Source: Streptomyces sp. NRRL S-1022 (GTDB lineage Bacteria; Actinomycetota; Actinomycetes; Streptomycetales; Streptomycetaceae). From it: a stretch of 64,000 bases of DNA. The stretch is from NCBI RefSeq assembly GCF_000720135.1, contig NZ_JOIU01000006.1:1-64000 (forward strand). The letters are read 5' to 3'. The translations under genes were made by a program, and so were the position numbers. Under the pieces are notes generated by a model. That model was not told the origin of the DNA, searched no databases, and worked only from the letters and a program-made list of their open reading frames with translations. The stretch's first letter is position 1. Every line of letters begins with the position of its first letter. Below are positions 1 through 64,000 of this stretch, one piece after another.

Positions 1-705
1 GCCCATGTCCGCGATCGCACGCAGCCGGCGCGCGGCCGTGCGGAACGTGCCGTGCGGCTGCTCGGCCGTGCCCTCGGAACGGGGGAAGAACTCGTACCAC
101 GAGCCGTACAGGGCCCGTTCACGCTCCACCAGCAACGGCATCGGATCCGACGCGGTCACCAGCTCCCGCAGCGGATGGCGGGCCAGGACCGCCTCCACCT
201 CCGGCGCCAGGGCGGCCTTCAGCCGGTCGTGCACCGACCGGGAGTCGTCGCCGAGGGCGTGCGCGGCGGCCAGGACCAGCTGGCGCTCGGGCCCCTTGGG
301 CACGCCGGCGGCGGCCCGCTCGTACAACTCGGCACCCTCCTCCAGCACCAGGCCGGTGTCGATCCCGGCCGGCACCTTCACGGACGCGGTGTGCCGCCAC
401 GTCGCCAGCGGGTTGCTCCACGCCTCCACCCGGAAGGTCCAGCGGCCGGTCGAGTCGGGGGTGACCTCGGCACCCCAGCGGTCGCTGCCCGGCGACAGCT
501 CCCGCATCGGTGTCCAGGGGCCGCGGCGGCCCTTGGGATCACGCAGGACCACGTTCGCGCCGACGGCGTCGTGCCCTTCGCGGAACACGGTGGCCGTGAC
601 CTCGAAAGTCTCCCCGACCACCGCTTTCGCCGGGCGCCTGCCGCACTCCACGGCCGGCCGGACATCGCGTACCGGTACACGGCCGATGGCCGGGGTCCTG
701 CGCAT
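1..705 (-). CDS. glgE: Maltosyltransferase GlgE, N-terminal part (cut by window edge)
   Basis: The first 235 codons of alpha-1,4-glucan:maltose-1-phosphate maltosyltransferase, which extends glucan chains from maltose-1-phosphate in the cytoplasm. The visible part is the N-terminal beta-sandwich (DUF3416) domain; it begins MRRTPAIGRVPVRDV and contains ARHPLRELVTASDP and the segment ending YGSWYEFFPRSEG that leads into the GH13_3 barrel. The catalytic barrel lies outside the window. The ATG at 705 is preceded by a near-perfect ribosome site (GGAGGTGA). The upstream DUF5133 gene is on the same strand with a gap of 108 bases, so they may be co-transcribed. glgX lies divergently about 1.2 kb away, which supports a glycogen/alpha-glucan locus. 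Family assignment is from sequence pattern recognition. Confidence 0.9.
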   Translation of the reverse strand, partial: MRRTPAIGRVPVRDVRPAVECGRRPAKAVVGETFEVTATVFREGHDAVGANVVLRDPKGRRGPWTPMRELSPGSDRWGAEVTPDSTGRWTFRVEAWSNPLATWRHTASVKVPAGIDTGLVLEEGAELYERAAAGVPKGPERQLVLAAAHALGDDSRSVHDRLKAALAPEVEAVLARHPLRELVTASDPMPLLVERERALYGSWYEFFPRSEGTAEQPHGTFRTAARRLRAIADMG

Positions 706-813
706 GTATCTCACCTCCGCCGTGCGCGGAGCCGGGCACCCGGCCCGGCTCCGCGATCCAGGAATCGGGCCGGCGTGTGCCGGTCCGAGAGGAACGCCTT
801 GTACGGTGCCAGG

Positions 814-1122
814 TCAGGGGCTTGGCGCCGTGGAACGCCGCTCCGGTGGCGGCGCTCTTCTGGCCGCCCGACGCGGCTGCGTCCGTCCGTCCTGCTCGCG
901 CAGGTAGGTGACCAGGTTCGTGCGGAGATAGCGCTCGGCGGCGTCCGCTGCCTCGCGGGCGCAGCGTTTGCCCATCAGCACGCACAGCGTGTAACCCGAG
1001 TCCTCGAAGGTGGCCCGGACCGTGCGGTCGTGGGGCGAGGCGAGCATGACGCGCTCCCACGCCCGGTAACGCCGCAACTGCCGGGCCACTTCGGCCTTGG
1101 CGGGTAGCAGCATGGCCCTCAT
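814..1122 (-). CDS. DUF5133 protein
   Basis: A protein of about 100 residues matching the Streptomyces DUF5133 family (PAKAEVARQLRRYRAWERV, then TFEDSGYTLCVLMGKRCAREAADAAERYL). Function is not established. The N-terminal 75 residues carry the domain; the tail (QPRRAARRAPPPERRSTAPSP) is basic, proline-rich and probably disordered. The start could be residue 1 (1122) or Met4 (MLLPAKAEV), which is closer to the usual family start. It lies directly upstream of glgE on the same strand. Confidence 0.75.
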   Translation of the reverse strand: MRAMLLPAKAEVARQLRRYRAWERVMLASPHDRTVRATFEDSGYTLCVLMGKRCAREAADAAERYLRTNLVTYLREQDGRTQPRRAARRAPPPERRSTAPSP

Positions 1123-1352
1123 TCACCTTCCACGCTCTCGACTGGGCACGTTCCCGACGGTCGGGTGGTGTCCGCGCAGGGGAGGGCGCGGCACCGTTAC
1201 GGCGATCGAGGCTTTCACTTATGGTGCACGCGCGACGACGCAGCGTCTTGTTGGATCTTCAACGAGTGGGGTGTCGGTGGCTCCTGTTGCACGAATGGCG
1301 TAGTGCCCTCACCGTGGAGGTGACTCAGAAGCGATCAACGCTCACGCTGGGT

Positions 1353-1372
1353 GTCCGGGATCCCTCCCGGAC
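1353..1372 (+). other. Hairpin in the leader of the pep2-like/glgX operon
   Basis: A perfect 8-bp inverted repeat (GTCCGGGA / TCCCGGAC, 4-base loop TCCC) sits 45 bases before the likely ATG of the ATPase-like gene. The upstream region 1131-1352 shows no gene. The hairpin could act as a short attenuator or as a 5' stabiliser. Role is inferred only. Confidence 0.4.
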
Positions 1373-1417
1373 GGGGCGAGGGGAGCGATGAGCTTCGCCG
1401 GTGAGGAGCAAGCGACG

Positions 1418-1926
1418 ATGAAGACCGCAGTGCCCTGCTACTACCACCTCGACGTGGAAGTCAGCCCGGAACGGGTGGGACAGGTCAGCCGCATCCTGGC
1501 CGCCCACCTCCGTTACTGGGACCTCGACAACCTCGTGGACCCCGTCTGCCGCGGCGCCGAACTGCTGCTGCGGGCGATCGACGCGCACGCGAACGACAAG
1601 CACACCTCCATCGAGATGTGGTGGAACGGCCAGCACCTGATCACCGCGTTCGGCGACGACGACCCGGGCCTGCGCCCGGACACGGACCTGCGGTCCTGCC
1701 TGGCGGACATCGCCGCCATGAGCGACGGCTGGGGCTGCTGCGCCCCGGACACCGGAAGCAAGATCATCTGGTTCTCGCAGCGCGCCCGGGCCGGCCAGCG
1801 CGTCCCGCTGGTGCCCCTCGCCCCCGACCCCGCCCTGCGGGAAGGGCTCCGGGTGCCGCGCGAGGAGGCCATGGCCGTACTGGCCGGGCCGGCGGCCGCC
1901 GCCGACGACGCCCTGGAAGGCCGCCG

Positions 1927-1930
<4 letters not shown>
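1418..1930 (+). CDS. Histidine-kinase-like ATPase (Streptomyces 'Pep a2' type)
   Basis: A 170-residue protein beginning MKTAVPCYYHLDVEVSPERV and continuing with LAAHLRYWDLDNLVDPVCRGAELLLRAID, the N-box-like part of the RsbW/HATPase fold common in Streptomyces anti-sigma-like proteins; the G-box end (SDGWGCCAPDTGSKIIWF) is also recognisable. I recall closely similar proteins annotated Pep a2 next to glycogen genes. A longer reading frame begins at 1388, but the Met at 1418 matches the family start. The TGA stop overlaps the GTG of glgX by 4 bases (1927-1930), so the two are translationally coupled; this implies a regulatory role in glucan metabolism, which is inference. Confidence 0.75.
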
Positions 1931-4071
<2,141 letters not shown>

Positions 4072-4112
4072 CCCGCCCGGCCGGCGGGGCCGCGGCCGAC
4101 CGCTCCGCCGGC

Positions 4113-4922
4113 TCAGCGGGCGCCCCGTGACGTCACCGTGAACTGGGCCCCGTCGGGGTCGCGCAGGATCGCCTCGGTCTCGTCCTCGCGCAGGACGCTC
4201 CCGCCGTGCTTCTCCGCCGCGCGGGCGCAGCCGGCCACGTCGGCCACCGAGAAGTGGATCTGCCAGTGCGGCCGCACCCCGGGGTCCGGAGCCGCCTCCA
4301 CCGCGCCCGAGTCGATACGCGCCACGATGTCACCGCGGCTGCGCAGCACCACCTCGCCGCCCTCGTACTGGACCTCGCAGCAGCCCGGCTGCCCGGTCGC
4401 CCAGTCCAGGACCTCGCCGTAGAAGATCGCGGCGTCGAACGCGTCCCGGGTGTGCAGCCGGACGAAGGTCGGCGCCGCCTGCCGCCAGGCCTCCCAGTTG
4501 GTGACCAGCTCGCCCTGCCAGATCCCGAAGGTGGCCCCGTCCCGGTCGGCGAGCAGGGCCGCCCGGCCCGGCGGGAAGGACAGCGGCCCCACCGCCGAAG
4601 TGCCGCCCCGCTCCCGGACCCGGGACACGGCCACGTCCGCGTCGGCCACGGCGAAGTAGGGCGTCCAGGCCACCGCCATCTGCCACATGGAGGCGACGGC
4701 GGCGATGCCCGCCACCGGGACCCCGTTGGCCAGGGCGATGCGGAAGTGCTCGCCGAGCTTGACGCCACGCCAGCGCCAGCCCAGCACGGCCGCGTAGAAG
4801 TCCTGGGTGGCCTGGAGATCGCGGCTGGTCAGGCTCACCCAGCATGGCGCGCCGACGACGGAGTGGGTGGAGACGACTTCTTTCCTGCGCGGTACGGCGC
4901 CGGCGGGGATGTCCTGGTTCAT
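4113..4922 (-). CDS. VOC-family protein with two glyoxalase-like domains
   Basis: A 269-residue protein made of two vicinal-oxygen-chelate modules. The first begins APCWVSLTSRDLQATQDFYAAVLGWRW and includes YFAVADADVAVSRVRERGG; the second includes LHTRDAFDAAIFYGEVLDW and IHFSVADVAGCARAAEKHGG, ending with RDPDGAQFTV. Each module has the typical beta-alpha-beta-beta-beta pattern. The ligand is unknown; family members include glyoxalases, dioxygenases and bleomycin-type binding proteins. I prefer Met at 4922 (MNQDIPAG) over the longer frame from 4958. It lies 41 bases downstream of glgX, convergent. Confidence 0.8.
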   Translation of the reverse strand: MNQDIPAGAVPRRKEVVSTHSVVGAPCWVSLTSRDLQATQDFYAAVLGWRWRGVKLGEHFRIALANGVPVAGIAAVASMWQMAVAWTPYFAVADADVAVSRVRERGGTSAVGPLSFPPGRAALLADRDGATFGIWQGELVTNWEAWRQAAPTFVRLHTRDAFDAAIFYGEVLDWATGQPGCCEVQYEGGEVVLRSRGDIVARIDSGAVEAAPDPGVRPHWQIHFSVADVAGCARAAEKHGGSVLREDETEAILRDPDGAQFTVTSRGAR

Positions 4923-5050
4923 GGCAGTCGCATCCTGCTCTCGGGGCCGGGCGGCCACCGGTCTGACACCAGTGTCCGGCCGGAACGGGGTGGAACGCCT
5001 CCCGTGTACCCCGGGTGGCGGCCGTGCAGCCCCCTGCGCAGGATGGAGGG

Positions 5051-5365
5051 ATGGGAGAGAGCGAGCCGGACCGGGTGGCCGCGCTGCAGACGGAGGTCCA
5101 CCAGCTGAAGGAGGCCATGACCTCGCACGCGGTCGTGGACCAGGCGATCGGGATGATGGTGGCCCTCGGCCGGATCAGCCCCGACCAGGGATGGCAGGTG
5201 CTGAAGGACGTCTCCCAGCACACCAACATCAAGCTGCGCAACATCGCGGAGCTGATCCTGATCTGGGGGCGGCGCGGCGACATCCCGCCCGACGTCCGGG
5301 CCGCGGTGGAGGACGCCCTGGACCGGTACGGCCCCACCCAGGTGCCGGGCTCCGAGGAGCGGTAG
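5051..5365 (+). CDS. ANTAR-domain RNA-binding protein
   Basis: A 104-residue protein consisting almost only of an ANTAR domain (EVHQLKEAMTSHAVVDQAIG, then MMVALGRISPDQGWQVLKDV, then a third helix with LRNIAELILIWG). ANTAR domains bind paired hexanucleotide hairpins in mRNA leaders and act as antiterminators. There is no GAF or receiver domain, so the signal input must come from a partner. The start is uncertain: ATG at 5051 lies after AGGATGGAGGG, and an in-frame GTG lies at 5015. It is convergent with the sigma-factor gene, separated by 3 bases. Confidence 0.8.
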   Translation: MGESEPDRVAALQTEVHQLKEAMTSHAVVDQAIGMMVALGRISPDQGWQVLKDVSQHTNIKLRNIAELILIWGRRGDIPPDVRAAVEDALDRYGPTQVPGSEER

Positions 5366-5368
5366 CCC

Positions 5369-6166
5369 TCAGCGGGCGCGGACCTCTGCGAGCAGTTCCT
5401 CGCGCAGCCGGTCGAAGCAGCCGCTGAGCAGCCGGGAGACGTGCATCTGCGAGATACCGAGCTGCTGGGCGATCCGGCTCTGCGTCATCCCGCCGAAGAA
5501 CCGCAGGTAGAGGATGGTGCGCTCGCGCTCCGGCAGCGCCGCGAGGCACGGTTTGACCGCGGCCCGGTCCACGACGAGGTCGTACCCCGGGTCCGGCCCG
5601 CCCAGCGAGTCGCCGAGGGCGTAGCCGTCCGTGCCGGCCACCTCGGCGTCGAGGGACAGCGCGGAGAAGCACTCCAGCGCCTCCATGCCGGTGCGCACCT
5701 CGTCCTCGCTCAGCCGGGTGTACGCGGCGATCTCGGCGACGGTGGGGGCCCGGCCCGCCGTGGTCTGCGCCAGCTCCTTCGTGGCGGTACGGACCCGGTT
5801 GCGCAGGTCCTGCACCCGGCGCGGTACGTGCAGGGTCCACATGTGGTCCCGGAAGTGGCGCTTGATCTCGCCGGTGATGGTGGGCACGGCGTACGCCTCG
5901 AAAGCGCGGCCGCGGTCGGGGTCGTAGTGGTCGACGGCCTTGACCAGGCCCAGGGCGGCCACCTGGTAGAGGTCCTCCAGGGCCTCGCCGCGGCCGCGGA
6001 ACCGTACGGCGATCCGCTCGGCCATGGGCAGCCACAGCCGGACCAGCTCGTCCCTGAGCGTCTGGCGCTCGGGTCCGTCGGGCAGTCCGGCGAGGCGCTC
6101 GAAGGCGATTGCCGTGTCCGGGGCGTCGTCGTGGGGGTGGGGCTTCGTGCTGCCGGTGACACGCAT
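5369..6166 (-). CDS. SigB/SigF-type RNA polymerase sigma factor
   Basis: A 265-residue group 3 sigma factor of the SigB/F/G type. Region 2 contains GEALEDLYQVAALGLVKAVD and RAFEAYAVPTITGEIKRHFRD; region 3 contains RVQDLRNRVRTATKELAQ and PTVAEIAAYTRLSEDEV; region 4 ends LGISQMHVSRLLSGCFDRLREE, a clear helix-turn-helix. Such factors in Streptomyces are controlled by RsbW-type anti-sigma ATPases and SpoIIE phosphatases; several of both occur elsewhere in this window, but none is adjacent. The ATG at 6166 is preceded by GAGAGAGGTGCGCCC, so the longer frame to 6319 is unlikely. Confidence 0.92.
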   Translation of the reverse strand: MRVTGSTKPHPHDDAPDTAIAFERLAGLPDGPERQTLRDELVRLWLPMAERIAVRFRGRGEALEDLYQVAALGLVKAVDHYDPDRGRAFEAYAVPTITGEIKRHFRDHMWTLHVPRRVQDLRNRVRTATKELAQTTAGRAPTVAEIAAYTRLSEDEVRTGMEALECFSALSLDAEVAGTDGYALGDSLGGPDPGYDLVVDRAAVKPCLAALPERERTILYLRFFGGMTQSRIAQQLGISQMHVSRLLSGCFDRLREELLAEVRAR

Positions 6167-6327
6167 CGGGCGCACCTCTCTCAGCAGGTGCCGGGATGGA
6201 CAGACACCGTGGGAGGTGCGCGCGGACCTTGGATGACACCGGGGCGCCGGCGGATGCCGCCTCCCACGGACGTGCCTCCTGTCCGAAGCACTGTCCTGCC
6301 CTTTCCCGCTGACGGACATCTCAAAAC

Positions 6328-6348
6328 AAATACGGTCAAACAGTATTT
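6328..6348. promoter_or_regulatory. Candidate MarR operator
   Basis: Inverted repeat AAATAC-N9-GTATTT in an AT-rich patch (spacer GGTCAAACA) about 65 bases before the MarR start codon and 160 bases before the divergent sigma-factor gene. MarR proteins commonly bind such AT-rich palindromes and autoregulate. Inference from position and symmetry. Confidence 0.5.
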
Positions 6349-6414
6349 TGGTCCGAGGCGCACATGACCGCCCGTCGGGAGGCGGTACCTCTGTGCCAGA
6401 GCTAATCTCCGAAG

Positions 6415-6870
6415 GTGGAAGCCGACGCCTTTCCGGAGGAACTGGCCGACGTGCTCGTGGGCGTCCAGCGGCTGATCCGGCGCAGGCTGCGCGGCGGGGC
6501 CCCCGGGCCCCGGCTGCGCGGTGCGGAGGTCGAACTGCTCCGGCTGGTCGAGGCGCGGCCGGGCGTCGGCGTCTCGGCGGCGGCCAGACGGCTGCACCTG
6601 GCCGGCAACTCCGTGTCGACGCTGGTCAATCAGCTCGTCCGGGACGGCTGTCTGGTCCGCGAGGCCGACCCGGCCGACCGGCGTGCCGCCCGCCTGTCGC
6701 TGACCGCCGCGGCCGGGCAGCGGCTCGCGGACTGGCGGCGCCGCCGGACGGAACTGGTCGGCCGGCACGTGTCCCGGCTCGCCGAGACCGACCGGGAGGC
6801 CCTGCGCGCCGCCCTGCCGGCCCTGCGCAGGCTGGCCGCCACGCTGCACGAGGAGACCGAGGAGACGTAG
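6415..6870 (+). CDS. MarR-family transcriptional regulator
   Basis: A 151-residue winged-helix regulator. The DNA-binding core runs from RGAEVELLRLVEARPGVGV through SAAARRLHLAGNSVSTLVNQ to the wing residues VREADPADRRAARLSLTAAA. C-terminal helices with LRAALPALRRLAATLHEE form the dimer region. It starts with GTG at 6415 with only a weak ribosome site. The ABC exporter ATPase gene begins 15 bases after its stop, so the three genes likely form one operon in which the MarR protein controls an exporter; the ligand is unknown. Confidence 0.85.
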   Translation: MEADAFPEELADVLVGVQRLIRRRLRGGAPGPRLRGAEVELLRLVEARPGVGVSAAARRLHLAGNSVSTLVNQLVRDGCLVREADPADRRAARLSLTAAAGQRLADWRRRRTELVGRHVSRLAETDREALRAALPALRRLAATLHEETEET

Positions 6871-6885
6871 CGCCAGGGAGACACC

Positions 6886-7920
6886 ATGCCGACCGACACC
6901 CCCGAGCCCTCAGCAACCACCGGACCACCGGTCACGCCCGGTCCCGGCGCCCGCACCGCCCCCCTGACCGCCTCCGGCCCCGCCGGCCCCCCGGGCCCCT
7001 CCGAACCTCCCGGCAGCGTGGAAGCCCTCCGCGGCGCCCGCACCGCCGGAGGTGTACCCGGGGGCGAAGCGGCCCGTGCCGTCGGCGGCGTGGAGGGCGG
7101 GCGGGCGGCTGTCGTCTGCGAGCGGCTCGCCTACTCCTTCGCGGAGGCGCGGGCCGTGGACGGGCTTGAGCTGGTGGTTCGGGAGGGGGAGGTGTTCGGG
7201 CTGCTCGGGCCCAACGGGGCCGGGAAGACGACCGCCATCCGGTGCATCACCACCCTGCTGCCGGTGCCGGCCGGGACGGTCCGGGTCTTCGGGCACGACG
7301 CCGCCCGCGAGCGCATGGCGGTGCGCCGTCTGCTCGGGTACGTGCCCCAGCAGCTGTCCGCGGACAGCGGGCTCACCGGCCGGGAGAACGTCGTGCTGTT
7401 CGCCCGGGTCTTCGACGTGCCGCGACGCGAGCGGGCCGCACGCGTCGGCCAGGCCCTCGCCGCCGTCGGTCTCGCCGACGCTGCCGACCGGCTGGCCGGC
7501 ACCTACTCCGGCGGCATGGTCCGCCGCCTGGAACTCGCCCAGGCCCTGGTCAGCGCGCCCCGGCTGCTGATCCTGGACGAGCCCACCATCGGCCTGGACC
7601 CGATCGCCCGCACCGGCGTCTGGGAGCACATCGACGCCGTCCGCGCCGCCACCGGCATGACCGTCCTGGTCACCACGCACTCCATGGACGAGGCCGACCA
7701 GTACTGCGACCGGGTCGGCCTGATGCACCGCGGCCGCGTCCGCGCCCTCGGCACCCCGGCCGCGCTGCGCCGGGGCCTGGCCGAGCGGCAGGGCACCGAC
7801 CGGCTGCCCACGCTGGAGGACGTCTTCCGGGACGTCGCCGGCAGTGGCCTGGACGACCGCTCCGGAGGAGGTTTCCGCGATGTCCGAAGCACCCGCCGCA
7901 CCGCCCGCCGCGTCGGCTGA
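6886..7920 (+). CDS. ABC exporter ATP-binding subunit (DrrA-like)
   Basis: A 344-residue ATPase of the daunorubicin-resistance (DrrA) type. Walker A is GPNGAGKTT at residues 108-116, the signature is YSGGMVRRLELAQAL, Walker B is RLLILDEPTIGLDP, and the switch His is in VLVTTHSMDEADQYCDRVGLM. The first 75 residues are Pro/Ala/Gly-rich and not part of the domain; the ATG at 6886 has a good ribosome site (GGGAGA), but a later start cannot be excluded. Its 3' end overlaps the permease gene by 41 bases. With the permease it should form an efflux pump for a hydrophobic compound. Confidence 0.9.
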   Translation: MPTDTPEPSATTGPPVTPGPGARTAPLTASGPAGPPGPSEPPGSVEALRGARTAGGVPGGEAARAVGGVEGGRAAVVCERLAYSFAEARAVDGLELVVREGEVFGLLGPNGAGKTTAIRCITTLLPVPAGTVRVFGHDAARERMAVRRLLGYVPQQLSADSGLTGRENVVLFARVFDVPRRERAARVGQALAAVGLADAADRLAGTYSGGMVRRLELAQALVSAPRLLILDEPTIGLDPIARTGVWEHIDAVRAATGMTVLVTTHSMDEADQYCDRVGLMHRGRVRALGTPAALRRGLAERQGTDRLPTLEDVFRDVAGSGLDDRSGGGFRDVRSTRRTARRVG

Positions 7921-8740
7921 CGGCACCCCCGCGCAGGACACCGCCCTGCTGCTCACCCCGCCCGTGCCGCGTGCGGGCTGGCGGCTGCTGCCCGCCCGGG
8001 TGGCCGCCCTGTGCGCCGTGGAGCTGCAGAAGCTGCGCCACGACCGGACCGAGCTGTACACCCGCGCGGTGCAGCCCGCCCTGTGGCTGCTGATCTTCGG
8101 CCAGACCTTCACCCGGATCCGGGCGATACCCACCGGCGGGATCCCCTACATCGACTACCTGGCACCCGGCATCATCGCGCAGTCGGCGATGTTCATCGCG
8201 ATCTTCTACGGCATCCAGATCATCTGGGAGCGGGACGCGGGCATCCTCAGCAAGCTGCTCGTCACCCCGACCCCGCGAGCCGCCCTGATCACCGGCAAGG
8301 CGTTCGCGGCCGGTGTCAAGTCACTGGTCCAGGCGGTCGTCGTGATCGTGATCGCCGCGCTGCTCGGCGTCGCTCTCACCTGGAACCCGCTCAAGCTGCT
8401 CGGCGTGGCCCTCGCGGTGGTCCTCGCCTCCGTGTTCTTCTCCTGCCTGTCGATGACCATCGCCGGCATCGTGCTCAGCCGCGACCGCCTGATGGGCTTC
8501 GGGCAGGCGATCACCATGCCGCTGTTCTTCGGCTCCAACGCCCTGTACCCCGTCTCGGTGATGCCGGGCTGGCTGCAGGCCGTCAGCAAGGTCAATCCGC
8601 TCAGCTACCAAGTCGACGCCCTGCGGGGCCTGCTGCTCGGCACGCCCGCGCATCTCGCCGCGGACTTCGGGGTGCTGGCGGTGGCCGCCGCCCTCGGTGT
8701 CACGGCGGCATCCGCGCTGCTCGGCCGGCTGGCCCGCTGA
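7880..8740 (+). CDS. ABC-2 type exporter permease (DrrB-like)
   Basis: A 286-residue membrane protein of the ABC-2 family. After a cytoplasmic N-terminus there are about six hydrophobic segments, including ALWLLIFGQTF, IIAQSAMFIAIFYGIQIIWE, VIVIAALLGVAL and GVLAVAAALGVTAASALLG. The loop ERDAGILSKLLVTPTPRAALITG is a hallmark of DrrB-type permeases. The ATG at 7880 is preceded by GGAGGAGGTTTCCGCG and lies inside the end of the ATPase gene, so the two are coupled. Confidence 0.9.
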   Translation: MSEAPAAPPAASADGTPAQDTALLLTPPVPRAGWRLLPARVAALCAVELQKLRHDRTELYTRAVQPALWLLIFGQTFTRIRAIPTGGIPYIDYLAPGIIAQSAMFIAIFYGIQIIWERDAGILSKLLVTPTPRAALITGKAFAAGVKSLVQAVVVIVIAALLGVALTWNPLKLLGVALAVVLASVFFSCLSMTIAGIVLSRDRLMGFGQAITMPLFFGSNALYPVSVMPGWLQAVSKVNPLSYQVDALRGLLLGTPAHLAADFGVLAVAAALGVTAASALLGRLAR

Positions 8741-8818
8741 TCTTGCCGCGACGTGATGTGCCACACGCGCCCGCGGCCGGCCGGGAGGCACCGCGAACGA
8801 GTTCTTCCTGCGCAGCGC

Positions 8819-8833
8819 TTGATCACTGATCAA
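8819..8833. promoter_or_regulatory. Perfect palindrome downstream of the exporter
   Basis: TTGATCA-C-TGATCAA, a perfect 7-bp inverted repeat that extends to CGCTTGATCA / TGATCAAAGCG with one extra base. It lies 79 bases after the permease stop and 97 before the next GTG. It may be an operator for the downstream gene or a weak terminator stem; there is no T-run. Confidence 0.4.
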
Positions 8834-8929
8834 AGCGGGTGAATTCCCTGGCCACAGCGCATTCTGCTCATTTGACAGTGCACTCGGCACACAGATAGAC
8901 AGCACCTCTCGGAGGTCGAGAGGGGCACT

Positions 8930-9454
8930 GTGTACGAGCCGAACGTGGTCGGGGACTGGCAGGAGTACGAGGAGCATGCCGGTCTGCGGGTCCGCGTCCA
9001 CCGCCTGGAGGCGGCCGAGCCGCCGCGCGGCCGGGACGACGCCGCGGCCGGGCTGGCGTACTTCAGTGTCCGGGTGACCGTCGAGAACCGCGGCGCGCGC
9101 CACCACGGCATCCATCTGGAGGACGGCCAGATCGACGTCCGGGTCGGCCCGGACGGCGAGGGCGCCTTCATCGACTGGCGCAACTCCCAGTTCATCGAGG
9201 GCTTCGACGTCTATCCGCTGCGCCGGGCCACCGCGGTCCTCTACGCCGCCGCACCCGAGGCCGCCCTCACCCACGTGGACGTACAGGTCCAGCTGCGGGT
9301 GGACGACGAGTGGACCGACCGCCGGCTGTGGGCGGGCGGCATCGGCGCCGTGGAGTCCACCACGGCGGCCGCGCCCTCGGGCACCTGTCAGGGCAGCCTG
9401 GCCCACCAGGTCAGCGCCTTCCTGAGGGACCAGGCGGAGCCCGGCTCCGCCTGA
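8930..9454 (+). CDS. Conserved hypothetical protein, beta-rich
   Basis: A 174-residue protein I do not recognise beyond a Streptomyces conserved hypothetical. No signal peptide or membrane segment is visible. The centre (LAYFSVRVTVENRGARHHGI, then DVRVGPDGEGAFIDWRNSQF) reads like an extracellular-type beta-sandwich (immunoglobulin-like) domain, similar in texture to DUF4352 proteins. The C-terminus (QGSLAHQVSAFLRDQAE) is helical. The GTG start at 8930 follows GGAGGTCGAGAGGGGCACT. TTGACA at 8874 upstream is a possible -35 box. It stands alone between the exporter operon and hemC. Confidence 0.6.
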   Translation: MYEPNVVGDWQEYEEHAGLRVRVHRLEAAEPPRGRDDAAAGLAYFSVRVTVENRGARHHGIHLEDGQIDVRVGPDGEGAFIDWRNSQFIEGFDVYPLRRATAVLYAAAPEAALTHVDVQVQLRVDDEWTDRRLWAGGIGAVESTTAAAPSGTCQGSLAHQVSAFLRDQAEPGSA

Positions 9455-9485
9455 CCCGCGCGGGCGGCGCCCGCCGTACGACGTC

Positions 9486-10427
9486 TCAGTGCGGGATGCC
9501 GTCGATGATCTCGCGCGCGCCCTGCCGGAGCAGTGCCACCGCGACCGACGTGCCCAGCGTGGCCGGATCCAGCCGGCCCGCCCACTCGTGCGCGTTCAGC
9601 CGGGTCTTGCCGTCCGGGGTGAAGACACAGGCCCGCAGGGAGAGTTCACCGCTGCGGTCCACGCGCGCGTAGCCGGCGATGGGGCTGTTGCAGTGGCCCT
9701 GGAGCACGTGCAGGAACATTCGTTCGGCCGTCGCCTCCCGGTGGGTGGCCGGGTCGCCGAGTCCGCTGACCGTGTCGATGAGTTCGGCGTCGTCCTCCCG
9801 GCACTGCAGGGCGAGGATGCCCGCGCCGATCGGCGGCATCATCGTCTCCGGGGACAGCACCTCGCTGATCACGTCCGTCCGGCCGATGCGCTCCAGGCCG
9901 GACGCCGCCAGCAGCAGCGCGTCCGCCTCGCCGGCGGCCAGCTTCGCCAGCCGGCGGTTGGCGTTGCCGCGGAACGGCACGCACTCCAGGTGCGGGTGGG
10001 TGGCGGCCAGTTGGGCGATCCGGCGCACCGCGGAGGTGCCGATCCGGGTGCCGGCCGGCAGCTCGTCCAGGGTGAGGCCGCCGGGGTGCACCAGCGCGTC
10101 CCGGATGTCGTCCCGCTTCAGGAACGCCGCGAACACCGTCCCGGCCGGCAGCGGCCGGTCGGCGGGCACGTCCTTGACGCAGTGCACCGCGAGGTCCGCC
10201 TCGCCGGCCAGCAGGGCGGCGTCGACCTCCTTGGTGAACGCCCCCTTGCCCTCGACCTGGGACAGATCGCCGAGCCACTTGTCGCCGGTGGTCTTCACCG
10301 GGACGACCTCGGTGCGCACGCCCGGCTGGAGTACCGCCAACTCGGCGCGGACCCGCTCCACTTGGGCCAGCGCCATGGGCGAGTCACGGGAGACGATTCG
10401 GATCAGTTCGGGAACCGGCATGCGCAC
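9486..10427 (-). CDS. hemC: Hydroxymethylbilane synthase (stand-alone copy)
   Basis: A 313-residue porphobilinogen deaminase that polymerises four porphobilinogens into hydroxymethylbilane for tetrapyrrole synthesis. Recognisable blocks are the N-terminal [45 protein letters not shown] (split here), the Arg-rich [11 protein letters not shown] and [11 protein letters not shown] that bind the growing chain, and Cys246 in [13 protein letters not shown], which attaches the dipyrromethane cofactor. It starts at GTG 10427, or at ATG 10421. In Streptomyces the main hemC sits in hemACDB; here no other haem gene is nearby, so this is probably a second copy. Confidence 0.9.
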
Positions 10428-10445
10428 ACGATAGACCCCCGCGCC

Positions 10446-11435
10446 TCATCCCACGTCCTCGGGCAGGTCCGCCGCCGACTCCTCCGGGGCGAGGTCCGGG
10501 CGCAGCCGCAGCCAGGACGGCTGGCGGAGCATCCCGTGCCGGGTCCGGGTGCTGTAACCGACCTCGCCCACCAGCCGGGGCAGCACCCAGCGGGCGCCCG
10601 GCACGCGCGGCACCGGGTCGAAGGGGCACCGGTCGCTCGCCGCGTCCCGCAGCAGTTCCGCCAGCCGGACGCGCTCGGCCTCGCTCCAGCCGGTGCCCAC
10701 CCCGCCGACGTACCGCAGCCGGCCGCCGGCGTCGCGCTGGCCGGCCAGCACCGCGCCGGGCAGTCCGCTCAGCCGCCCCTTGCCGGGCAGCCAGCCGCCG
10801 ACGATCACGTCCTCCGCCCGCATGTTGCGGATCTTGATCCAGGCGCGGGAGCGCACCCCGGACTCGTACACCGAGTCCAGCCGCTTGCACACCAGGCCTT
10901 CCAGGCCGTGCTCCCGGGTGGCGCGCAGTGCCTCGGCGCCGTGCCCGGTCACGGCGGCCGGCGTCGACCAGTACGGCCCGGTCAGCCCCAGCTCCTCCAG
11001 CCGCGCCCGGCGCCGGGCGTACGGCAGCCCTACCAGCGGCTCCCCCAGGTAGGGCACGTCGAACAGCACCAGGTGCACCGGCACCCGGGCGGCCCGTCGC
11101 GCCGCCCGCGCGGGAGCGTGCGCCAGCCCCATCCGGCTCTGCAGCAGCTGGAAGTCGGCCCGCCCCCGCTCGTCCAGGGCCAGCACCTCGCCGTCCAGTA
11201 CGGCGGGTACGGTGCCCAGCGCCCCGCCGAGCGGCCGGAGTTCGGGGTAGGCCGCGGTGATGTCCTCGCCCGAGCGGGCGCGCAGCAGCACACTGCCGTC
11301 GCCGGGCAGGTAGGCCATCACCCGCTGCCCGTCCTGCTTGGTCTCGTACGCCCACCGCGTGTCCTGGGCGGCCGGCGGCAGCGTCCCGGGGGTGGCCAGC
11401 ATCGGCGGGATGAGCGGCAGCGTCACGGCGGTCAC
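10446..11435 (-). CDS. ATP-dependent DNA ligase, LigD-ligase type
   Basis: A 329-residue stand-alone ATP-dependent DNA ligase. The nucleotidyl-transferase motif I is ETKQDGQRV with the adenylated lysine at residue 33; further motifs are AVLDGEVLALDERGRADF (motif III region), EGLVCKRLDSVYESGVRS (motif IV) and RAWIKIRNMRAEDVIVGGW (motif V). The C-terminal OB domain contains GLPGAVLAGQRDAGGRLRYV. It resembles the ligase domain of LigD, as used in non-homologous end joining, but lacks the polymerase and phosphoesterase domains. A separate phosphoesterase gene lies at 18.8-19.4 kb. It is 18 bases from hemC on the same strand. Confidence 0.88.
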   Translation of the reverse strand: MTAVTLPLIPPMLATPGTLPPAAQDTRWAYETKQDGQRVMAYLPGDGSVLLRARSGEDITAAYPELRPLGGALGTVPAVLDGEVLALDERGRADFQLLQSRMGLAHAPARAARRAARVPVHLVLFDVPYLGEPLVGLPYARRRARLEELGLTGPYWSTPAAVTGHGAEALRATREHGLEGLVCKRLDSVYESGVRSRAWIKIRNMRAEDVIVGGWLPGKGRLSGLPGAVLAGQRDAGGRLRYVGGVGTGWSEAERVRLAELLRDAASDRCPFDPVPRVPGARWVLPRLVGEVGYSTRTRHGMLRQPSWLRLRPDLAPEESAADLPEDVG

Positions 11436-11706
11436 GGCAGAAGGTCTCGACCGGGCCGGGCGCCCTCACGCTCCTTTCCGCGCGGGTTCCCCTGAACGGG
11501 CCCGCCGCGGGCGCCGTACCCCACCGCCCGCACGGGCGACCTCGCCGCCCCGGCCGAGGACCCGGGACGGAACGCGGGACTGCGCGCCACCCGGGACGAG
11601 GCGGCCACCGGTCTCGCCGACTCGATCGCGGGCCTGTGGCCGGCCCCTGCCGGCACCGCCCGCCGGACCGCCGGCGGCCGGGTCCGGGCCGCCCGGCGAG
11701 GAGGGG

Positions 11707-13221
11707 TCAGGACGGGCGGGGTGTCCGCACCCAGCCCAGCGAGCGTTCGACGGCCCGCTGCCAGTTCTCGTACTCCGCCTCCCGCCGCCCGGGGTCCATG
11801 GCGGGCAGCCACTGCGCGGCCCGGTGCCAGTTGCGGCGCAGCACCTCGAGTCCGGGCCAGTAACCGGCGGCCAGCCCGGCCGCGTAGGCAGCGCCGAGCG
11901 AGACGGTCTCGGCGACCATGGGCCGCACCACCGGCACGCCGAGCACGTCGGCCACGAACTGCATGAGCAGGTTGTCCGCGGTCATGCCCCCGTCGACCTT
12001 GAGCTGCTGGAGGGAGACGGCGGAGTCGGCGTTCATGGCGTCGACGACCTCCCGGGTCTGCCAGCCGGTGGCCTCCAGGACGGCGCGCGCCAGGTGCCCC
12101 TTGGTGATGTACGAGGTGAGGCCGACGATCACCCCGCGCGCGTCGCTGCGCCAGCGCGGCGCGAACAGTCCCGAGAAGGCGGGGACGATGTAGCAGCCGC
12201 CGTTGTCCTCCACCGTGCGCGCGAGGGTCTCGATCTCCGGGGCGGTGCTGATCAGGCCCAGGCGGTCGCGGAACCACTGGACGAGGGCGCCGGTGACGGC
12301 GATCGACCCTTCCAGGGCGTACACCGGCGGCTGGTCCCCGATCTGGTAGGCGACGGTCGTGAGCAGGCCGTGCCGGGACCGTACGAGGTCGGTGCCGGTG
12401 TTGAGCAGCAGGAAGCTGCCCGTGCCGTAGGTGCACTTGGCCTCGCCCGGGGAGAAGCAGGTCTGGCCGAAGAGGGCGGCCTGCTGGTCGCCGAGGGCGG
12501 CCGTGATCGAGACGCCCGGCAGCAGCGAGCGGGCCTCGCCGTACGGCTCGGCGGACGACCGGATCTCCGGCAGCATCGAACGGGGCACACCGAAGAAGTC
12601 CAGCAGTTCGTCGTCCCAGGCGAGCGTGCGGATGTTCATCAGCATCGTGCGGCTGGCGTTGGTGGCGTCGGTGATGTGCAGGCCGCCGTCGGTGCCCCCG
12701 GTGAGGTTCCAGATCAGCCAGCTCTCCATCGTCCCGAACAGCACCTCGCCGTCCCGGGCCCGGTCCTCGATCCCCTTGACGTGGTCGAACAGCCACCGGA
12801 TCCGCAGCGCCGAGAAGTACGTGGAGGGCGGCAGCGCGCACCGGTCGAGGAAGAACTCCTCGCCGGGGTGCTGTCGCAGCCCCTCCACGAGCGATGCCGT
12901 ACGGGTGTCCTGCCAGACGATCGCCCGGCCCAGCGGTGCGCCGGTGCGCCGGTCCCACAGCACCGTCGTCTCGCGCTGGTTGGCCAGACCGATGGCGGCG
13001 ACCTGCTCCTGCCCCACGCCGGCCTCGGACAGCGCCTCGGGCACGACGCGCCGCAGGTTCTGCCAGATCTCGACGGCGTCGTGCTCGACCCATCCCGGCC
13101 GGGGGAAGTGCTGCTGGTGTTCCTTCTGCGCGACCGAGACCAGCCGCCCACGGTGGTCGAAGAGGATGCAGCGGGTCGAGTTGGTGCCCTGGTCGATGGA
13201 CATCACGTACCGTTCGGCCAT
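11707..13221 (-). CDS. glpK: Glycerol kinase
   Basis: A 504-residue FGGY-family kinase that phosphorylates glycerol to glycerol-3-phosphate. The N-terminal phosphate-binding loop is [21 protein letters not shown] (split here), the substrate region is [11 protein letters not shown], the second ATPase-fold motif is [13 protein letters not shown], and the FGGY signature 2 region is [20 protein letters not shown]. Length fits the family. ATG at 13221 follows TCGGAAGG. It lies 43 bases downstream of a GylR-like IclR gene on the same strand. No glycerol facilitator gene is present, unlike the classic gyl operon. Confidence 0.95.
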
Positions 13222-13264
13222 GATCGGGTCTGCCTTCCGAGGGATCGAGGGCGGCTGTCCTGGG

Positions 13265-14032
13265 CTACCAGCGGGCGGCTCCCAGGTCTCTGGAGATCGC
13301 CCGCGAGGCCTCGCGGATCAGGCTGATCAGAGGGGGGCGGGGGTGGCCCTGGCCGTCGCAGATCCGCTCGACCGGCCCGGACAGCCCGATGGCGCCGACG
13401 ACCAGGCCGCCGTGCCCCCGGATCGGCGCGGCGAGCCCGGCCTCGCCCATGCTCATCTCCTGGACCTCGGCGGCCCAGCCGACCTCCCTGACCTCGGCGA
13501 GCGCGCGGGCGAGCCGCTCGGGGTCGACCAGGGTGTGCCGGGTGTAGGCCTCAAGCGCCGGCTCCCGGCCCGGCTCGACGACCGCGGTCCCGTAGGCCAG
13601 CAGGACCTTGCCGAGGGAGGAGGCGTGCAGCGGGAGCAGCGCGCCCACGTCCAGCGTCTGGAAGGTGTCGTCCGGCCGGAAGACGTGGTGGACGATGAGT
13701 ACCTGGCCCTCCAGCGGGGTGCCCAGACGCACCGCCTCCCCGCTGCGGGCGGCCAGCGCGTCCGCCCAGTTCAGGGAGCGTGAACGCAGTTCGTTGACGT
13801 CCAGGTAGCTGGTGCCGAGGTGCAGCAGGGCGGCGCCGAGCTGGTACTTCCCGGTGGCCGCGTCCTGCTCCACGAAGTCCACGTGCTGGAGCGTGCGCAG
13901 AATGCCGTGGGCGGTGCCCTTCGCCAGGCCGAGCGACGCCGCCACCTCGCCGAGACCGAGTCGGCGGGGGCCACCGGCGAGCAGGCGCAGGATCGCCGCC
14001 GCCCGTTCGATCGACTGGACTGGGCCGGCCAT
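13265..14032 (-). CDS. IclR-family regulator (GylR-like) of glycerol use
   Basis: A 255-residue IclR regulator. The N-terminal winged helix is [38 protein letters not shown] (continuing to [18 protein letters not shown]). The effector domain contains [34 protein letters not shown] and [20 protein letters not shown]. It closely resembles S. coelicolor GylR, which represses the glycerol operon in response to glycerol-3-phosphate. Together with glpK directly downstream this points to local control of glycerol kinase. Confidence 0.88.
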
Positions 14033-14218
14033 GAGCCGAGCCTATTACCGCCGTGGACGCTTCGCCGTGCGGGCGGGACCCGGCGCCCGGGCCGGGCCGT
14101 TCGGTAATGCCGACCGATGTTCATTGACCAGCCCGATTTGTCTCCATAGCGTGCATGGGAGCCCGGAAGACGCCGAGGACGGCGCCCGACCGGGCGGCAC
14201 ACACCATCGGGAGAGAAC

Positions 14219-14638
14219 ATGGCGGCACAGCTCAACACGCTGCTCCGGGCGGCATGCGAACACGTGTGTCCGGTGCCGCCCGTCGCCGGCGCGGTCTCGT
14301 CCGTACGCCGGCGTGCGGCGGCGCTCCTCGCGGACTGGAACGTGTCCTGCGAGATCGTCGAGGACGCGCTGCTCGTCGTGTCCGAGCTGGCAACCAACGC
14401 GGTCATCCACGCCCGCCCCCCGGCCGAGCTGCGATTGTCATGGGGCAGCGGCCGCCGCACCCTGCGCATCGAGGTCACGGACGCGGGACCCGCGCGTCCG
14501 GGGAGCCGGGCGCTCGGCGGGTTCGACCCGGACGAGCACGGCCGGGGCGAGGCGATCGTGCGCGCCCTGGCGACGCATTACGGCATACGGATCCACCCGG
14601 GCGGGGTCACCCGCTGGGCCGAGCTGGTCGCCGGCTGA
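14219..14638 (+). CDS. RsbW-like anti-sigma ATPase
   Basis: A 139-residue GHKL ATPase of the Streptomyces RsbW-like type. The N-box is EDALLVVSELATNAVIHARP, the G1-type region is RIEVTDAGPARPGSR, and the G2 region is DEHGRGEAIVRALATHYGIR. ATG at 14219 follows GGGAGAGAAC. Such proteins bind sigma factors or anti-sigma antagonists and are antagonised by PP2C phosphatases. Its 3' end overlaps the convergent SpoIIE phosphatase gene by 61 bases, an arrangement that suggests a functional pair; the sigma target is unknown. Confidence 0.88.
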   Translation: MAAQLNTLLRAACEHVCPVPPVAGAVSSVRRRAAALLADWNVSCEIVEDALLVVSELATNAVIHARPPAELRLSWGSGRRTLRIEVTDAGPARPGSRALGGFDPDEHGRGEAIVRALATHYGIRIHPGGVTRWAELVAG

Positions 14639-15903
14639 GGCGAACCGGTGGCGGTCCGCAACGCCGTGTCCGGTACGGAGGGCTCCCGCGGCCCGGAGAC
14701 CGGCTCCCGCGCGGTCTCCTCGCGTACCTCCGCGGTCTCCTTGGTTCCCTTCGTCTCCCTAGTCTCCCTCGCCTCCTTGCGGAGCAGGAGCAGGGCGGCG
14801 TCGTCGTGCAGCCGGCCGCCGACGTGCGCCAGCAGCTCGTCGTGGAGCGCGGTGAGCGTGCGGGCCGGCTCGTCGCCGACGTGGCGGGCCACGCCGTCGG
14901 CCAGCGGGTAGAAGGTGCGCGTGTGGTCGCGGGCCTCGGTGACCCCGTCGGTGTAGAGCAGCAGCTGCCCGCCCACCTCGAAGGGGAGCCGCTGCAGGCG
15001 GGGTGCCTGGCCGGACAGGGCGCGCAGGCCTAGGGGCGGGGCGGGAGGGTCGGCCTCCAGTGCCTCGACCTCTCCGGACGCCGATATCAGCAGCGGGGGC
15101 GCGTGCCCGCAGTTGACCACCTCCAGGTGCCCCGACGCGGGGCAGCCGGCGACCACGGCGGTGACGAAGTCGTCCGGGCCGAGGTTGCGCGCCAGGCTCC
15201 GCTCGATCCTGCCGACGACGGCGAGCAGGTCGGGCTCGTCGTGGGCGGCCTCGCGGAACACCCCGAGCACGAGTGCGGCGGTCCCCACGGCGGGCAGCCC
15301 CTTGCCGCGTACGTCACCGACGATCAGCCGGATGCCGTGCGGGGTGGGCACCAGGGCGTACAGATCCCCGCCGATCCGGGCCTCGGCCGCCGCGGCGCTG
15401 TAGCGGACGGCCACCCGGTACGGGCCGACGGTCTCCGGGACGGGCTGGAGCAGGGCCTGCTGGGCGGCCTCGGCGACCGAGCGGACGGCCGCGAGGACCC
15501 GCTCCCGGCGGCCCCGCAGCACGCTGGCCAGGCCGCTCGCCGCGGTGACGGCCAGGAGGGCGCACAGCACGGCCGCCAGGTCCCGTGCGGCGGTGCCGTG
15601 CACGGTGCCCAGCGCGGTGCCCGTCGCCGCGGCGAGGAGGCCGGCGCCCAGCACCCCGAGCGGCCCGTTGGTGGTGGCCGCCAGCGCGGGTCCGGCGGCG
15701 AGCAGCGGCAGCCAGACCATCCCCGCCCCGCCGGCGACGTCGACGAGCACGACGACGGCGACGACCAGGACCGGCAGCGCGGGCATGCCCGCGGCCAGCT
15801 GGCCGGAGGCGCGCCGGCGGACGGACCCCCAGGCCCCGGCCGCACGGTTTCCGGACAGCCTCGTGGGTGGGTGGTCACCACCATGGTGTCGGGGCTGGCT
15901 CAT
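14578..15903 (-). CDS. Membrane SpoIIE/PP2C phosphatase
   Basis: A 441-residue protein. Residues about 35-125 hold four hydrophobic segments (ALPVLVVAVVVLVDVAGG, VWLPLLAAGPALAA, LGVLGAGLLAAATGTALG, LAAVLCALLAVTAASGLAS). The SpoIIE phosphatase domain follows: ARIGGDLYALVPTPHGIRLI, VGDVRGKGLPAVGTAALVLG with the metal-binding Asp, and LLLYTDGVTEARD. The C-terminal 60 residues are rich in Glu, Lys, Thr and Pro and look disordered. It should dephosphorylate an anti-anti-sigma protein. The overlapping convergent RsbW-like gene may encode its functional counterpart. Confidence 0.9.
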   Translation of the reverse strand: MSQPRHHGGDHPPTRLSGNRAAGAWGSVRRRASGQLAAGMPALPVLVVAVVVLVDVAGGAGMVWLPLLAAGPALAATTNGPLGVLGAGLLAAATGTALGTVHGTAARDLAAVLCALLAVTAASGLASVLRGRRERVLAAVRSVAEAAQQALLQPVPETVGPYRVAVRYSAAAAEARIGGDLYALVPTPHGIRLIVGDVRGKGLPAVGTAALVLGVFREAAHDEPDLLAVVGRIERSLARNLGPDDFVTAVVAGCPASGHLEVVNCGHAPPLLISASGEVEALEADPPAPPLGLRALSGQAPRLQRLPFEVGGQLLLYTDGVTEARDHTRTFYPLADGVARHVGDEPARTLTALHDELLAHVGGRLHDDAALLLLRKEARETRETKGTKETAEVREETAREPVSGPREPSVPDTALRTATGSPQPATSSAQRVTPPGWIRMP

Positions 15904-16000
15904 GTCTCGTCCGCAGTCCTCGCCGGTAGGGGGTGCACACCCGTAATGTCCGTTTCATCTAGAGAACGGGCTGGGCGGGGCGGCGGCAAGGAGCGGGTTT

Positions 16001-16759
16001 TCAGATAGTGAGCGAGAGCCCCCGGGTCACCCGGCTCGCGATGGACAGCAGCCGGGCCCGGATGTCCGGGAGGCGGTCCCGCCGCTCCACCGGCAGGGAG
16101 ACGCCGAGCGAGCCGATGACGCCGCCGCGGTAGACGGGGACGGCGACGCAGACGGTGCCGATCGCGTACTCCTCCAGGTCCGTGACGGCCGGTGCCAGCG
16201 GGGGCGACTGGATCCGGCGCAGCAGCTCCGGGACGCTGGTGACCGTCCGGGGGGTGAGATCGGCCAGGTGGTGCCGGGCGAGGTAGTCCCGGCGGGCTTC
16301 CTCGTCCATCTCGCGCAGCACGGACTTGCCCAGCGCGGTGGCGTGTCCGGCGTCCTCGAACCCGACCCAGAGGTCCACCCGGGGAGTCCGGGGCCCGTCG
16401 ACGATATCGGCGACCCTGATCTCGCCGTCCTCGTAGAACGTGAGGTAGGCGGCGGTGGACAGCTCGTCCCGCAGGGCGGCCAGGGTCGGGCGCACGCGGC
16501 TGAGCAGCGTCTGGGTACGGCTCGCCGTGTGCAGCGAGTCCAGCCGGTCGCCGAGGACGAAGCCGCCGTCGTCCAGCTTCCGCACGTACCCGTCGTGCAC
16601 CAGGGTGCGCAGCAGGTGGTAGGCGGTGGCCAGGGGCAGCCCCGTCTCGCGTGCCAGCTGTTTCGCGGGCGCGCCGTTCTCGTGCTCGCTCACCGCCTCC
16701 AGCAGCCGGAACGCCCGCTGCACGGAGCCGATGAGGGTGGGTCCGTCCTGACCACCCAT
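16001..16759 (-). CDS. IclR-family transcriptional regulator
   Basis: A 252-residue IclR regulator. The winged helix is LIGSVQRAFRLLEAVSEHE with LARETGLPLATAYHLLRTLV; the effector domain contains DLWVGFEDAGHATALGKSVL and GTVCVAVPVYRGGVIGSLGV. I chose Met at 16759 (MGGQDGPTL); the longer frame from 16795 runs into a tandem repeat and adds MPMPGRAGQPGA. There is no metabolic partner on the same strand. A 34-bp direct repeat lies just upstream. Confidence 0.85.
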   Translation of the reverse strand: MGGQDGPTLIGSVQRAFRLLEAVSEHENGAPAKQLARETGLPLATAYHLLRTLVHDGYVRKLDDGGFVLGDRLDSLHTASRTQTLLSRVRPTLAALRDELSTAAYLTFYEDGEIRVADIVDGPRTPRVDLWVGFEDAGHATALGKSVLREMDEEARRDYLARHHLADLTPRTVTSVPELLRRIQSPPLAPAVTDLEEYAIGTVCVAVPVYRGGVIGSLGVSLPVERRDRLPDIRARLLSIASRVTRGLSLTI

Positions 16760-16775
16760 GGCACCAGGCTGCCCT

Positions 16776-16847
16776 GCCCTCCCCGGCATCGGCAAGACCG
16801 GATCACCGCACCCGCCCTCCCCGGCATCGGCAAGACCGGATCACCGC
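16776..16847. repeat. 34-bp direct repeat upstream of IclR gene
   Basis: Two identical 34-bp copies (16776-16809 and 16814-16847), separated by 4 bases, each beginning GCCCTCCCCGGCATCGGC and ending GGATCACCGC. They lie 17 bases before the chosen IclR start. The position fits a duplicated regulator site or a recent slippage event. Confidence 0.85.
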
Positions 16848-17040
16848 CCCGCGAGACCCGGCCCGCCGGCGTCCTCACCCGCCGCGCGGAGGACCCGTGT
16901 GCGGTCCCCGGCAGCGCCGAGGTGATGAGCTACGCCACCGTCTCCCTGCGAACGCCCCGCGGGCCCGGCGCCGCCCCGGCCGGCGGTCGCCGGGTCTACC
17001 GTCCAGTAATATCCGGCGGCAGGCCACCAGAGGAGGAACC

Positions 17041-17421
17041 GTGCCCCGGTCCGAACGCTCACCCCTGCTGCTCGCCGGTCTGCTGGCAGCCGGCGGAATC
17101 GCCCACTTCGCCGCCCCGCGCCAGTTCGACGCCGTCATCCCCCGTGCCCTGCCGGGCTCGCCCCGCGCCTGGACGTACGGCAGCGGCGTCGTGGAGCTGG
17201 CCCTGGCGGCCGGGATCGCGGCGCCCGCGACCCGCGCGGTGGCGGCGAGGGCGGCCGCCGCGTTCTTCGTCGGTGTGTTCCCGGCCAACGTCAAGATGGC
17301 CGTGGACTGGCGCCACCGGCCGGCGCCCCTGAAGGCCGCGGCCCTCTCCCGGCTGCCCCTCCAGGTGCCCCTGGTGATGTGGGCGCGCGCGGTGGCCCGC
17401 GGTGGGGAGGGGCGGTCGTGA
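17041..17421 (+). CDS. DoxX-family membrane protein
   Basis: A 126-residue protein with four hydrophobic segments (LLLAGLLAAGGIAHFAAP, WTYGSGVVELALAAGIAAP, AAAAFFVGVFPANVKMAVD, LPLQVPLVMWARAVA) in the DoxX-like pattern, including the conserved GxxHF and FPANVKMA. The GTG at 17041 is preceded by AGGAGGAACC. The stop overlaps the GTG of the peroxiredoxin gene by 4 bases. DoxX-like proteins have been linked to thiol/redox stress, which fits the partner. Confidence 0.85.
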   Translation: MPRSERSPLLLAGLLAAGGIAHFAAPRQFDAVIPRALPGSPRAWTYGSGVVELALAAGIAAPATRAVAARAAAAFFVGVFPANVKMAVDWRHRPAPLKAAALSRLPLQVPLVMWARAVARGGEGRS

Positions 17422-17885
17422 CCGAGCGCCTGACGATCGGCGACAAGGCCGAGGACTTCGCCCTGCCCGACGAGACCGGCACCACCCGCCGGCTCACCGA
17501 ACTGCTCGCCGGCGGCCCGGTCGTCCTCTTCTTCTACCCCGCCGCCCTCACCCCCGGCTGCACCGCCGAAGCCTGCCACTTCCGCGACCTCGCCGCCGAG
17601 TTCGCCGCCGTCGGCGCCCGGCCGGTCGGGATCAGCGGGGACACCGTCGACAAGCAGCAGGAGTTCGCCGGCCGGCACGGCCTGGGCATGCCGCTGCTCT
17701 CCGACGCCGACGGTGCGGTCCGTGAGCGGTTCGGCGTCAGACGCGGCTTCTCCCTCGCCCCGACCAGGCGCGTCACCTTCGTGATCGCCCAGGACCGGAC
17801 CGTCCTGGAGATCGTCCGCAGCGAACTGCGCATGAACACCCACGCCGACCGGGCCCTCGCCGCCCTGCGCGCCCACCGAGGCTGA
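17418..17885 (+). CDS. Peroxiredoxin, BCP/PrxQ type
   Basis: A 155-residue thiol peroxidase. The active-site motif FYPAALTPGCTAEACHFRD places the peroxidatic Cys at residue 48 and the resolving Cys at 53, the five-residue spacing typical of 2-Cys PrxQ/BCP proteins. The conserved region LLSDADGAVRERFGV follows. It begins at GTG 17418, overlapping the DoxX stop by 4 bases, so a two-gene oxidative-stress operon is likely. Confidence 0.92.
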   Translation: MTERLTIGDKAEDFALPDETGTTRRLTELLAGGPVVLFFYPAALTPGCTAEACHFRDLAAEFAAVGARPVGISGDTVDKQQEFAGRHGLGMPLLSDADGAVRERFGVRRGFSLAPTRRVTFVIAQDRTVLEIVRSELRMNTHADRALAALRAHRG

Positions 17886-17944
17886 GGCGGACCGCTCCGC
17901 GCTTGAGGAGCCGGGGCGACCGGAACATCCGGGGCGTACGGAGC

Positions 17945-18232
17945 ATGGCGCCGCCACGGCGGTCGTTCCACGCGCAGGGCACGGTGACCGGATGGAGCGA
18001 GGGCGCACGGCTGCTCACCGGCCACCCGGCCGGCGAGGTCGTGGGCCGGCCGGCGGCGCACCTGCCGGCCGCGGCCGCCCCCGACGGCCTGACCGCCCAG
18101 GCCCTTGCAGCAGGCGTCCATGTCCATGTCGGTCTGCGACCTCCGGCAGTGCCATCTGCACGTCAACACCACCGCCTGCCAGGTCATGGGCGCAGGACCG
18201 GCCGGGCCGAACAGCCGCTGCCCGAGGGCTGA
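17945..18232 (+). pseudogene. Remnant of a PAS-domain phosphatase/kinase gene
   Basis: The frame from the ATG at 17945 reads as the start of a Streptomyces PAS protein (GTVTGWSEGARLLTGHPAGE, then VVGRPAAHLPA). It then loses similarity, and a second PAS-like piece, VCDLRQCHLHVNTTACQVMG, appears in another frame near 18126-18190. No PP2C or kinase domain follows, because the convergent cupin gene starts at 18233. I interpret this as a truncated and frameshifted remnant. A short functional PAS protein is possible but less likely. Confidence 0.5.
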
Positions 18233-18667
18233 TCACTGGAACGGGCAGCCCGGGTTCGCCGCGTCCTCGGAGAACGGCGCGCCGTGCGGCAGCACGTACA
18301 GCACCTCCAGGACGAGCGGCGTGTCGCCCAGGTTGCGGCCTATGTGCACGTAGTCGGCGCCGGGCGGCTCCTGGATCGACGTACCCGTGCGGTACACGCC
18401 GTCCGAGGCGCACCCGGCGTCGAAGTGGCTGAGCGTGCCCTGCTTCACGACGCCGTACAGCGGACCGTCGTGGTAGTGCCAGCCGGTGCTCTGACCGGGC
18501 GGGACGGTGATCTCCCGGAGGGTGTAGTCGGTGCCCCCGACGGTCGTCTGCGTAAGGATCCTGGCCGTCACCCCGGGGCCCGCCGGGGTCGCCCCGGCGG
18601 AGCCACAGGTCAGGACGGCGGCGGCGGTCACCAGGCCGGTCACGGCGGTACGGAGCACGGTGCGCAT
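18233..18667 (-). CDS. Secreted cupin-domain protein
   Basis: A 144-residue protein with a signal peptide (RTVLRTAVTGLVTAAAVL, cleavage near SAGA-TPAG) and a single cupin barrel. The metal-site motif is TGWHYHDGPLYGVVKQGTL, with two His and a later conserved His in YVHIGRNLGDTPLVLEV. Substrate is unknown. ATG at 18667 follows GGAGGCCCCGC. It stands alone. It could be an enzyme or an extracellular binding protein. Confidence 0.82.
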   Translation of the reverse strand: MRTVLRTAVTGLVTAAAVLTCGSAGATPAGPGVTARILTQTTVGGTDYTLREITVPPGQSTGWHYHDGPLYGVVKQGTLSHFDAGCASDGVYRTGTSIQEPPGADYVHIGRNLGDTPLVLEVLYVLPHGAPFSEDAANPGCPFQ

Positions 18668-18783
18668 GCGGGGCCTCCAGGGACGCGAGCGGATACCGCC
18701 GCGAACCTAGAGCCGCCGGCACGCCCGTCGGGGCCGGAACCCGAGAATCCGTGTTCATCCGGCCGCGTGCCGTGGTGCCGCCG

Positions 18784-19395
18784 TCACCCCCGGCCGGCCT
18801 GCGCGGCCACCTGGGCCAGGGTGCGCCCGGTCCGCACCGAGCGGGCCCGCCGCGGATCCGGGGTGCCGTGCCCGTCCGAGCGCGCCGGGCCCTTGCGCAC
18901 CAGCAGCCAGGCCTCCTCCCCGTCCGAGCCGTCCCGGAAGCGGGTGAGGGCGTACTCACCGTGCAGCTTGCTGCCGTGCAGCCGGAAGGAGGCGTGCCCG
19001 CGCTCCAGGGACTCCGCGAAGTCCACCGGGCGGCCCCGGCGGTCGTGGCTGAGCGGCTCGTACGTCCCGCGGTCCCACACGATCACCGTGCCGCCGCCGT
19101 ACTCGCCCTCCGGGATGACGCCCTCGAAGTCCTCGTACTCCAGCGGATGGTCCTCGGTCGGCACCGCCAGCCGCTTGTCGCCGGGGTCGGTGGACGGGCC
19201 CTTGGGCACCGACCAGGACTTCAGGACGTCCCCGACCTGGAGCCGGAAGTCGAAGTGCATCCGCCGCGCGTCGTGGATCTGCACCACGAACCGGGGTGCG
19301 CCGCCCCCGGCCGCGGGAGCCCGCCCCGACGGCTCGCGGGTCCGCCCGAAGTCGCGCTTTCCCCGGTACGTCCCCAGCCGGTCCTCCGCTGCCAT
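18784..19395 (-). CDS. LigD-type DNA 3'-phosphoesterase
   Basis: A 203-residue stand-alone version of the LigD phosphoesterase domain, which trims 3' ends during non-homologous end joining. Motifs are RFVVQIHDARRMHFDFRL (His and Asp of the active site), SWSVPKGPSTDPGDKRLAV, EDHPLEYEDFEGVIPEGEYG and GGTVIVWDRGTYEP, then HGSKLHGEYALTRF. ATG at 19395 follows GGGAGGGAGCCGCGG; longer frames are shadows. The matching ligase is at 10.4-11.4 kb. No Ku or polymerase gene is in the window. Confidence 0.88.
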   Translation of the reverse strand: MAAEDRLGTYRGKRDFGRTREPSGRAPAAGGGAPRFVVQIHDARRMHFDFRLQVGDVLKSWSVPKGPSTDPGDKRLAVPTEDHPLEYEDFEGVIPEGEYGGGTVIVWDRGTYEPLSHDRRGRPVDFAESLERGHASFRLHGSKLHGEYALTRFRDGSDGEEAWLLVRKGPARSDGHGTPDPRRARSVRTGRTLAQVAAQAGRG

Positions 19396-19490
19396 CCGCG
19401 GCTCCCTCCCGTACGTCCGCCTCGTGCGCCCCCGGGTACCCCGCCTCCCGGCCCACCGTGCCGGACCCGGTGCTGTCCGAGGGCGGTCGC

Positions 19491-20213
19491 TCACCGGACA
19501 CGTGCCGACTCCGGCGGCGGCCGCAGCCGCCGGGCCCCCCCGTACAGGGCGGCGACACAGCCCGACAGTCCCGCCACGCACACCAGGGCCGGTCCGGGAC
19601 CCAGCCGCAACAGCAGGGCGCCCACGACCCCGCCGACGAACACCCCGATCACGGTCGCGGCGCGTCGCGCCCGTGCCGGCACCGGCTCCCGGGGCACGGC
19701 CGAACGCCCCGGCAGGACGTCCGCGAGCAGCTTGACCATGGTGATCTGCAGCACCGTGGTCGGCATGTCCGGTACGCGTGCCTGCACCATGACGCGACTG
19801 CGCCACCCCATGGCAGCCGCGAGCAGGGCGACGGCCACGGCCGTGACCGGCTCCGACGGGGCGTGCCGCCCGCTCGTGCCGACGACCACCAGTCCGGCGA
19901 GCAGCACCGTCACGGTCTCCGCGGTGACGGCCGGCACGAACCACCGGCGTCCGCGACGGTCGAGCCGCGAGACGACCGCGTGGGCGGCCGCGGCCCCGAC
20001 GGCGAAGGCGGCCAGGGCCTCGGCGGGGCGGGCGACCGGTGTCCCCGCCCGCACCGCCCCGAACCCGAGGAACAGCACATTGCCGGTCGTCAGCGCGGCG
20101 AACGCGTGCCCCAGCCCGAGAAAGGTGACGGCGTCGATCGAGCCGGCGGTCACGGTCAGCGCGAACAGCACGACGGCGATCCGGACGTGCTGGTGCGTCG
20201 GTTCACTGTTCAC
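19491..20213 (-). CDS. DUF1275 (YoaK-type) membrane protein
   Basis: A protein of about 240 residues with six or so hydrophobic segments: VVLFALTVTAGSIDAVTFLG, FAALTTGNVLFLGFGAVRA, AAFAVGAAAAHAVV, VTVLLAGLVVVGTS, VTAVAVALLAAAMGW and GVFVGGVVGALLLRLG. The conserved GxxDAxxFLxLGxxFxxxxTGN motif is present. The function of YoaK proteins is not settled. The start is uncertain: GTG at 20213 (VNSEPTHQ) is preferred, with GTG 20222 and TTG 20240 as alternatives. Confidence 0.85.
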   Translation of the reverse strand: MNSEPTHQHVRIAVVLFALTVTAGSIDAVTFLGLGHAFAALTTGNVLFLGFGAVRAGTPVARPAEALAAFAVGAAAAHAVVSRLDRRGRRWFVPAVTAETVTVLLAGLVVVGTSGRHAPSEPVTAVAVALLAAAMGWRSRVMVQARVPDMPTTVLQITMVKLLADVLPGRSAVPREPVPARARRAATVIGVFVGGVVGALLLRLGPGPALVCVAGLSGCVAALYGGARRLRPPPESARVR

Positions 20214-20464
20214 GCCGTCCACCGATCGGCCGCTCGGCAAGGGACCGGCCGGCGCCCGGAGCGGTCCGCCGCACCGGCGCGCAAGCCGAGTTCATCCTGC
20301 GGTCGGCCGCCACCGCCCGCATCCGGTGCTGAGCCGACCGGCCCGCCCGGGACCTCCCGGCCGCCCGGCCGTGTGCCGACCACGGAGATACGGGAGTTCG
20401 CCGTCCGAGCCCCGCGGGTGTCACGATCCCTCCGGTAGCGGTACGGACGAGCACCGGAGGGCGC

Positions 20465-21439
20465 ATGACGACCGACAGGGTGGCCGGGGACGGGACGGAG
20501 CGCGTCGCGGGCGTGGAGGTGACACCGGTCGCCGGGCACATCGGCGCCGAGATCACCGGCGTGGACCTCGCGGGGCCGCTGGAGGACGCGGTGGTGGCCC
20601 TGATCCGGCGGGCCGTGCTGCGCTGGAGGGTGGTGTTCTTCCGGGGGCAACGCCTGGACCACGCGGGGCACGTCGCCCTCGCCCGCCGCTTCGGCGAACC
20701 CGTCGTCCTCGGCCGCCGGGGCAGTGCCTCGCCGGCCGGCTTCCCCGAGGTGGAGACCACGGCGGACCGGCTGGAGCTGGGCGGCCGGTTCGGCATGGAG
20801 CACGCGGAGTGGCTGGACCGGCGGCGGCACACCCTGCTGCGCGGCTGGCACTGCGACCACGGCGCCCGGATCGACCCGCCGGCCGCGACGATCCTGCGCG
20901 CCGAGACCGTCCCGCCCTACGGCGGCGACACCACCTGGGCCAACCTGGCCGCCGCCTACGCCGGACTGTCCGCCCCGGTGCGCGCCTTCGTGGACGGGCT
21001 GCGCGCCGAGCACCGGCTCGGCGTCGGCTACCAGCCCCGGCCCGGCGACGACGCGTACGTCCGCCATCTGCTGGACCACCAGGTGGCCTCCGTCCATCCG
21101 CTGGTGCGGGTGCACCCGGAGACGGGCGAGCGGGTGCTGTTCGTCAACGGCTACTACCTGGGGCGGATCACCGGCGTCTCCCGTCCGGAGAGCGCGGCCC
21201 TGCTGGAGATGCTGCTGGAGCAGGCCGTCCGCCCCGAGTACACGGTCCGCTTCCGCTGGGCGCCCGGCAGCGTCGCCTTCTGGGACAACCGGGCCACCGT
21301 GCACCTCGCCCCGAGCGACCACGCGCACGTGGGCGCTCCGCGGATCATGCACCGGGTGATGCTCGCGGGGGAGGTGCCCATGGGCGTGGACGGCAGGCCC
21401 TCGGAGGCGGTCGTCGGGACGGAGCCGGGACGCTGGTGA
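20465..21439 (+). CDS. TauD/TfdA-family Fe(II)/2-oxoglutarate dioxygenase
   Basis: A 324-residue dioxygenase of the taurine dioxygenase family. The N-terminal signature is GAEITGVDLAGPLEDAVVAL; the metal triad His-X-Asp is in RGWHCDHGARIDP and the distal His in RATVHLAPSD, followed by the 2-oxoglutarate-binding Arg in RIMHRVMLAGEVP. FVNGYYLGRI is also typical. ATG at 20465 follows GGAGGGCGC. The substrate is unknown; sulfonates or aryloxyalkanoates are family substrates. The stop codon lies inside a 20-bp tandem duplication. Confidence 0.88.
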   Translation: MTTDRVAGDGTERVAGVEVTPVAGHIGAEITGVDLAGPLEDAVVALIRRAVLRWRVVFFRGQRLDHAGHVALARRFGEPVVLGRRGSASPAGFPEVETTADRLELGGRFGMEHAEWLDRRRHTLLRGWHCDHGARIDPPAATILRAETVPPYGGDTTWANLAAAYAGLSAPVRAFVDGLRAEHRLGVGYQPRPGDDAYVRHLLDHQVASVHPLVRVHPETGERVLFVNGYYLGRITGVSRPESAALLEMLLEQAVRPEYTVRFRWAPGSVAFWDNRATVHLAPSDHAHVGAPRIMHRVMLAGEVPMGVDGRPSEAVVGTEPGRW

Positions 21440-21458
21440 CGGAGCCGGGACGCTGGTG
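21419..21458. repeat. 20-bp tandem duplication across the dioxygenase stop
   Basis: ACGGAGCCGGGACGCTGGTG occurs twice in direct succession. The first copy encodes the last residues TEPGRW and most of the TGA; the second lies after the stop. It is probably a recent slippage duplication. Confidence 0.9.
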
Positions 21459-21464
21459 ACGGCC

Positions 21465-21501
21465 GGCGGGCGCGCCCACGGCACGGGCGCCCGCCGTGCC
21501 G
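21465..21501. terminator. Bidirectional terminator hairpin
   Basis: Two overlapping GC-rich stems between convergent genes: GGCGGGCGC/GCGCCCGCC (21465-21473 with 21487-21495), and CGGCACGG/CCGTGCCG (21479-21486 with 21494-21501, 7-base loop). They lie 26 bases after the dioxygenase stop and 60 bases past the stop of the facing gene. Confidence 0.65.
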
Positions 21502-21560
21502 GCCGGCCGGCACGGGACCAGGCGGCGAGGCGGCGCGGGACGAGGCGGTGAAGGCGGCGC

Positions 21561-22592
21561 TCAGTCCGCCGCAGGCCGCCATCCCAGCGCCGGACCCAGC
21601 TTCGTCGCCATGTCCGTCAGGATCTGGACGTAGTCCTCGTGCCCGAAGGTGAACGGCAGCGCGAACGCCACCTCGTCGACCTCGCGGAAGGCGGCGTGCG
21701 CGTGGAGGCGTGCGGCGATCTCCTCCGAGGTGCCGACCAGGTCCGGGGCGAACAGCAGGCGCGCCGGGCCCTGCGGGGAGGCCGTGCGGGGCAGGCGCTC
21801 GGCCGCGTACGCCGCGTACCTGGCACGCTGCTCCGGGCTCGCCGAGTCGGTGGGGATCACCACCAAACCCTGGGAGACGCGGGCCGACTCGCCGTCGGGG
21901 TGGTGGGCCCGGAACTCCCGGACGAGGGACAGCTGGATCTCGGCGAAGTCCGGCGGCCCGTCGCCGTCCCCGGCCCTGACGACACTGCTGGTCAGGAAGT
22001 TCATCCCGTGCTCGCCGGCCCAGCGGGCCGAGCCGAGGCTGCCGCCGCCGTACCACAGCCGCCGGCCGAGCCCGGGGGAGTGCGGCTGGACGACGTCACT
22101 GAACACCTCGAAGCCCTCCACCCCGCTGAAGTCGGTGGCCGGCTTGCCGCGGACCAGGGCCAGCAGCCGCCGTACCCGCTCGTACCCGAAATCCTCCGCG
22201 TCCCCGGTGTCCGGGTAGAGGGCGTCTCTGACCTGCTCGTAGTGCATCGGCGGACCCACGCTGACGCCCGGGTTCAGACGGCCGCCGGACAGGATGTCGA
22301 CCGTCGCCAGGTCCTCGGCGAGCCGCAGCGGGTTCTCCCAGCCGAGCGGGATCACCGCCGTGCCCAGCTCGATCCGGCGGGTGCGCTGCGAGGCGGCGGC
22401 CAGGACGGCGACCGGGGACGAGATGCCGTACTGCAGGTGCCGGTGGCGGACCCAGGCGCTGTCGAAGCCCAGCCGCTCGCCCAGTTCGATGATCTCCAGC
22501 GTGGACTCGTGGCCCCGGCCCGGGTCCGCCGCGTCGAACAGGCCGATGGTGAGGAAACCCAGCTTGCGCAGCGGGCGGGGGGTGGACGGCAC
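21561..22592 (-). CDS. Luciferase-like (LLM) flavin-dependent oxidoreductase
   Basis: A protein of about 343 residues of the bacterial luciferase/F420 or FMN monooxygenase superfamily. Recognisable parts are LGFLTIGLFDAADPGRGHES, LGFDSAWVRHRHLQYGISSP, AAASQRTRRIELGTAVIPLG and LAEDLATVDILSGGRLNPGV. GTG at 22592 is preceded by GGAGGAGCCC; an upstream TTG at 22604 is possible. Substrate is not predictable. It stands alone, convergent with the dioxygenase. Confidence 0.88.
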   Translation of the reverse strand: MPSTPRPLRKLGFLTIGLFDAADPGRGHESTLEIIELGERLGFDSAWVRHRHLQYGISSPVAVLAAASQRTRRIELGTAVIPLGWENPLRLAEDLATVDILSGGRLNPGVSVGPPMHYEQVRDALYPDTGDAEDFGYERVRRLLALVRGKPATDFSGVEGFEVFSDVVQPHSPGLGRRLWYGGGSLGSARWAGEHGMNFLTSSVVRAGDGDGPPDFAEIQLSLVREFRAHHPDGESARVSQGLVVIPTDSASPEQRARYAAYAAERLPRTASPQGPARLLFAPDLVGTSEEIAARLHAHAAFREVDEVAFALPFTFGHEDYVQILTDMATKLGPALGWRPAAD

Positions 22593-22659
22593 GGGCTCCT
22601 CCAACGGCTCTACGTCGGCTCCGCCTTGATTCTCGCAGGCGAGTGTGACAACCGTGTGA

Positions 22660-24162
22660 TCACTTCAGCGGGATGACGACCTCGTCCTCGACCGGCGGAT
22701 CGAGTTCCTGCGCGCGGTTGCCGGTCGCGGCGAAGCAGCGCAGCCGGACCGCGTCCGGGCCGACGTCCAGCCGCAGGAAGCACTTGAAGAACGGCGGGCT
22801 GTAGGTGGCGGACGACGGCGAGAACAACCGGGTGTAGACCTTGCGCACGGGCAGCCGGAACCGGGCGGCACGGTCCGGGCGGCGGCCGGTCCCGAGGAGG
22901 CCCGCGACCAGGCGGACCCGGCGGGTGACCCGGGTGCCGGCGGCGGGCGCGCGGGTCGGCTCGATGCCGAGGCGTGCGGCGACCACGGCGGTCGCCTCCG
23001 CCTCGGTCAGGGTGAAGAAGCGGCGCAGCCCGAGCCGGCGGCCGTAGAGCCGGCTGTAGAAGGCGAGCGAGTCGCCGCGCAGCGGGTAGCAGCGGAAATC
23101 GCGTTCGGTGACGCCGCCGACCGACACCCGCGGGATGGTGTGCGTGGCGTGCATGAACGCGCCGCCGCCGCCCGCGACGACGTACTGGACTATGCGACCG
23201 CCGACATCGACCGGATAGCGCTGGTAGTTGTGGATGTCGCCGCCGATCGCGGCCACGTAGTGGTGCTCGGGCGCCCGTACGACGTCGTCCACCGTGCCGC
23301 CGCCCTCGATGGGGCAGGGGTGGTGCTCGCCGTCGACGTACAACGGGGATCCGGTGACGAGGATCTTCGGCCGGGGGCCCCGCGAGACCTCCCGCAGCCA
23401 GGCGCCCTGTTCGGCGTCGATCGTGCCCAGCAGGCCGGTGTCGATCCCGACGATCCGCACCGGGCCCGCGTCGATCGCCCAGTACGGCCCGGGCTGTTCG
23501 GCCTGCTGGCCCGGCGCCGACCGCAGTGTCCGCGCCTCCGCGAGCCGTTGTCCGTCGGTGGGGCGCGGCCGGTGCCACAGCAGGGAGCGCCACCAGGCAG
23601 GGGTGAGCGGGCGGGGCCGCGGCTCCGGGCCGAGCGGCGGGGTGTCGGCGCAGAAGACGCGCATGAACGCGCCGAGATCCTCGTACCAGTCGTGGTTGCC
23701 CGGAACGGCGTAGATCGGCGCGGGATAGTCCTGGTAGGGGCGGAAGAACTTGCCGTGGTAGTCGTCGGCGGCGCCGACGGGGTAGATGACGTCACTGGCG
23801 ATCACCGCGAAGTCGGTGCCCTGGCTCTCCTTCAGGAAGCCCGGGACGACGGCGTACTGGGGGTCGTCCCCCTCGCCGGTGTCCCCTATGACCATGAAGG
23901 AGAACCGCTCCGGCACCTCCCGCCGGATCACCTTGTCGGCGGGCGCCCCCGCCGCCGCGCGCCGGGCCACCCAGCGGCTGCGGGTACGGCCGGTCGGGTC
24001 CCCGAACCAGGACGCCAGCACGCCGTTGCGGGCGGCCCACAGGATCCGGGGGTTCAGCCACGACAGCTTCTCGACGTGGCCGGGCATCAGCCGTTTGTAG
24101 GAGCCGGGTTCGGCCGCGCCCCAGCCGGCGCCCTGGGCGGTATCGCGTGAGGATTCAGACAC
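22660..24162 (-). CDS. Metallophosphoesterase
   Basis: A 500-residue calcineurin-like phosphoesterase. Motif GDTG lies at residues 93-96 and GNHDWYED near residue 152; the second metal motif is ASDVIYP (122-128) where GD is expected, so Ser replaces Gly. Downstream His motifs are VTGSPLYVDGEHH and AIGGDIHNYQRYPV. No signal peptide is visible. The C-terminal 150 residues (SLAFYSRLYGRRLGLRRFFT and following) form a family-specific extension. GTG at 24162 is chosen; GTG 24168 is an alternative. Confidence 0.85.
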   Translation of the reverse strand: MSESSRDTAQGAGWGAAEPGSYKRLMPGHVEKLSWLNPRILWAARNGVLASWFGDPTGRTRSRWVARRAAAGAPADKVIRREVPERFSFMVIGDTGEGDDPQYAVVPGFLKESQGTDFAVIASDVIYPVGAADDYHGKFFRPYQDYPAPIYAVPGNHDWYEDLGAFMRVFCADTPPLGPEPRPRPLTPAWWRSLLWHRPRPTDGQRLAEARTLRSAPGQQAEQPGPYWAIDAGPVRIVGIDTGLLGTIDAEQGAWLREVSRGPRPKILVTGSPLYVDGEHHPCPIEGGGTVDDVVRAPEHHYVAAIGGDIHNYQRYPVDVGGRIVQYVVAGGGGAFMHATHTIPRVSVGGVTERDFRCYPLRGDSLAFYSRLYGRRLGLRRFFTLTEAEATAVVAARLGIEPTRAPAAGTRVTRRVRLVAGLLGTGRRPDRAARFRLPVRKVYTRLFSPSSATYSPPFFKCFLRLDVGPDAVRLRCFAATGNRAQELDPPVEDEVVIPLK

Positions 24163-24169
24163 GCGGTGC

Positions 24170-24490
24170 ACGGTAACAACGCGCAGGCCGGAAACGGGCT
24201 GCCGGGGCCGCACCCGGCGCGCGGCCGCCCGGCGGGTTCGATCAAGGCGGCCGCCGAGTCCGGCACGACGCGGCCGGCGGCGACGGGGAAGGGGCTGGGC
24301 GCGATCTCTCGGCGAGAGCGGAGCAGTTCCGCAGCCGGTTCGAGGACCTCGCGGCGGGCCGAGCCGGTCGCGGGCGGCGCGCAGCGGCTCCGCCGGCCGG
24401 CCCGGCTTCGTCGCGAGGCCTGCCGACAGGGCGCGCGCCGCCGTTCCCGGTCTGCCCCCGGCGGGCCATCCGCACGGTCCCCGGCGTCGC
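24170..24490. other. Spacer without recognisable gene
   Basis: About 320 bases of very GC-rich sequence between the metallophosphoesterase start and the methyltransferase stop. Reading frames on both strands are arginine/alanine-rich and match nothing I know. The promoter of the metallophosphoesterase must lie at its left end. No clear hairpin or operator was seen. Confidence 0.5.
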
Positions 24491-25306
24491 TCACGGCTTC
24501 CGCGCCAGGCCCCCGTGCTCGGCGACGATCTCCGGGGCGGGCGAACCGGGCTCAGGGCGCCAGCAGGTGACCGGCACGACGCCGGGCTCGACGAGCTCCA
24601 GTCCGTCGAAGAACGAGGTGATCGCCTCGACGGTGCGCAGGTTGTACGGGACGGCACCGCTGCTGTTGTAGGCCTCCTGGGCCTGCTCGAAGACCGGGTC
24701 GATGCCGAGCGACCCGTCGTTGACGAAGAGGTAACTGCCCGAGGGCAGCGCGCCCATGAGCCGGTCCACGATGGAGCGGGCCTGGTCGTGGTCGGCGACG
24801 TGGCCGAGGATGTTGCTCAGGATGAGCGCGGTGGGCCGGCTGAGGTCCAGCGTCTCGGCGGCGGCGGCGAGGATGCGGTCCGGGTCCGTCACATCGGCGT
24901 CGATGTAGGCGGTCGCGCCTTCGGCGGAGGAGTACAGCAAGGCCCGGGCGTGGGCGAGGACCATGGGGTCGTTGTCGACGTACACGATCCGTGCCTCGGG
25001 GGCGAGCCGCTGGGCCACCTCGTGGGTGTTCTCGGCGGTCGGCAGGCCGGTGCCGACGTCCAGGAACTGCCGGATGCCCGCCTCCCCGACGAGGTACCCG
25101 ATGCCGCGGCGCAGGAAGGCACGGCTGCCGCGGGCGATGGCGACGATGCCGGGGAAGACGGCGGTGTACGCGTCGCCCGCCTGCTCGTCGACGGGGTAGT
25201 TGTCCTTGCCGCCGAGCCAGTAGTTCCAGATGCGGGCCGAGTGCGGCACCGACGTGTCGATCCTCTGGAGCGCGGTCCGCTCGGGCGTCGTGGCCGGATC
25301 GGTCAT
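24491..25306 (-). CDS. SAM-dependent methyltransferase, DUF574 family
   Basis: A 271-residue protein of the actinobacterial S-adenosyl methyltransferase family PF04672. It begins with the family signature TSVPHSARIWNYWLGGKDNY, then IRQFLDVGTGLPTAENTHEV (SAM motif I), RIVYVDNDPMVLAHARALL and LILSNILGHVADHDQA. ATG at 25306 follows AGAGGGACACGACTC. The natural substrate of this large Streptomyces family is unknown. Confidence 0.9.
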   Translation of the reverse strand: MTDPATTPERTALQRIDTSVPHSARIWNYWLGGKDNYPVDEQAGDAYTAVFPGIVAIARGSRAFLRRGIGYLVGEAGIRQFLDVGTGLPTAENTHEVAQRLAPEARIVYVDNDPMVLAHARALLYSSAEGATAYIDADVTDPDRILAAAAETLDLSRPTALILSNILGHVADHDQARSIVDRLMGALPSGSYLFVNDGSLGIDPVFEQAQEAYNSSGAVPYNLRTVEAITSFFDGLELVEPGVVPVTCWRPEPGSPAPEIVAEHGGLARKP

Positions 25307-25592
25307 GAGTCGTGTCCCTCTTTCAGCCAAGGCGTGAAGTCAGCCACGGCCCAACCTATGCCGAACCCCAGCCCCACGCCTCCCTGTTCGGGTCCTCGGA
25401 CGGATAGGGAAAACCCTCGATTGACCCGCCGCACGGTGACATGACTCGGTCAATGCTGCCATTCTCACCACGCTGATCCACCCCACCGGAGCACGGATCA
25501 CCGCCCCGCACAGCTCAGCTCACCCGGGCAGCAGACCCCTCTGCCCGTCTGTCACCGGCCGCCGATCGGCGGCCGCAGCAGGAGGAGTACGA

Positions 25593-27992
25593 GTGAGACC
25601 CCACAGATCCCTTCCCCACAAGGGAGCCACGGTCGGAGCAGCCCTGCTCTCCACCGCGGCCTTCCTCGCCGTCGGCCTCCAAGCGGTCCCGGCGACCGCC
25701 GCCCCGGCCGCGGCACACCCCAGCCCGCTGCGCGCCGGCGGTCTGGCGGCCAAGCTCAGCCCGGCCCAGCACCAGGCGCTGATCAAGAGCGCCCGGCAGC
25801 ACACCGCCACGACCGCCCGCAGCCTCGGTCTCGGCGCGCAGGAGAAGCTGGTCGTCAAGGACGTCGTCAAGGACAACGACGGCACCCTGCACACCCGTTA
25901 CGAGCGCACCTATGCCGGGCTGCCCGTGCTCGGCGGCGATCTCGTCGTGCACACCCCGCCCGCCTCGCTGGCCAAGGGGACGGTGAGCACCACCTTCAAC
26001 AACAAGCGCACGATCAAGGTGCGCTCCACCACCGCGACCGTCAGCAAGGCCGCCGCCGCGACCAAGGCCCTGAAGGCCGCGAAGACCCTGCACGCCGAGA
26101 AGGCCACCACCGACAGCGCCCGCAAGGTGATCTGGGCCGGCACCGGCACCCCGAAGCTCGCCTGGGAGACGGTGATCGGCGGCTTCCAGGACGACGGCAC
26201 GCCCAGCAAGCTGCACGTCGTCACCGACGCCACCACCGGCAAGGAACTGCACCGGTTCCAGGCGGTCGACACCGGCATCGGCAACACCCGGTACAGCGGC
26301 CAGGTCACGCTGACGACGACCCAGTCGGGCTCGACCTACACGCTGAACGACGGGGCCCGCGGTGGTCACAAGACGTACAACCTGAACCACGGCACCTCCG
26401 GCACCGGCACGCTGTTCTCGCAGAGCAGCGACACCTGGGGCGACGGCACCAACTCCAACGCCGCCACCGCGGGCGCCGACGCGCACTACGGCGCCGCGAT
26501 GACCTGGGACTTCTACAAGAACACCTTCGGCCGCAGCGGCATCCGCAACGACGGTGTCGCGGCCTACTCCCGCGTCCACTACGGCAACGCCTACGTGAAC
26601 GCCTTCTGGGACGACACCTGCTTCTGCATGACCTACGGCGACGGGTCGGGCAACAACGACCCGCTCACCTCGCTGGACGTGGCCGGCCACGAGATGAGCC
26701 ACGGTGTCACCTCGAACACCGCCGGCCTGGAGTACAGCGGAGAGTCCGGCGGCCTGAACGAGGCCACCTCCGACATCTTCGGCACCGGCGTGGAGTTCTA
26801 CGCCAACAACTCCACCGACGTCGGTGACTACCTCATCGGCGAGAAGATCGACATCAACGGCGACGGCACCCCGCTGCGCTACATGGACAAGCCGAGCAAG
26901 GACGGCGGTTCGGCGGACAGCTGGTACTCCGGCGTCGGCAACCTGGACGTGCACTACTCCTCGGGCCCCGCGAACCACATGTTCTACCTGCTGTCCGAGG
27001 GCAGCGGCACCAAGGTCATCAACGGCGTGACCTACAACAGCCCGACCTCCGACGGCGTCGCCGTCACCGGCATCGGCCGCGACGCCGCGCTGAAGATCTG
27101 GTACAAGGCGCTGACGTCGTACATGACGTCCAGCACCAACTACGCCGGCGCCCGCACCGCCGCCCTCAACGCCGCCGCCGCGCTGTACGGCACCAACTCC
27201 ACGCAGTACGCGGGGGTGGGCAACGCCTTCGCCGGCATCAACGTCGGCGGCCACATCAACCCGCCGGCCAGCGGGGTGACGGTCACCAACCCGGGCAGCC
27301 AGTCCGCCACCGTCGGCACCGCCGTGAGCCTGCAGATCCAGGCGAGCAGCACCAACAGCGGCGCCCTGACCTACAGCGCCTCCGGTCTGCCGGCCGGCCT
27401 GTCGATCAACAGCTCGACCGGTCTGATCACCGGCACGCCCACCACGGCGGGCACCTCCAGCACCACCGTCACGGTGAAGGACTCCACCGGCGCGACCGGC
27501 ACCGCCACCTTCGGCTGGACGGTCAGCACGACCGGCGGCGGCTGCACCTCCACCCAGCTGCTGAGCAACCCCGGTTTCGAGTCGGGCAGCACCGGCTGGA
27601 CCACGACCAGCGGCGTCATCACCACCGACAGTGGTGAGGCGGCCCACAGCGGCTCCTACAAGGCCTGGCTGGACGGGTACGGCTCCTCGCACACCGACTC
27701 CGCGTCCCAGTCGGTGACGATCCCCGCGGGCTGCAAGGCGACCCTGACCTTCTACCTGCACATCGACACCGCCGAGACCGGCAGCACTCAGTACGACAAG
27801 CTGACGGTGACCGCCGGTTCGAAGACCCTCGCCACCTACTCGAACGTCAACGCGGCCTCCGGCTACACCCAGAAGACCTTCGACCTGTCCTCGCTGGCGG
27901 GCCAGACGGTCACGCTGAAGTTCAACGGCGTGGAGGACTCCTCGCTGCAGACCAGCTTCGTCGTGGACGACACCGCCCTGACGACCGGCTGA
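25593..27992 (+). CDS. Secreted M4 (thermolysin-like) metalloprotease
   Basis: A 799-residue secreted neutral protease. A signal peptide (GAALLSTAAFLAVGLQAVP, cleavage after TAA) is followed by an FTP/PepSY-type propeptide to about residue 225 and the M4 catalytic domain, with zinc ligands in DVAGHEMSHGVTSN (His366, Glu367, His370) and Glu390 in GGLNEATSD. After the catalytic domain come a putative-Ig (He_PIG-like) module (GLPAGLSINSSTGLITGTPT) and a C-terminal beta-sandwich beginning NPGFESGSTGWTT, typical of substrate-binding modules. GTG at 25593 follows GGAGGAGTACGA. It is a free-standing extracellular nutrient-scavenging enzyme. Confidence 0.95.
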   Translation: MRPHRSLPHKGATVGAALLSTAAFLAVGLQAVPATAAPAAAHPSPLRAGGLAAKLSPAQHQALIKSARQHTATTARSLGLGAQEKLVVKDVVKDNDGTLHTRYERTYAGLPVLGGDLVVHTPPASLAKGTVSTTFNNKRTIKVRSTTATVSKAAAATKALKAAKTLHAEKATTDSARKVIWAGTGTPKLAWETVIGGFQDDGTPSKLHVVTDATTGKELHRFQAVDTGIGNTRYSGQVTLTTTQSGSTYTLNDGARGGHKTYNLNHGTSGTGTLFSQSSDTWGDGTNSNAATAGADAHYGAAMTWDFYKNTFGRSGIRNDGVAAYSRVHYGNAYVNAFWDDTCFCMTYGDGSGNNDPLTSLDVAGHEMSHGVTSNTAGLEYSGESGGLNEATSDIFGTGVEFYANNSTDVGDYLIGEKIDINGDGTPLRYMDKPSKDGGSADSWYSGVGNLDVHYSSGPANHMFYLLSEGSGTKVINGVTYNSPTSDGVAVTGIGRDAALKIWYKALTSYMTSSTNYAGARTAALNAAAALYGTNSTQYAGVGNAFAGINVGGHINPPASGVTVTNPGSQSATVGTAVSLQIQASSTNSGALTYSASGLPAGLSINSSTGLITGTPTTAGTSSTTVTVKDSTGATGTATFGWTVSTTGGGCTSTQLLSNPGFESGSTGWTTTSGVITTDSGEAAHSGSYKAWLDGYGSSHTDSASQSVTIPAGCKATLTFYLHIDTAETGSTQYDKLTVTAGSKTLATYSNVNAASGYTQKTFDLSSLAGQTVTLKFNGVEDSSLQTSFVVDDTALTTG

Positions 27993-28010
27993 GCAACTCG
28001 GGAACGCCGC

Positions 28011-28043
28011 GGTCCCGCACCCCGCTCCCCGGGGTGCGGGACC
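28011..28043. terminator. Bidirectional terminator between protease and GH64 genes
   Basis: A perfect 14-bp stem GGTCCCGCACCCCG / CGGGGTGCGGGACC with loop CTCCC, 19 bases after the M4 protease stop and 9 bases from the stop of the convergent GH64 gene. No T-run, as is usual in Streptomyces. Confidence 0.85.
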
Positions 28044-28051
28044 GTGCCGTG

Positions 28052-29251
28052 TCAGCTGAGCGGGTCCAGCGTCAGGTACGCCTGCTGCGGGCTGCCGTCG
28101 TGCACGAGGGACTCCTGGTTGCCGACGTCGTCGAAGGCGAACGCGTACGCCTTCCCGTCGGCCATCTGCGCGTGGATCTTGCGCGCGTAGTGGTTGGTCA
28201 CCGTGTCCTGGTAGAAGTTCGCCGTCGTGGTGTCCGGCTGGTTGGGGTTCACCAGCAGGGTCGACCGGTTGAAACCGGCGCACAGCGTACGGGAGATGGG
28301 ACCGCGGACGTTGTCGTTGGGCGCGTCCAGCAGCTTGTGGCAGCCGAAGATGCTGGACGCGTCGGGCTTCTGGAAGCTGGTGACGACCGCGCCGGAGGAG
28401 TTGGTGAAGTTCATGACGTTCCCGGAGACACGGCCGTAGTACTTCGTGTTCGGCTGGTCCGCGAACGGCGTGACGGTCAGCGTCGAGGTCGTGTACTTCT
28501 GCCAGACCCGGTTGACGTAGTCGTCCATCACGTTCGCCGGCAGCGCGCCGGTCTCCACCCCGTACAGCGGCGACAGCGCCCGCAGCACGGTGCCGTCGGA
28601 ACGGGTCTGGATCAGGCCGGCCCAGCCGCCCGGCTGTCCGCGCAGCGCGTTGAAGAAGCCCGTCCAGCCACCGGACTTCAGGTGCCCGGTGCTGCTCACA
28701 CCGCCGTCGGCCCGCTGCACGCCGACCGCGTACGGCGCCGAGAACATGTCCACCTGGGTGCTGTTGAGCCACAGTCCGGAGTCGTTGAGCGTGTACTCCG
28801 ACCAGTTGAAGAGGATGTCCCGGTTGGGGTCGGAGGGGTTCTGCACGGCCGGCTGGACCAGTCCGCCGGTGGTGAGTCTGAAGTCCAGTTTCCGGCCGTA
28901 GGAGAAGTAGATCCGGCCGGAGAACTTCGGGATGCGGATCGTCTTGGACTGCCCGGCGGCCGGACCGGGTATCGCCGCGTCCGGCGCGGGCGTCGGCGGG
29001 TTACCGCCCGCCGGCCACGCGTGGAAGACGCCGTTCGCGTCGGCCCAGCCCTGCTGTCCCGAGGACAGCTGGGTGCCGAGGTCGTAGACGTAGACGGGCT
29101 CGGAACGGCCCGAGTTGTTGGTGATCTTCAGTGGGATGGTGTCGGGGACGGCGGCCTGCGCGTGGTCCGGCGCGGCGAGGGCGAGCAGACCGCCGAGCAG
29201 GGCCGTGGCGGCGGTCAGGGGCAGCGCCCGGCGGGTGAGCCTGTGAGGCAC
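28052..29251 (-). CDS. Secreted GH64 beta-1,3-glucanase
   Basis: A 399-residue secreted glycoside hydrolase of family 64 (laminaripentaose-producing type). The signal peptide is ALPLTAATALLGGLLALAAP with cleavage after AQA. Family features include IPLKITNNSGRSEPVYVYDL, FSGRIYFSYGRKLDF, ILFNWSEYTLNDSGLWLNST and VDMFSAPYAVGVQ. The fold is thaumatin-like. GTG at 29251 is preceded by GGAGGTGGAGA; the longer frame has no signal-like start. It degrades fungal or callose-type glucans outside the cell. A LacI-type operator lies 52 bases upstream. Confidence 0.93.
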   Translation of the reverse strand: MPHRLTRRALPLTAATALLGGLLALAAPDHAQAAVPDTIPLKITNNSGRSEPVYVYDLGTQLSSGQQGWADANGVFHAWPAGGNPPTPAPDAAIPGPAAGQSKTIRIPKFSGRIYFSYGRKLDFRLTTGGLVQPAVQNPSDPNRDILFNWSEYTLNDSGLWLNSTQVDMFSAPYAVGVQRADGGVSSTGHLKSGGWTGFFNALRGQPGGWAGLIQTRSDGTVLRALSPLYGVETGALPANVMDDYVNRVWQKYTTSTLTVTPFADQPNTKYYGRVSGNVMNFTNSSGAVVTSFQKPDASSIFGCHKLLDAPNDNVRGPISRTLCAGFNRSTLLVNPNQPDTTTANFYQDTVTNHYARKIHAQMADGKAYAFAFDDVGNQESLVHDGSPQQAYLTLDPLS

Positions 29252-29302
29252 TCTCCACCTCCGTGTGGGGTCGGGGTCGTACGGAATTGGTCCGTACCTG
29301 TT

Positions 29303-29316
29303 TGAGAGCGCTCTCA
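29303..29316. promoter_or_regulatory. LacI/CebR-type operator upstream of GH64
   Basis: A perfect 14-bp palindrome TGAGAGCGCTCTCA. Streptomyces LacI-family sugar regulators such as CebR bind TGGGAGCGCTCCCA, so this differs by one base per half-site. It lies in the promoter region of the GH64 glucanase, suggesting sugar-responsive repression. The regulator gene is not in the window. Confidence 0.75.
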
Positions 29317-29414
29317 GAATTGCGGCCAAGATGCGTTCATGTCAATGACATACGCAGGAAACGCGGAACCGGACCCTCCCGGCGCCCACCGGTCGCGGGC
29401 GCCGGGACCCGGCG

Positions 29415-30170
29415 TCAGAAGGTGCGCCCGAGCAGGTCCAGCAGCGCGGCCCAGTGCCGTTCGGCAGCCTCCGGGTGGTAGGCGGTGGTGTCCGCCTGGG
29501 TGTAGCCGTGCCCGGCGCCGGGGTACACCTCGCAGGTGTGCCGGACGCCCGCGGCGGTCAGGGCCTCCTCGAAGCGCGCGATCTGCTCCGGGGGCAGCGA
29601 CGGGTCCTCGTCGGCGTGCCCGAAGTACAGCTCCGCGGTGATGTTGCGGGCCTCCAGGTGCGGGCTGTCCACGTCGTCGGTGGCCAGCTGCCCGCCGTGG
29701 AAGCCGGCCGCCGCCGCGACCCGGTCCGGGTGGGCGCCGGCGGTCCACAGCGCGAGCCGGGCCCCCATGCAGTAGCCGGTCAGCGCCACCGGGCCGTCGG
29801 TCGTGAGCGGGCTGTCGGCCAGCCAGCGCAGATAGGCGTCCGAGTCCCGCTTGATCCGGTCCGGGGTCAGGGCGGCCAGGATCGGGCCGATCCGCTTCCA
29901 GATGGTCGGGTCGGCGCCGGGGTCGATGAACTCGGGCAGCTCCACGACCGGCGCGCGGCCGTGGCGGTAGAAGACGTTCGGCACCAGCACCGTGTAACCG
30001 GCGCCGGCGAGCCGGTCGGCCATCGCCCGCAGGTGCGGGCGCAGGCCGTAGGCGTCCTGGTAGAGCAGGACGGCCGGACGGGGGCGGCCGTCGGCAGGGT
30101 GCGCGAGGTAGGCGTCGGCGACGCCGTCCTCGGTGGGGATGTCGACGGCGGTCGCCTGGACATCGGTCAT
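29415..30170 (-). CDS. Dienelactone hydrolase family protein
   Basis: A 251-residue alpha/beta hydrolase of the DLH family. The cysteine nucleophile elbow is GYCMGARLAL, the catalytic His is in YPGAGHGYTQADT, and the acid is probably Asp in FGHADEDPSLPPEQ. The N-terminal PAVLLYQDAYGLRPHLRAMA contains the family's conserved oxyanion segment. ATG at 30170 is clear. Real substrates of such stand-alone DLH proteins are usually unknown. Confidence 0.88.
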   Translation of the reverse strand: MTDVQATAVDIPTEDGVADAYLAHPADGRPRPAVLLYQDAYGLRPHLRAMADRLAGAGYTVLVPNVFYRHGRAPVVELPEFIDPGADPTIWKRIGPILAALTPDRIKRDSDAYLRWLADSPLTTDGPVALTGYCMGARLALWTAGAHPDRVAAAAGFHGGQLATDDVDSPHLEARNITAELYFGHADEDPSLPPEQIARFEEALTAAGVRHTCEVYPGAGHGYTQADTTAYHPEAAERHWAALLDLLGRTF

Positions 30171-30507
30171 CGTGAGAAGGCCCTCCCTCGGGGATGGGCG
30201 GCGGGCGGCGGATGCCTGCCCGGCGCCGCGGCTACGGCCATGCTGCCACGCCCCGCACGGACCCCCGCCCCCGGCATACCGCCTGGTCACCCGATACGGC
30301 CGGGGTCTTCGGCGTCCCGGCACCACCTACGGCCCGACACCCGCCCGCTCCCTGATGTCTTGCCGGCCGCGCGGGGTGGCCGGTTTCCCGGGCGGCCCGC
30401 CTGCTTCTCGGGACGGCCGGTGTTCTCGGCGTCCCGCCCGGGGACCGGAAGCGGCCGGGACCTCCGGTATTGCGTTGCCCGGCCGGAGTGGCCGGTGTGC
30501 CGTTCGT
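30171..30507. other. Spacer with degenerate short repeats
   Basis: About 340 bases between the DLH gene start and the YciO/Sua5 stop. No coding frame is convincing. It contains partial direct repeats around TCGGCGTCCCG (near 30309 and 30439) and CGGCCGGTGTTCTC. It must hold the DLH promoter at its left end. Confidence 0.5.
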
Positions 30508-31128
30508 TCACTCGAAGCGGTCGGTGTCGCCCGCGCCCCGCCGGACGATCTCGGCCTCGCCGCCGGAGAAGTCGACCACCGTCGTCGGCTCGGTGCCGCA
30601 CTCCCCGGAGTCGACCACCGCGTCCACCACGTGGTCGAGACGGTCCTTGATCTCCCAGCCCTGGGTCAGCGGCTCCTCCTCGTCCGGCAGCAGCAGTGTG
30701 CTCGACACCAGCGGTTCGCCCAGCTCCTCCAGCAGCGCCTGGGTGACCACGTGGTCGGGGATGCGCACGCCCACGGTCTTCTTCTTCGGGTGCTGGAGCA
30801 TGCGCGGCACCTCGCGGGTGGCCGGCAGGATGAACGTGTAACTGCCCGGCGTCGACGCCTTCACGGCCCGGAACACGTCGTTGTCCACCCGGACGAACTG
30901 GCCGAGCTGCGCGAAGTCCCGGCATATCAGTGTGAAGTGGTGCCGGTCGTCCAGCCGGCGGATGGAACGGATCCGGTCCATGCCGTCCCGGCTGCCCAGC
31001 CGGCAGCCGAGCGCGTAGCAGGAATCGGTCGGGTATGCGATGAGCGCCCCCGAACGGACGGCGTCGGCGACTTGGCCGATGCTGCGCGGTTGCGGGTTGT
31101 CGGGGTGCACGTCGAAGTACTTCGCCAT
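30508..31128 (-). CDS. YciO/Sua5-type L-threonylcarbamoyladenylate synthase-like protein
   Basis: A 206-residue protein of the YrdC/Sua5 fold, YciO branch. The core is VADAVRSGALIAYPTDSCYA, LGCRLGSRDGMDRIRSIRRL, DDRHHFTLICRDFAQLGQFV and GSYTFILPATREVPRML, with KKKTVGVRIPDHVV. Sua5/YrdC makes threonylcarbamoyl-AMP for tRNA t6A; YciO proteins have related activity but a less certain role. ATG at 31128 has a weak ribosome site. Confidence 0.85.
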   Translation of the reverse strand: MAKYFDVHPDNPQPRSIGQVADAVRSGALIAYPTDSCYALGCRLGSRDGMDRIRSIRRLDDRHHFTLICRDFAQLGQFVRVDNDVFRAVKASTPGSYTFILPATREVPRMLQHPKKKTVGVRIPDHVVTQALLEELGEPLVSSTLLLPDEEEPLTQGWEIKDRLDHVVDAVVDSGECGTEPTTVVDFSGGEAEIVRRGAGDTDRFE

Positions 31129-31188
31129 CCGCAGAGCTTATGCCGTCCGCAGCCGCGAGGCGCGCAGCCGCAGCACCCCTGCCCCTGA

Positions 31189-31831
31189 TACCTGAGCCTC
31201 GCCTCACTCGTCGCGTCCCCGCTCGGCGCCGCCCTGACCCAGCGCTTCGGCGCCCGCTTCCGCATGCCGCTCGGCATGCTCCTCCAGGGCGCGGCCTGCT
31301 TCACCATGCCCGCCTGGTCCGGCGACTCCCCGTACGCCACCATGTGGCCGCCGTTCGTCGCGCTCGGCCTCGCCGTCGGCATGGTGCTGTCCGCCTCCTC
31401 GGACGCGATCGTGGGCGACGCGCCGGTACGGGACGGCGGCGTGGCCGGCGGCCTCCAGGCCACCACACTGCAGATCGGCGGCGCCCTCGGCACCTCCGTG
31501 CTGGTCTCCGTCATCAGCGCCCGCGTCGGCGCCACCCTGCGCACCGAGCTGACCGGCGCGGGCGTCCCGCGGGCGCCGGCCGGGCAGCTCGCCCAGGCCA
31601 AGGACGCGGTCGCGATGGGTGTCGCGCCCGTCTCCCCGGCGATGCCGGACACACTCGGCTCCGCCGTGGGGCAGTACCCGCGCCTTCATGAACGGCGTGC
31701 ACGCCTCCGCGGTCGTCACCGGCGTCCTCTGCCTCCTGGGCGCGGCGCTCGCGGCGGCGGGGATGCGGGGAGAGGTACGACAGCCGAGGCGGAGTGAGGG
31801 GAGTGCGCGGCGTGTCCGCCGGGTTGGCTGA
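31189..31831 (+). pseudogene. Truncated and frameshifted MFS (DHA2/EmrB-type) transporter
   Basis: Reading from 31189 gives YLSLASLVASPLGAALTQRF, then GMLLQGAACFTMPAW and GLAVGMVLSASSDAIVGDAP, GVAGGLQATTLQIGGALGTS, the last third of a 14-helix drug:H+ antiporter. An in-frame TGA (31186-31188) precedes it, so the first two thirds are lost. Near 31665-31685 the frame shifts and continues as AFMNGVHASAVVTGVLCLLG to 31831, the usual final helix. It is therefore a remnant, not a gene. Confidence 0.85.
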
Positions 31832-32016
31832 AAACATTCCCTCGCCCGTCCCGTCGGCTCGCCGCACGAAACCCTCCCCGCCAGCCTCTACCCGCCTCAT
31901 CGCGCTATCCGCTGCCGTTGCTCGAATCGGCTTGTTCTCTCCGGTGTACGGCCTGGATTCCCGGGCATCCGACCTGTGAGCCGCCCAGGGCCCTCCCCCC
32001 GCCCCGGGCGCGGCAT

Positions 32017-32057
32017 CTCCGCCGGCGGCCGATCCCCCCCCCAGGCCGCCGGCGGAG
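32017..32057. terminator. Strong hairpin between MFS remnant and P450 gene
   Basis: A perfect 14-bp stem CTCCGCCGGCGGCC / GGCCGCCGGCGGAG around a C-rich 13-base loop. It lies 63 bases past the stop of the leftward P450 gene and serves as its likely terminator. The surrounding 31832-32119 has no gene. Confidence 0.7.
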
Positions 32058-32119
32058 CCTTGTCCGCCGGTGCCGGCCCGTACGGCGCCCGGACCCGGAC
32101 TCGCCGGACTTCCCGGACT

Positions 32120-33352
32120 TCAGCCCTCCAGCCGTACCGGGATCTCCTGCCAGCCGTGGGCGATGAACGACGGCACGTGGCGCAGTTCGCCGGCCGGGAC
32201 GGCCAGCCGCATCGCGGGAAAACGGGAGAACAGGGCGGGCAGCGCGGTCAGTGCCTCCAGCCGGGCCAGCGGAGCGCCGACGCAGCGGTGCACCCCGATG
32301 CCGAACGCCAGATGGTCCTCGGCCGCCCGGGCCGCGTCGAAGACGGCCGCGCCGGGACCGTAGTGCGCCGGGTCGAGCCCGGCGGCGGCGTACGTCGTGA
32401 TGATCGCGTCCCCGGCCGGAATCGTCACGCCCCCCACCGTCAGTTCCGTCACCGCGAACCGCAGTGGCAGCGCGGCGATGGACGGATGCACCCGCAGCGT
32501 CTCCTCGACCACCGCCTCCCAGTCCACCGCTCCCGCGCGCACCGCCGCCAGCTGCTCCTGGCCGGTGAGCAGCGCGACCACGGCGTTGCCGATGAGGTTG
32601 ACGGTGGTCTCGAACCCCGCGCCGACCACCAGGAGCAGGGTGTGCAGCAGCTCCTCGTCCGAGAGCCGGTCGCCGTCCTCGTCCCGCACCCGGATCAGCT
32701 CCGTGGTGATGTCGTCGCCGGGGTGGGCCCGCCGGTGCTCGATCAGGGCCCCCAGCACCGTGCCGATCCGCTCGTGCACCGACGCCGCGTGCTCGGGGCC
32801 CGGGTCGGAGGTGTCCATGACGTCGGCGATGAGACGGGCCGTATCGGGCCGCAACTCCTCGGGCACTCCGAGGAGTTCGCAGATCATCCGCATCGGCAGG
32901 GGATGGGCGAACCCGGTCCGCAGATCGACCGTGCGGCCCCCGGCCCCCGCTGCCTCCAGCGCGGCCAGCAACTCGGCCGTGAGGGCGGCCACCCGGGGGC
33001 GCATCGCCTCGGTGCGCCGGCGGGTGAAGCTCGGCGCCACCAGTTTGCGCAGCCGGGTGTGGTCGGCGCCGTAGGTGGAGAGCATGCTCACCACGCCCAC
33101 CCAGTTCGCCATCCAGTGCCAGGACGGGTGCCGGTCCAGCTCCGGCCACAGCCGCCAGTGCCGACGTGCGTCCTTGCTGACGCGGGGGTCGAGGATCAGC
33201 TCCCGGAGGACGTCGTAACCCGTGGGCGCCCAGGCGGGGATGCCGCCGGGCAGTTCCACGGGGACGACGGAGCCGAGGGCGCGCAGCCGGGCGCTCTCGG
33301 TCACGAGGTCGGAGCCGAAGGGGTCCAGGGCGATACGGTCGGTGTCGGTCAC
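32120..33352 (-). CDS. Cytochrome P450
   Basis: A 410-residue soluble bacterial P450. The I-helix oxygen-activation motif is [17 protein letters not shown], the ExxR pair is in [11 protein letters not shown], and the heme-thiolate loop is [19 protein letters not shown] with Cys357. The N-terminus lacks a membrane anchor. GTG at 33352 follows GGAGACCGTC. No ferredoxin gene is adjacent. The substrate is unknown. Confidence 0.93.
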
Positions 33353-33468
33353 GACGGTCTCCAGACGGTCGGCCTCTCACGAGTCGGTCCCTGACCAATA
33401 CACCGCGTCAACAGCCGTGCGCACCCCGTGTTCGCACACATGGCCTGAAAACCGGCCGAGTCGGCGCC

Positions 33469-34719
33469 TTACCGGGCCGCCGGCTCGGCCGGCAGGTCGA
33501 ACACGTGCCGAGGGGAGATGATCCGGGTGATCGCCTGGCCGAACAGCGTGCTGGGTTCCTGGCCGTCCTGGCCGATGTCGGTGTTCAGGAGCACCACGAG
33601 GGTGGTCCTGGTCGCCGGGAGGTAGATGGTCAGCGACTCGTAGCCGGGCAGGGAGCCGTTGTGGCCGATCCAGCCGTGCACGTCGAAGATGCCGAGCCCG
33701 TAGCCGACGCCCGGGATCGGCGTCGCCGGTGTGACGAGGCGCTGCCGCTGCGTGGCGCGGCTGATCAGCCGCTTGCCGTCGGGGAGTTCGCCGGTCGCCA
33801 CCGTGGGCGCCCAGGTGCGCAGATCGTCCAGGGTGGAGTACATCGCCCCGGCCGCCCAGCCCCAGGACGGGTTCCAGCCGGCGGTCTCGGCGACCTTGCC
33901 GTCCGCCGTCTGGTCGGTGTAGCCCTGCGCGTGCGGGCGGGGGAACCGGCTGCCGCTCGGCAGGGACGTGTCCTTCATGCCGGCCGGGTCGAGGACGTGC
34001 TGCTTGAGATAGGCCCCGAGCCGCTGACCGCTCAGCTTCTCCACGACCAGCCCGAGCAGGATCAGGTTCGTGTTGCAGTAGGAGAACTTCCGGCCGGGCT
34101 GGAACAGCACCGGGTGCCGGAAGGAGTAGGCGAGCAGCTGCTGCGGGGTGAAGGGGCGCCGGGGGTCGGAGGTGAGCGCCTTGAAGAAGCCGTCGTCCTC
34201 GGAGTAGTTGAACAGCCCGCTGCGCATGCCGGCGAGCTGGCGCAGGGTGATCCGGTGGCCGTTCGGTACACCGCCGACGTACCGGTCGATCGTGTCGTCC
34301 AGACCGGCCTTCCCCTGGTCGACCAGTTGCAGCAGCGCCGTCACGGTGAACGTCTTCGTCTCGCTGCCGATGCGCAGGTACAGGTCCGGGGTCATCCTCC
34401 GGCCGGTCGCCTTGTCGGCCACGCCGAACGAATGCACGTAACCGGGCTGTCCAGGCGTCCAGATGCCGACGGTCGCGCCGGGCACGTTCGCCTCGCGCAT
34501 CACCCGCCGCACGGACGCGTCGAGCCGGCGTGCCACGTCGGTGGAGAGGCGCCGGACGTCCGGCTCGGACGGCGACGGTCCGGGCGGTCCGGGCCGGCCG
34601 GCGGTGAACGCGGCCGGTACGGCGGCCGGTGCCGCTCCTGCCGTGACCGGCGCGAGCAGCGCGCCGGCCAGAACGGCGACCACCGCCCCCCGGTGCAGGC
34701 GTACGGACGTAGGCGACAT
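33469..34719 (-). CDS. Secreted serine hydrolase, beta-lactamase/DD-peptidase family
   Basis: A 416-residue secreted protein with signal peptide (GAVVAVLAGALLAPVTAG) and an S12-family penicillin-recognising domain. Motifs are Ser119-x-x-Lys122 in RIGSETKTFTV, Tyr214-x-Asn216 in KFSYCNTNLILLG, and HxG in WIGHNGSLPGYES. The family includes D-alanyl-D-alanine carboxypeptidases and esterases. ATG at 34719 follows GGAGCCCGCCC; upstream extensions are Pro/Arg-rich shadows. Confidence 0.92.
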   Translation of the reverse strand: MSPTSVRLHRGAVVAVLAGALLAPVTAGAAPAAVPAAFTAGRPGPPGPSPSEPDVRRLSTDVARRLDASVRRVMREANVPGATVGIWTPGQPGYVHSFGVADKATGRRMTPDLYLRIGSETKTFTVTALLQLVDQGKAGLDDTIDRYVGGVPNGHRITLRQLAGMRSGLFNYSEDDGFFKALTSDPRRPFTPQQLLAYSFRHPVLFQPGRKFSYCNTNLILLGLVVEKLSGQRLGAYLKQHVLDPAGMKDTSLPSGSRFPRPHAQGYTDQTADGKVAETAGWNPSWGWAAGAMYSTLDDLRTWAPTVATGELPDGKRLISRATQRQRLVTPATPIPGVGYGLGIFDVHGWIGHNGSLPGYESLTIYLPATRTTLVVLLNTDIGQDGQEPSTLFGQAITRIISPRHVFDLPAEPAAR

Positions 34720-35257
34720 GGGCGGGCTCCAAGCATGCGGGAGGAGACCGTGCGCGGGGTGCGCGTCGGAGCCCGGACCTTGCCCGCAGGGCCGTTCCGG
34801 CAGGCCTTCGAGCAGGCTCTTTCCGGCAGGACCTTCCCAGCATAGGAGCGGCACGCACCCGGCGCGCGCCGACCGGAGGACACCGCCCGGGGCCGGAGGG
34901 CACCGTCCGGGGCCGGAGGAACCGGGCCGGCCCGGGGTGACGGGACGGCCCCCGGCACACCGGGGCTCGGCCGGTGACTCCCGTCCTGTCCGCGCGGGCG
35001 AGGGCGGGCGGCGGGGCCCGCCCGAGGCGCCGGGGCCGGCCGGCGCGGCAGATCGGCAGCCGGACGGGGCGGAGACAACGATGCCTGCCGGCGGGCGGAG
35101 AGAACGATGCCCGCCCGTGCGACGGGCCGCCTGTGCGCGAGCGGACCGACATGCTTGTCCGACAGGCGGAACGCCTCGTTCGGGGGATGGCCTCACCCGA
35201 CCCGGTGAGCGGGCCGCGCGGGGCGTACCGGCCGCGGGCCCCCGGCGTTGCCCCGGC
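34720..35257. other. Gene-poor spacer with short tandem repeats
   Basis: About 540 bases with no convincing gene. It contains a 20-bp imperfect tandem repeat (34875-34894 and 34895-34914, core GGAGGRCACCGYCCGGGGCC) and an 18-bp pair GGCGGAGASAACGATGCC at 35068-35085 and 35094-35111. The serine hydrolase promoter must lie near the left edge. Confidence 0.55.
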
Positions 35258-35467
35258 ATGAACCGCTTGGACTGGATGGACCGGATGGAGCGCATGGACC
35301 GGATGCGCGGGCTGCACCGGGTGGACCGCACCCGGGAGCCGATCTACGCCGGGCTCGTCGCGGAGTGGCGGGCGCAGGGACGGACCGTCCCGGCGGAGCC
35401 CGAGGGGCTGTGGTCCGTCCTCTCCGGCCTCACCCTCGACACCCGGCGCGAGCCCGAGCACCTGTGA
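35258..35467 (+). CDS. Small hypothetical protein
   Basis: A 69-residue frame MNRLDWMDRMERMDRMRGLH continuing to REPIYAGLVAEWRAQGRTVP and EPEGLWSVLSGLTLD. The C-terminal half resembles small Streptomyces proteins with a REPxYxxLVxEWRxxGRxVP pattern, which I recall only loosely. The N-terminal half is a run of MDR/MER repeats from a trinucleotide-like expansion, so the true start may be later (GTG in front of DRTREPIYA). It ends 4 bases before the convergent gene. Confidence 0.5.
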   Translation: MNRLDWMDRMERMDRMRGLHRVDRTREPIYAGLVAEWRAQGRTVPAEPEGLWSVLSGLTLDTRREPEHL

Positions 35468-35471
35468 CCGG

Positions 35472-35939
35472 CTACCGCCCGCACAGCGGCGCGAGCACCG
35501 CCAGTGTGCCGTTGGCCTGCTGCAACGCGTCCTCCAGGGGACCGGGCGCATGGAGCGTGCCGGCGCCGTCGGGCGGGACGAGCCACTCCAGGGAGCGGGC
35601 GGGCCGGTACGGCGGCGGTACGGCGACCCAGGAGCCCTTCGTCGCGTAGCGCAGCCCGGCGCCCACCCAGCCCCCCGACGGGTCGGGCGGCAGGAAGAAG
35701 CCGACCCGGCCCGCCGCCGTGTCCACCAGTGTCGGTCCCGGCACTGGCAGGGCCGGCCGCCACAGCAGGTCCAGGGTGAGCAGTCCCAGCCGGTCGGGGA
35801 CGCTCAGCACGTCCCAGAAGCGGCCCGCCTCCAGCAGTGCGTAGCCCTCCCCGTGGTCCCATTCCCATTTGCAGGCGCGCGGGTCGGCCGACGCCGCGGC
35901 CAGCCACTCCACGCCCCGCATCCACATCGTGTTCGTCAT
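35472..35939 (-). CDS. Primase/polymerase-like hypothetical protein
   Basis: A 155-residue protein of a Streptomyces family often labelled 'bifunctional DNA primase/polymerase'-like. Visible parts are YALLEAGRFWDVLSVPDRLG, PGPTLVDTAAGRVGFFLPPD, LRYATKGSWVAVPPPYRPAR and LEWLVPPDGAGTLHAPGPLE, which resemble the N-terminal prim-pol fold without the helicase or zinc regions. Function is unknown. ATG at 35939 follows GGAGCTGTGC. Confidence 0.65.
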   Translation of the reverse strand: MTNTMWMRGVEWLAAASADPRACKWEWDHGEGYALLEAGRFWDVLSVPDRLGLLTLDLLWRPALPVPGPTLVDTAAGRVGFFLPPDPSGGWVGAGLRYATKGSWVAVPPPYRPARSLEWLVPPDGAGTLHAPGPLEDALQQANGTLAVLAPLCGR

Positions 35940-36037
35940 GCACAGCTCCGGGTGTCCACGCTCGCCTGCCCGAGCGCAGGGAACGGCCGTGACCGGGCAC
36001 GTCGCGCTTCGCGCGCCAACCCGGCATATGCATCGTT

Positions 36038-36051
36038 GTAGATATTTCTAC
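36038..36051. promoter_or_regulatory. Small AT-rich inverted repeat
   Basis: GTAGA-TATT-TCTAC, a 5-bp perfect inverted repeat in an AT-rich patch 99 bases upstream of the leftward prim-pol-like gene. Could be an operator; short, so low confidence. Confidence 0.3.
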
Positions 36052-36210
36052 GTGACGGAAGGGGTGGCGAACCCTGGCGTTTGAGCCGGGGCGTTCGAAC
36101 TCCGCGTACCGGTTCGTCAGTTGAGGACGGGCACGCGTCACCCGTCCGTGGTCGATCACCGCAGTGACGCCTGATTCAACTGTCCACGCAATCGAATCAC
36201 GCGTGAAGCA

Positions 36211-36240
36211 TTGAAAGAGTCCACTTTTCGATCGTAGGCT
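36211..36240 (+). promoter_or_regulatory. Promoter of the aminotransferase gene
   Basis: A TTGAAA -35 box (36211-36216) and TAGGCT -10 box (36235-36240), 18-base spacer, matching the Streptomyces vegetative consensus. Transcription should begin near 36247, giving a leader of about 30 bases that ends in the ribosome site CGAGGTG. Confidence 0.6.
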
Positions 36241-36276
36241 CAGGGCATTCCATCACCGTTCCCGTCGAGGTGTTTC

Positions 36277-37626
36277 ATGGACCGCACGCGTCTGCACGCC
36301 CTTCTGGCCCGCGAGAGCGCCGAGGCCGAACGCCGGAACCCGCGCTCCCGCGCGGCCTACACGGGCGCCGAACACCTCTTCGGCCGGGTGCCGATGACCT
36401 GGATGAACAAGACCGCCGGCGGCTTCCCGCGCTACCTGGCCGAGGCCCGCGGCGCCCGCGTCGGCGACGTCGACGGGCACACGTACATCGACTTCTGCCT
36501 CGGCGACACGGGCGCCATGGCCGGCCACTCACCCGCGCCCGTCACCGAGGCGGTCCACCGGCGGTTCGCCGAACTGGGCGGGGCCACCGCCATGCTGCCC
36601 ACGGAGGACGCCGAGTGGGTCGGCGCCGAACTGACCCGCCGGTTCAGGCTGGCCCGCTGGAGCTTCTCGCTCACCGCGACCGACGCCAACCGCTGGGCGA
36701 TCCGGCTCGCCCGCGCCGTCACCGGCCGGCCGAAGATCCTGGTCAACAGCTACTGCTACCACGGCAGCGTGGACGAGTCGCTCATCGTCACCGGCCCCGA
36801 CGGCTCCGGGACGCCCCGCCCCGGCAACGTCGGCGCACCCTGCGACGTGACCCTGACCAGCAGGGTCGCCGAGTTCAACGACCTCGCCGGGCTGGAGCGG
36901 GAGCTGGCCCACGGTGACGTCGCCGCCGTGCTGATGGAGCCCGCCCTCACCAACATCGGCATCGTGCTGCCCGAACCCGGCTACCTGACGGGCGTCCGCG
37001 AACTGACCAGGCGGTACGGCACCCTGCTGATCAACGACGAGACCCACACCTTCTCCGCCGGTCCCGGGGGCTGCACCGGCGCCTGGGACCTGGCACCCGA
37101 CCTGCTCACCATCGGCAAGGCCATCGGCGGCGGCATCCCGGCCGGCGCCTACGGACTCTCCGCCGAACTCGCCGAGCGGTTGCTGGCCCGCGGTGACCTG
37201 GACCTCGTCGACATGGGCGGCGTCGGCGGCACCCTCGCCGGCAACGCCCTGTCGGTGGCGGCCACCCGGGCCACCCTCGAACACGTACTGACCGACGAGG
37301 CGTTCGCCCGGATGGGCAGCCTCGCCGAGCGCTTCGAGGCGGGCGTCCGGACCGGCTTCGAAGCGCACGGGCTGCCCTGGTCGGTCAGCCGGCTCGGCGC
37401 CCGCACCGAGTACCGTTTCACCTCCCCGGCCCCGCGCACCGGCACCGAGTCGGCGGCGGCCTCCGACCCGGAACTGGAGGACTTCCTGCACCTCTACCTC
37501 GCCAACCGGGGCATCCTGCTCACCCCGTTCCACAACATGGCGCTGATGTGCCCGGACACCACCGAGCAGGACGTCGACACCCACACCGAGGTGTTCGCCG
37601 CCGCCCTCGCCGAACTGGCCGGCTGA
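36277..37626 (+). CDS. Class III aminotransferase (glutamate-1-semialdehyde aminomutase-like)
   Basis: A 449-residue PLP enzyme. The PLP lysine is Lys281 in LLTIGKAIGGGIPAGAYGLS; other marks are DGHTYIDFCLGDTGAMAGHS, KILVNSYCYHGSVDESL and the cofactor Asp/Glu segment GTLLINDETHTFSAGPGG. Most similar in layout to GSA aminomutase-like transaminases, but unlinked to haem genes. An Lrp-type regulator follows 29 bases after its stop, so it may act on an amino acid. Confidence 0.88.
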   Translation: MDRTRLHALLARESAEAERRNPRSRAAYTGAEHLFGRVPMTWMNKTAGGFPRYLAEARGARVGDVDGHTYIDFCLGDTGAMAGHSPAPVTEAVHRRFAELGGATAMLPTEDAEWVGAELTRRFRLARWSFSLTATDANRWAIRLARAVTGRPKILVNSYCYHGSVDESLIVTGPDGSGTPRPGNVGAPCDVTLTSRVAEFNDLAGLERELAHGDVAAVLMEPALTNIGIVLPEPGYLTGVRELTRRYGTLLINDETHTFSAGPGGCTGAWDLAPDLLTIGKAIGGGIPAGAYGLSAELAERLLARGDLDLVDMGGVGGTLAGNALSVAATRATLEHVLTDEAFARMGSLAERFEAGVRTGFEAHGLPWSVSRLGARTEYRFTSPAPRTGTESAAASDPELEDFLHLYLANRGILLTPFHNMALMCPDTTEQDVDTHTEVFAAALAELAG

Positions 37627-37655
37627 GCACCGGCCGGGGGAAGGAACCGCGGGAC

Positions 37656-38105
37656 GTGAAGGACATGGACGAGATCGACCGGGCCATCCTGCGCGAGCTG
37701 CAGACCGACGGCCGTATCGCCTACGCCGACCTCGGCCCCAGGGTCGGCCTGTCGGCCTCGGCGGCCCGGCAGCGCCTGCAGCGCCTGCTGGACTCCAGGG
37801 CGGTGCAGGTGGTCGGCGTCACCGACCCGATGGCCATGGGAGGCCAGGCCATGGCGCTGCTCGGCATCGGTGTCGACGGTGACCCGCGGGCCGTCGCCGA
37901 CACCCTGGCCGAGCGCCCCGAGGTCGTCTACTCGGTGCTCACCTCGGGCGGCTTCGACCTGTTCGCCGAGGTGGTCGCTCCCGGTCCCAAGGCGCTGCTC
38001 GACTTCGTCAACGACGTGGTCCGGCCCGTCGAGGGCGTCCGCGAGATCCGCTCCTTCCCGTACTTCGGCATCCACACCCATCGCTTCCTGTGGGACGTGG
38101 GCTGA
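37656..38105 (+). CDS. Lrp/AsnC-family transcriptional regulator
   Basis: A 149-residue Lrp-type regulator. The helix-turn-helix is DEIDRAILRELQTDGRIAYA with LSASAARQRLQRLLDSRAVQ; the RAM effector domain includes SVLTSGGFDLFAEVVAPGPK and EIRSFPYFGIHTHRFLWDV. GTG at 37656 follows AAGGAACCGCGGGAC; ATG 37665 is an alternative. It is probably co-transcribed with the aminotransferase and may sense its amino acid substrate. Confidence 0.9.
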   Translation: MKDMDEIDRAILRELQTDGRIAYADLGPRVGLSASAARQRLQRLLDSRAVQVVGVTDPMAMGGQAMALLGIGVDGDPRAVADTLAERPEVVYSVLTSGGFDLFAEVVAPGPKALLDFVNDVVRPVEGVREIRSFPYFGIHTHRFLWDVG

Positions 38106-38130
38106 CCGGCGGGGGAAAAGCAGGGCCGGG

Positions 38131-39237
38131 TCAGCGGGCCGGTGGCTCGGGCGCCAGCACCAGGATGGTCGCGTCGTCACGGACCGTGTAGTGCCGCCGC
38201 AGCAGGTCCGCCCACACCGCGGCGGGCAGCTCGGCGGACGGGACGGGGGCCAGGGCGGCCAGCCGCTCCGGCAGCGGGTAGAAGGTGCCGGCGGCGTCGC
38301 GCGCCTCCCAGACGCCGTCGGAGGCCAGGAAGACCCGGTCGCCCGGACCGAGCGGCACGGTGACCTCCTTCGGCCGGTCGAGGTCGAGGAGCCCGATGCC
38401 CAGCGGCGGACCCGGCGCGACGCTCACCTCCCGCGCCTGGTCCCCGTGCAGCAGCACCGGCGCCGGATGACCACAGGCCACCACCCGCATCGCGGTGGAA
38501 CCGGCGGCGAACTCCAGCAGCAGGGCCGTCGCGAACAGCTCCGCGTGCCGTACGTCCGCCGAGTCCACCGCGAGCCGGCGGTCCAGCCGGGCCGCCACCG
38601 ATTCCAGGTCGGGCTGGTCGAGCGCCGCCTCCCGGAACGCGCCCAGCAGCGACACCACCGTCGCGACCGCCGACAGCCCGTGCCCCTGTACGTCCCCCAT
38701 CACCGCGCGCACCCCGTGCGGCCCGTGCCGTACGTCGAAGAAGTCACCGCCCACCAGCGTCCCGTCCTGCGCGGCCCGGTAGAAGGCCGCGCAGCCGACC
38801 CGCCCGACCCGCTCCGGCAGCGGCGGCAGCACGGCCCGCTGCACCGCCTCGCCGATCGCCCGTTCGGTGTTCAGCTGGGCGTCCCGGCGGCTGCGCACGT
38901 AGGACACGAACACGCTCAGCGCGGCCACGAACACGATGGTGAGCAGATCGGTGTCGCCGGGTCGGTTCAGATGCGTGGCCGGCACGTTCAGCACCACGAT
39001 CACGCCCACCCCGAGCAGACCCGTGGCCGCCGGACCGTACGACAGGACCGCCAGCGGCGGGATGGCCCCCAGCAGGAAACCGAGATCGTGCGCGTCGGGC
39101 GTGACCAGCGTGGCGGAGCCGACGGCCACGAGCAGCAGCACGGGCAGCACCCGTACCCACCACGGCGGTGGCGCGCCCCGCAGCCAGCCGCGATCCTCCA
39201 GGTGCCCGCGCGACGCCCAGCCGCGCACCGATACCAC
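38131..39237 (-). CDS. Membrane SpoIIE/PP2C phosphatase
   Basis: A 368-residue protein. The N-terminal 115 residues hold about four hydrophobic segments (WVRVLPVLLLVAVGSATLV, LGFLLGAIPPLAVLSYG, GLLGVGVIVVLNVPA, LLTIVFVAALSVFVSYV). The phosphatase domain has GTLVGGDFFDVRHGPHGVRA, VMGDVQGHGLSAVATVVSLL and RVFLASDGVWEARD, with the metal-binding Asp residues retained. It starts at GTG 39237. It is the second of three intact SpoIIE phosphatases in the window; no RsbW-like gene is adjacent. Confidence 0.9.
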   Translation of the reverse strand: MVSVRGWASRGHLEDRGWLRGAPPPWWVRVLPVLLLVAVGSATLVTPDAHDLGFLLGAIPPLAVLSYGPAATGLLGVGVIVVLNVPATHLNRPGDTDLLTIVFVAALSVFVSYVRSRRDAQLNTERAIGEAVQRAVLPPLPERVGRVGCAAFYRAAQDGTLVGGDFFDVRHGPHGVRAVMGDVQGHGLSAVATVVSLLGAFREAALDQPDLESVAARLDRRLAVDSADVRHAELFATALLLEFAAGSTAMRVVACGHPAPVLLHGDQAREVSVAPGPPLGIGLLDLDRPKEVTVPLGPGDRVFLASDGVWEARDAAGTFYPLPERLAALAPVPSAELPAAVWADLLRRHYTVRDDATILVLAPEPPAR

Positions 39238-39345
39238 ATCCCCAAGCTACGCCGCCGACGGAACCCTCCGCGCGCAGAACGTGCAGCCACCGGCCCGCCG
39301 GGCCGGCCCGCCCCGGGCAGCCGGGGAACGTCACGTGCGGGGGGT

Positions 39346-40422
39346 TCACAGGCGGGCGGCGTCGACGACGGCCCGGGCGAAGGTGCCGGGCGCCTCCTGG
39401 GGCAGGTTGTGGCCGACGTCCGCGATGGTGCGGTGCTCGTAGGGGCCGGTGAAGTGGCCGCGGTAGGCGGAGCCGTCACCGGGCGGGGTGAAGGGGTCGA
39501 GGGCGGGGTCGAGAGTGATGGCCGGAACGTGGATGGGGGGCTGCGCGGCGAGCTGCTTCTCGTAGCGCTCGTAACGGCGGTCGCCCTCGACGAGACCGAT
39601 GCGCCAGCGGTAGTTGTACAGGACGATGGCGGCGTAGTCGGGGTTGCGGAAGGCCTGCGCGGTGCGCTGGAAGGTGGCGTCGTCGAAGTCCCAGGTGGGG
39701 GAGACGAGGGTCCACACGTAACGGCACAGGGCGATGCGCTCGTCGACGTTCTCCATGGCCTGCTTGCCGCGCTCGGTGGCGAAGTACCACTGGTACCACC
39801 AGTTGTGCTCCACGGCCGGGGCGGCGGGCGTCGACTGCGCCTTGAGGTCGGTGATGACGTAGCCGGTGGTGGAGACCAGGGACGTCACGCGTTCCGGCCA
39901 CAGCGCGGCGATGATGTCGGCGGTGCGCGAGCCCCAGTCGAAGCCGGCGAGCGCGGCTTTCTCGATCTTGAGAGCGTCCATCAGTGCGAGGATGTCGAGC
40001 GCGATCGCGGACTGCTCGGCGGTGCGCGGAGTGTGCCGGGACAGGAAGCGGGTGCTGCCGTGGCCGCGCAGGTACGGGACGATGACGCGGTAGCCCAGGT
40101 CGGCGAGGAGCGGGGCGACGTCGACGTAGCTGTGGATGTCGTAGGGCCAGCCGTGCAGGAGGATGACCACCGGGCCGTGCGCGGGTCCGTCCTCGGCGTA
40201 ACCGATGTCGAGGACACCGGCCTTGACCTGCTTCAGCGTGCGGAATCCGGTGTGGGTGCCGGGGGAGATGCCGGGTACGGCGGGGGCGGGCGTGCCGCCC
40301 GGCGGCCGGGAGGCGGCCGCGCCCGGGGCGGCGGACGCGCTGCTCTGCGGAACGGACAGCGATGCCGCGGCCGCGCCGGTGCCCAGGCCGACGGCCTTGC
40401 CGAAGGTACGTCTCTTGATCAT
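39346..40422 (-). CDS. Exported alpha/beta hydrolase (epoxide hydrolase/dehalogenase-like)
   Basis: A 358-residue hydrolase with a Tat-type signal (IKRRTFGKAVGLGTGAAAAS). The oxyanion motif is VILLHGWPYDIHSYVDVAP, the nucleophile elbow is AALAGFDWGSRTADI with Asp as nucleophile, as in epoxide hydrolases and haloalkane dehalogenases, and the catalytic His is in IADVGHNLPQEAPG. ATG at 40422 follows GGAGGGTTCAG. Its promoter carries the GTCACC-N9-GGTGAC repeat shared with the CGNR regulator gene. Confidence 0.9.
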   Translation of the reverse strand: MIKRRTFGKAVGLGTGAAAASLSVPQSSASAAPGAAASRPPGGTPAPAVPGISPGTHTGFRTLKQVKAGVLDIGYAEDGPAHGPVVILLHGWPYDIHSYVDVAPLLADLGYRVIVPYLRGHGSTRFLSRHTPRTAEQSAIALDILALMDALKIEKAALAGFDWGSRTADIIAALWPERVTSLVSTTGYVITDLKAQSTPAAPAVEHNWWYQWYFATERGKQAMENVDERIALCRYVWTLVSPTWDFDDATFQRTAQAFRNPDYAAIVLYNYRWRIGLVEGDRRYERYEKQLAAQPPIHVPAITLDPALDPFTPPGDGSAYRGHFTGPYEHRTIADVGHNLPQEAPGTFARAVVDAARL

Positions 40423-40518
40423 CTGAACCCTCCGTCGTGTGTTCTCCGATGACCGGTCCGCACCCGGGAACCTCCGCTCCCTCCCCGGTGCGGGATGACC
40501 CCGGCTGGTGGCGTGTCG

Positions 40519-40556
40519 ACTCTCGCACACAGTCCGTCACCCGTCAAACAGGTGAC
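40519..40556 (-). promoter_or_regulatory. Promoter and CGNR-type site A of the alpha/beta hydrolase
   Basis: On the minus strand the inverted repeat GTCACC-TGTTTGACG-GGTGAC (40536-40556) encloses a TTGACG -35 box; a GAGAGT -10 box follows 17 bases later (40519-40524). The leader would be about 85 bases. The same repeat occurs at 41591 and 45373. A repressor bound here would block the -35 region. Confidence 0.65.
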
Positions 40557-41026
40557 GCACGATATTCGCCCACCAGCCGGGGCCGGGCCACCGGTGGGCC
40601 GGCGCGTGTGTGCCGGGCAGTCCGCGGCGCCCGCCGGCCTCGGCCCACTCCCTCGTCTCCGTGGTACGCCTCGCCGGTCTCCAGTGCCATGGTCACGGCC
40701 CGGGCGCCGAGCAGGAGCCGGCGCGGCGGGTTGCCGTGGCGGGTCGTCCTGGTGGGCTGCCGTGGCGGGTCGTTGTGGCGGGCGACGCCGGCCACCGGCC
40801 TCGCCCCGGCCTCGCCCCGCCCAAGGTTCTCCCTCTCCCCGGTCCTCGGGGGGGCGTCGATCAGGCCGCCGCCGGGGACTCGCCCGCGCAGGCTACGGAC
40901 CGTGGGGGCCCGGCTTCCTCCGACGGCTCACCGGAGATGACCGCCCACGGTGCCGGAAGCGCCTGGCGCCGGGATGCGCCTGTCGGGCCAGGCGGGCGCC
41001 GCGCCGTGCCCTCCTCGGGCGTCGCG
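40557..41026. other. Gene-poor spacer
   Basis: About 470 bases downstream of the CGNR gene without a convincing gene. It has a 16-bp direct repeat TGCCGTGGCGGGTCGT (40732-40747 and 40758-40773) in a G/T-rich stretch. Frames on both strands are Arg/Pro-rich and unrecognised. Confidence 0.5.
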
Positions 41027-41586
41027 TCAGTGCTCCGTGGCGGCAGGGGAGGTCTTCTTGCGGGCCCGGTAGGCCGCGGCCTTGATCTTGTTGCCGCAGG
41101 ACTCCATGCCGCACCACTGCCGCCGCATGCCGCGGGAGCGGTCGATGTAGACCCGCGTGCACTCCGGGTTGCCGCACTCCTTGAGGAGCGGGACGTCCGG
41201 CCCGCTGAGCAGCTCCACGGCTTGCCGGGCGACGGTGGCCAGGGCCTGCCCGGGGGTCGCCTCGGTGTGCCGCCCGTGCAGGGTGAGCTGCGGCGTCGCG
41301 GGCGTCTTGCGCGCGGCACCGTTGACCACGGCGAGCGCCTCGCGGTCGAAGTCCTCGCCGAGCCGCCGGCTGGTGACGAGCCGGTACAGGGCCTCGCGGA
41401 CGGCGATCGCCTCCCGGACGTCGTCTTCGTGGCCGGGCGTGATCGAGTCCACGAGCCCGGACTCCACGTACCAGGCGTTGAGCCGCTCCGGCGTCACGAA
41501 CATCTCGAACCGTGCCGAGCGTCGCGCGCGGAGGGTCGCCACGAAGTCCAGGGCCGGATGCCCGCACACGAAGACATGGTCAAGGT

Positions 41587-41590
<4 letters not shown>
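41027..41590 (-). CDS. CGNR zinc-finger transcriptional regulator
   Basis: A 187-residue protein of the CGNR family (formerly DUF1470). The N-terminal domain begins VNLDHVFVCGHPALDFVATL and the C-terminal zinc finger has Cys139, Cys144, Cys160 and Cys165, with the name-giving CGN in KECGNPECTRVYID and CGMESCGNKIKAAAYR. The family is regarded as DNA-binding. GTG at 41590 overlaps the ABC-F stop by 4 bases. A promoter-like pair upstream would start transcription at about the GTG itself, suggesting a leaderless mRNA. The longer frame to 41626 runs through the putative operator. Confidence 0.85.
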
Positions 41591-43335
<1,745 letters not shown>

Positions 43336-43350
43336 TGCACACGCCGCGGC

Positions 43351-44985
43351 TCACACCGCGGGCGCTCCGGTCTCCAGCAGCCTTCCGTCGGCCAGCACCA
43401 GCCGGCGGTCGACCCCGATCTCGGCGAGGAACCGCTCGTCGTGGCTGACGACGATGAAGGCGCCCTGGTAGGAGACGAGCGCGCTTTCCAGCTGGCCCGC
43501 GCCGACCAGGTCGAGGTTGTTGGTCGGCTCGTCGAGCAGCAGCAGGTGCGGGGCCGGCTCGGCGTACAGCACGCAGGCGAGGGTGGCGCGCAGCCGTTCG
43601 CCGCCGGACAGGACACCGACCGGCAGGTGGGCCCGGGCGCCCCGGAACAGGAAGCGGGCGAGCACGTTCATCCGCTCCGCCTCGGGCCGTTCCGGGGCGG
43701 ACGCGGCGAAGTTCTCCGCCACGGTTCGGCCCGGGTCCAGCAGGTCCAGGCGTTGCGACAGGTAGGCGATACGGCCGTCGTTCCGCTTGATCTCCCCGCT
43801 GTCCGGGGCGAGGTCGCCGGTGATCAGCCGCAGCAGGGTGGACTTGCCGGCCCCGTTGGGTCCGGTCAGCGCGATGCGCTCGGGGCCACGGACGGTCAGG
43901 GCGATCCCGCCGTCGGCGAACACGGGCCGGTCGCCGTGGCGGACCTGCAACCCCTCGCCGGTGAACACGTTGCGCCCGGCGGGCACCCGGGTGTCGGGCA
44001 GCTCCAGGACCAGGCGCTGTTCCTCGCGCAGCGCGCGTCCGGCCTCGTCGAGGCGGGCCCTGGCCTCGCCGACCCGGGCCGCGTGCAGCTGCCCGGCCCG
44101 GCCCGCGGACTCCTGCGCCCCGCGCTTCATGGTGCCGGCGAAGATACGGGGCAGACCGGCGTTCTTCAGGTTGCGTGCCGCGTTGCTCGCCCGGCGTTCG
44201 GCGCGTTCGCGGGCCTGCTGCATCTCCCGCTTCTCCCGCCGCAGTTCCTGCTCCGCGTTGCGGACGTTCTTCTCGGCGACCTCCTGCTCGGCGCGCACGG
44301 CCTCCTCGTACTCGGTGAAGTTGCCGCCGTACAGGCGCAGTTCGTCGCTGCCCAGCTCGGCGATGCGGTCCATGCGGTCGAGCAGCGCGCGGTCGTGGCT
44401 GACCAGCAGCAGACAGCCGGTGAAGTCGGAGAGCACGTCGTGGAGCGCCCGACGCGCCCCGGGGTCGAGGTTGTTGGTGGGTTCGTCGAGCAGCAGCACG
44501 TCGGGGCGCTTCAGCAACTGGGCGGCGAGACCGAGCGAGACGACCTGACCGCCGCTGAGCGTGCTCAGGCTGCGGTCCAGGGCGAGGCCGGCGAGACCCA
44601 GGCGGTCGAGCTGGGCGCGGGTGCGCTCCTCGATGTCCCAGTCGTCGCCGATGGTGGTGAAGTGCTCCTCGCTCACGTCCCCGGACTCGACGGCGTCCAG
44701 CGCGCGGATCACGGCGGCGATGCCGAGCACCTCGGCGACGGTGAGGTTCCCGGTCAGGGGCAGGCTCTGCGGGAGGTAGCCCACCGTGCCGCCGGCCGAC
44801 ACCGAGCCGGTGGCGGGCCTCAGTTCACCGGCGATCAGCTTCAGCAGGGTGCTCTTGCCGGAGCCGTTGGGGGCGACCAGGCCGGTACGGCCGGCGGTCA
44901 CGGCGAAGGACAGGTCGTGGAAGACGGGGGTGTCGTCGGGCCAGGAGAAGGACAGGTTCGAGCAGACGACGGCGACGTCGGACAT
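43351..44985 (-). CDS. ABC-F family ATPase (ribosome-associated)
   Basis: A 544-residue ABC-F protein. Domain 1: Walker A APNGSGKSTLL, signature LSTLSGGQVVSLGLAAQL, Walker B LLLDEPTNNLDPG. The linker has a long charged coiled coil (EKNVRNAEQELRREKREMQQ and following). Domain 2: Walker A GPNGAGKSTLL, signature GVLSGGERLRATLACV, Walker B LLLDEPTNNLDLV. No membrane segment. ATG at 44985 follows GAGGTCACCCTC. The next ABC-F gene starts 15 bases (GTG 43335) or 78 bases (GTG 43272) further on, so they form an operon that continues to the CGNR gene. An upstream ORF and hairpin precede it. Confidence 0.9.
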   Translation of the reverse strand: MSDVAVVCSNLSFSWPDDTPVFHDLSFAVTAGRTGLVAPNGSGKSTLLKLIAGELRPATGSVSAGGTVGYLPQSLPLTGNLTVAEVLGIAAVIRALDAVESGDVSEEHFTTIGDDWDIEERTRAQLDRLGLAGLALDRSLSTLSGGQVVSLGLAAQLLKRPDVLLLDEPTNNLDPGARRALHDVLSDFTGCLLLVSHDRALLDRMDRIAELGSDELRLYGGNFTEYEEAVRAEQEVAEKNVRNAEQELRREKREMQQARERAERRASNAARNLKNAGLPRIFAGTMKRGAQESAGRAGQLHAARVGEARARLDEAGRALREEQRLVLELPDTRVPAGRNVFTGEGLQVRHGDRPVFADGGIALTVRGPERIALTGPNGAGKSTLLRLITGDLAPDSGEIKRNDGRIAYLSQRLDLLDPGRTVAENFAASAPERPEAERMNVLARFLFRGARAHLPVGVLSGGERLRATLACVLYAEPAPHLLLLDEPTNNLDLVGAGQLESALVSYQGAFIVVSHDERFLAEIGVDRRLVLADGRLLETGAPAV

Positions 44986-45065
44986 GAGGGTGACCTCGGA
45001 CGGATCAAGGGCAGGGAAGAGACCTCTGCCCTGGGCGGACGCGCGGGAAGGGGGTACGACGAAAC

Positions 45066-45104
45066 GGACCACCTCGGCTGCGCTCCTCGGCGCGTCCGGT
45101 GGCC
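45066..45104 (-). terminator. Candidate attenuator hairpin in ABC-F leader
   Basis: On the minus strand GGCCACC pairs with GGTGG-T-CC (one bulged T), enclosing a second GC-rich stem-forming segment, followed by CGTTTCGT. It lies between a nine-codon upstream ORF and the ABC-F start. The arrangement resembles attenuators that control ribosome-protection genes. Inference only. Confidence 0.4.
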
Positions 45105-45118
45105 GTCAGATCCGGATC

Positions 45119-45148
45119 TCACCCGGAGATGTCGTCGTCACCCACCAC
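45119..45148 (-). CDS. Leader peptide ORF upstream of ABC-F operon
   Basis: A nine-codon ORF, GTG GTG GGT GAC GAC GAC ATC TCC GGG TGA, encoding (M)VGDDDISG, with a ribosome site GAGGAG eight bases before its GTG. A TACCGT -10-like box lies about 40 bases upstream (near 45186-45191). Antibiotic-resistance ABC-F genes are often preceded by such short ORFs, where drug-stalled ribosomes prevent termination. The candidate hairpin follows 15 bases after the stop. Confidence 0.4.
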   Translation of the reverse strand: MVGDDDISG

Positions 45149-45372
45149 GGCTGCCACTCCTCGATACACGGTCCACGTCGCTGACACGGTAACAGGTCCC
45201 GCCGCGGGCCGGCCGTCGGCTTGCAACCCGTCGCCGCGGGGCGCTGCCGCGACCGCTTCGTGCGCCGGGACGGCCGGTGGCGGTTCGCGGAACGCGCCGT
45301 CCGCATCCACCTCCTCGGCGACACCAGCCGCCCCCTGCGCCGACCGCCCCTGCTTCCGGGATGCGTGCCTGC

Positions 45373-45410
45373 GTCACCGGCTTGACAGGTGACGCAGAGG
45401 GGCGCACGCT
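45373..45410 (+). promoter_or_regulatory. Promoter and CGNR-type site C
   Basis: GTCACC-GGCTTGACA-GGTGAC (45373-45393) with the TTGACA -35 box at 45382-45387 inside the spacer and a CACGCT -10 box at 45405-45410 (17-base spacer). Outer bases GC/GC extend the symmetry. It precedes the small ORF at 45454/45469. Same architecture as the site before the alpha/beta hydrolase. Confidence 0.6.
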
Positions 45411-45453
45411 GCTGCCCGGACACCGTGCACGACCGAGGGAGCGGAGAAGGACC

Positions 45454-45645
45454 TTGAGCGAGGAATCCATGCAGGACGCCGCGGCCGCAGTCCGGCACGC
45501 CCGCTACGGCCGGCTCCCCGAGCGCATCCGCTTCGAGGACATGACGGAAGCGGCGGAGGCCTCGCCGGGCGCGGTGCGCGGTGCCTACGACCCCGAAGGC
45601 TCGTGGAAGTACTACTCGTGCCTGGCGCTCGACCTCGGCCTGTGA
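45454..45645 (+). CDS. Small hypothetical protein under site C
   Basis: A 63-residue protein if it starts at TTG 45454 (after GGAGAAGGACC), or 58 residues from ATG 45469 (after AGGAATCC). Sequence features: MQDAAAAVRHARYGRLPERI, RFEDMTEAAEASPGAVRGAY and a C-terminal WKYYSCLALDLGL. I do not recognise the family. Soluble, mixed charge, no signal peptide. The inverted-repeat promoter it shares with the hydrolase and CGNR genes suggests it belongs to the same regulatory unit. Confidence 0.6.
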   Translation: MSEESMQDAAAAVRHARYGRLPERIRFEDMTEAAEASPGAVRGAYDPEGSWKYYSCLALDLGL

Positions 45646-45679
45646 CCCCCTCCCTGGCCCGGTCGCCCTCGACGCGCAG

Positions 45680-47746
45680 CTACACGGCCCGGGCCACGAG
45701 CAGGGCGACGTCGTCGTGGTCGTCGGCGTGCCTCAGGCCGTACAGGAGGAGGTCGCAGGTCTCCTCCAGGGGACGCTCGGGCGCGTCGAGGAAGCCGAGC
45801 AGGGCGTGCAGCCGGTCGTCGATCGAGTGCTGCCGGGTCTCCACGAGGCCGTCGGTGTAGAGCACGAGCAGGTCGCCGGGCCTCAGCTCGGTCGCGGCGG
45901 TCTCGAACCGGACGCCGCCGACGCCGAGCGGCGCACCGGAGGGCAGGTCGAGCAGGATCGGGGCCTCGCCGGGACGGGCCAGCGCGGGCGGCATGTGTCC
46001 CGCGTTGGCCATGCGGCACTGTCGCGTGTGGGGGTCGAACACGGCGTACAGACAGGTCACGATGTAGTGCTCCAGATCGCAGGTGATCTTGTCCAGATGC
46101 TGCAGCACCTCGCCCGGGTCCAGGTCCAGGTCCGCGTAGGCGCAGGTGGCGGTGCGCAGCCGGCCCATCGTGGCGGCGGCGTCGATGCCGTTGCCCATGA
46201 CGTCCCCGACGACCAGGGCGGTCTTGTCACCGGTCAAGGGGATGACGTCGTACCAGTCGCCGCCCACCTCGCTGGTGGCCTGCGCCGGCTGGTAGCGGGA
46301 GGCCAGCTCCAGGCCGATGTGGTGCGGCGCATGGTCGGGGAGCAGGCTGCGCTGGAGGGTCAGGGAGGTGTTGCGCACGCTCTGGAACCAGCGGGCGTTG
46401 TCGATGGCGATGGCGGCACGGCTCGCCAGCTCACCGGCCAGGACGACGTCGTCGTCGTCGAACGGGGCCGGGTTGCGGGTGCGCTTGAGGTCGAGGGCGC
46501 CCAGCACCTCGCCGTGGGCGATCAGCGGTACGGCGAGGTACGAGTGGACACCGGAGCACGCGAGCAGCTCGGCCGCCTCGGCGTTCCGGGCGATCCGCCG
46601 CAGGTCCTGGGGGCCGACCTGCCGCACCAGGATTGGGCGGCCCGTGTGCACGCACAGCGTGACCAGGCGGTCCCCGTCGTAGGAGGCGAGGTCGCCGGGG
46701 GCGTCGGCCGCGCGCAGTGCCACGGTGGGGTGGGCCGCCCGCAGGGCCAGCGCGCGGAACAGCTCCGGCCCGTTGTCCGGCTTGCGCACGCGGCGGCAGG
46801 CCAGCGCGGCGTCGAGAATGTCCACCGCGGCCACGTCGGCGAGCTCGCCCGCGGCGATCTCGGCCAGCTCGGCGGCGGTCTGCTCCACCTCCAGGCTGGT
46901 GCCGACGCGGATGGAGGCGTGGGCGATCAGGGTCAGCCGGCGCCGGGCCCGGTCCGCCTCGGCCGCCGCGCGGTGCCGTTCGGTGACGTCGACGACCGAC
47001 GTGGCGGCGCCGAGCACCCGCCCGCCGGGGTCCTCCAAGCGGTAGAACGACAGCGACCAGGCGTGCTCGTGCTCGGGGTCCGAGCGGGGCCGGCCCACGT
47101 GGTACTGGTCGAGCAGCGGGGTGCCGGTGGTGAGCACCTGACGCAGCGCGGACTCGACGGTGTCGACGTCGGGGAAGGGCAGGGTCTCGCGCAGCCGGCG
47201 ACCGAGGTGGTCCTCGGCGGGGATGCCGTCGATCCGCTCCAGCGCCGGGTTGACCAGCAGATACCGCAGATCGGGATCCAGGAGGGCAAGACCGATGGGG
47301 GACTGGTTGATCAGCCGCTCGCACAGGGCGAGGTCGGTCTCGACGCGCTGGAGCAGGCTGTGGTCGGCGGCCAGCCCGAGGGCGTAGACGTCCCCGAGGT
47401 CGTCGAGCAGCCGCATGTTGCGGAACTCCATCACGCGCGTGCTGCCGTCCTTGTGCCGGACGGGGAACGCGCCGGCCCAGCTCCGGCCCGTCTCCATGAC
47501 CTCCGCGAACAGCTGGACGACCGCTTGCAGGTGCTCGGGATGGACGATCAGGCGGGCCGCCGGTCTGCCGAGTGCCTCGGCCGCGGAGTAGCCGAACAGC
47601 TCCTCGGCCTGCGGCGTCCAGAACACGATGCGCCCATCGGTGTCGAGGACCAGCGCGGCCACGCTGAGCACGTCCAGCAGGCTGGTCCGCCCGGGCGGCT
47701 CGGACTCGTACGGATCACCGTCGGGCGGGAAGGATTCGGCTGTCAT
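45680..47746 (-). CDS. PAS-PAS-GAF-SpoIIE phosphatase
   Basis: A 688-residue soluble sensor phosphatase. PAS 1 (about 20-140) includes LDTDGRIVFWTPQAEELFGY; PAS 2 (about 145-270) includes IGLALLDPDLRYLLVNPALE; a GAF domain (about 290-450) includes YLAVPLIAHGEVLGALDLKR; the C-terminal PP2C domain includes VGGDWYDVIPLTGDKTALVV, GDVMGNGIDAAATMGRLRTA and LVLYTDGLVETRQHSI. ATG at 47746 follows GGAGGCTCAGGG. It should integrate a small-molecule or redox signal and dephosphorylate an anti-anti-sigma factor. No RsbW-like partner is fused or adjacent. Confidence 0.93.
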   Translation of the reverse strand: MTAESFPPDGDPYESEPPGRTSLLDVLSVAALVLDTDGRIVFWTPQAEELFGYSAAEALGRPAARLIVHPEHLQAVVQLFAEVMETGRSWAGAFPVRHKDGSTRVMEFRNMRLLDDLGDVYALGLAADHSLLQRVETDLALCERLINQSPIGLALLDPDLRYLLVNPALERIDGIPAEDHLGRRLRETLPFPDVDTVESALRQVLTTGTPLLDQYHVGRPRSDPEHEHAWSLSFYRLEDPGGRVLGAATSVVDVTERHRAAAEADRARRRLTLIAHASIRVGTSLEVEQTAAELAEIAAGELADVAAVDILDAALACRRVRKPDNGPELFRALALRAAHPTVALRAADAPGDLASYDGDRLVTLCVHTGRPILVRQVGPQDLRRIARNAEAAELLACSGVHSYLAVPLIAHGEVLGALDLKRTRNPAPFDDDDVVLAGELASRAAIAIDNARWFQSVRNTSLTLQRSLLPDHAPHHIGLELASRYQPAQATSEVGGDWYDVIPLTGDKTALVVGDVMGNGIDAAATMGRLRTATCAYADLDLDPGEVLQHLDKITCDLEHYIVTCLYAVFDPHTRQCRMANAGHMPPALARPGEAPILLDLPSGAPLGVGGVRFETAATELRPGDLLVLYTDGLVETRQHSIDDRLHALLGFLDAPERPLEETCDLLLYGLRHADDHDDVALLVARAV

Positions 47747-48167
47747 CCCTGAGCCTCCTGTACCGGCCGGCGGCGCGCGCCGGCCACCTCACCGCCACCA
47801 GCCGCACCGCGGCGAGCCCGGCCCCCGCGGGTGTCCGTCGTACGGCGGCGAGACCGGCGCCCGCACCGGCCACAGCCCCCGCCGCGCGGTCCCGGTCCCC
47901 GGCCCGGGTCCGGTCCCTTCCATGCTCCCTCCGGTCCTGCGCGAGGGCGACACAGCCCGGCGGACCCCACCCCCGGACCACCGTGCGCGACACCGGCACC
48001 GGAGGCCGTCGGCCTGCCCGCAGCGCGCCCGGCGGCCGCGCCGCAGGTTCCTCGTGGCCCAGCCGGCCCGTCGCGGGGGCCCCGGTCCACCCCCGAGGGG
48101 AGGATCACGCGGACGGAGCCGGGAGCCGGAACCGAGCCGGGAACCGGGAACCGGGTGGGCGGGCCGG
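47747..48167. other. Gene-poor spacer with low-complexity repeats
   Basis: About 420 bases. The stretch 47790-47875 repeats a GGCGAGMCCGGCSCCCGC-like unit, giving duplicated GAGLAAVR in one minus-strand frame; 48115-48160 is a run of GAGCCGGGAACCGG-type repeats. No frame is convincing as a gene. Probable promoter region of the PAS phosphatase. Confidence 0.5.
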
Positions 48168-49055
48168 CTACTCCGCCCCGCTCGCCAGGCGGGCCTCCGC
48201 CGCGGCCAGGATCTCGGTGACCCGGAGGCCGAACGCGGCGTCGCAGGAGTGCGGCCGGCCGGTGCGGGCCGCCCGCACCAGCGTGTCCGCGGCCCGGGCG
48301 AGCGCGGGGACCGCTCCCTCGGAACTCCCCGGCAGGACCGTCACCCCCGCCTCGCCGCGCAGCTCCACATCGGCGCCGGCCGCCGCCGGCGGTGCCGACA
48401 GGCTGAGCGTGAGGGTGCTCGACGCGCCGGTGGCGTGGTCGAGCACCAGGTGCACGGTGTCCGCCGGACCGTGCGCCGCCGCCACCACGTTCCGTACGTC
48501 GCCGAGGACCGGCAGCAGCACCGACAGGGCGTGCGGGCCGACGTCCCACAGGGCACCCTTCTCCCGCCGCCACGGCGAGTCCGCGAACGGGCTGTCGCTC
48601 GTGAACACCGCCCCCAGCCACTGGGCCCGCGCCGTGAACCAGCCGGCCACGGAGGCCTGTTCCTCGATCCAGGCCTCCGGTTCCTTCTGGAAGCGTGCGG
48701 TGAAGAACACCACCGAGGCCACCCCGGCCCGCTCCACCGCCTCCGCCACGGCCCGCCCCTCGGCCACCGACAGGGCCAGCGGCTTGTCCAGCAGCAGATG
48801 CCGGCCCGCCCGGGCCGCCCGCACCGCCAACCCGGCCTGCACGGACGGCGGCAGGGCCACCGCCACCGCGTCCACGTCGGCCAGCAGCGCGTCCACGTCG
48901 GCGTACGCGGTGACGCCGTACTGCTCCGCGAGCGCCGTGGCCGCCGCCGGCCGCCGGCCCCACACCCCGGCGAACTCCACACCGGTGTGCCCGGCGAGGG
49001 CGGGCGCGTACGCCGCCCGCGCCCACGGGCCCGTCCCCAGCAGTCCGATACGCAT
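48168..49055 (-). CDS. Gfo/Idh/MocA-family oxidoreductase
   Basis: A 295-residue NAD(P)-dependent oxidoreductase. The Rossmann start is MRIGLLGTGPWARAAYAPAL; the family's central motif is HLLLDKPLALSVAEGRAVAE (EKP replaced by DKP), and the substrate-side region is SPWRREKGALWDVGPHALSV. ATG at 49055 follows GGAGAAGGGAACGCGAC. It is 58 bases downstream of the ATP-grasp ligase gene on the same strand, so it could be a tailoring enzyme of the RiPP, but Gfo/Idh enzymes usually act on sugars; this link is inference. Confidence 0.88.
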   Translation of the reverse strand: MRIGLLGTGPWARAAYAPALAGHTGVEFAGVWGRRPAAATALAEQYGVTAYADVDALLADVDAVAVALPPSVQAGLAVRAARAGRHLLLDKPLALSVAEGRAVAEAVERAGVASVVFFTARFQKEPEAWIEEQASVAGWFTARAQWLGAVFTSDSPFADSPWRREKGALWDVGPHALSVLLPVLGDVRNVVAAAHGPADTVHLVLDHATGASSTLTLSLSAPPAAAGADVELRGEAGVTVLPGSSEGAVPALARAADTLVRAARTGRPHSCDAAFGLRVTEILAAAEARLASGAE

Positions 49056-49113
49056 GTCGCGTTCCCTTCTCCGAGCCGTTACGAGGCCTGTTGTCCGAGC
49101 GTTCCCCGGATCC

Positions 49114-50097
49114 TCAGGAGGCTGCGCTCCGGTCACCCTCCGCACACCCGCGGCCGGCAGCGGGCCGCCCCGCGAGCCAGTCGGCGATGGTGGCGGCGAT
49201 CGGCTGGCCGGTGTCCATCTCCACGAAGCCGAACTGGCCGGACTGGTTGCACTCCAGGAACCACCAGATGCCGTCGGCGTCCTCCGCGAAGTCGAAGGCG
49301 CCGTACGCCAGTTCCGCGCCCGCCATGTAGCGCAGCACGCCCTCGGCGACGCGCGGCGGCACGTCCGCGGGCAGCCAGGGGGAGACCGACGGTGCGAAAC
49401 GCACGTCCACGTCGTCCGGACGGGCGTCCGGATCGGCGGGCTTGCGTGCGGCCAGCAGGGTGTCGCCGACGACGGTGAGCCGGATGTCGGCCCGTTTGGC
49501 GACCCGCCGTTGCAGCAGCGTCGGACCGAAGGCCACCGCGGTGAAATCGGCGTCCGGCGCCACCCGGCTGGTCGGCACCGCCCGGGGCGGCTCCTGCGGA
49601 TGCGCGCCGGAGACCGGTTTGACCACCAGGTCCGGGAAGCGTTCCGCGAACTCCCGCGCGGCCTGCGGGAACGTCGTGATGAGGGTGGCCGGCACCGGCA
49701 GGCCGCTGCGCTGGGCCAGGTGCAGCTGCCAGGGCTTGTGCCGGGCCCGGCGGGCGGCGTCCGGATGGTTCATCCAGCGGGCGTCGCTCCAGCGCAGCAT
49801 GCCGTACAGCGCCTGCGCCGACTCCTCCGTCAGCCAGGCGGACGGCTGGGCGGCGCGGGCGGCCGGGGTTCCCGGCCTGCGCACCCAGACGGAGCGCAGG
49901 CCGTTCATGCTCACCAGGCGCCCGCCGACGGACAGGTGTCCCCGGCAGGCGCCCTGCACGTACTCGCCCGACAGCGCCACCCCGTTGGTCAGATCGGCGG
50001 GGTCGAGCCGGACGACGGGCACCCCAAAGTCGCCCAGCCGGAGGACCACCATGTCCGCCGTCACGTCCTCTTCACTGGTCAGGATGAGCACGGTCAT
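49114..50097 (-). CDS. tgmB: ATP-grasp RiPP maturase (TgmB-like graspetide ligase)
   Basis: A 327-residue ATP-grasp ligase of the family that forms ester or amide crosslinks in graspetides. N-terminal MTVLILTSEEDVTADMVVLR is the usual opening (MvdD-like pre-ATP-grasp domain); the ATP-grasp core includes FPDLVVKPVSGAHPQEPPRA, TLLQRRVAKRADIRLTVVGD and the Mg-binding IWWFLECNQSGQFGFVE. The precursor gene ends 17 bases upstream. In known Streptomyces tgmABC sets a methyltransferase follows; none is here. Confidence 0.92.
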   Translation of the reverse strand: MTVLILTSEEDVTADMVVLRLGDFGVPVVRLDPADLTNGVALSGEYVQGACRGHLSVGGRLVSMNGLRSVWVRRPGTPAARAAQPSAWLTEESAQALYGMLRWSDARWMNHPDAARRARHKPWQLHLAQRSGLPVPATLITTFPQAAREFAERFPDLVVKPVSGAHPQEPPRAVPTSRVAPDADFTAVAFGPTLLQRRVAKRADIRLTVVGDTLLAARKPADPDARPDDVDVRFAPSVSPWLPADVPPRVAEGVLRYMAGAELAYGAFDFAEDADGIWWFLECNQSGQFGFVEMDTGQPIAATIADWLAGRPAAGRGCAEGDRSAAS

Positions 50098-50114
50098 CTC
50101 TCGAAGTCCGCGGT

Positions 50115-50306
50115 TCAGTCGTCGAAGTGCGTCTTGGAACCGGCCGTCGAGGTCGTGGTTCCCAGCGCTCTCAGGGTCACATGGTCGGTGGCGGCGATCC
50201 GCCCGTCCGGGAGGACGTTCAACTGCAGTCCGGAGTCGTACGCGTACGGTGCGGTGACGTCCAACTGCACAGCGGGGCGCGCGTAGTTGAGCGTGAACGG
50301 TTGCAT
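50115..50306 (-). CDS. tgmA: ATP-grasp-modified RiPP precursor (TgmA-like)
   Basis: A 63-residue precursor of the 'putative ATP-grasp-modified RiPP' family. The leader begins MQPFTLNYARPAVQLDVTAP and has the conserved Tyr-Asp-rich recognition part YAYDSGLQLNVLPDGR. The C-terminal core region TLRALGTTTSTAGSKTHFDD offers several Thr/Ser/Lys donors and two terminal Asp acceptors for macrolactone or macrolactam formation. ATG at 50306 follows AGGGAGAGACC. Which residues are linked cannot be told from sequence. Confidence 0.9.
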   Translation of the reverse strand: MQPFTLNYARPAVQLDVTAPYAYDSGLQLNVLPDGRIAATDHVTLRALGTTTSTAGSKTHFDD

Positions 50307-50334
50307 GGTCTCTCCCTGATTAGGCTTTCACGTC

Positions 50335-50340
50335 CTTATA
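50335..50340 (-). promoter_or_regulatory. -10 box of the tgmA promoter
   Basis: TATAAG on the minus strand, 29 bases before the tgmA ATG. No matching TTGACA -35 box is seen at 17-18 bases; upstream reads AAACCAATCACCC, so an alternative sigma factor or activator is possible. Confidence 0.45.
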
Positions 50341-50371
50341 CGAGTCGAACGGGTGATTGGTTTCCTTACGC

Positions 50372-51274
50372 TCAGTGATCGCGGCTCGGAGGGGTGGCCC
50401 GGCGGGGTCGTCCCGCGAGCGCGTTCCGCGCCGCCGCCAGCGCCTGTTCGGCGTACCCGCGTCCGAACAGCACCGCGTGCACCAGCAACGGGAAGAGCTG
50501 GTGCAGCCCCACCCGGTCCCGCCAGCCGTCGGCCAGTGGCGCCGCCTGCCGGTAACCGGCGAGTACCCGGTCCAGGTGGGGACAGCCGAACAGCCGGAGC
50601 ATCGCCAGGTCGGTCTCCCGGTGCCCGCCGTGCGCGGCCGGGTCGATGAGCCGGACCTCGCCGTCGGCGCCCCACAGCACGTTCCCGTTCCACAGGTCGC
50701 CGTGCAGCCGGGCGGGCGGCTCCGGCGGGCCCGCCAGCTCCGGCAGCCGGGCGCAGACCTGCTCGAACACGGCCGCCTCGCCCGGGCGGAGCGTGCCGCG
50801 GTCGACCGCGCCGCGCACGTAGGGCAGCACGCGGTGCTCGGCGTACCAGCGGGGCCAGTCGGTGCCCGGTGCGTTCCGCATGGGGGCGCGGCCGATCCAG
50901 GCGTCCTCCGGGCCGCCGGGCGGGGGCGCCCCGAAGCGGGGTGCGCCGGCCGCGTGCAATGCGGCCAGCGCTTGGCCGAAAAGCAGCGCTGCCTCGGGGT
51001 CGGGGGAGTCGGTCGGCACTCGCTCGGTCACCATCCAGTGCTCGTCGTGCCCGAGCACGGCCGGCACCCGCACCGCGTCCGCTGCGGCCAGCCAGCGCAG
51101 CCCCGCCACCTCGGCGCGCACCGCCCGGGGACCGTCGCCACGCTTGACCATCACCGGAGTTCCGCCGTCCAGCAGTACTTCGGCGGGGGACCCCGACGCC
51201 CGCCGGGTCCCGGTGACCGGCCGTCCGGTGAGCCGGGCCGCCACCTGTCCTGGATCCTCGTCTCGGTTGACCAC
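50372..51274 (-). CDS. Fructosamine kinase/aminoglycoside phosphotransferase-fold protein
   Basis: A 300-residue kinase-like protein of the fructosamine-3-kinase family. The Lys region is TPVMVKRGDGPRAVRAEVAG, the catalytic loop ARLHGDLWNGNVLWGADGEV contains HGDxWxxN, and the metal Asp lies in RLIDPAAHGGHRETDLAMLR. Such enzymes phosphorylate Amadori products and related small molecules. GTG at 51274 (VVNRDEDPG) is chosen. It is upstream of tgmA on the same strand and divergent from the cyclodipeptide synthase gene; relation to either product is unknown. Confidence 0.88.
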   Translation of the reverse strand: MVNRDEDPGQVAARLTGRPVTGTRRASGSPAEVLLDGGTPVMVKRGDGPRAVRAEVAGLRWLAAADAVRVPAVLGHDEHWMVTERVPTDSPDPEAALLFGQALAALHAAGAPRFGAPPPGGPEDAWIGRAPMRNAPGTDWPRWYAEHRVLPYVRGAVDRGTLRPGEAAVFEQVCARLPELAGPPEPPARLHGDLWNGNVLWGADGEVRLIDPAAHGGHRETDLAMLRLFGCPHLDRVLAGYRQAAPLADGWRDRVGLHQLFPLLVHAVLFGRGYAEQALAAARNALAGRPRRATPPSRDH

Positions 51275-51385
51275 GGCCCCAGGGTACGACCCGCAATCAA
51301 GGCCGCTCGCCGGGCACTTCAACCGTTGATACGACTGTTTCCGGCCAAACCCAGGCGCTCACTACCCGTATTGATCTCGTACCGC

Positions 51386-51391
51386 TAGCGT
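51386..51391 (+). promoter_or_regulatory. -10 box upstream of the cyclodipeptide synthase
   Basis: TAGCGT, a typical Streptomyces -10 hexamer, 72 bases before the GTG. The expected -35 position has no good match, so an activator may be needed. The divergent region 51275-51463 serves both this gene and the kinase. Confidence 0.35.
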
Positions 51392-51463
51392 GAGGGCGCC
51401 GCGTCGCCACACCGGGGGCACAGGGCCTCCCAGGGACTAGCGCGCGGCGGAGGAATCTCCCCC

Positions 51464-52174
51464 GTGACCACAGCATCCGTGCTGATGGCCGACGTCTTCG
51501 AAGTCCAGCCGTACACCTCCCACTGCGAGGTCATCCTCAGGGAGGGCGCACACGCCGTGATCGGTGTGTCCCCGGGCAACAGCTACTTCTCCGCCCGGCG
51601 CCTGCACGACCTCACCCGCTGGGGGCTGGACCACTTCGACCGGGTCGACTTCGTCTACACCGACCTGTACGTCGCCGAGATGTACGAGGCCTCCGGCTAT
51701 CCACCGGACGAGGCCCGCCGCAAGGCAGTGAAGAACCTGCGCGGGGTGCGCGCCAAGGTCCGTGACGCGGTGTCGGCGGCCGACCCGGACGGCGTCCGGC
51801 TGGACTGGCATCCGATGTCCGAATTCCGTACCAACCCCGCCTATCAGGAGATCCACCGGCAGCTGCAGGAGCGGCTGGTCTCCGACGGTGCTTTCCGGTC
51901 CGTCTGCGAGACCCTGGTGAATCGTTTCCTCATGGCGCGCGGCGAGACACCGACCGAACGGCAGCGCGCCGTGTGCCTGGAGTACGTGTGCGCCGAGGCC
52001 CCGCTGTTCCTGGACACCCCGGCCATCCTCAGGGTGCCCTCCTCGCTCAACTGCTACCACCAACTCCTGCCGATGGCCGAGCTTTTGTATTCCCGCGGTG
52101 CCGGCCTGCGTGCCTCCCGCAACCAGGGCCACGCCATCGTCACGCCCACCGCCCTGGAAGGAGCCGCGGAATGA
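51464..52174 (+). CDS. tRNA-dependent cyclodipeptide synthase, NYH subfamily
   Basis: A 236-residue cyclodipeptide synthase that joins two aminoacyl-tRNAs into a diketopiperazine. The nucleophile is Ser36 in VIGVSPGNSYFSARRL; Tyr174 and Glu178 in CLEYVCAEAPLFLDTPAIL match AlbC Tyr178 and Glu182. Asn39, Tyr198 and His199 (LNCYHQLLP) place it in the NYH subfamily with AlbC. GTG at 51464 follows GGAGGAATCTCCCCC. The stop overlaps the P450 ATG by 4 bases. The two amino acids cannot be assigned confidently without comparing pocket residues. Confidence 0.95.
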   Translation: MTTASVLMADVFEVQPYTSHCEVILREGAHAVIGVSPGNSYFSARRLHDLTRWGLDHFDRVDFVYTDLYVAEMYEASGYPPDEARRKAVKNLRGVRAKVRDAVSAADPDGVRLDWHPMSEFRTNPAYQEIHRQLQERLVSDGAFRSVCETLVNRFLMARGETPTERQRAVCLEYVCAEAPLFLDTPAILRVPSSLNCYHQLLPMAELLYSRGAGLRASRNQGHAIVTPTALEGAAE

Positions 52175-53382
52175 CCACCGCGTCCGACACCGCCCCCGAC
52201 CACCCTCCCCTGCCCGCCTTCCCGTTCTGCTGGGACGGCACCCGGGTGCCCGCCGAGGTCGCGGAACTGCGCGAGGCCACCCCGGTACGGCGAGTGCGGA
52301 CCATCGCCGGCGACGAGGCGTGGCTGGTCTCCTCCTACGAGCTGTGCGCGCAGGTGCTCAAGGACGACCGGTTCTCCCTCAAGGACACCTCCGCACCCGG
52401 CGTTCCCCGCCAGTACGCGCTCACGATCCCGCCCGAGGTCGTGAACAACATGGGCAACATCACCGGGGCGGGGCTGCGCCGCGCGGTGATGAAGGCGCTC
52501 AACCCCAAGGCGCCGGGACTCACCGACTGGCTGCGCGCGGAGGCCCACCGCCTGGTGGACCTCATCGTCGCCGACGGGCCGACGGCCGACCTGCGCGGGG
52601 CGTTCTGCGAGCCGTACTCGGCCGGGATGCACTGCCGCATCCTCGGCATCCCGCAGACCGAGGCCCCCGCCTTCCTGCGCAGCCTCGACATCGCCTTCAT
52701 GAACTCCCCGTGCCCGGTCACCGGCGCGCGGCTCAACTGGGACCGGGACATCGCCCGTATGGCGGCCCTGCTCGACGACCCGGCGACGCACGGCCTGATG
52801 GGCGAACTCGCCGCCCTGCGCGACGATCCCGACTACGCGCACCTGAGCGACGAGATGCTGGCCACCGTCGGCGTCACCCTGTTCGGCGCCGGTGTCATCT
52901 CCACCTCGGGCTTCCTCGCCATGGCCCTGGTCCACCTGCTCACCCACCCCATCGCCCGCGACCTGCTGCGGGACCGCCCCGACCTGATCGGCCCCGGCGT
53001 GGAGGAGCTGCTGCGGGTGAACCTCTCCATCGGCGACGCCCTGCCCCGCCTCGCCCTGGAGGACGTCCGGCTCGGCGACGTCGGCATCCGCGCCGGCGAG
53101 CTCGTCCTCGTCCTGGTGGAGGGCGCCAACCTCGACCCGGAGAAGTTCCCCGACCCGCACCGCTTCGACGTCCACCGCGACAACACCGCCGACCACCTCT
53201 CCTTCGGCGGCGGCGCCCACTACTGCCCCGCCACCGCCCTCGGCCGCGCACACGCCCGCATCGCCCTGGAGGTCCTGCTCGACCGGCTGCCCGACCTCGC
53301 CCTCGCGGTCCCGGCGAGCCAACTGGTCTGGCGCACCGGCTTCATGAAACGGATCCCCGAACGGCTCCCGGTGGCCTGGTGA
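52171..53382 (+). CDS. CYP121-like cytochrome P450, cyclodipeptide-tailoring
   Basis: A 403-residue P450 that closely resembles Mycobacterium CYP121: the I-helix is VGVTLFGAGVISTSGFLAMA, the K-helix region is GVEELLRVNLSIGDALPRL, the heme loop is LSFGGGAHYCPATALGRAHA with Cys352, and the C-terminus is LVWRTGFMKRIPERLPVAW. In M. tuberculosis CYP121 couples the tyrosines of cyclo(Tyr-Tyr); related Streptomyces P450s couple or guaninylate Trp-containing diketopiperazines. The base after the Cys is Pro. It overlaps the synthase stop by 4 bases (ATGA), so it should oxidise its product. Confidence 0.93.
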   Translation: MTTASDTAPDHPPLPAFPFCWDGTRVPAEVAELREATPVRRVRTIAGDEAWLVSSYELCAQVLKDDRFSLKDTSAPGVPRQYALTIPPEVVNNMGNITGAGLRRAVMKALNPKAPGLTDWLRAEAHRLVDLIVADGPTADLRGAFCEPYSAGMHCRILGIPQTEAPAFLRSLDIAFMNSPCPVTGARLNWDRDIARMAALLDDPATHGLMGELAALRDDPDYAHLSDEMLATVGVTLFGAGVISTSGFLAMALVHLLTHPIARDLLRDRPDLIGPGVEELLRVNLSIGDALPRLALEDVRLGDVGIRAGELVLVLVEGANLDPEKFPDPHRFDVHRDNTADHLSFGGGAHYCPATALGRAHARIALEVLLDRLPDLALAVPASQLVWRTGFMKRIPERLPVAW

Positions 53383-53860
53383 CCCACGGCACCACGTCCT
53401 CCCTACGGCGCCCCGGCCCGGCACGCCCGGCCGGGGCCGCCGGGGCCGGAGCGCTCCTCGGCGACCGACGGGGCACGCCCCCGGGTCTCCACCTCCCCCC
53501 GGCACCCCCGACTCACCGACCGCCCCGGCACCCCGACTCACCGACCGCCCCGGCCGGCGACACCGGCAGCGCGGACCAGACACCGGCACGCTCGACACCC
53601 GGCCCACGCCCGGCACGCGATGCCCGGCCCGCTCGGCGCCCGGCGCGCTCCGGGGGCACGGGTGAACGGTCCGCCGCGAGCCGCCCGGCGCCCGGGCGCT
53701 CTGACGGGCCCACGGGGCACGTTCCCCGCTCACGCCCCCGGCAGCCCCACCGCCGACCGCGCGGACCAGCGGCTCCGGCAGCGTGACCGACGAGCAGCAC
53801 GTTCCCTCGCTGCTCGTCTCCTCGGCTCCTCAGCGACCGGCGGGGTGGCTCCTGGGCTCC
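53383..53860. other. Gene-poor spacer with tandem repeats
   Basis: About 480 bases between convergent genes. It includes a 25/26-bp tandem pair (53499-53524 and 53525-53549, each containing GACTCACCGACCGCC) and two 23-bp copies of a unit containing CTCAGCGACCGGCGGGG (53824-53846 and 53855-53877). The second copy covers the stop codon of the SCO6745-family gene. No coding frame is credible. Confidence 0.7.
53789..53818. terminator. Terminator hairpin between P450 and SCO6745-family gene
   Basis: A perfect 10-bp stem GACGAGCAGC / GCTGCTCGTC with a 10-base loop, located in the convergent spacer about 45 bases past the stop of the leftward gene. Confidence 0.6.
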
Positions 53861-54739
53861 TCAGCGACCGGCGGGGTACGTCCCCCCGGTCAGCCCCGCC
53901 GGATTCCCGGCCGGCAGGAGTCCCGACCCGCCGACCGCGCGGGCCAGTGGCTCCAGCAGTGTGGCCAGGTGTCCGCTCCGCTCGGTGCCCAGGGCGCTCC
54001 ACGGGCCCTCGGCGGCCGCGTCGGTGAGGGCCTCGGCCTCCGCGCGCAGGGCCGCTCCCGCGGGGGTGAGCGAACCGTCCGCCGCGAGCCGGCCGTCCGT
54101 GCGCAGCCGCGCCGCGGCCGCCGCCCAGTCCTCCGCCGGCCACTTCCGCGTCTCGCGCAGGAAGGTCCCGTCGGACTCGCCGGCCGCCGCCTTGAGGACC
54201 ATGGCCTCGACAGGCCCGATCCCCAGGCCGACCAGCACCGCCACATGGGAGTCACCGCGGTGCTCGCGCAGGGTCGTCAGGGCCTGCCACAGGCGCGCGG
54301 TGGGCCGGCCGGGGCGCTCCAGCGCCTGGTTGGCGGCGCCCAGCACCCGGCCCGCCGTGTCCGCGCCGGCGGCGGCCTCCCAGGCGAGGTCCGCTGCCTC
54401 CGCGAACGCGGCCGACGCGACGGTGTCCGCCCCGAACAGCCGGGTCATCGCCGCGTCCACCGCCTCCAGACGGGCCGCCAGCGCGTCCGCCGGAGCGGCG
54501 TACGCCCAGGCATCCGGCAGCGCCCGGGCCACCCGCGCGGGGTGGAAGACGTAGAAACAGCTCGTCACCACGGACGGAGGCGCCGCGCCGAGCGGGGCGG
54601 CGCGCAGCGCGAAGTAGCCCATCCAGAATCCGCGCAGCCCGAGCCCGTCCGCCGCCCGGTGCACCTCCGGTGCGAAGTACACGAGCTGGTGCACCGGCTC
54701 GTACCGCTCCCACAGGGCCCGTGCCATTCCGTCCGCCAC
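53861..54739 (-). CDS. SCO6745 family protein
   Basis: A 292-residue protein of the actinobacterial SCO6745 family, recognised from YEPVHQLVYFAPEVHRAADG, GLRGFWMGYFALRAAPLG, VTSCFYVFHPARVARALPDA and the C-terminal winged-helix-like region KWPAEDWAAAAARLRTDGRL with GSLTPAGAALRAEAEALTDA. Function is unknown; the C-terminal half resembles a helix-turn-helix fold. GTG at 54739 follows GGGAGGAAGC. A perfect palindrome 48 bases upstream suggests regulation by a TetR-type protein. Confidence 0.85.
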   Translation of the reverse strand: MADGMARALWERYEPVHQLVYFAPEVHRAADGLGLRGFWMGYFALRAAPLGAAPPSVVTSCFYVFHPARVARALPDAWAYAAPADALAARLEAVDAAMTRLFGADTVASAAFAEAADLAWEAAAGADTAGRVLGAANQALERPGRPTARLWQALTTLREHRGDSHVAVLVGLGIGPVEAMVLKAAAGESDGTFLRETRKWPAEDWAAAAARLRTDGRLAADGSLTPAGAALRAEAEALTDAAAEGPWSALGTERSGHLATLLEPLARAVGGSGLLPAGNPAGLTGGTYPAGR

Positions 54740-54787
54740 CGCTTCCTCCCGCCACGTCGGCCTGCCGTGCTGTCGGCACCAGCCTGC

Positions 54788-54807
54788 GTTATGACAGCGG
54801 TCATAAC
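54788..54807. promoter_or_regulatory. Perfect palindromic operator upstream of SCO6745-family gene
   Basis: GTTATGAC-AGCG-GTCATAAC, a perfect 8-bp inverted repeat with a 4-base spacer, in an AT-rich patch 48 bases before the gene's GTG. Its size and AT content fit a TetR-family operator. No regulator gene is adjacent. Confidence 0.7.
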
Positions 54808-55110
54808 AAGAGGGGGAGCCGGTGAGGGCTCGCGTCACCCGGGCCGCGGAGGCGCCGTCGGAGCCGGACGCACATGACCGGGGGCACCTCGCTCGCCCGG
54901 TCACTCCGGCAGGCGTACGACCGCTTCGGCGATTGGCCCGTACGAGGGGCCCCGGACCCGGCGCGCTGGGGCAGACGGGTGGCGTGATGACCCGGCTGGG
55001 CGGCCCGGATGGTGGGAGTCATGGGCCTCACTGACGGTGGTTCATGTCGAGGCCGGGTCCACCCAGCTGATGAGGTATCCGCTGCCCGGTCACGGCGGAA
55101 GGACATCACT

Positions 55111-55725
55111 ATGCGCTCTGCCCGCATGATTTTGGCAACGGCGGCTGCCGCCGCCGCCCTGGCCTTCGCCACACCCGGCGCCGCGTTCGCCGTACCGGCC
55201 GAGCGCGACAGCGGCGGGGACGACTCCTCGTACAGCAAGGAGCACGACAGCGGCTCCGACCGTGAGGACCAGGGATCGGACGACGACCAGGACAACGACT
55301 ACGGCAACAAGCGCGGCTCCGGGCGAGAACACGACGGGCCGCGCGGCGGAATGCACACGGGTGGCGGAGCCCTCGCCGCAGTGCGCAGCGGCGACTGGGG
55401 TTCGGGCGACGACAGCCGCTTCGACCCCGAGAGCTACAAGGACAAGGGCGACGACAGCGAAGAGGAAGGGGGCGGCAAGAGCGAGAAGGGCGAGAAGAGT
55501 GGCAGGGGCGAGAAAGGCGAGAAGGGCGAGAAGGGTGAGAGGGGGGACAAGGGCGACAAGAGCGAGTGGGGTGACGACCACGAGAAGCCGCGCGGCGGCA
55601 TGCACACCGGCGGCGGCGCGCTCGCCACGCCGGGTGTCACCGCGGGCGGTCTCGCCGTGCTCGCCGTAGGCGCCGCCGGCGCGTACGCGCTGCGCCGCAG
55701 GAAGGCCGCCGAGCCGGTGTCCTGA
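55111..55725 (+). CDS. Wall-associated repeat protein, probable class F sortase substrate
   Basis: A 204-residue exported protein. A signal peptide (MILATAAAAAALAFATPGAA) is followed by acidic, Asp/Ser-rich sequence, the motif PRGGMHTGGGALA at residues 77-89, a collagen-like charged GEKGEKGEKGERGDKGDK stretch, a second PRGGMHTGGGALA at 160-172, a hydrophobic segment (176-194) and an RRRK tail. The second motif, hydrophobic span and basic tail are ordered like a sortase signal, but there is no LPXTG. A class F sortase gene follows 153 bases later. ATG at 55111 follows GGAAGGACATCACT. Confidence 0.8.
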   Translation: MRSARMILATAAAAAALAFATPGAAFAVPAERDSGGDDSSYSKEHDSGSDREDQGSDDDQDNDYGNKRGSGREHDGPRGGMHTGGGALAAVRSGDWGSGDDSRFDPESYKDKGDDSEEEGGGKSEKGEKSGRGEKGEKGEKGERGDKGDKSEWGDDHEKPRGGMHTGGGALATPGVTAGGLAVLAVGAAGAYALRRRKAAEPVS

Positions 55726-55878
55726 CGGGCCGGAATGTCCCAGGGGCTGCGGACGCCGTCGGCGCGCGCACCGCGTCGGCGGCCCGCGCCCCCTGCGTTC
55801 CGCCCCGGGCGCCGGCCCCGGCCGCGTCTCGACCCCGTCCCGACCCCGTGCTGCCCTGCATGAGCGAGGTGGTGTCCG

Positions 55879-56547
55879 ATGGCAGCAGATCCCTCCTCTC
55901 CCACCCCCTCGGAACCGGCCGCGGCCGCCGGCCGCGGCGGGCGGCTCACGCTGTGGGGCGTGGCGGCCGTCTTCCTCGCCGTCAGCATGTTCGGCGGACG
56001 TCACCAGCCGGACGACACACCGCAGGCGCCCCGTGCCTCGGGCACCGGCACCGCCGCAGCCGCGCCGGCCGACCCGCGCGACACCGGCGCGTCACTGCCC
56101 CGGTCCACACCGACCCGGCTGCACATCCCGAAGATCGACGTGGACGCCCCCTTCACCACCCTGTCCCTCGGCGCCTCGGGCCAGTTGCAGCCGCCACCCG
56201 CCGCCGACACCAACCTCGTCGGCTGGTACGCCGACGGCGCATCGCCCGGCGAGGAGGGCACCGCGATCATCGCCGGGCACGTCGACACGGTGACCTCCGC
56301 GGCCGTCTTCGCCGACCTCTACGAGCTGGAGCGCGGAGACCGGTTCTCCGTGGAACGGGCCGACGGGCGCACGGCGGAGTTCGTCGTGGACAGCGCCGAG
56401 ACCTATCCCAAGGACGACTTCCCCAGCGAACGGGTGTACGCGGACGCCTCGCGCCCCGAGGTCCGGCTCATCACCTGCGCCGGGGACTACGACCACACGG
56501 TGCGGGACTACACCGACAACCTGGTCGTCTTCGCCCACCTGGTGTGA
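55879..56547 (+). CDS. Class F sortase
   Basis: A 222-residue sortase with an N-terminal membrane anchor (LTLWGVAAVFLAVSMFG, about 23-40) and a sortase barrel. Catalytic residues are His134 in IIAGHVDTVTSAAVF, Cys200 in VRLITCAGDYDHTV and Arg209 in RDYTDNLVVFAHLV. Residue pattern and short length match actinobacterial class F. ATG at 55879 follows GAGGTGGTGTCCG. The upstream exported protein with a membrane-plus-basic tail is the obvious candidate substrate. Confidence 0.92.
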   Translation: MAADPSSPTPSEPAAAAGRGGRLTLWGVAAVFLAVSMFGGRHQPDDTPQAPRASGTGTAAAAPADPRDTGASLPRSTPTRLHIPKIDVDAPFTTLSLGASGQLQPPPAADTNLVGWYADGASPGEEGTAIIAGHVDTVTSAAVFADLYELERGDRFSVERADGRTAEFVVDSAETYPKDDFPSERVYADASRPEVRLITCAGDYDHTVRDYTDNLVVFAHLV

Positions 56548-56562
56548 GCCGCCGGGGCCCGG

Positions 56563-57735
56563 TCAGACGGCGGAGCGGCCGGCGAAGGGGCCGTCCGGGG
56601 CGAACGCCAGCGCCGCGAACCGTTCGCCGATCCGGCGGTGTCCGGCGGTGTCCGGGTGCAGGCCGTCGGGCAGCGGCAGTTCGGCGAAGTCGGCCTCGCC
56701 GTACAGCTCCCGGCCGTCCAGGTGGTGCAGGGCCGGGTCCTCGGCCGCCCGCTCGCGCACGATCCGGGCCAGCTCCTCCCGGATGACCTGCAGGGTGAGC
56801 TTCCCGGCCGCACGCTCGGCCGGGTCCCCGGCGGCCCGGTACCGCAGCCGCCCCTCGCCGAGGGCCGCCAGGTCCATGACGGTGGGGCCGGGCGTGTCCT
56901 CGTGCAGCGGGCACAGGACCGGGGAGACGACGAGCAGCGGGGTGTCGGGGTGGCCCTCGCGGACGGTGTCGAGGAAGCCGTGCACGGCGGGCCCGAAGGC
57001 GCGCAGCCGCATCAGGTCGGTGTTGACCAGGTTGATGCCGAGCTTGACGCTGATGAGGTCGGCGGGTGTGTCGCGCAGCGCGCGGGCGGTGAACGGGTCG
57101 AGCAGCGCGCTGCCGCCCAGCCCCAGGTTGACCAGCTCCACCCCGCCCAGGGACGCGGCGAGTGCCGGCCAGGTGGTGGTGGGGGTCGCCGCGTCGGAAC
57201 CGTGACTGATCGAACTGCCGTGGTGCAGCCACACCCGGCGGCCCCGGTCCGGTACGGGCTCGACGGGGGCGTCGGTGCGCAGCGCGACGAGTTCGGTCGT
57301 CTCGTTGTGCGGCAGCCAGATCTCCACGTCCTTGGCGGTGTCCGGCAGGCCGGTGAACCGCACGGTGCCGACCGGTCCGGGCCGGTGCTCGGCGGAGCCG
57401 GTGCCCAGGTCGATGGTGAGGGTGCTGCCCTCGGCGAGCGAGGCGCTGCCGGCCGGGCGTCCGTCGACGAGCAGGTCGTACACACCGTCCGGGCGGGGCG
57501 GTGCGCCGAGGTAGACCCGCTTGGTCGGCAGGGTGTCCAGCTCGACGGTGGTGGCGCGGGTGCGGAAGACCAGCCGTACGCCTGCGGGCTGCGACTCCAC
57601 GAAGGCCAGCTGCGGGTCGGCGCACTGGGCGCGGGCCCGGGCGGGCAGCCGGTGCGGCAGCAGGCCGTGCGCGGTGCGCTCCAGTTCGAGGGCGCCGCGT
57701 ACCAGGGCGCCGGTGAGGGGGGTGGTGTGCATCAT
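56563..57735 (-). CDS. SGNH/GDSL-type hydrolase
   Basis: A 390-residue esterase-like protein. The N-terminal 165 residues form a beta-rich accessory domain (VYLGAPPRPDGVYDLLVDGR, TVRFTGLPDTAKDVEIWLPH). The hydrolase domain begins VWLHHGSSISHGSDAATPTT with the nucleophile Ser in GSSIS, then VNLGLGGSALLDPF, ISVKLGINLVNTDLM and the His/Asp block LPDGLHPDTAGHRRIGERFA. No signal peptide. ATG at 57735 (or 57732). It lies 20 bases downstream of a TetR gene on the same strand, probably one operon. Confidence 0.88.
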   Translation of the reverse strand: MMHTTPLTGALVRGALELERTAHGLLPHRLPARARAQCADPQLAFVESQPAGVRLVFRTRATTVELDTLPTKRVYLGAPPRPDGVYDLLVDGRPAGSASLAEGSTLTIDLGTGSAEHRPGPVGTVRFTGLPDTAKDVEIWLPHNETTELVALRTDAPVEPVPDRGRRVWLHHGSSISHGSDAATPTTTWPALAASLGGVELVNLGLGGSALLDPFTARALRDTPADLISVKLGINLVNTDLMRLRAFGPAVHGFLDTVREGHPDTPLLVVSPVLCPLHEDTPGPTVMDLAALGEGRLRYRAAGDPAERAAGKLTLQVIREELARIVRERAAEDPALHHLDGRELYGEADFAELPLPDGLHPDTAGHRRIGERFAALAFAPDGPFAGRSAV

Positions 57736-57755
57736 GTCTGCCTGCGTCCAGGGGC

Positions 57756-58331
57756 TCAGGGGTGGGCGGGCCAGTTGCGCAACAGGGAGTCGAGGGCGTC
57801 CAGGATCCGGGTCCACGACTCCTGCGAGTCGGGCGCGCTGTGACTGAAGCCGCCGGCCGCCTCCAGGCTGACGTAGCCGTGGAAGACGCTGCCGAGGAGG
57901 CGGACCGCGTGGGTCTGGTCGGGCTCGGCCAGGTCGTAGCCACGCAGGATCGCCCGCGTCAGCTGCGCGATCCGGACGCCCGCGCTGCCGGCCGCGGTCG
58001 CGGGGTCCAGCGGGTGCCGGGCCGCCGCGTAGCGGCCGGGGTGGGCGCGGGCGTAGTCCCGGTAGACGTGCGCGAAGGCGGCGAGGGCGTCCTTCCCGGA
58101 CCGGCCGGCCAGCGCCTCGGCGGCACGGTCGGCCAGCTCCTCCAGCGCGAGCAGCGCGATCCGGGTCTTCAGGTCCTGGGAGTTCCGCAGGTGCGAGTAC
58201 AGACTCGCGACCTTGACGTCGAACCGCCGGGCCAGCGCGGACGCCGTCACCTGGTCGAAACCGAGCTCGTCGGCCAGCTCGGCGCCGGCGTGGACCAGGC
58301 GTTCGGTGGTCAGGCCCGCACGCGCCATCAT
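57756..58331 (-). CDS. TetR-family transcriptional regulator
   Basis: A 191-residue TetR-type regulator. The helix-turn-helix is LTTERLVHAGAELADELGFD with TASALARRFDVKVASLYSHL, and the C-terminal ligand domain (TetR_C with WHG-like region) includes LLGSVFHGYVSLEAAGGFSH. ATG at 58331 (second Met 58328). A 9-bp inverted repeat lies 34 bases upstream and is its probable autoregulatory site. The SGNH hydrolase gene follows in the same direction and is its likely target. Confidence 0.9.
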   Translation of the reverse strand: MMARAGLTTERLVHAGAELADELGFDQVTASALARRFDVKVASLYSHLRNSQDLKTRIALLALEELADRAAEALAGRSGKDALAAFAHVYRDYARAHPGRYAAARHPLDPATAAGSAGVRIAQLTRAILRGYDLAEPDQTHAVRLLGSVFHGYVSLEAAGGFSHSAPDSQESWTRILDALDSLLRNWPAHP

Positions 58332-58364
58332 CGCTTCTCCCGTCTGTCGACAAGGATTATGCAT

Positions 58365-58385
58365 TTGCCTAAATGCTTTAGGCAA
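58365..58385. promoter_or_regulatory. Probable TetR operator
   Basis: TTGCCTAAA-TGC-TTTAGGCAA, a perfect 9-bp inverted repeat just upstream of the TetR gene in an AT-rich patch; TGCA occurs on both outer sides. Size fits TetR-family sites. Confidence 0.7.
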
Positions 58386-58547
58386 GCTGCATTGCCCATT
58401 AGGGATTCGATGCGGGTCCCCAGCTCGCGGACGGCGGCGAACACCCACTTTTTTGTGGGTACTTGGCAGCTCGCGGCCGTGCGGGGGAGGCTGTTCTGCG
58501 AGGTCAGGGGCTGCCGCGGAAGCGAAGGAGGGGACAGTGGCGGCGCC

Positions 58548-58922
58548 TCAGGACGCCGCTTCGTGCTCGCGTTCGTGTCCGCCCTGGTCTTCACGCAACC
58601 GTTCCAGACGGCGGTGGCCCCACTCGGCCATGGGGTTCACCGCGACGGCCAGGTCGCGGCCGAACCCGGTCAGCGAGTACACGGTCTTCGGCGGCAGCAC
58701 GTCGTGCACCTCGCGGCGCACCAGGCCGTCCTCGGCCATCTCGCGCAGCGCCTGGGTCAGCACCTTCTCGGTCAGCCCGGGCAGCCGGCGGCGCAGTTCG
58801 CCGGGCCGGTGCGGGCCGGACTCCAGCAGCCACAGCAGCGACGTCTTCCACTTGCCGTCGATCACGGCGATCGCGGCGGTCACTCCGCAGACGTTCGGGT
58901 CCTGGGCACGGCTGCGCGTCAT
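58548..58922 (-). CDS. HxlR-family transcriptional regulator
   Basis: A 124-residue winged-helix protein of the HxlR/DUF24 family. It contains CGVTAAIAVIDGKWKTSLLW, LLESGPHRPGELRRRLPGLT and EKVLTQALREMAEDGLVRRE. One cysteine, Cys12, sits at the N-terminal position often used as a redox sensor in the family. ATG at 58922 follows GGAGAAGGACGACG. It is divergent from an imine-reductase-like gene with 80 bases between starts, which is its likely target. Confidence 0.9.
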   Translation of the reverse strand: MTRSRAQDPNVCGVTAAIAVIDGKWKTSLLWLLESGPHRPGELRRRLPGLTEKVLTQALREMAEDGLVRREVHDVLPPKTVYSLTGFGRDLAVAVNPMAEWGHRRLERLREDQGGHEREHEAAS

Positions 58923-59002
58923 CGTCGTCCTTCTCCGCTTCCTCACGGCCGCTCGGCCGTCTTGTCCACACGCATACGCTCACCACGTACGGGAGTTGCA
59001 AC

Positions 59003-59917
59003 ATGTCCACCTCGTCGACTCTTCCTGCCGTCACCGTGCTCGGCCTCGGTCCCATGGGCCGCTCGCTGGCCGGCGCGTTCCTCGCGGCCGGTCTGCGCAC
59101 CACGGTCTGGAACCGCACGCCCGGCAAGGACCGGGAGCTGACCGCGCAGGGAGCCACCAGCGCCGTGTCGGCCGAAGAGGCCGTCTCCGCCTCGGAGCTG
59201 ACCGTGGTCTGCGTGGTGAACCAGGATGCCGCCGACGCGATCCTGCGCCGCGCCGACGTCACCCGCGCGCTGAAGGGCCGTACGGTGGTGAGCCTGACCG
59301 CCGACACCCCGGAGCGGGCCCGTGGCACCGCCCGGTGGGCGGCGGAGCACGGCATCGGCTACCTGGACGGCGCGATCATGACGCCGGCGCCCAGTATCGG
59401 CACCCCGGAGGCCGCCTTCCTGCACAGCGGCCCGCGCGACCTCTACGAGCGGCACCGGCCGGTGCTGGAGCGGCTCGGCGGGACACACACCCACCTGGGC
59501 GAGGAGATCGGGCGCGCCGCCACCTTCGACATCGCGCTGCTCGACATCTTCTGGACCGCGATGGCCGGGTACGCGCACGCCGTGGCCATCGCCCGGGCGG
59601 AGGGCGTCACCGCCCGGGAACTGTCCGCCTTCGCCCAGGGCATCGCCGCGATCCTGCCACCGCTGTTCGACCAGTTCGCGGCGGACGCCGACGACGGCAC
59701 GTACTCCGGCGAGATCAACCCCATCACCTCGGCCGCCTCCACCATGGCCCACGTGGTCGACGTCTCGGAGTCCCACGGCATCGACGCGGGCGTGATGCGC
59801 TCGGTGGAGGGCCTGGCCCGCCGGGCCATCGGCCTCGGCCACGACACGGACGGCTTCATGCGGGTGGCGGAGATCCTGGGCCGCCACGCGCAGCACCGCG
59901 TGACCACCGACGGCTGA
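59003..59917 (+). CDS. NAD(P)-dependent imine-reductase-like oxidoreductase
   Basis: A 304-residue enzyme of the beta-hydroxyacid dehydrogenase/imine reductase superfamily. The Rossmann motif is VTVLGLGPMGRSLAGAFLAA with the NADPH-type loop VWNRTPGKDRELTAQGA. The C-terminal domain has FDIALLDIFWTAMAGYAHAV, where IREDs keep an Asp or Tyr proton donor. ATG at 59003 follows GGGAGTTGCAAC. It is divergent from an HxlR gene. Substrate is unknown; short-chain dehydrogenase-like acids are an alternative to imines. Confidence 0.85.
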   Translation: MSTSSTLPAVTVLGLGPMGRSLAGAFLAAGLRTTVWNRTPGKDRELTAQGATSAVSAEEAVSASELTVVCVVNQDAADAILRRADVTRALKGRTVVSLTADTPERARGTARWAAEHGIGYLDGAIMTPAPSIGTPEAAFLHSGPRDLYERHRPVLERLGGTHTHLGEEIGRAATFDIALLDIFWTAMAGYAHAVAIARAEGVTARELSAFAQGIAAILPPLFDQFAADADDGTYSGEINPITSAASTMAHVVDVSESHGIDAGVMRSVEGLARRAIGLGHDTDGFMRVAEILGRHAQHRVTTDG

Positions 59918-60485
59918 CGGCCCCGGAGGCCGGATCCCGGGAGCGACGCCGAGGGGTGGTGCGAGGGGTGCGGGGCCGGGCGGCCTGGCCGCCGCCCCGG
60001 AAGGCCGGGCGCGTGGGCAGGGAGTCCCGGCGTTCGTAGTTCCAAGCGGCGAGGTGGCTCCCAGGCGGGGGAGGCCGGGGTTCCTGGCGGGGCGGGCCGA
60101 GCCCTCAGTCCGGGAGGCCCGGGTCCGTGGCGGGGCGGGGTGGGTTTCCACGCGGGGGAAGTCCGTATCCGAGGAGGGAAGGGCCGAGCCCCCAGGCCGG
60201 GAGGCCTGGGTCCGTGGGGCGGGGAGGCAATGCCCATGGGCTGGGGAGGCCCGGGGTCATGGCTCGGGGAGCCCAGGGCCCGCCGCTCGGGAAGGCCAGG
60301 TTTCCTGGGGCGGGAAGGCCCGGGGCGGGGCCCCGGCCGCCGTGGCCGTACCCTGGCGGAGCTGCGGCTTGTGTCCTGCGTGGGGTGGTGGAACGCTTCG
60401 GGCCGGTGGGCCTGGGTGTGGTCGGCGAGAGCTGCGGGCGGCACCGGGAGTCCGCGGGGCGCGGGCCCGGGCGGGAAGGGAAACG
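59918..60485. other. GC-rich spacer with degenerate tandem repeats
   Basis: About 570 bases before the LysR gene. Between roughly 60050 and 60330 a degenerate GGGAGGCCYGGGTCCGTGG-like unit recurs several times with irregular spacing. Frames in both directions yield Pro/Gly/Arg-rich repeats (PGLPxWG in one). I see no gene. The LysR promoter must be in the last 100 bases. Confidence 0.6.
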
Positions 60486-61442
60486 ATGGAGCTGGAGCTG
60501 CGGCACCTGCGGGTGCTGTGCGCGATCGCCGACGCGGGCAGTGTGGGCCGCGCCGCAGCGCAGCTGGGCTACTCGCAGCCCGCCGTGAGCACCCAGCTGC
60601 GGCGCATCGAGCGCCACCTGGGCGAGCCGCTCTTCGAGCGCGGGCCGAGCGGGGTCCGGCCGACCCGCTACGGCGCCGAGGTCGTGGAACAGGCCCGGGA
60701 CGTCCTCGCACGGGCCGCCGCGATCGGGCACCGCCCGCCGTCCGCCGCCCGCCCCCGCCGGACCCTGCGCCTGGCCGCGACCAACTCGCCGGTGCTGTCC
60801 GGCACGCTCTCCCGGGTCCGCACCCGGCTGCCCGAACTGCCCCTCTCGGTCACCAGCGTCTACGCGTCCTCGCGGATCGTGGAACTGCTGGAGGAGGGCG
60901 CGGTGGACGCCGCCATCGCCGCCGACTACCCGGGCATGGAACTGCGGCACTCGGCCGCCGTACGGCACCGCGGCATCGTCACCGAACCCACCTTCGTCGC
61001 CCTGCCCGCCCGGCACCGGCTCCGGCTGAGCGCCCAGGTGCAGCTCGCCGACCTCGCCGACGACGCCTGGTTCGTCACCCCGGACGACGGCGCCGGCTGG
61101 CCCGGCGTGTTCTACGACGCCTGCGCGGCCGCCGGGTTCGCACCGGTGACCGTCCACGAGTGGCTCGGTGACCAGACCCAGCTGCAGAGCATGATCGCCG
61201 ACGGTCTCGGGGTGTCCCTGGTGCAGCCGACGCTGAGGCCGATCCCGCACGTCGTGGTCAAGCCGCTGGCCGGCTCCCCGCTGTGGTGCCGCTACGTGCT
61301 GGCCTGGCGGCCGGACACCGTCGCCGACGACGTCGTGGAGACGGTGTTCCAGTCCGCCACCGCCGCGTACCGCGATCTCGTCGCCCAGGCACCGCACCTG
61401 CGCACCTGGGCCTCACGCACCTGGAGCGCCGCCGGAGCCTAG
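60486..61442 (+). CDS. LysR-family transcriptional regulator
   Basis: A 318-residue LysR-type regulator. The N-terminal helix-turn-helix is LRHLRVLCAIADAGSVGRAA with QLGYSQPAVSTQLRRIERHL and ERGPSGVRPTRYG; the effector domain includes PTFVALPARHRLRLSAQVQL and MIADGLGVSLVQPTLRPIPH. ATG at 60486 follows GGGAAGGGAAACG. No divergent target gene is present, so its regulon is elsewhere or includes the downstream collagenase. Confidence 0.92.
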   Translation: MELELRHLRVLCAIADAGSVGRAAAQLGYSQPAVSTQLRRIERHLGEPLFERGPSGVRPTRYGAEVVEQARDVLARAAAIGHRPPSAARPRRTLRLAATNSPVLSGTLSRVRTRLPELPLSVTSVYASSRIVELLEEGAVDAAIAADYPGMELRHSAAVRHRGIVTEPTFVALPARHRLRLSAQVQLADLADDAWFVTPDDGAGWPGVFYDACAAAGFAPVTVHEWLGDQTQLQSMIADGLGVSLVQPTLRPIPHVVVKPLAGSPLWCRYVLAWRPDTVADDVVETVFQSATAAYRDLVAQAPHLRTWASRTWSAAGA

Positions 61443-61621
61443 GAGCGGGCCGAGCGCCTGGGAGCGCGGGGCTCAGCCGGTCACGGACGTGCCGCGATGT
61501 TATGAGCGGCCAGTGCCATGTGCTATGTCACACGCCATTGTTGGGGCGGCGGCCGCGCTGAGACAGTGCCTCACACGCCTCAACACCCCACAGAGGCGCG
61601 TCTTTTCGTGGAGGAATCCAG

Positions 61622-63574
61622 ATGCGCTATCGCTTCGCGCTGCCCGGACGCACGCCGAGAGGCACGGCCGGCCGCATCGCCGGCGCCGCCGCCGTCTGCG
61701 TCACCCTGGCCGGCCTGCTGTCCACGCCGGCGCTGGCGGCACCCCGGCCGCACGCCGGTACGGCCACCGCCACCGCGCCCCGCGCAGGCCTCGCCGTACC
61801 GTCGCCCGCCGCGGCGTCCACCGCCGCGACCGAGCACCCCGCGACCCAGGCCAGGCGCCTCAGCCCGGTCCAACTCCCGCCGCGCCAGCCGCTGTCCAGC
61901 AAGCCGGCCGGAAGCGCGGCGAAGGCCGCCTCCTGCACCCCGGCCGACTTCGGCAGCCGTAGCGGCTCCGCCCTCGTCGCCTACGTCAAGGCGGCGACCC
62001 CGGACTGCGTCAACACCCTCTTCCCGGTCGCCGGCGCGGACGCGCGCGCCGTCTTCCGCCAGGCCCAGATGCTGACCGTGGCGAACGCGTTCACGCGCAC
62101 CGCCGGGCAGTACCGCGGCGACAACTCCGGCAGCCTGCTGCAACTGGTCCTCTTCCTGCGCGCCGGCTACTACGTGCAGTTCAACCACCCGGCAGACGTG
62201 GGCACGTACACCGCCCGCCTCACCACCGCCGTCACGAGCGGCATGGACGCCTTCTTCGCCCGCTCCCACTCCCGTGACGTCTCGGCGGCCAACGGCGACA
62301 TCCTCGGCGAGACCGTCATCCTCACCGACAGCGCCGACCAGCAGGACCGCTACCTGTACGTCTACCGCCGGCTGTTGAACGACTATGACAGCTCCTACGA
62401 CCCGATCGACAGCATGACCAGGGCCGTCAACGACGTCTACACCCCCCTGTGGCGCGGCAACTGGAACCCGCGGTACGTGCAGGCGGTCGAGGCCGACCCG
62501 CGCGTCATCGACACGCTGTACGACTTCGCGCTGGCCAACACCGACCAGCTCGGCACCGCCCTGGCCTTCCTGGACTCCAACGCCGGGATGAACCTGGCCC
62601 GTTACACCGAGCACCCCGAACTGAGGGACGACGTGCGGCCGTTGACCAAGGACCTGCTGGACCGGACCGCAATCACCGGCCCGACGGCCGGGCTGTGGGT
62701 CGCCGTGGCCACGCAGGCCGCCGCCTACGACGGGGACGACTGCGCGTACTACGACGTCTGCAACCTTCCGGACAAGCTCGACAAGGCCGTGCTGCCCGTC
62801 ACGCAGCACTGCGACGCGAACGTCACCGTGCGGGCCCAGGCGCTCACCGCCGCCGACCTCGACGCCGCCTGCGCCAGCGTGCTCCGCCAGGACGCCTACT
62901 TCGGCTCGGTCGTCGGGGCCGACGGCCGGATACCCGGGCAGTACGCCTCCACCCTCCGGCTCGTGGTCTTCGCCGGCCGCACCGACTACCAGACGTACGC
63001 CGGCGCGATGTACGGCATCAGCACCGACAACGGCGGCATGACACTGGGCGGCGACCCGTCGGACCCGGCCAACCAGCCGATGTCGATCATGTACCAGAAG
63101 AACTACGACGACGGCTTCCCGGCCCGGATCTGGAACCTCAACCACGAGTACACGCACTTCCTGGACGCCCGCGACGACATGAAGGGGGACTTCGCGCGGC
63201 AGATCTCCGTGCCGGACGTGTGGTGGATCGAGGGCATCGCCGAGTACGTCTCCTACAGCTACCGCGGCCTCGCCGACGACCAGGCGGTCCAGGAGGCGGG
63301 CAAGCACACGTACCGTCTGAGCACCCTGTTCGAGAACACCTACGACAACAGCGACGTGACCCGCACCTACCCGTGGGGCTACCTCGCCGTGCGCTACATG
63401 ATCGAGAAGCACCCCGACGACGTCCGGCGCATGCTCGCCCGCTTCCGCGTCGGTGACTACGCCGGCGGATACGCCGTCTACCACGACGGCATCGGCACCC
63501 GCTACGACGCCGACTTCGACCAGTGGCTCACGGCGTGCGCCGCGGGCGCCTGCGCCCGGCCGGCCGCGGCCTGA
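61622..63574 (+). CDS. Secreted M9-family collagenase
   Basis: A 650-residue secreted metalloprotease. Signal peptide AAAVCVTLAGLLSTPALAA is followed by a Pro/Ala-rich propeptide, an M9 N-terminal domain (from CTPADFGSRSGSALVAYVKA) and the catalytic domain with zinc motif IWNLNHEYTHFLDARDDMKG (HExxH) and third ligand in VWWIEGIAEYVSYSY. The conserved YPWGYLAVRYMIEKHP follows. No PKD or prepeptidase domain follows, so it is a compact form. ATG at 61622 follows GGAGGAATCCAG. Confidence 0.93.
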   Translation: MRYRFALPGRTPRGTAGRIAGAAAVCVTLAGLLSTPALAAPRPHAGTATATAPRAGLAVPSPAAASTAATEHPATQARRLSPVQLPPRQPLSSKPAGSAAKAASCTPADFGSRSGSALVAYVKAATPDCVNTLFPVAGADARAVFRQAQMLTVANAFTRTAGQYRGDNSGSLLQLVLFLRAGYYVQFNHPADVGTYTARLTTAVTSGMDAFFARSHSRDVSAANGDILGETVILTDSADQQDRYLYVYRRLLNDYDSSYDPIDSMTRAVNDVYTPLWRGNWNPRYVQAVEADPRVIDTLYDFALANTDQLGTALAFLDSNAGMNLARYTEHPELRDDVRPLTKDLLDRTAITGPTAGLWVAVATQAAAYDGDDCAYYDVCNLPDKLDKAVLPVTQHCDANVTVRAQALTAADLDAACASVLRQDAYFGSVVGADGRIPGQYASTLRLVVFAGRTDYQTYAGAMYGISTDNGGMTLGGDPSDPANQPMSIMYQKNYDDGFPARIWNLNHEYTHFLDARDDMKGDFARQISVPDVWWIEGIAEYVSYSYRGLADDQAVQEAGKHTYRLSTLFENTYDNSDVTRTYPWGYLAVRYMIEKHPDDVRRMLARFRVGDYAGGYAVYHDGIGTRYDADFDQWLTACAAGACARPAAA

Positions 63575-63592
63575 CCGCACGCGCCCGGCGAA

Positions 63593-63627
63593 ACGGCCGC
63601 CGACCGGAGATCCCGGTCGGCGGCCGT
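63593..63627. terminator. Bidirectional terminator between collagenase and GAPDH genes
   Basis: A perfect 15-bp stem ACGGCCGCCGACCGG / CCGGTCGGCGGCCGT with loop AGATC, 18 bases after the collagenase stop and 23 bases from the stop of the convergent GAPDH gene. Confidence 0.88.
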
Positions 63628-63650
63628 ACGCGTGCGCGGGAGCAGGCGGA

Positions 63651-64000
63651 TCAGACCGCCGTCGCCGGGAACGTCGGGTACTCCACGCCCGAGACGTGCT
63701 GGACGACCCGGACGACCTGGCAGGAGTAGCCGAACTCGTTGTCGTACCAGAGGTAGAGGATCGCGTTGTCGCCGTCGACCTTCAGGGCGCCGGCGTCCAC
63801 GATCGAGGCGTGGCGGGAGCCGATGAAGTCGCTGGAGACCGCGTCGGGCGCCGTGATGAAGTCGATCTGGCGCTTGAGCGGCGAGGTCAGCGACACCTCG
63901 CGCAGGTAGTCGTGGACCTCCTCGCGGGTGGTCTCGCGGGCCAGCTGGAGGTTGAGGATCGCGATCGAGACGTCCGGCACCGGGACGCGGATCGAGCTGC
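63651..64000 (-). CDS. Glyceraldehyde-3-phosphate dehydrogenase, C-terminal part (cut by window edge)
   Basis: The last ~116 codons of a GAPDH. Visible are SSIRVPVPDVSIAILNLQLA, SPLKRQIDFITAPDAVSSDF, GSRHASIVDAGALKVDGDNA and YLWYDNEFGYSCQVVRVVQH, the typical C-terminal catalytic-domain ending with the conserved WYDNEFGYS. Ending FPATAV and overall wording fit the longer Streptomyces GAPDH paralogue rather than the ~335-residue enzyme, but this cannot be proved from the visible part. The active-site Cys lies outside. Confidence 0.9.
   Translation of the reverse strand, partial: SSIRVPVPDVSIAILNLQLARETTREEVHDYLREVSLTSPLKRQIDFITAPDAVSSDFIGSRHASIVDAGALKVDGDNAILYLWYDNEFGYSCQVVRVVQHVSGVEYPTFPATAV

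Follow-up and report, generated by a model that had tools for sequence, protein, structure and literature searches.

The window, a stretch of 64,000 nucleotides from Streptomyces sp. NRRL S-1022, carries a two-gene pair in which a cyclodipeptide synthase (CDPS) gene runs into a cytochrome P450 gene (Table 1). The synthase matches the Pfam CDPS family across its whole length (299.8 bits against a cut-off of 27), was the sole match to that family in a search of the 8.9 Mb genome, and scores 398.4 bits with NCBIfam NF052540, cyclodityrosine synthase (cut-off 300). The downstream protein is recognised by Pfam p450 (62.7 bits, cut-off 22.8). The NCBIfam P450 models were set aside, the best of them, pentalenolactone synthase, reaching 137.6 bits, far below its cut-off of 700, as was the CDPS-associated model TIGR04538 (85.5 bits against a cut-off of 500). 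The initial annotation had described a complete and compact pair sharing a 4-bp ATGA, and this description holds, as both frames are intact and these are the only two genes between the flanking ones.

Table 1. Features of the synthase-P450 locus and its surroundings, in window positions.
Feature	Position	Strand	Details
Cyclodipeptide synthase, NYH subfamily, assigned to the cyclo(L-Tyr-L-Tyr) specificity group (gymA-like)	51464..52174	+	GTG start, TGA stop, 236 aa
Cytochrome P450, assigned to the GymB type (CYP121 clade)	52171..53382	+	ATG start, TGA stop, 403 aa; haem Cys352
ATGA overlap, synthase stop/P450 start	52171..52174	+	4 bp common to both genes
Conserved ribosome-binding region of the synthase gene, GCGGCGGAGGA	51444..51454	+	alignment of 8 upstream regions
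Fructosamine-kinase-family gene	50372-51322	-	flanks pair
SCO6745-family gene	53861-54904	-	flanks pair
Graspetide (ATP-grasp RiPP) precursor and maturase pair	49114-50097, 50115-50306	-	just past kinase gene

Chromosomal site, translation signals and selection

Neighbourhoods of 20 kb were compared in seven close relatives. In six, the pair sits between the same kinase and SCO6745-family genes; L074 is the exception, with its kinase gene 8.7 kb off and no SCO6745-family gene found. The pair-less set was the top eight of 200 genomes by likeness of the kinase gene. No SCO6745-family match was found in one of these (G102), and the other seven have both flanking genes on one contig. In six of the seven (G132, G200, G183, G137, G003 and G170), the flanking matches stand 77-594 bases from each other and tblastn finds nothing of either protein in the gap; the same site in G020 (L088) has a gap of 2.0 kb that holds the opening codons of the synthase and 50 residues of the P450 (88% identity). 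Because the six pair-less sites are empty and the G020 site is a relic, both genes are gained or lost at this site as one module. No third gene was seen to travel with the pair in the seven close-relative neighbourhoods and seven pair-less genomes. The G020 gap also contains unrelated coding sequence, part of which resembles, by eye, an alpha/beta hydrolase and a fragment of a recombinase.

The graspetide genes upstream, identified by models for the precursor (TIGR04186, 45 bits, cut-off 25) and the maturase (TIGR04187, 382.8 bits, cut-off 350), were rejected as part of the pathway: in six relatives the ATP-grasp match lies beyond the kinase gene, 0.4-3.5 kb off, and in the 20 kb of L074 it is absent. 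Downstream of the P450, repeats of the type CTCCTCAGCGACCGGCGGGG were seen by eye at 53816-53880, and positions 55009-56547 encode a repetitive, acidic, secreted-looking protein (its tail assessed by eye) that has no Pfam match; its neighbour is a sortase (Pfam Sortase, 90.3 bits).

A GGAGG leader precedes the synthase gene in all eight upstream regions (window and seven close relatives), and the synthase start position recurs in the same eight, as GTG in five and TTG in three. Examined within this clade, the 4-bp overlap likewise recurs in the window and the seven relatives, reading ATGA in 7/8 and GTGA in 1/8. Purifying selection acts on both genes: measured against the seven relatives (seven comparisons for each gene, 14 in all), dN/dS is 0.16-0.24 in the P450 and 0.12-0.27 in the synthase. 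Since leader, start position and overlap recur and dN/dS stays within 0.12-0.27, the pair is not a chance call.

Substrate pockets of the synthase and active site of the P450

Alignment to AlbC bears out the catalytic residues and NYH markers credited to the synthase in the initial annotation, Ser36, Tyr174 and Glu178 aligning with AlbC S37, Y178 and E182, and the trio Asn39, Tyr198 and His199 with N40, Y202 and H203. Loss of the catalytic pocket, named there as one of two outcomes that would speak against the reading, is not what this alignment shows, and the comparison of aminoacyl pockets with characterised CDPSs that had been proposed finds P1 and P2 of the cYY (cyclo(L-Tyr-L-Tyr)) type. 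With pocket positions taken from Gondry 2018 (PMC5816076), P1 (8 residues) reads VGVTMLFN and P2 (7 residues) LRFAQLP. That paper lists P1 VG(I/V)TMLFN with P2 Lx(F/Y)xQLP for four NYH enzymes making mainly cYY (PMC5816076, table 2), states that Tyr requires the Asn at P1 position 8, and gives for one of the four, from S. katrae, 71.3% cYY plus cYF and cYA. Both motifs, the Asn included, are found in the window synthase. Rv2275 of M. tuberculosis (2x9q), identical to it at 141 of 220 aligned residues (64%), has pockets VGVTMLFN and LRFTQLP, so that P1 is identical and P2 agrees at six of seven positions. Because of the match in both pockets and the NF052540 score above cut-off, there are good grounds for predicting cYY as the main scaffold. 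S. katrae, the source of one listed cYY synthase, is also the species of GymB5, a link at the level of species.

The Gym P450s were compared through the sequences of GymB1 (S. flavidovirens) and GymB5 (S. katrae). GymB1 (8q6z; 607.6 bits) and 8q6x were the two best PDB sequences for the window P450, and the PDB titles give 8q6x as GymB5 from S. katrae and 8q6y as GymB5 with cYY and hypoxanthine. A structure model of medium confidence, which served solely for ranking PDB entries and reading their titles, had a mean pLDDT of 79.2 and was low at residues 1-9, 83-99 and 344-348. Over aligned residues, the P450 is 71.5% identical to GymB1, 66.8% to GymB5, 59.5% to PtmB and 59.0% to CYP121. In the tree it falls within a 100/100 branch that also holds GymB1, GymB5 and CYP121 and leaves out PtmB and 9o4d. 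A 98/94 branch unites it with GymB5, whose own fork with its six nearest kin is supported at 93/39. L011, L086, CYP121 and GymB5 are on long branches, and the L011-L086 join may be false. Because of these long branches and the weak GymB5 fork, our reading rests on the deeper 100/100 branch. The tree contains five PDB P450s, all of which lie outside the window clade (8 tree members). The likeness to CYP121 pointed out at the outset is thus real and the placement in its clade stands, but among solved structures GymB1 and GymB5 of the gym loci come nearest, ahead of both CYP121 and the Trp-diketopiperazine enzymes that had been named.

The active-site comparison covered 28 CYP121 positions in 53 rows, with Trp182, Ser237 and the haem loop 344-347 added to the set. 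The other 22 are CYP121 ligand contacts named from docking in PMC7049898. At 27 of the 28 positions the window P450, GymB1 and GymB5 are the same, the exception being Ala290, which is Gly in both. One shared set of residues occurs in 27 of the 53 rows, GymB1 and GymB5 included, and a further eight rows (the window and seven others of its clade) deviate from it by Ala290 alone. This residue corresponds to CYP121 position 283 (Gly), and PtmB and L079 likewise carry Ala there. In sixteen rows, which include PtmB and 9o4d, window T236, Y351 and M392 are replaced by Ser, Phe and Ile, and L011, matching none of the sets, reads T, Y and V at these three positions. CYP121 itself differs from the window P450 at 9 of the 28 positions: its residues 74, 280, 344, 347, 385 and 386 are N, F, F, G, Q and R, where the window P450, GymB1 and GymB5 all have Y, I, Y, A, M and K. 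The mycocyclosin-synthase hallmark Gln385/Arg386 is accordingly replaced by Met392/Lys393 in the window. PMC7801616 attributes to Arg386 of CYP121 an influence on redox potential and perhaps a role in proton relay, and the change from Gln385/Arg386 to Met392/Lys393 may therefore matter.

Distribution and pairing of the two genes

Among 296 congeneric genomes, P450 matches at 1e-100 or better occur in at least 73, a lower bound because the survey scored the 6 best first-look candidates per genome, and synthase matches at 1e-10 or better occur in 99. Counted starting from the P450s, 81 of the 83 matches in these 296 genomes lie no more than 1.5 kb downstream of a synthase match on the same strand. 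The two with no adjoining synthase match are L081 (G106:C91), at 62% identity, and G134:C61:14698-15858, at 57%. From the synthase side, matches above 43% with no P450 match alongside also exist, for example in G299, at G243:C4 and as a fragment in G290. Genome G106 carries four P450 and five synthase matches.

The survey of named genomes took the best 80 of 226 stretches encoding a relative, which are mostly from Streptomyces, with Kitasatospora, Streptacidiphilus, Nocardia, Yinghuangia and Actinomadura represented as well. In all of these best 80, a synthase ends no more than 400 bases upstream, and VG(V/I)TMLFN is complete in 73, with four incompletely aligned and three carrying one substitution. 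The nearest P450 relative among the best 80 of 226, from S. capoamus JCM 4253, is 97% identical over residues 11-403.

Sorting 51 loci by synthase pocket gave 36 of the Tyr type, 14 Trp-like and one locus without a synthase. All 30 Tyr-pocket loci whose P450 was typed (30 of 36) have a gym-type enzyme, and 13 of the 14 Trp-like loci have a PtmB-type one. The remaining Trp-like locus, L011, has an outlying P450 of 49% identity and stands outside this two-type key.

Proposed pathway and competing explanations

The window pair is very probably a gym-type two-gene pathway in which cYY would be made and then oxidised to mycocyclosin and/or a nucleobase adduct, because the P450 is nearest to GymB1 and GymB5 and its 28-position set equals theirs but for one Gly-to-Ala change. 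The gym loci, in which a cYY synthase is paired with a GymB P450 and which are said to give guatyromycines and mycocyclosin, were reportedly described by Liu et al. 2022 in Angew. Chem. According to PMC10092475, expression of six two-gene gym loci in S. albus gave mycocyclosin, guatyromycine A, with guanine on the phenolic hydroxyl of cYY, and guatyromycine B, with hypoxanthine ortho to the hydroxyl, and the gym P450s are called the first dual-function ones. By analogy with these six loci, mycocyclosin and/or guanine or hypoxanthine adducts would be expected, and the window pair presumably behaves as its homologues do. It has the layout of the gym loci, a synthase followed directly by a CYP121-clade P450 with no further tailoring gene, as well as their cYY pocket; in all features compared for the gym group it agrees save at Ala290, which the 8 tree members of its clade have in place of the Gly of GymB1 and GymB5. 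Judged by its sequence, the locus adds one more member to the two-gene gym pathway, which has been described before and is widespread. The product, which the initial annotation held to be unpredictable from sequence, thus appears largely predictable: cYY from the pocket, then mycocyclosin and/or purine adducts from the gym analogy.

In the proposed mechanism, the synthase would load from two Tyr-tRNAs, forming tyrosyl-Ser36 and then a dipeptidyl-enzyme, and would free cyclo(L-Tyr-L-Tyr), probably accompanied by small amounts of cYF and cYA. The P450, probably made in step with the synthase through translational coupling at the ATGA overlap, would oxidise one phenol of cYY with electrons from redox partners that are presumably encoded elsewhere. 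Oxidised cYY could then follow two branches. In one, C-C coupling of the two rings would give mycocyclosin; in the other, capture of a free purine would give an adduct of guanine at the phenolic oxygen or of hypoxanthine at the ortho carbon.

A plain mycocyclosin pathway like that of Rv2275 and CYP121, in which the P450 closes cYY and attaches no nucleobase, overlaps with the gym-type reading, which itself allows mycocyclosin, and we consider it unlikely. The synthase pocket equals that of Rv2275 except for one P2 residue, CYP121 shares the 100/100 branch with the window P450, and gym enzymes yield mycocyclosin too (PMC10092475). However, the P450 is 71.5% and 66.8% identical to GymB1 and GymB5 against 59.0% to CYP121, and it reads as the two Gym enzymes do at all six of the CYP121 positions set out above, 385 and 386 included. 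Transfer of guanine or hypoxanthine onto a Trp-containing diketopiperazine, as PMC13122648 describes for PtmB and the Gut P450 acting on cWW, has very little in its favour as an account of this locus; the guanine attachment to Trp diketopiperazines mentioned in the initial annotation belongs to the PtmB-type pairs. The ptm/gut pairs (PtmB, GutD; guanitrypmycins) do share the two-gene CDPS-P450 layout, 59.5% P450 identity and, in PtmB, the Ala at position 290, but they differ from the window in both pockets: P1 is of the LG(V/I)ALFF type in 13 of 13 PtmB-type loci with a synthase, against VGVTMLFN here, and S, F and I stand in PtmB-type rows against window T236, Y351 and M392.

A diketopiperazine dimerase pathway of the NascB/NzeB/AspB type is exceedingly improbable, given that these enzymes score about 142-148 bits against 607.6 for GymB1 and that their PDB titles name Trp-containing diketopiperazines, whereas the window synthase has a Tyr pocket. 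There is likewise very little chance that the pair is a decaying, non-working remnant: such a relic is known in one relative (G020), but here the frames are intact, the catalytic residues are kept and dN/dS is 0.12-0.27. Within the gym group, the window clade might form a distinct subtype, a proposal to which we give a low probability: Ala290, at a position reckoned among those that line the CYP121 pocket, would narrow the pocket and disfavour ring closure to mycocyclosin, and the reaction would shift to one nucleobase adduct, or to a purine position or base unreported for cYY. Our literature search, which reached little of the gym literature, found the gym products described in PMC10092475 alone and no report on the products of this clade.

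In every locus typed (30), a CYP121-like P450 beside a cYY synthase in Streptomyces is of the gym type. A sequence key made of the synthase P1 motif and P450 positions 236, 351, 392 and 393 (window numbering) tells the Tyr and Trp types of pair from each other and from CYP121, and the wide natural spread of such pairs offers a ready panel on ring closure versus nucleobase transfer. At locus L033 (G182:C321:38077-38749), a gym-type P450 adjoins a synthase that appears as two overlapping pieces and is perhaps broken or affected by a sequencing error.
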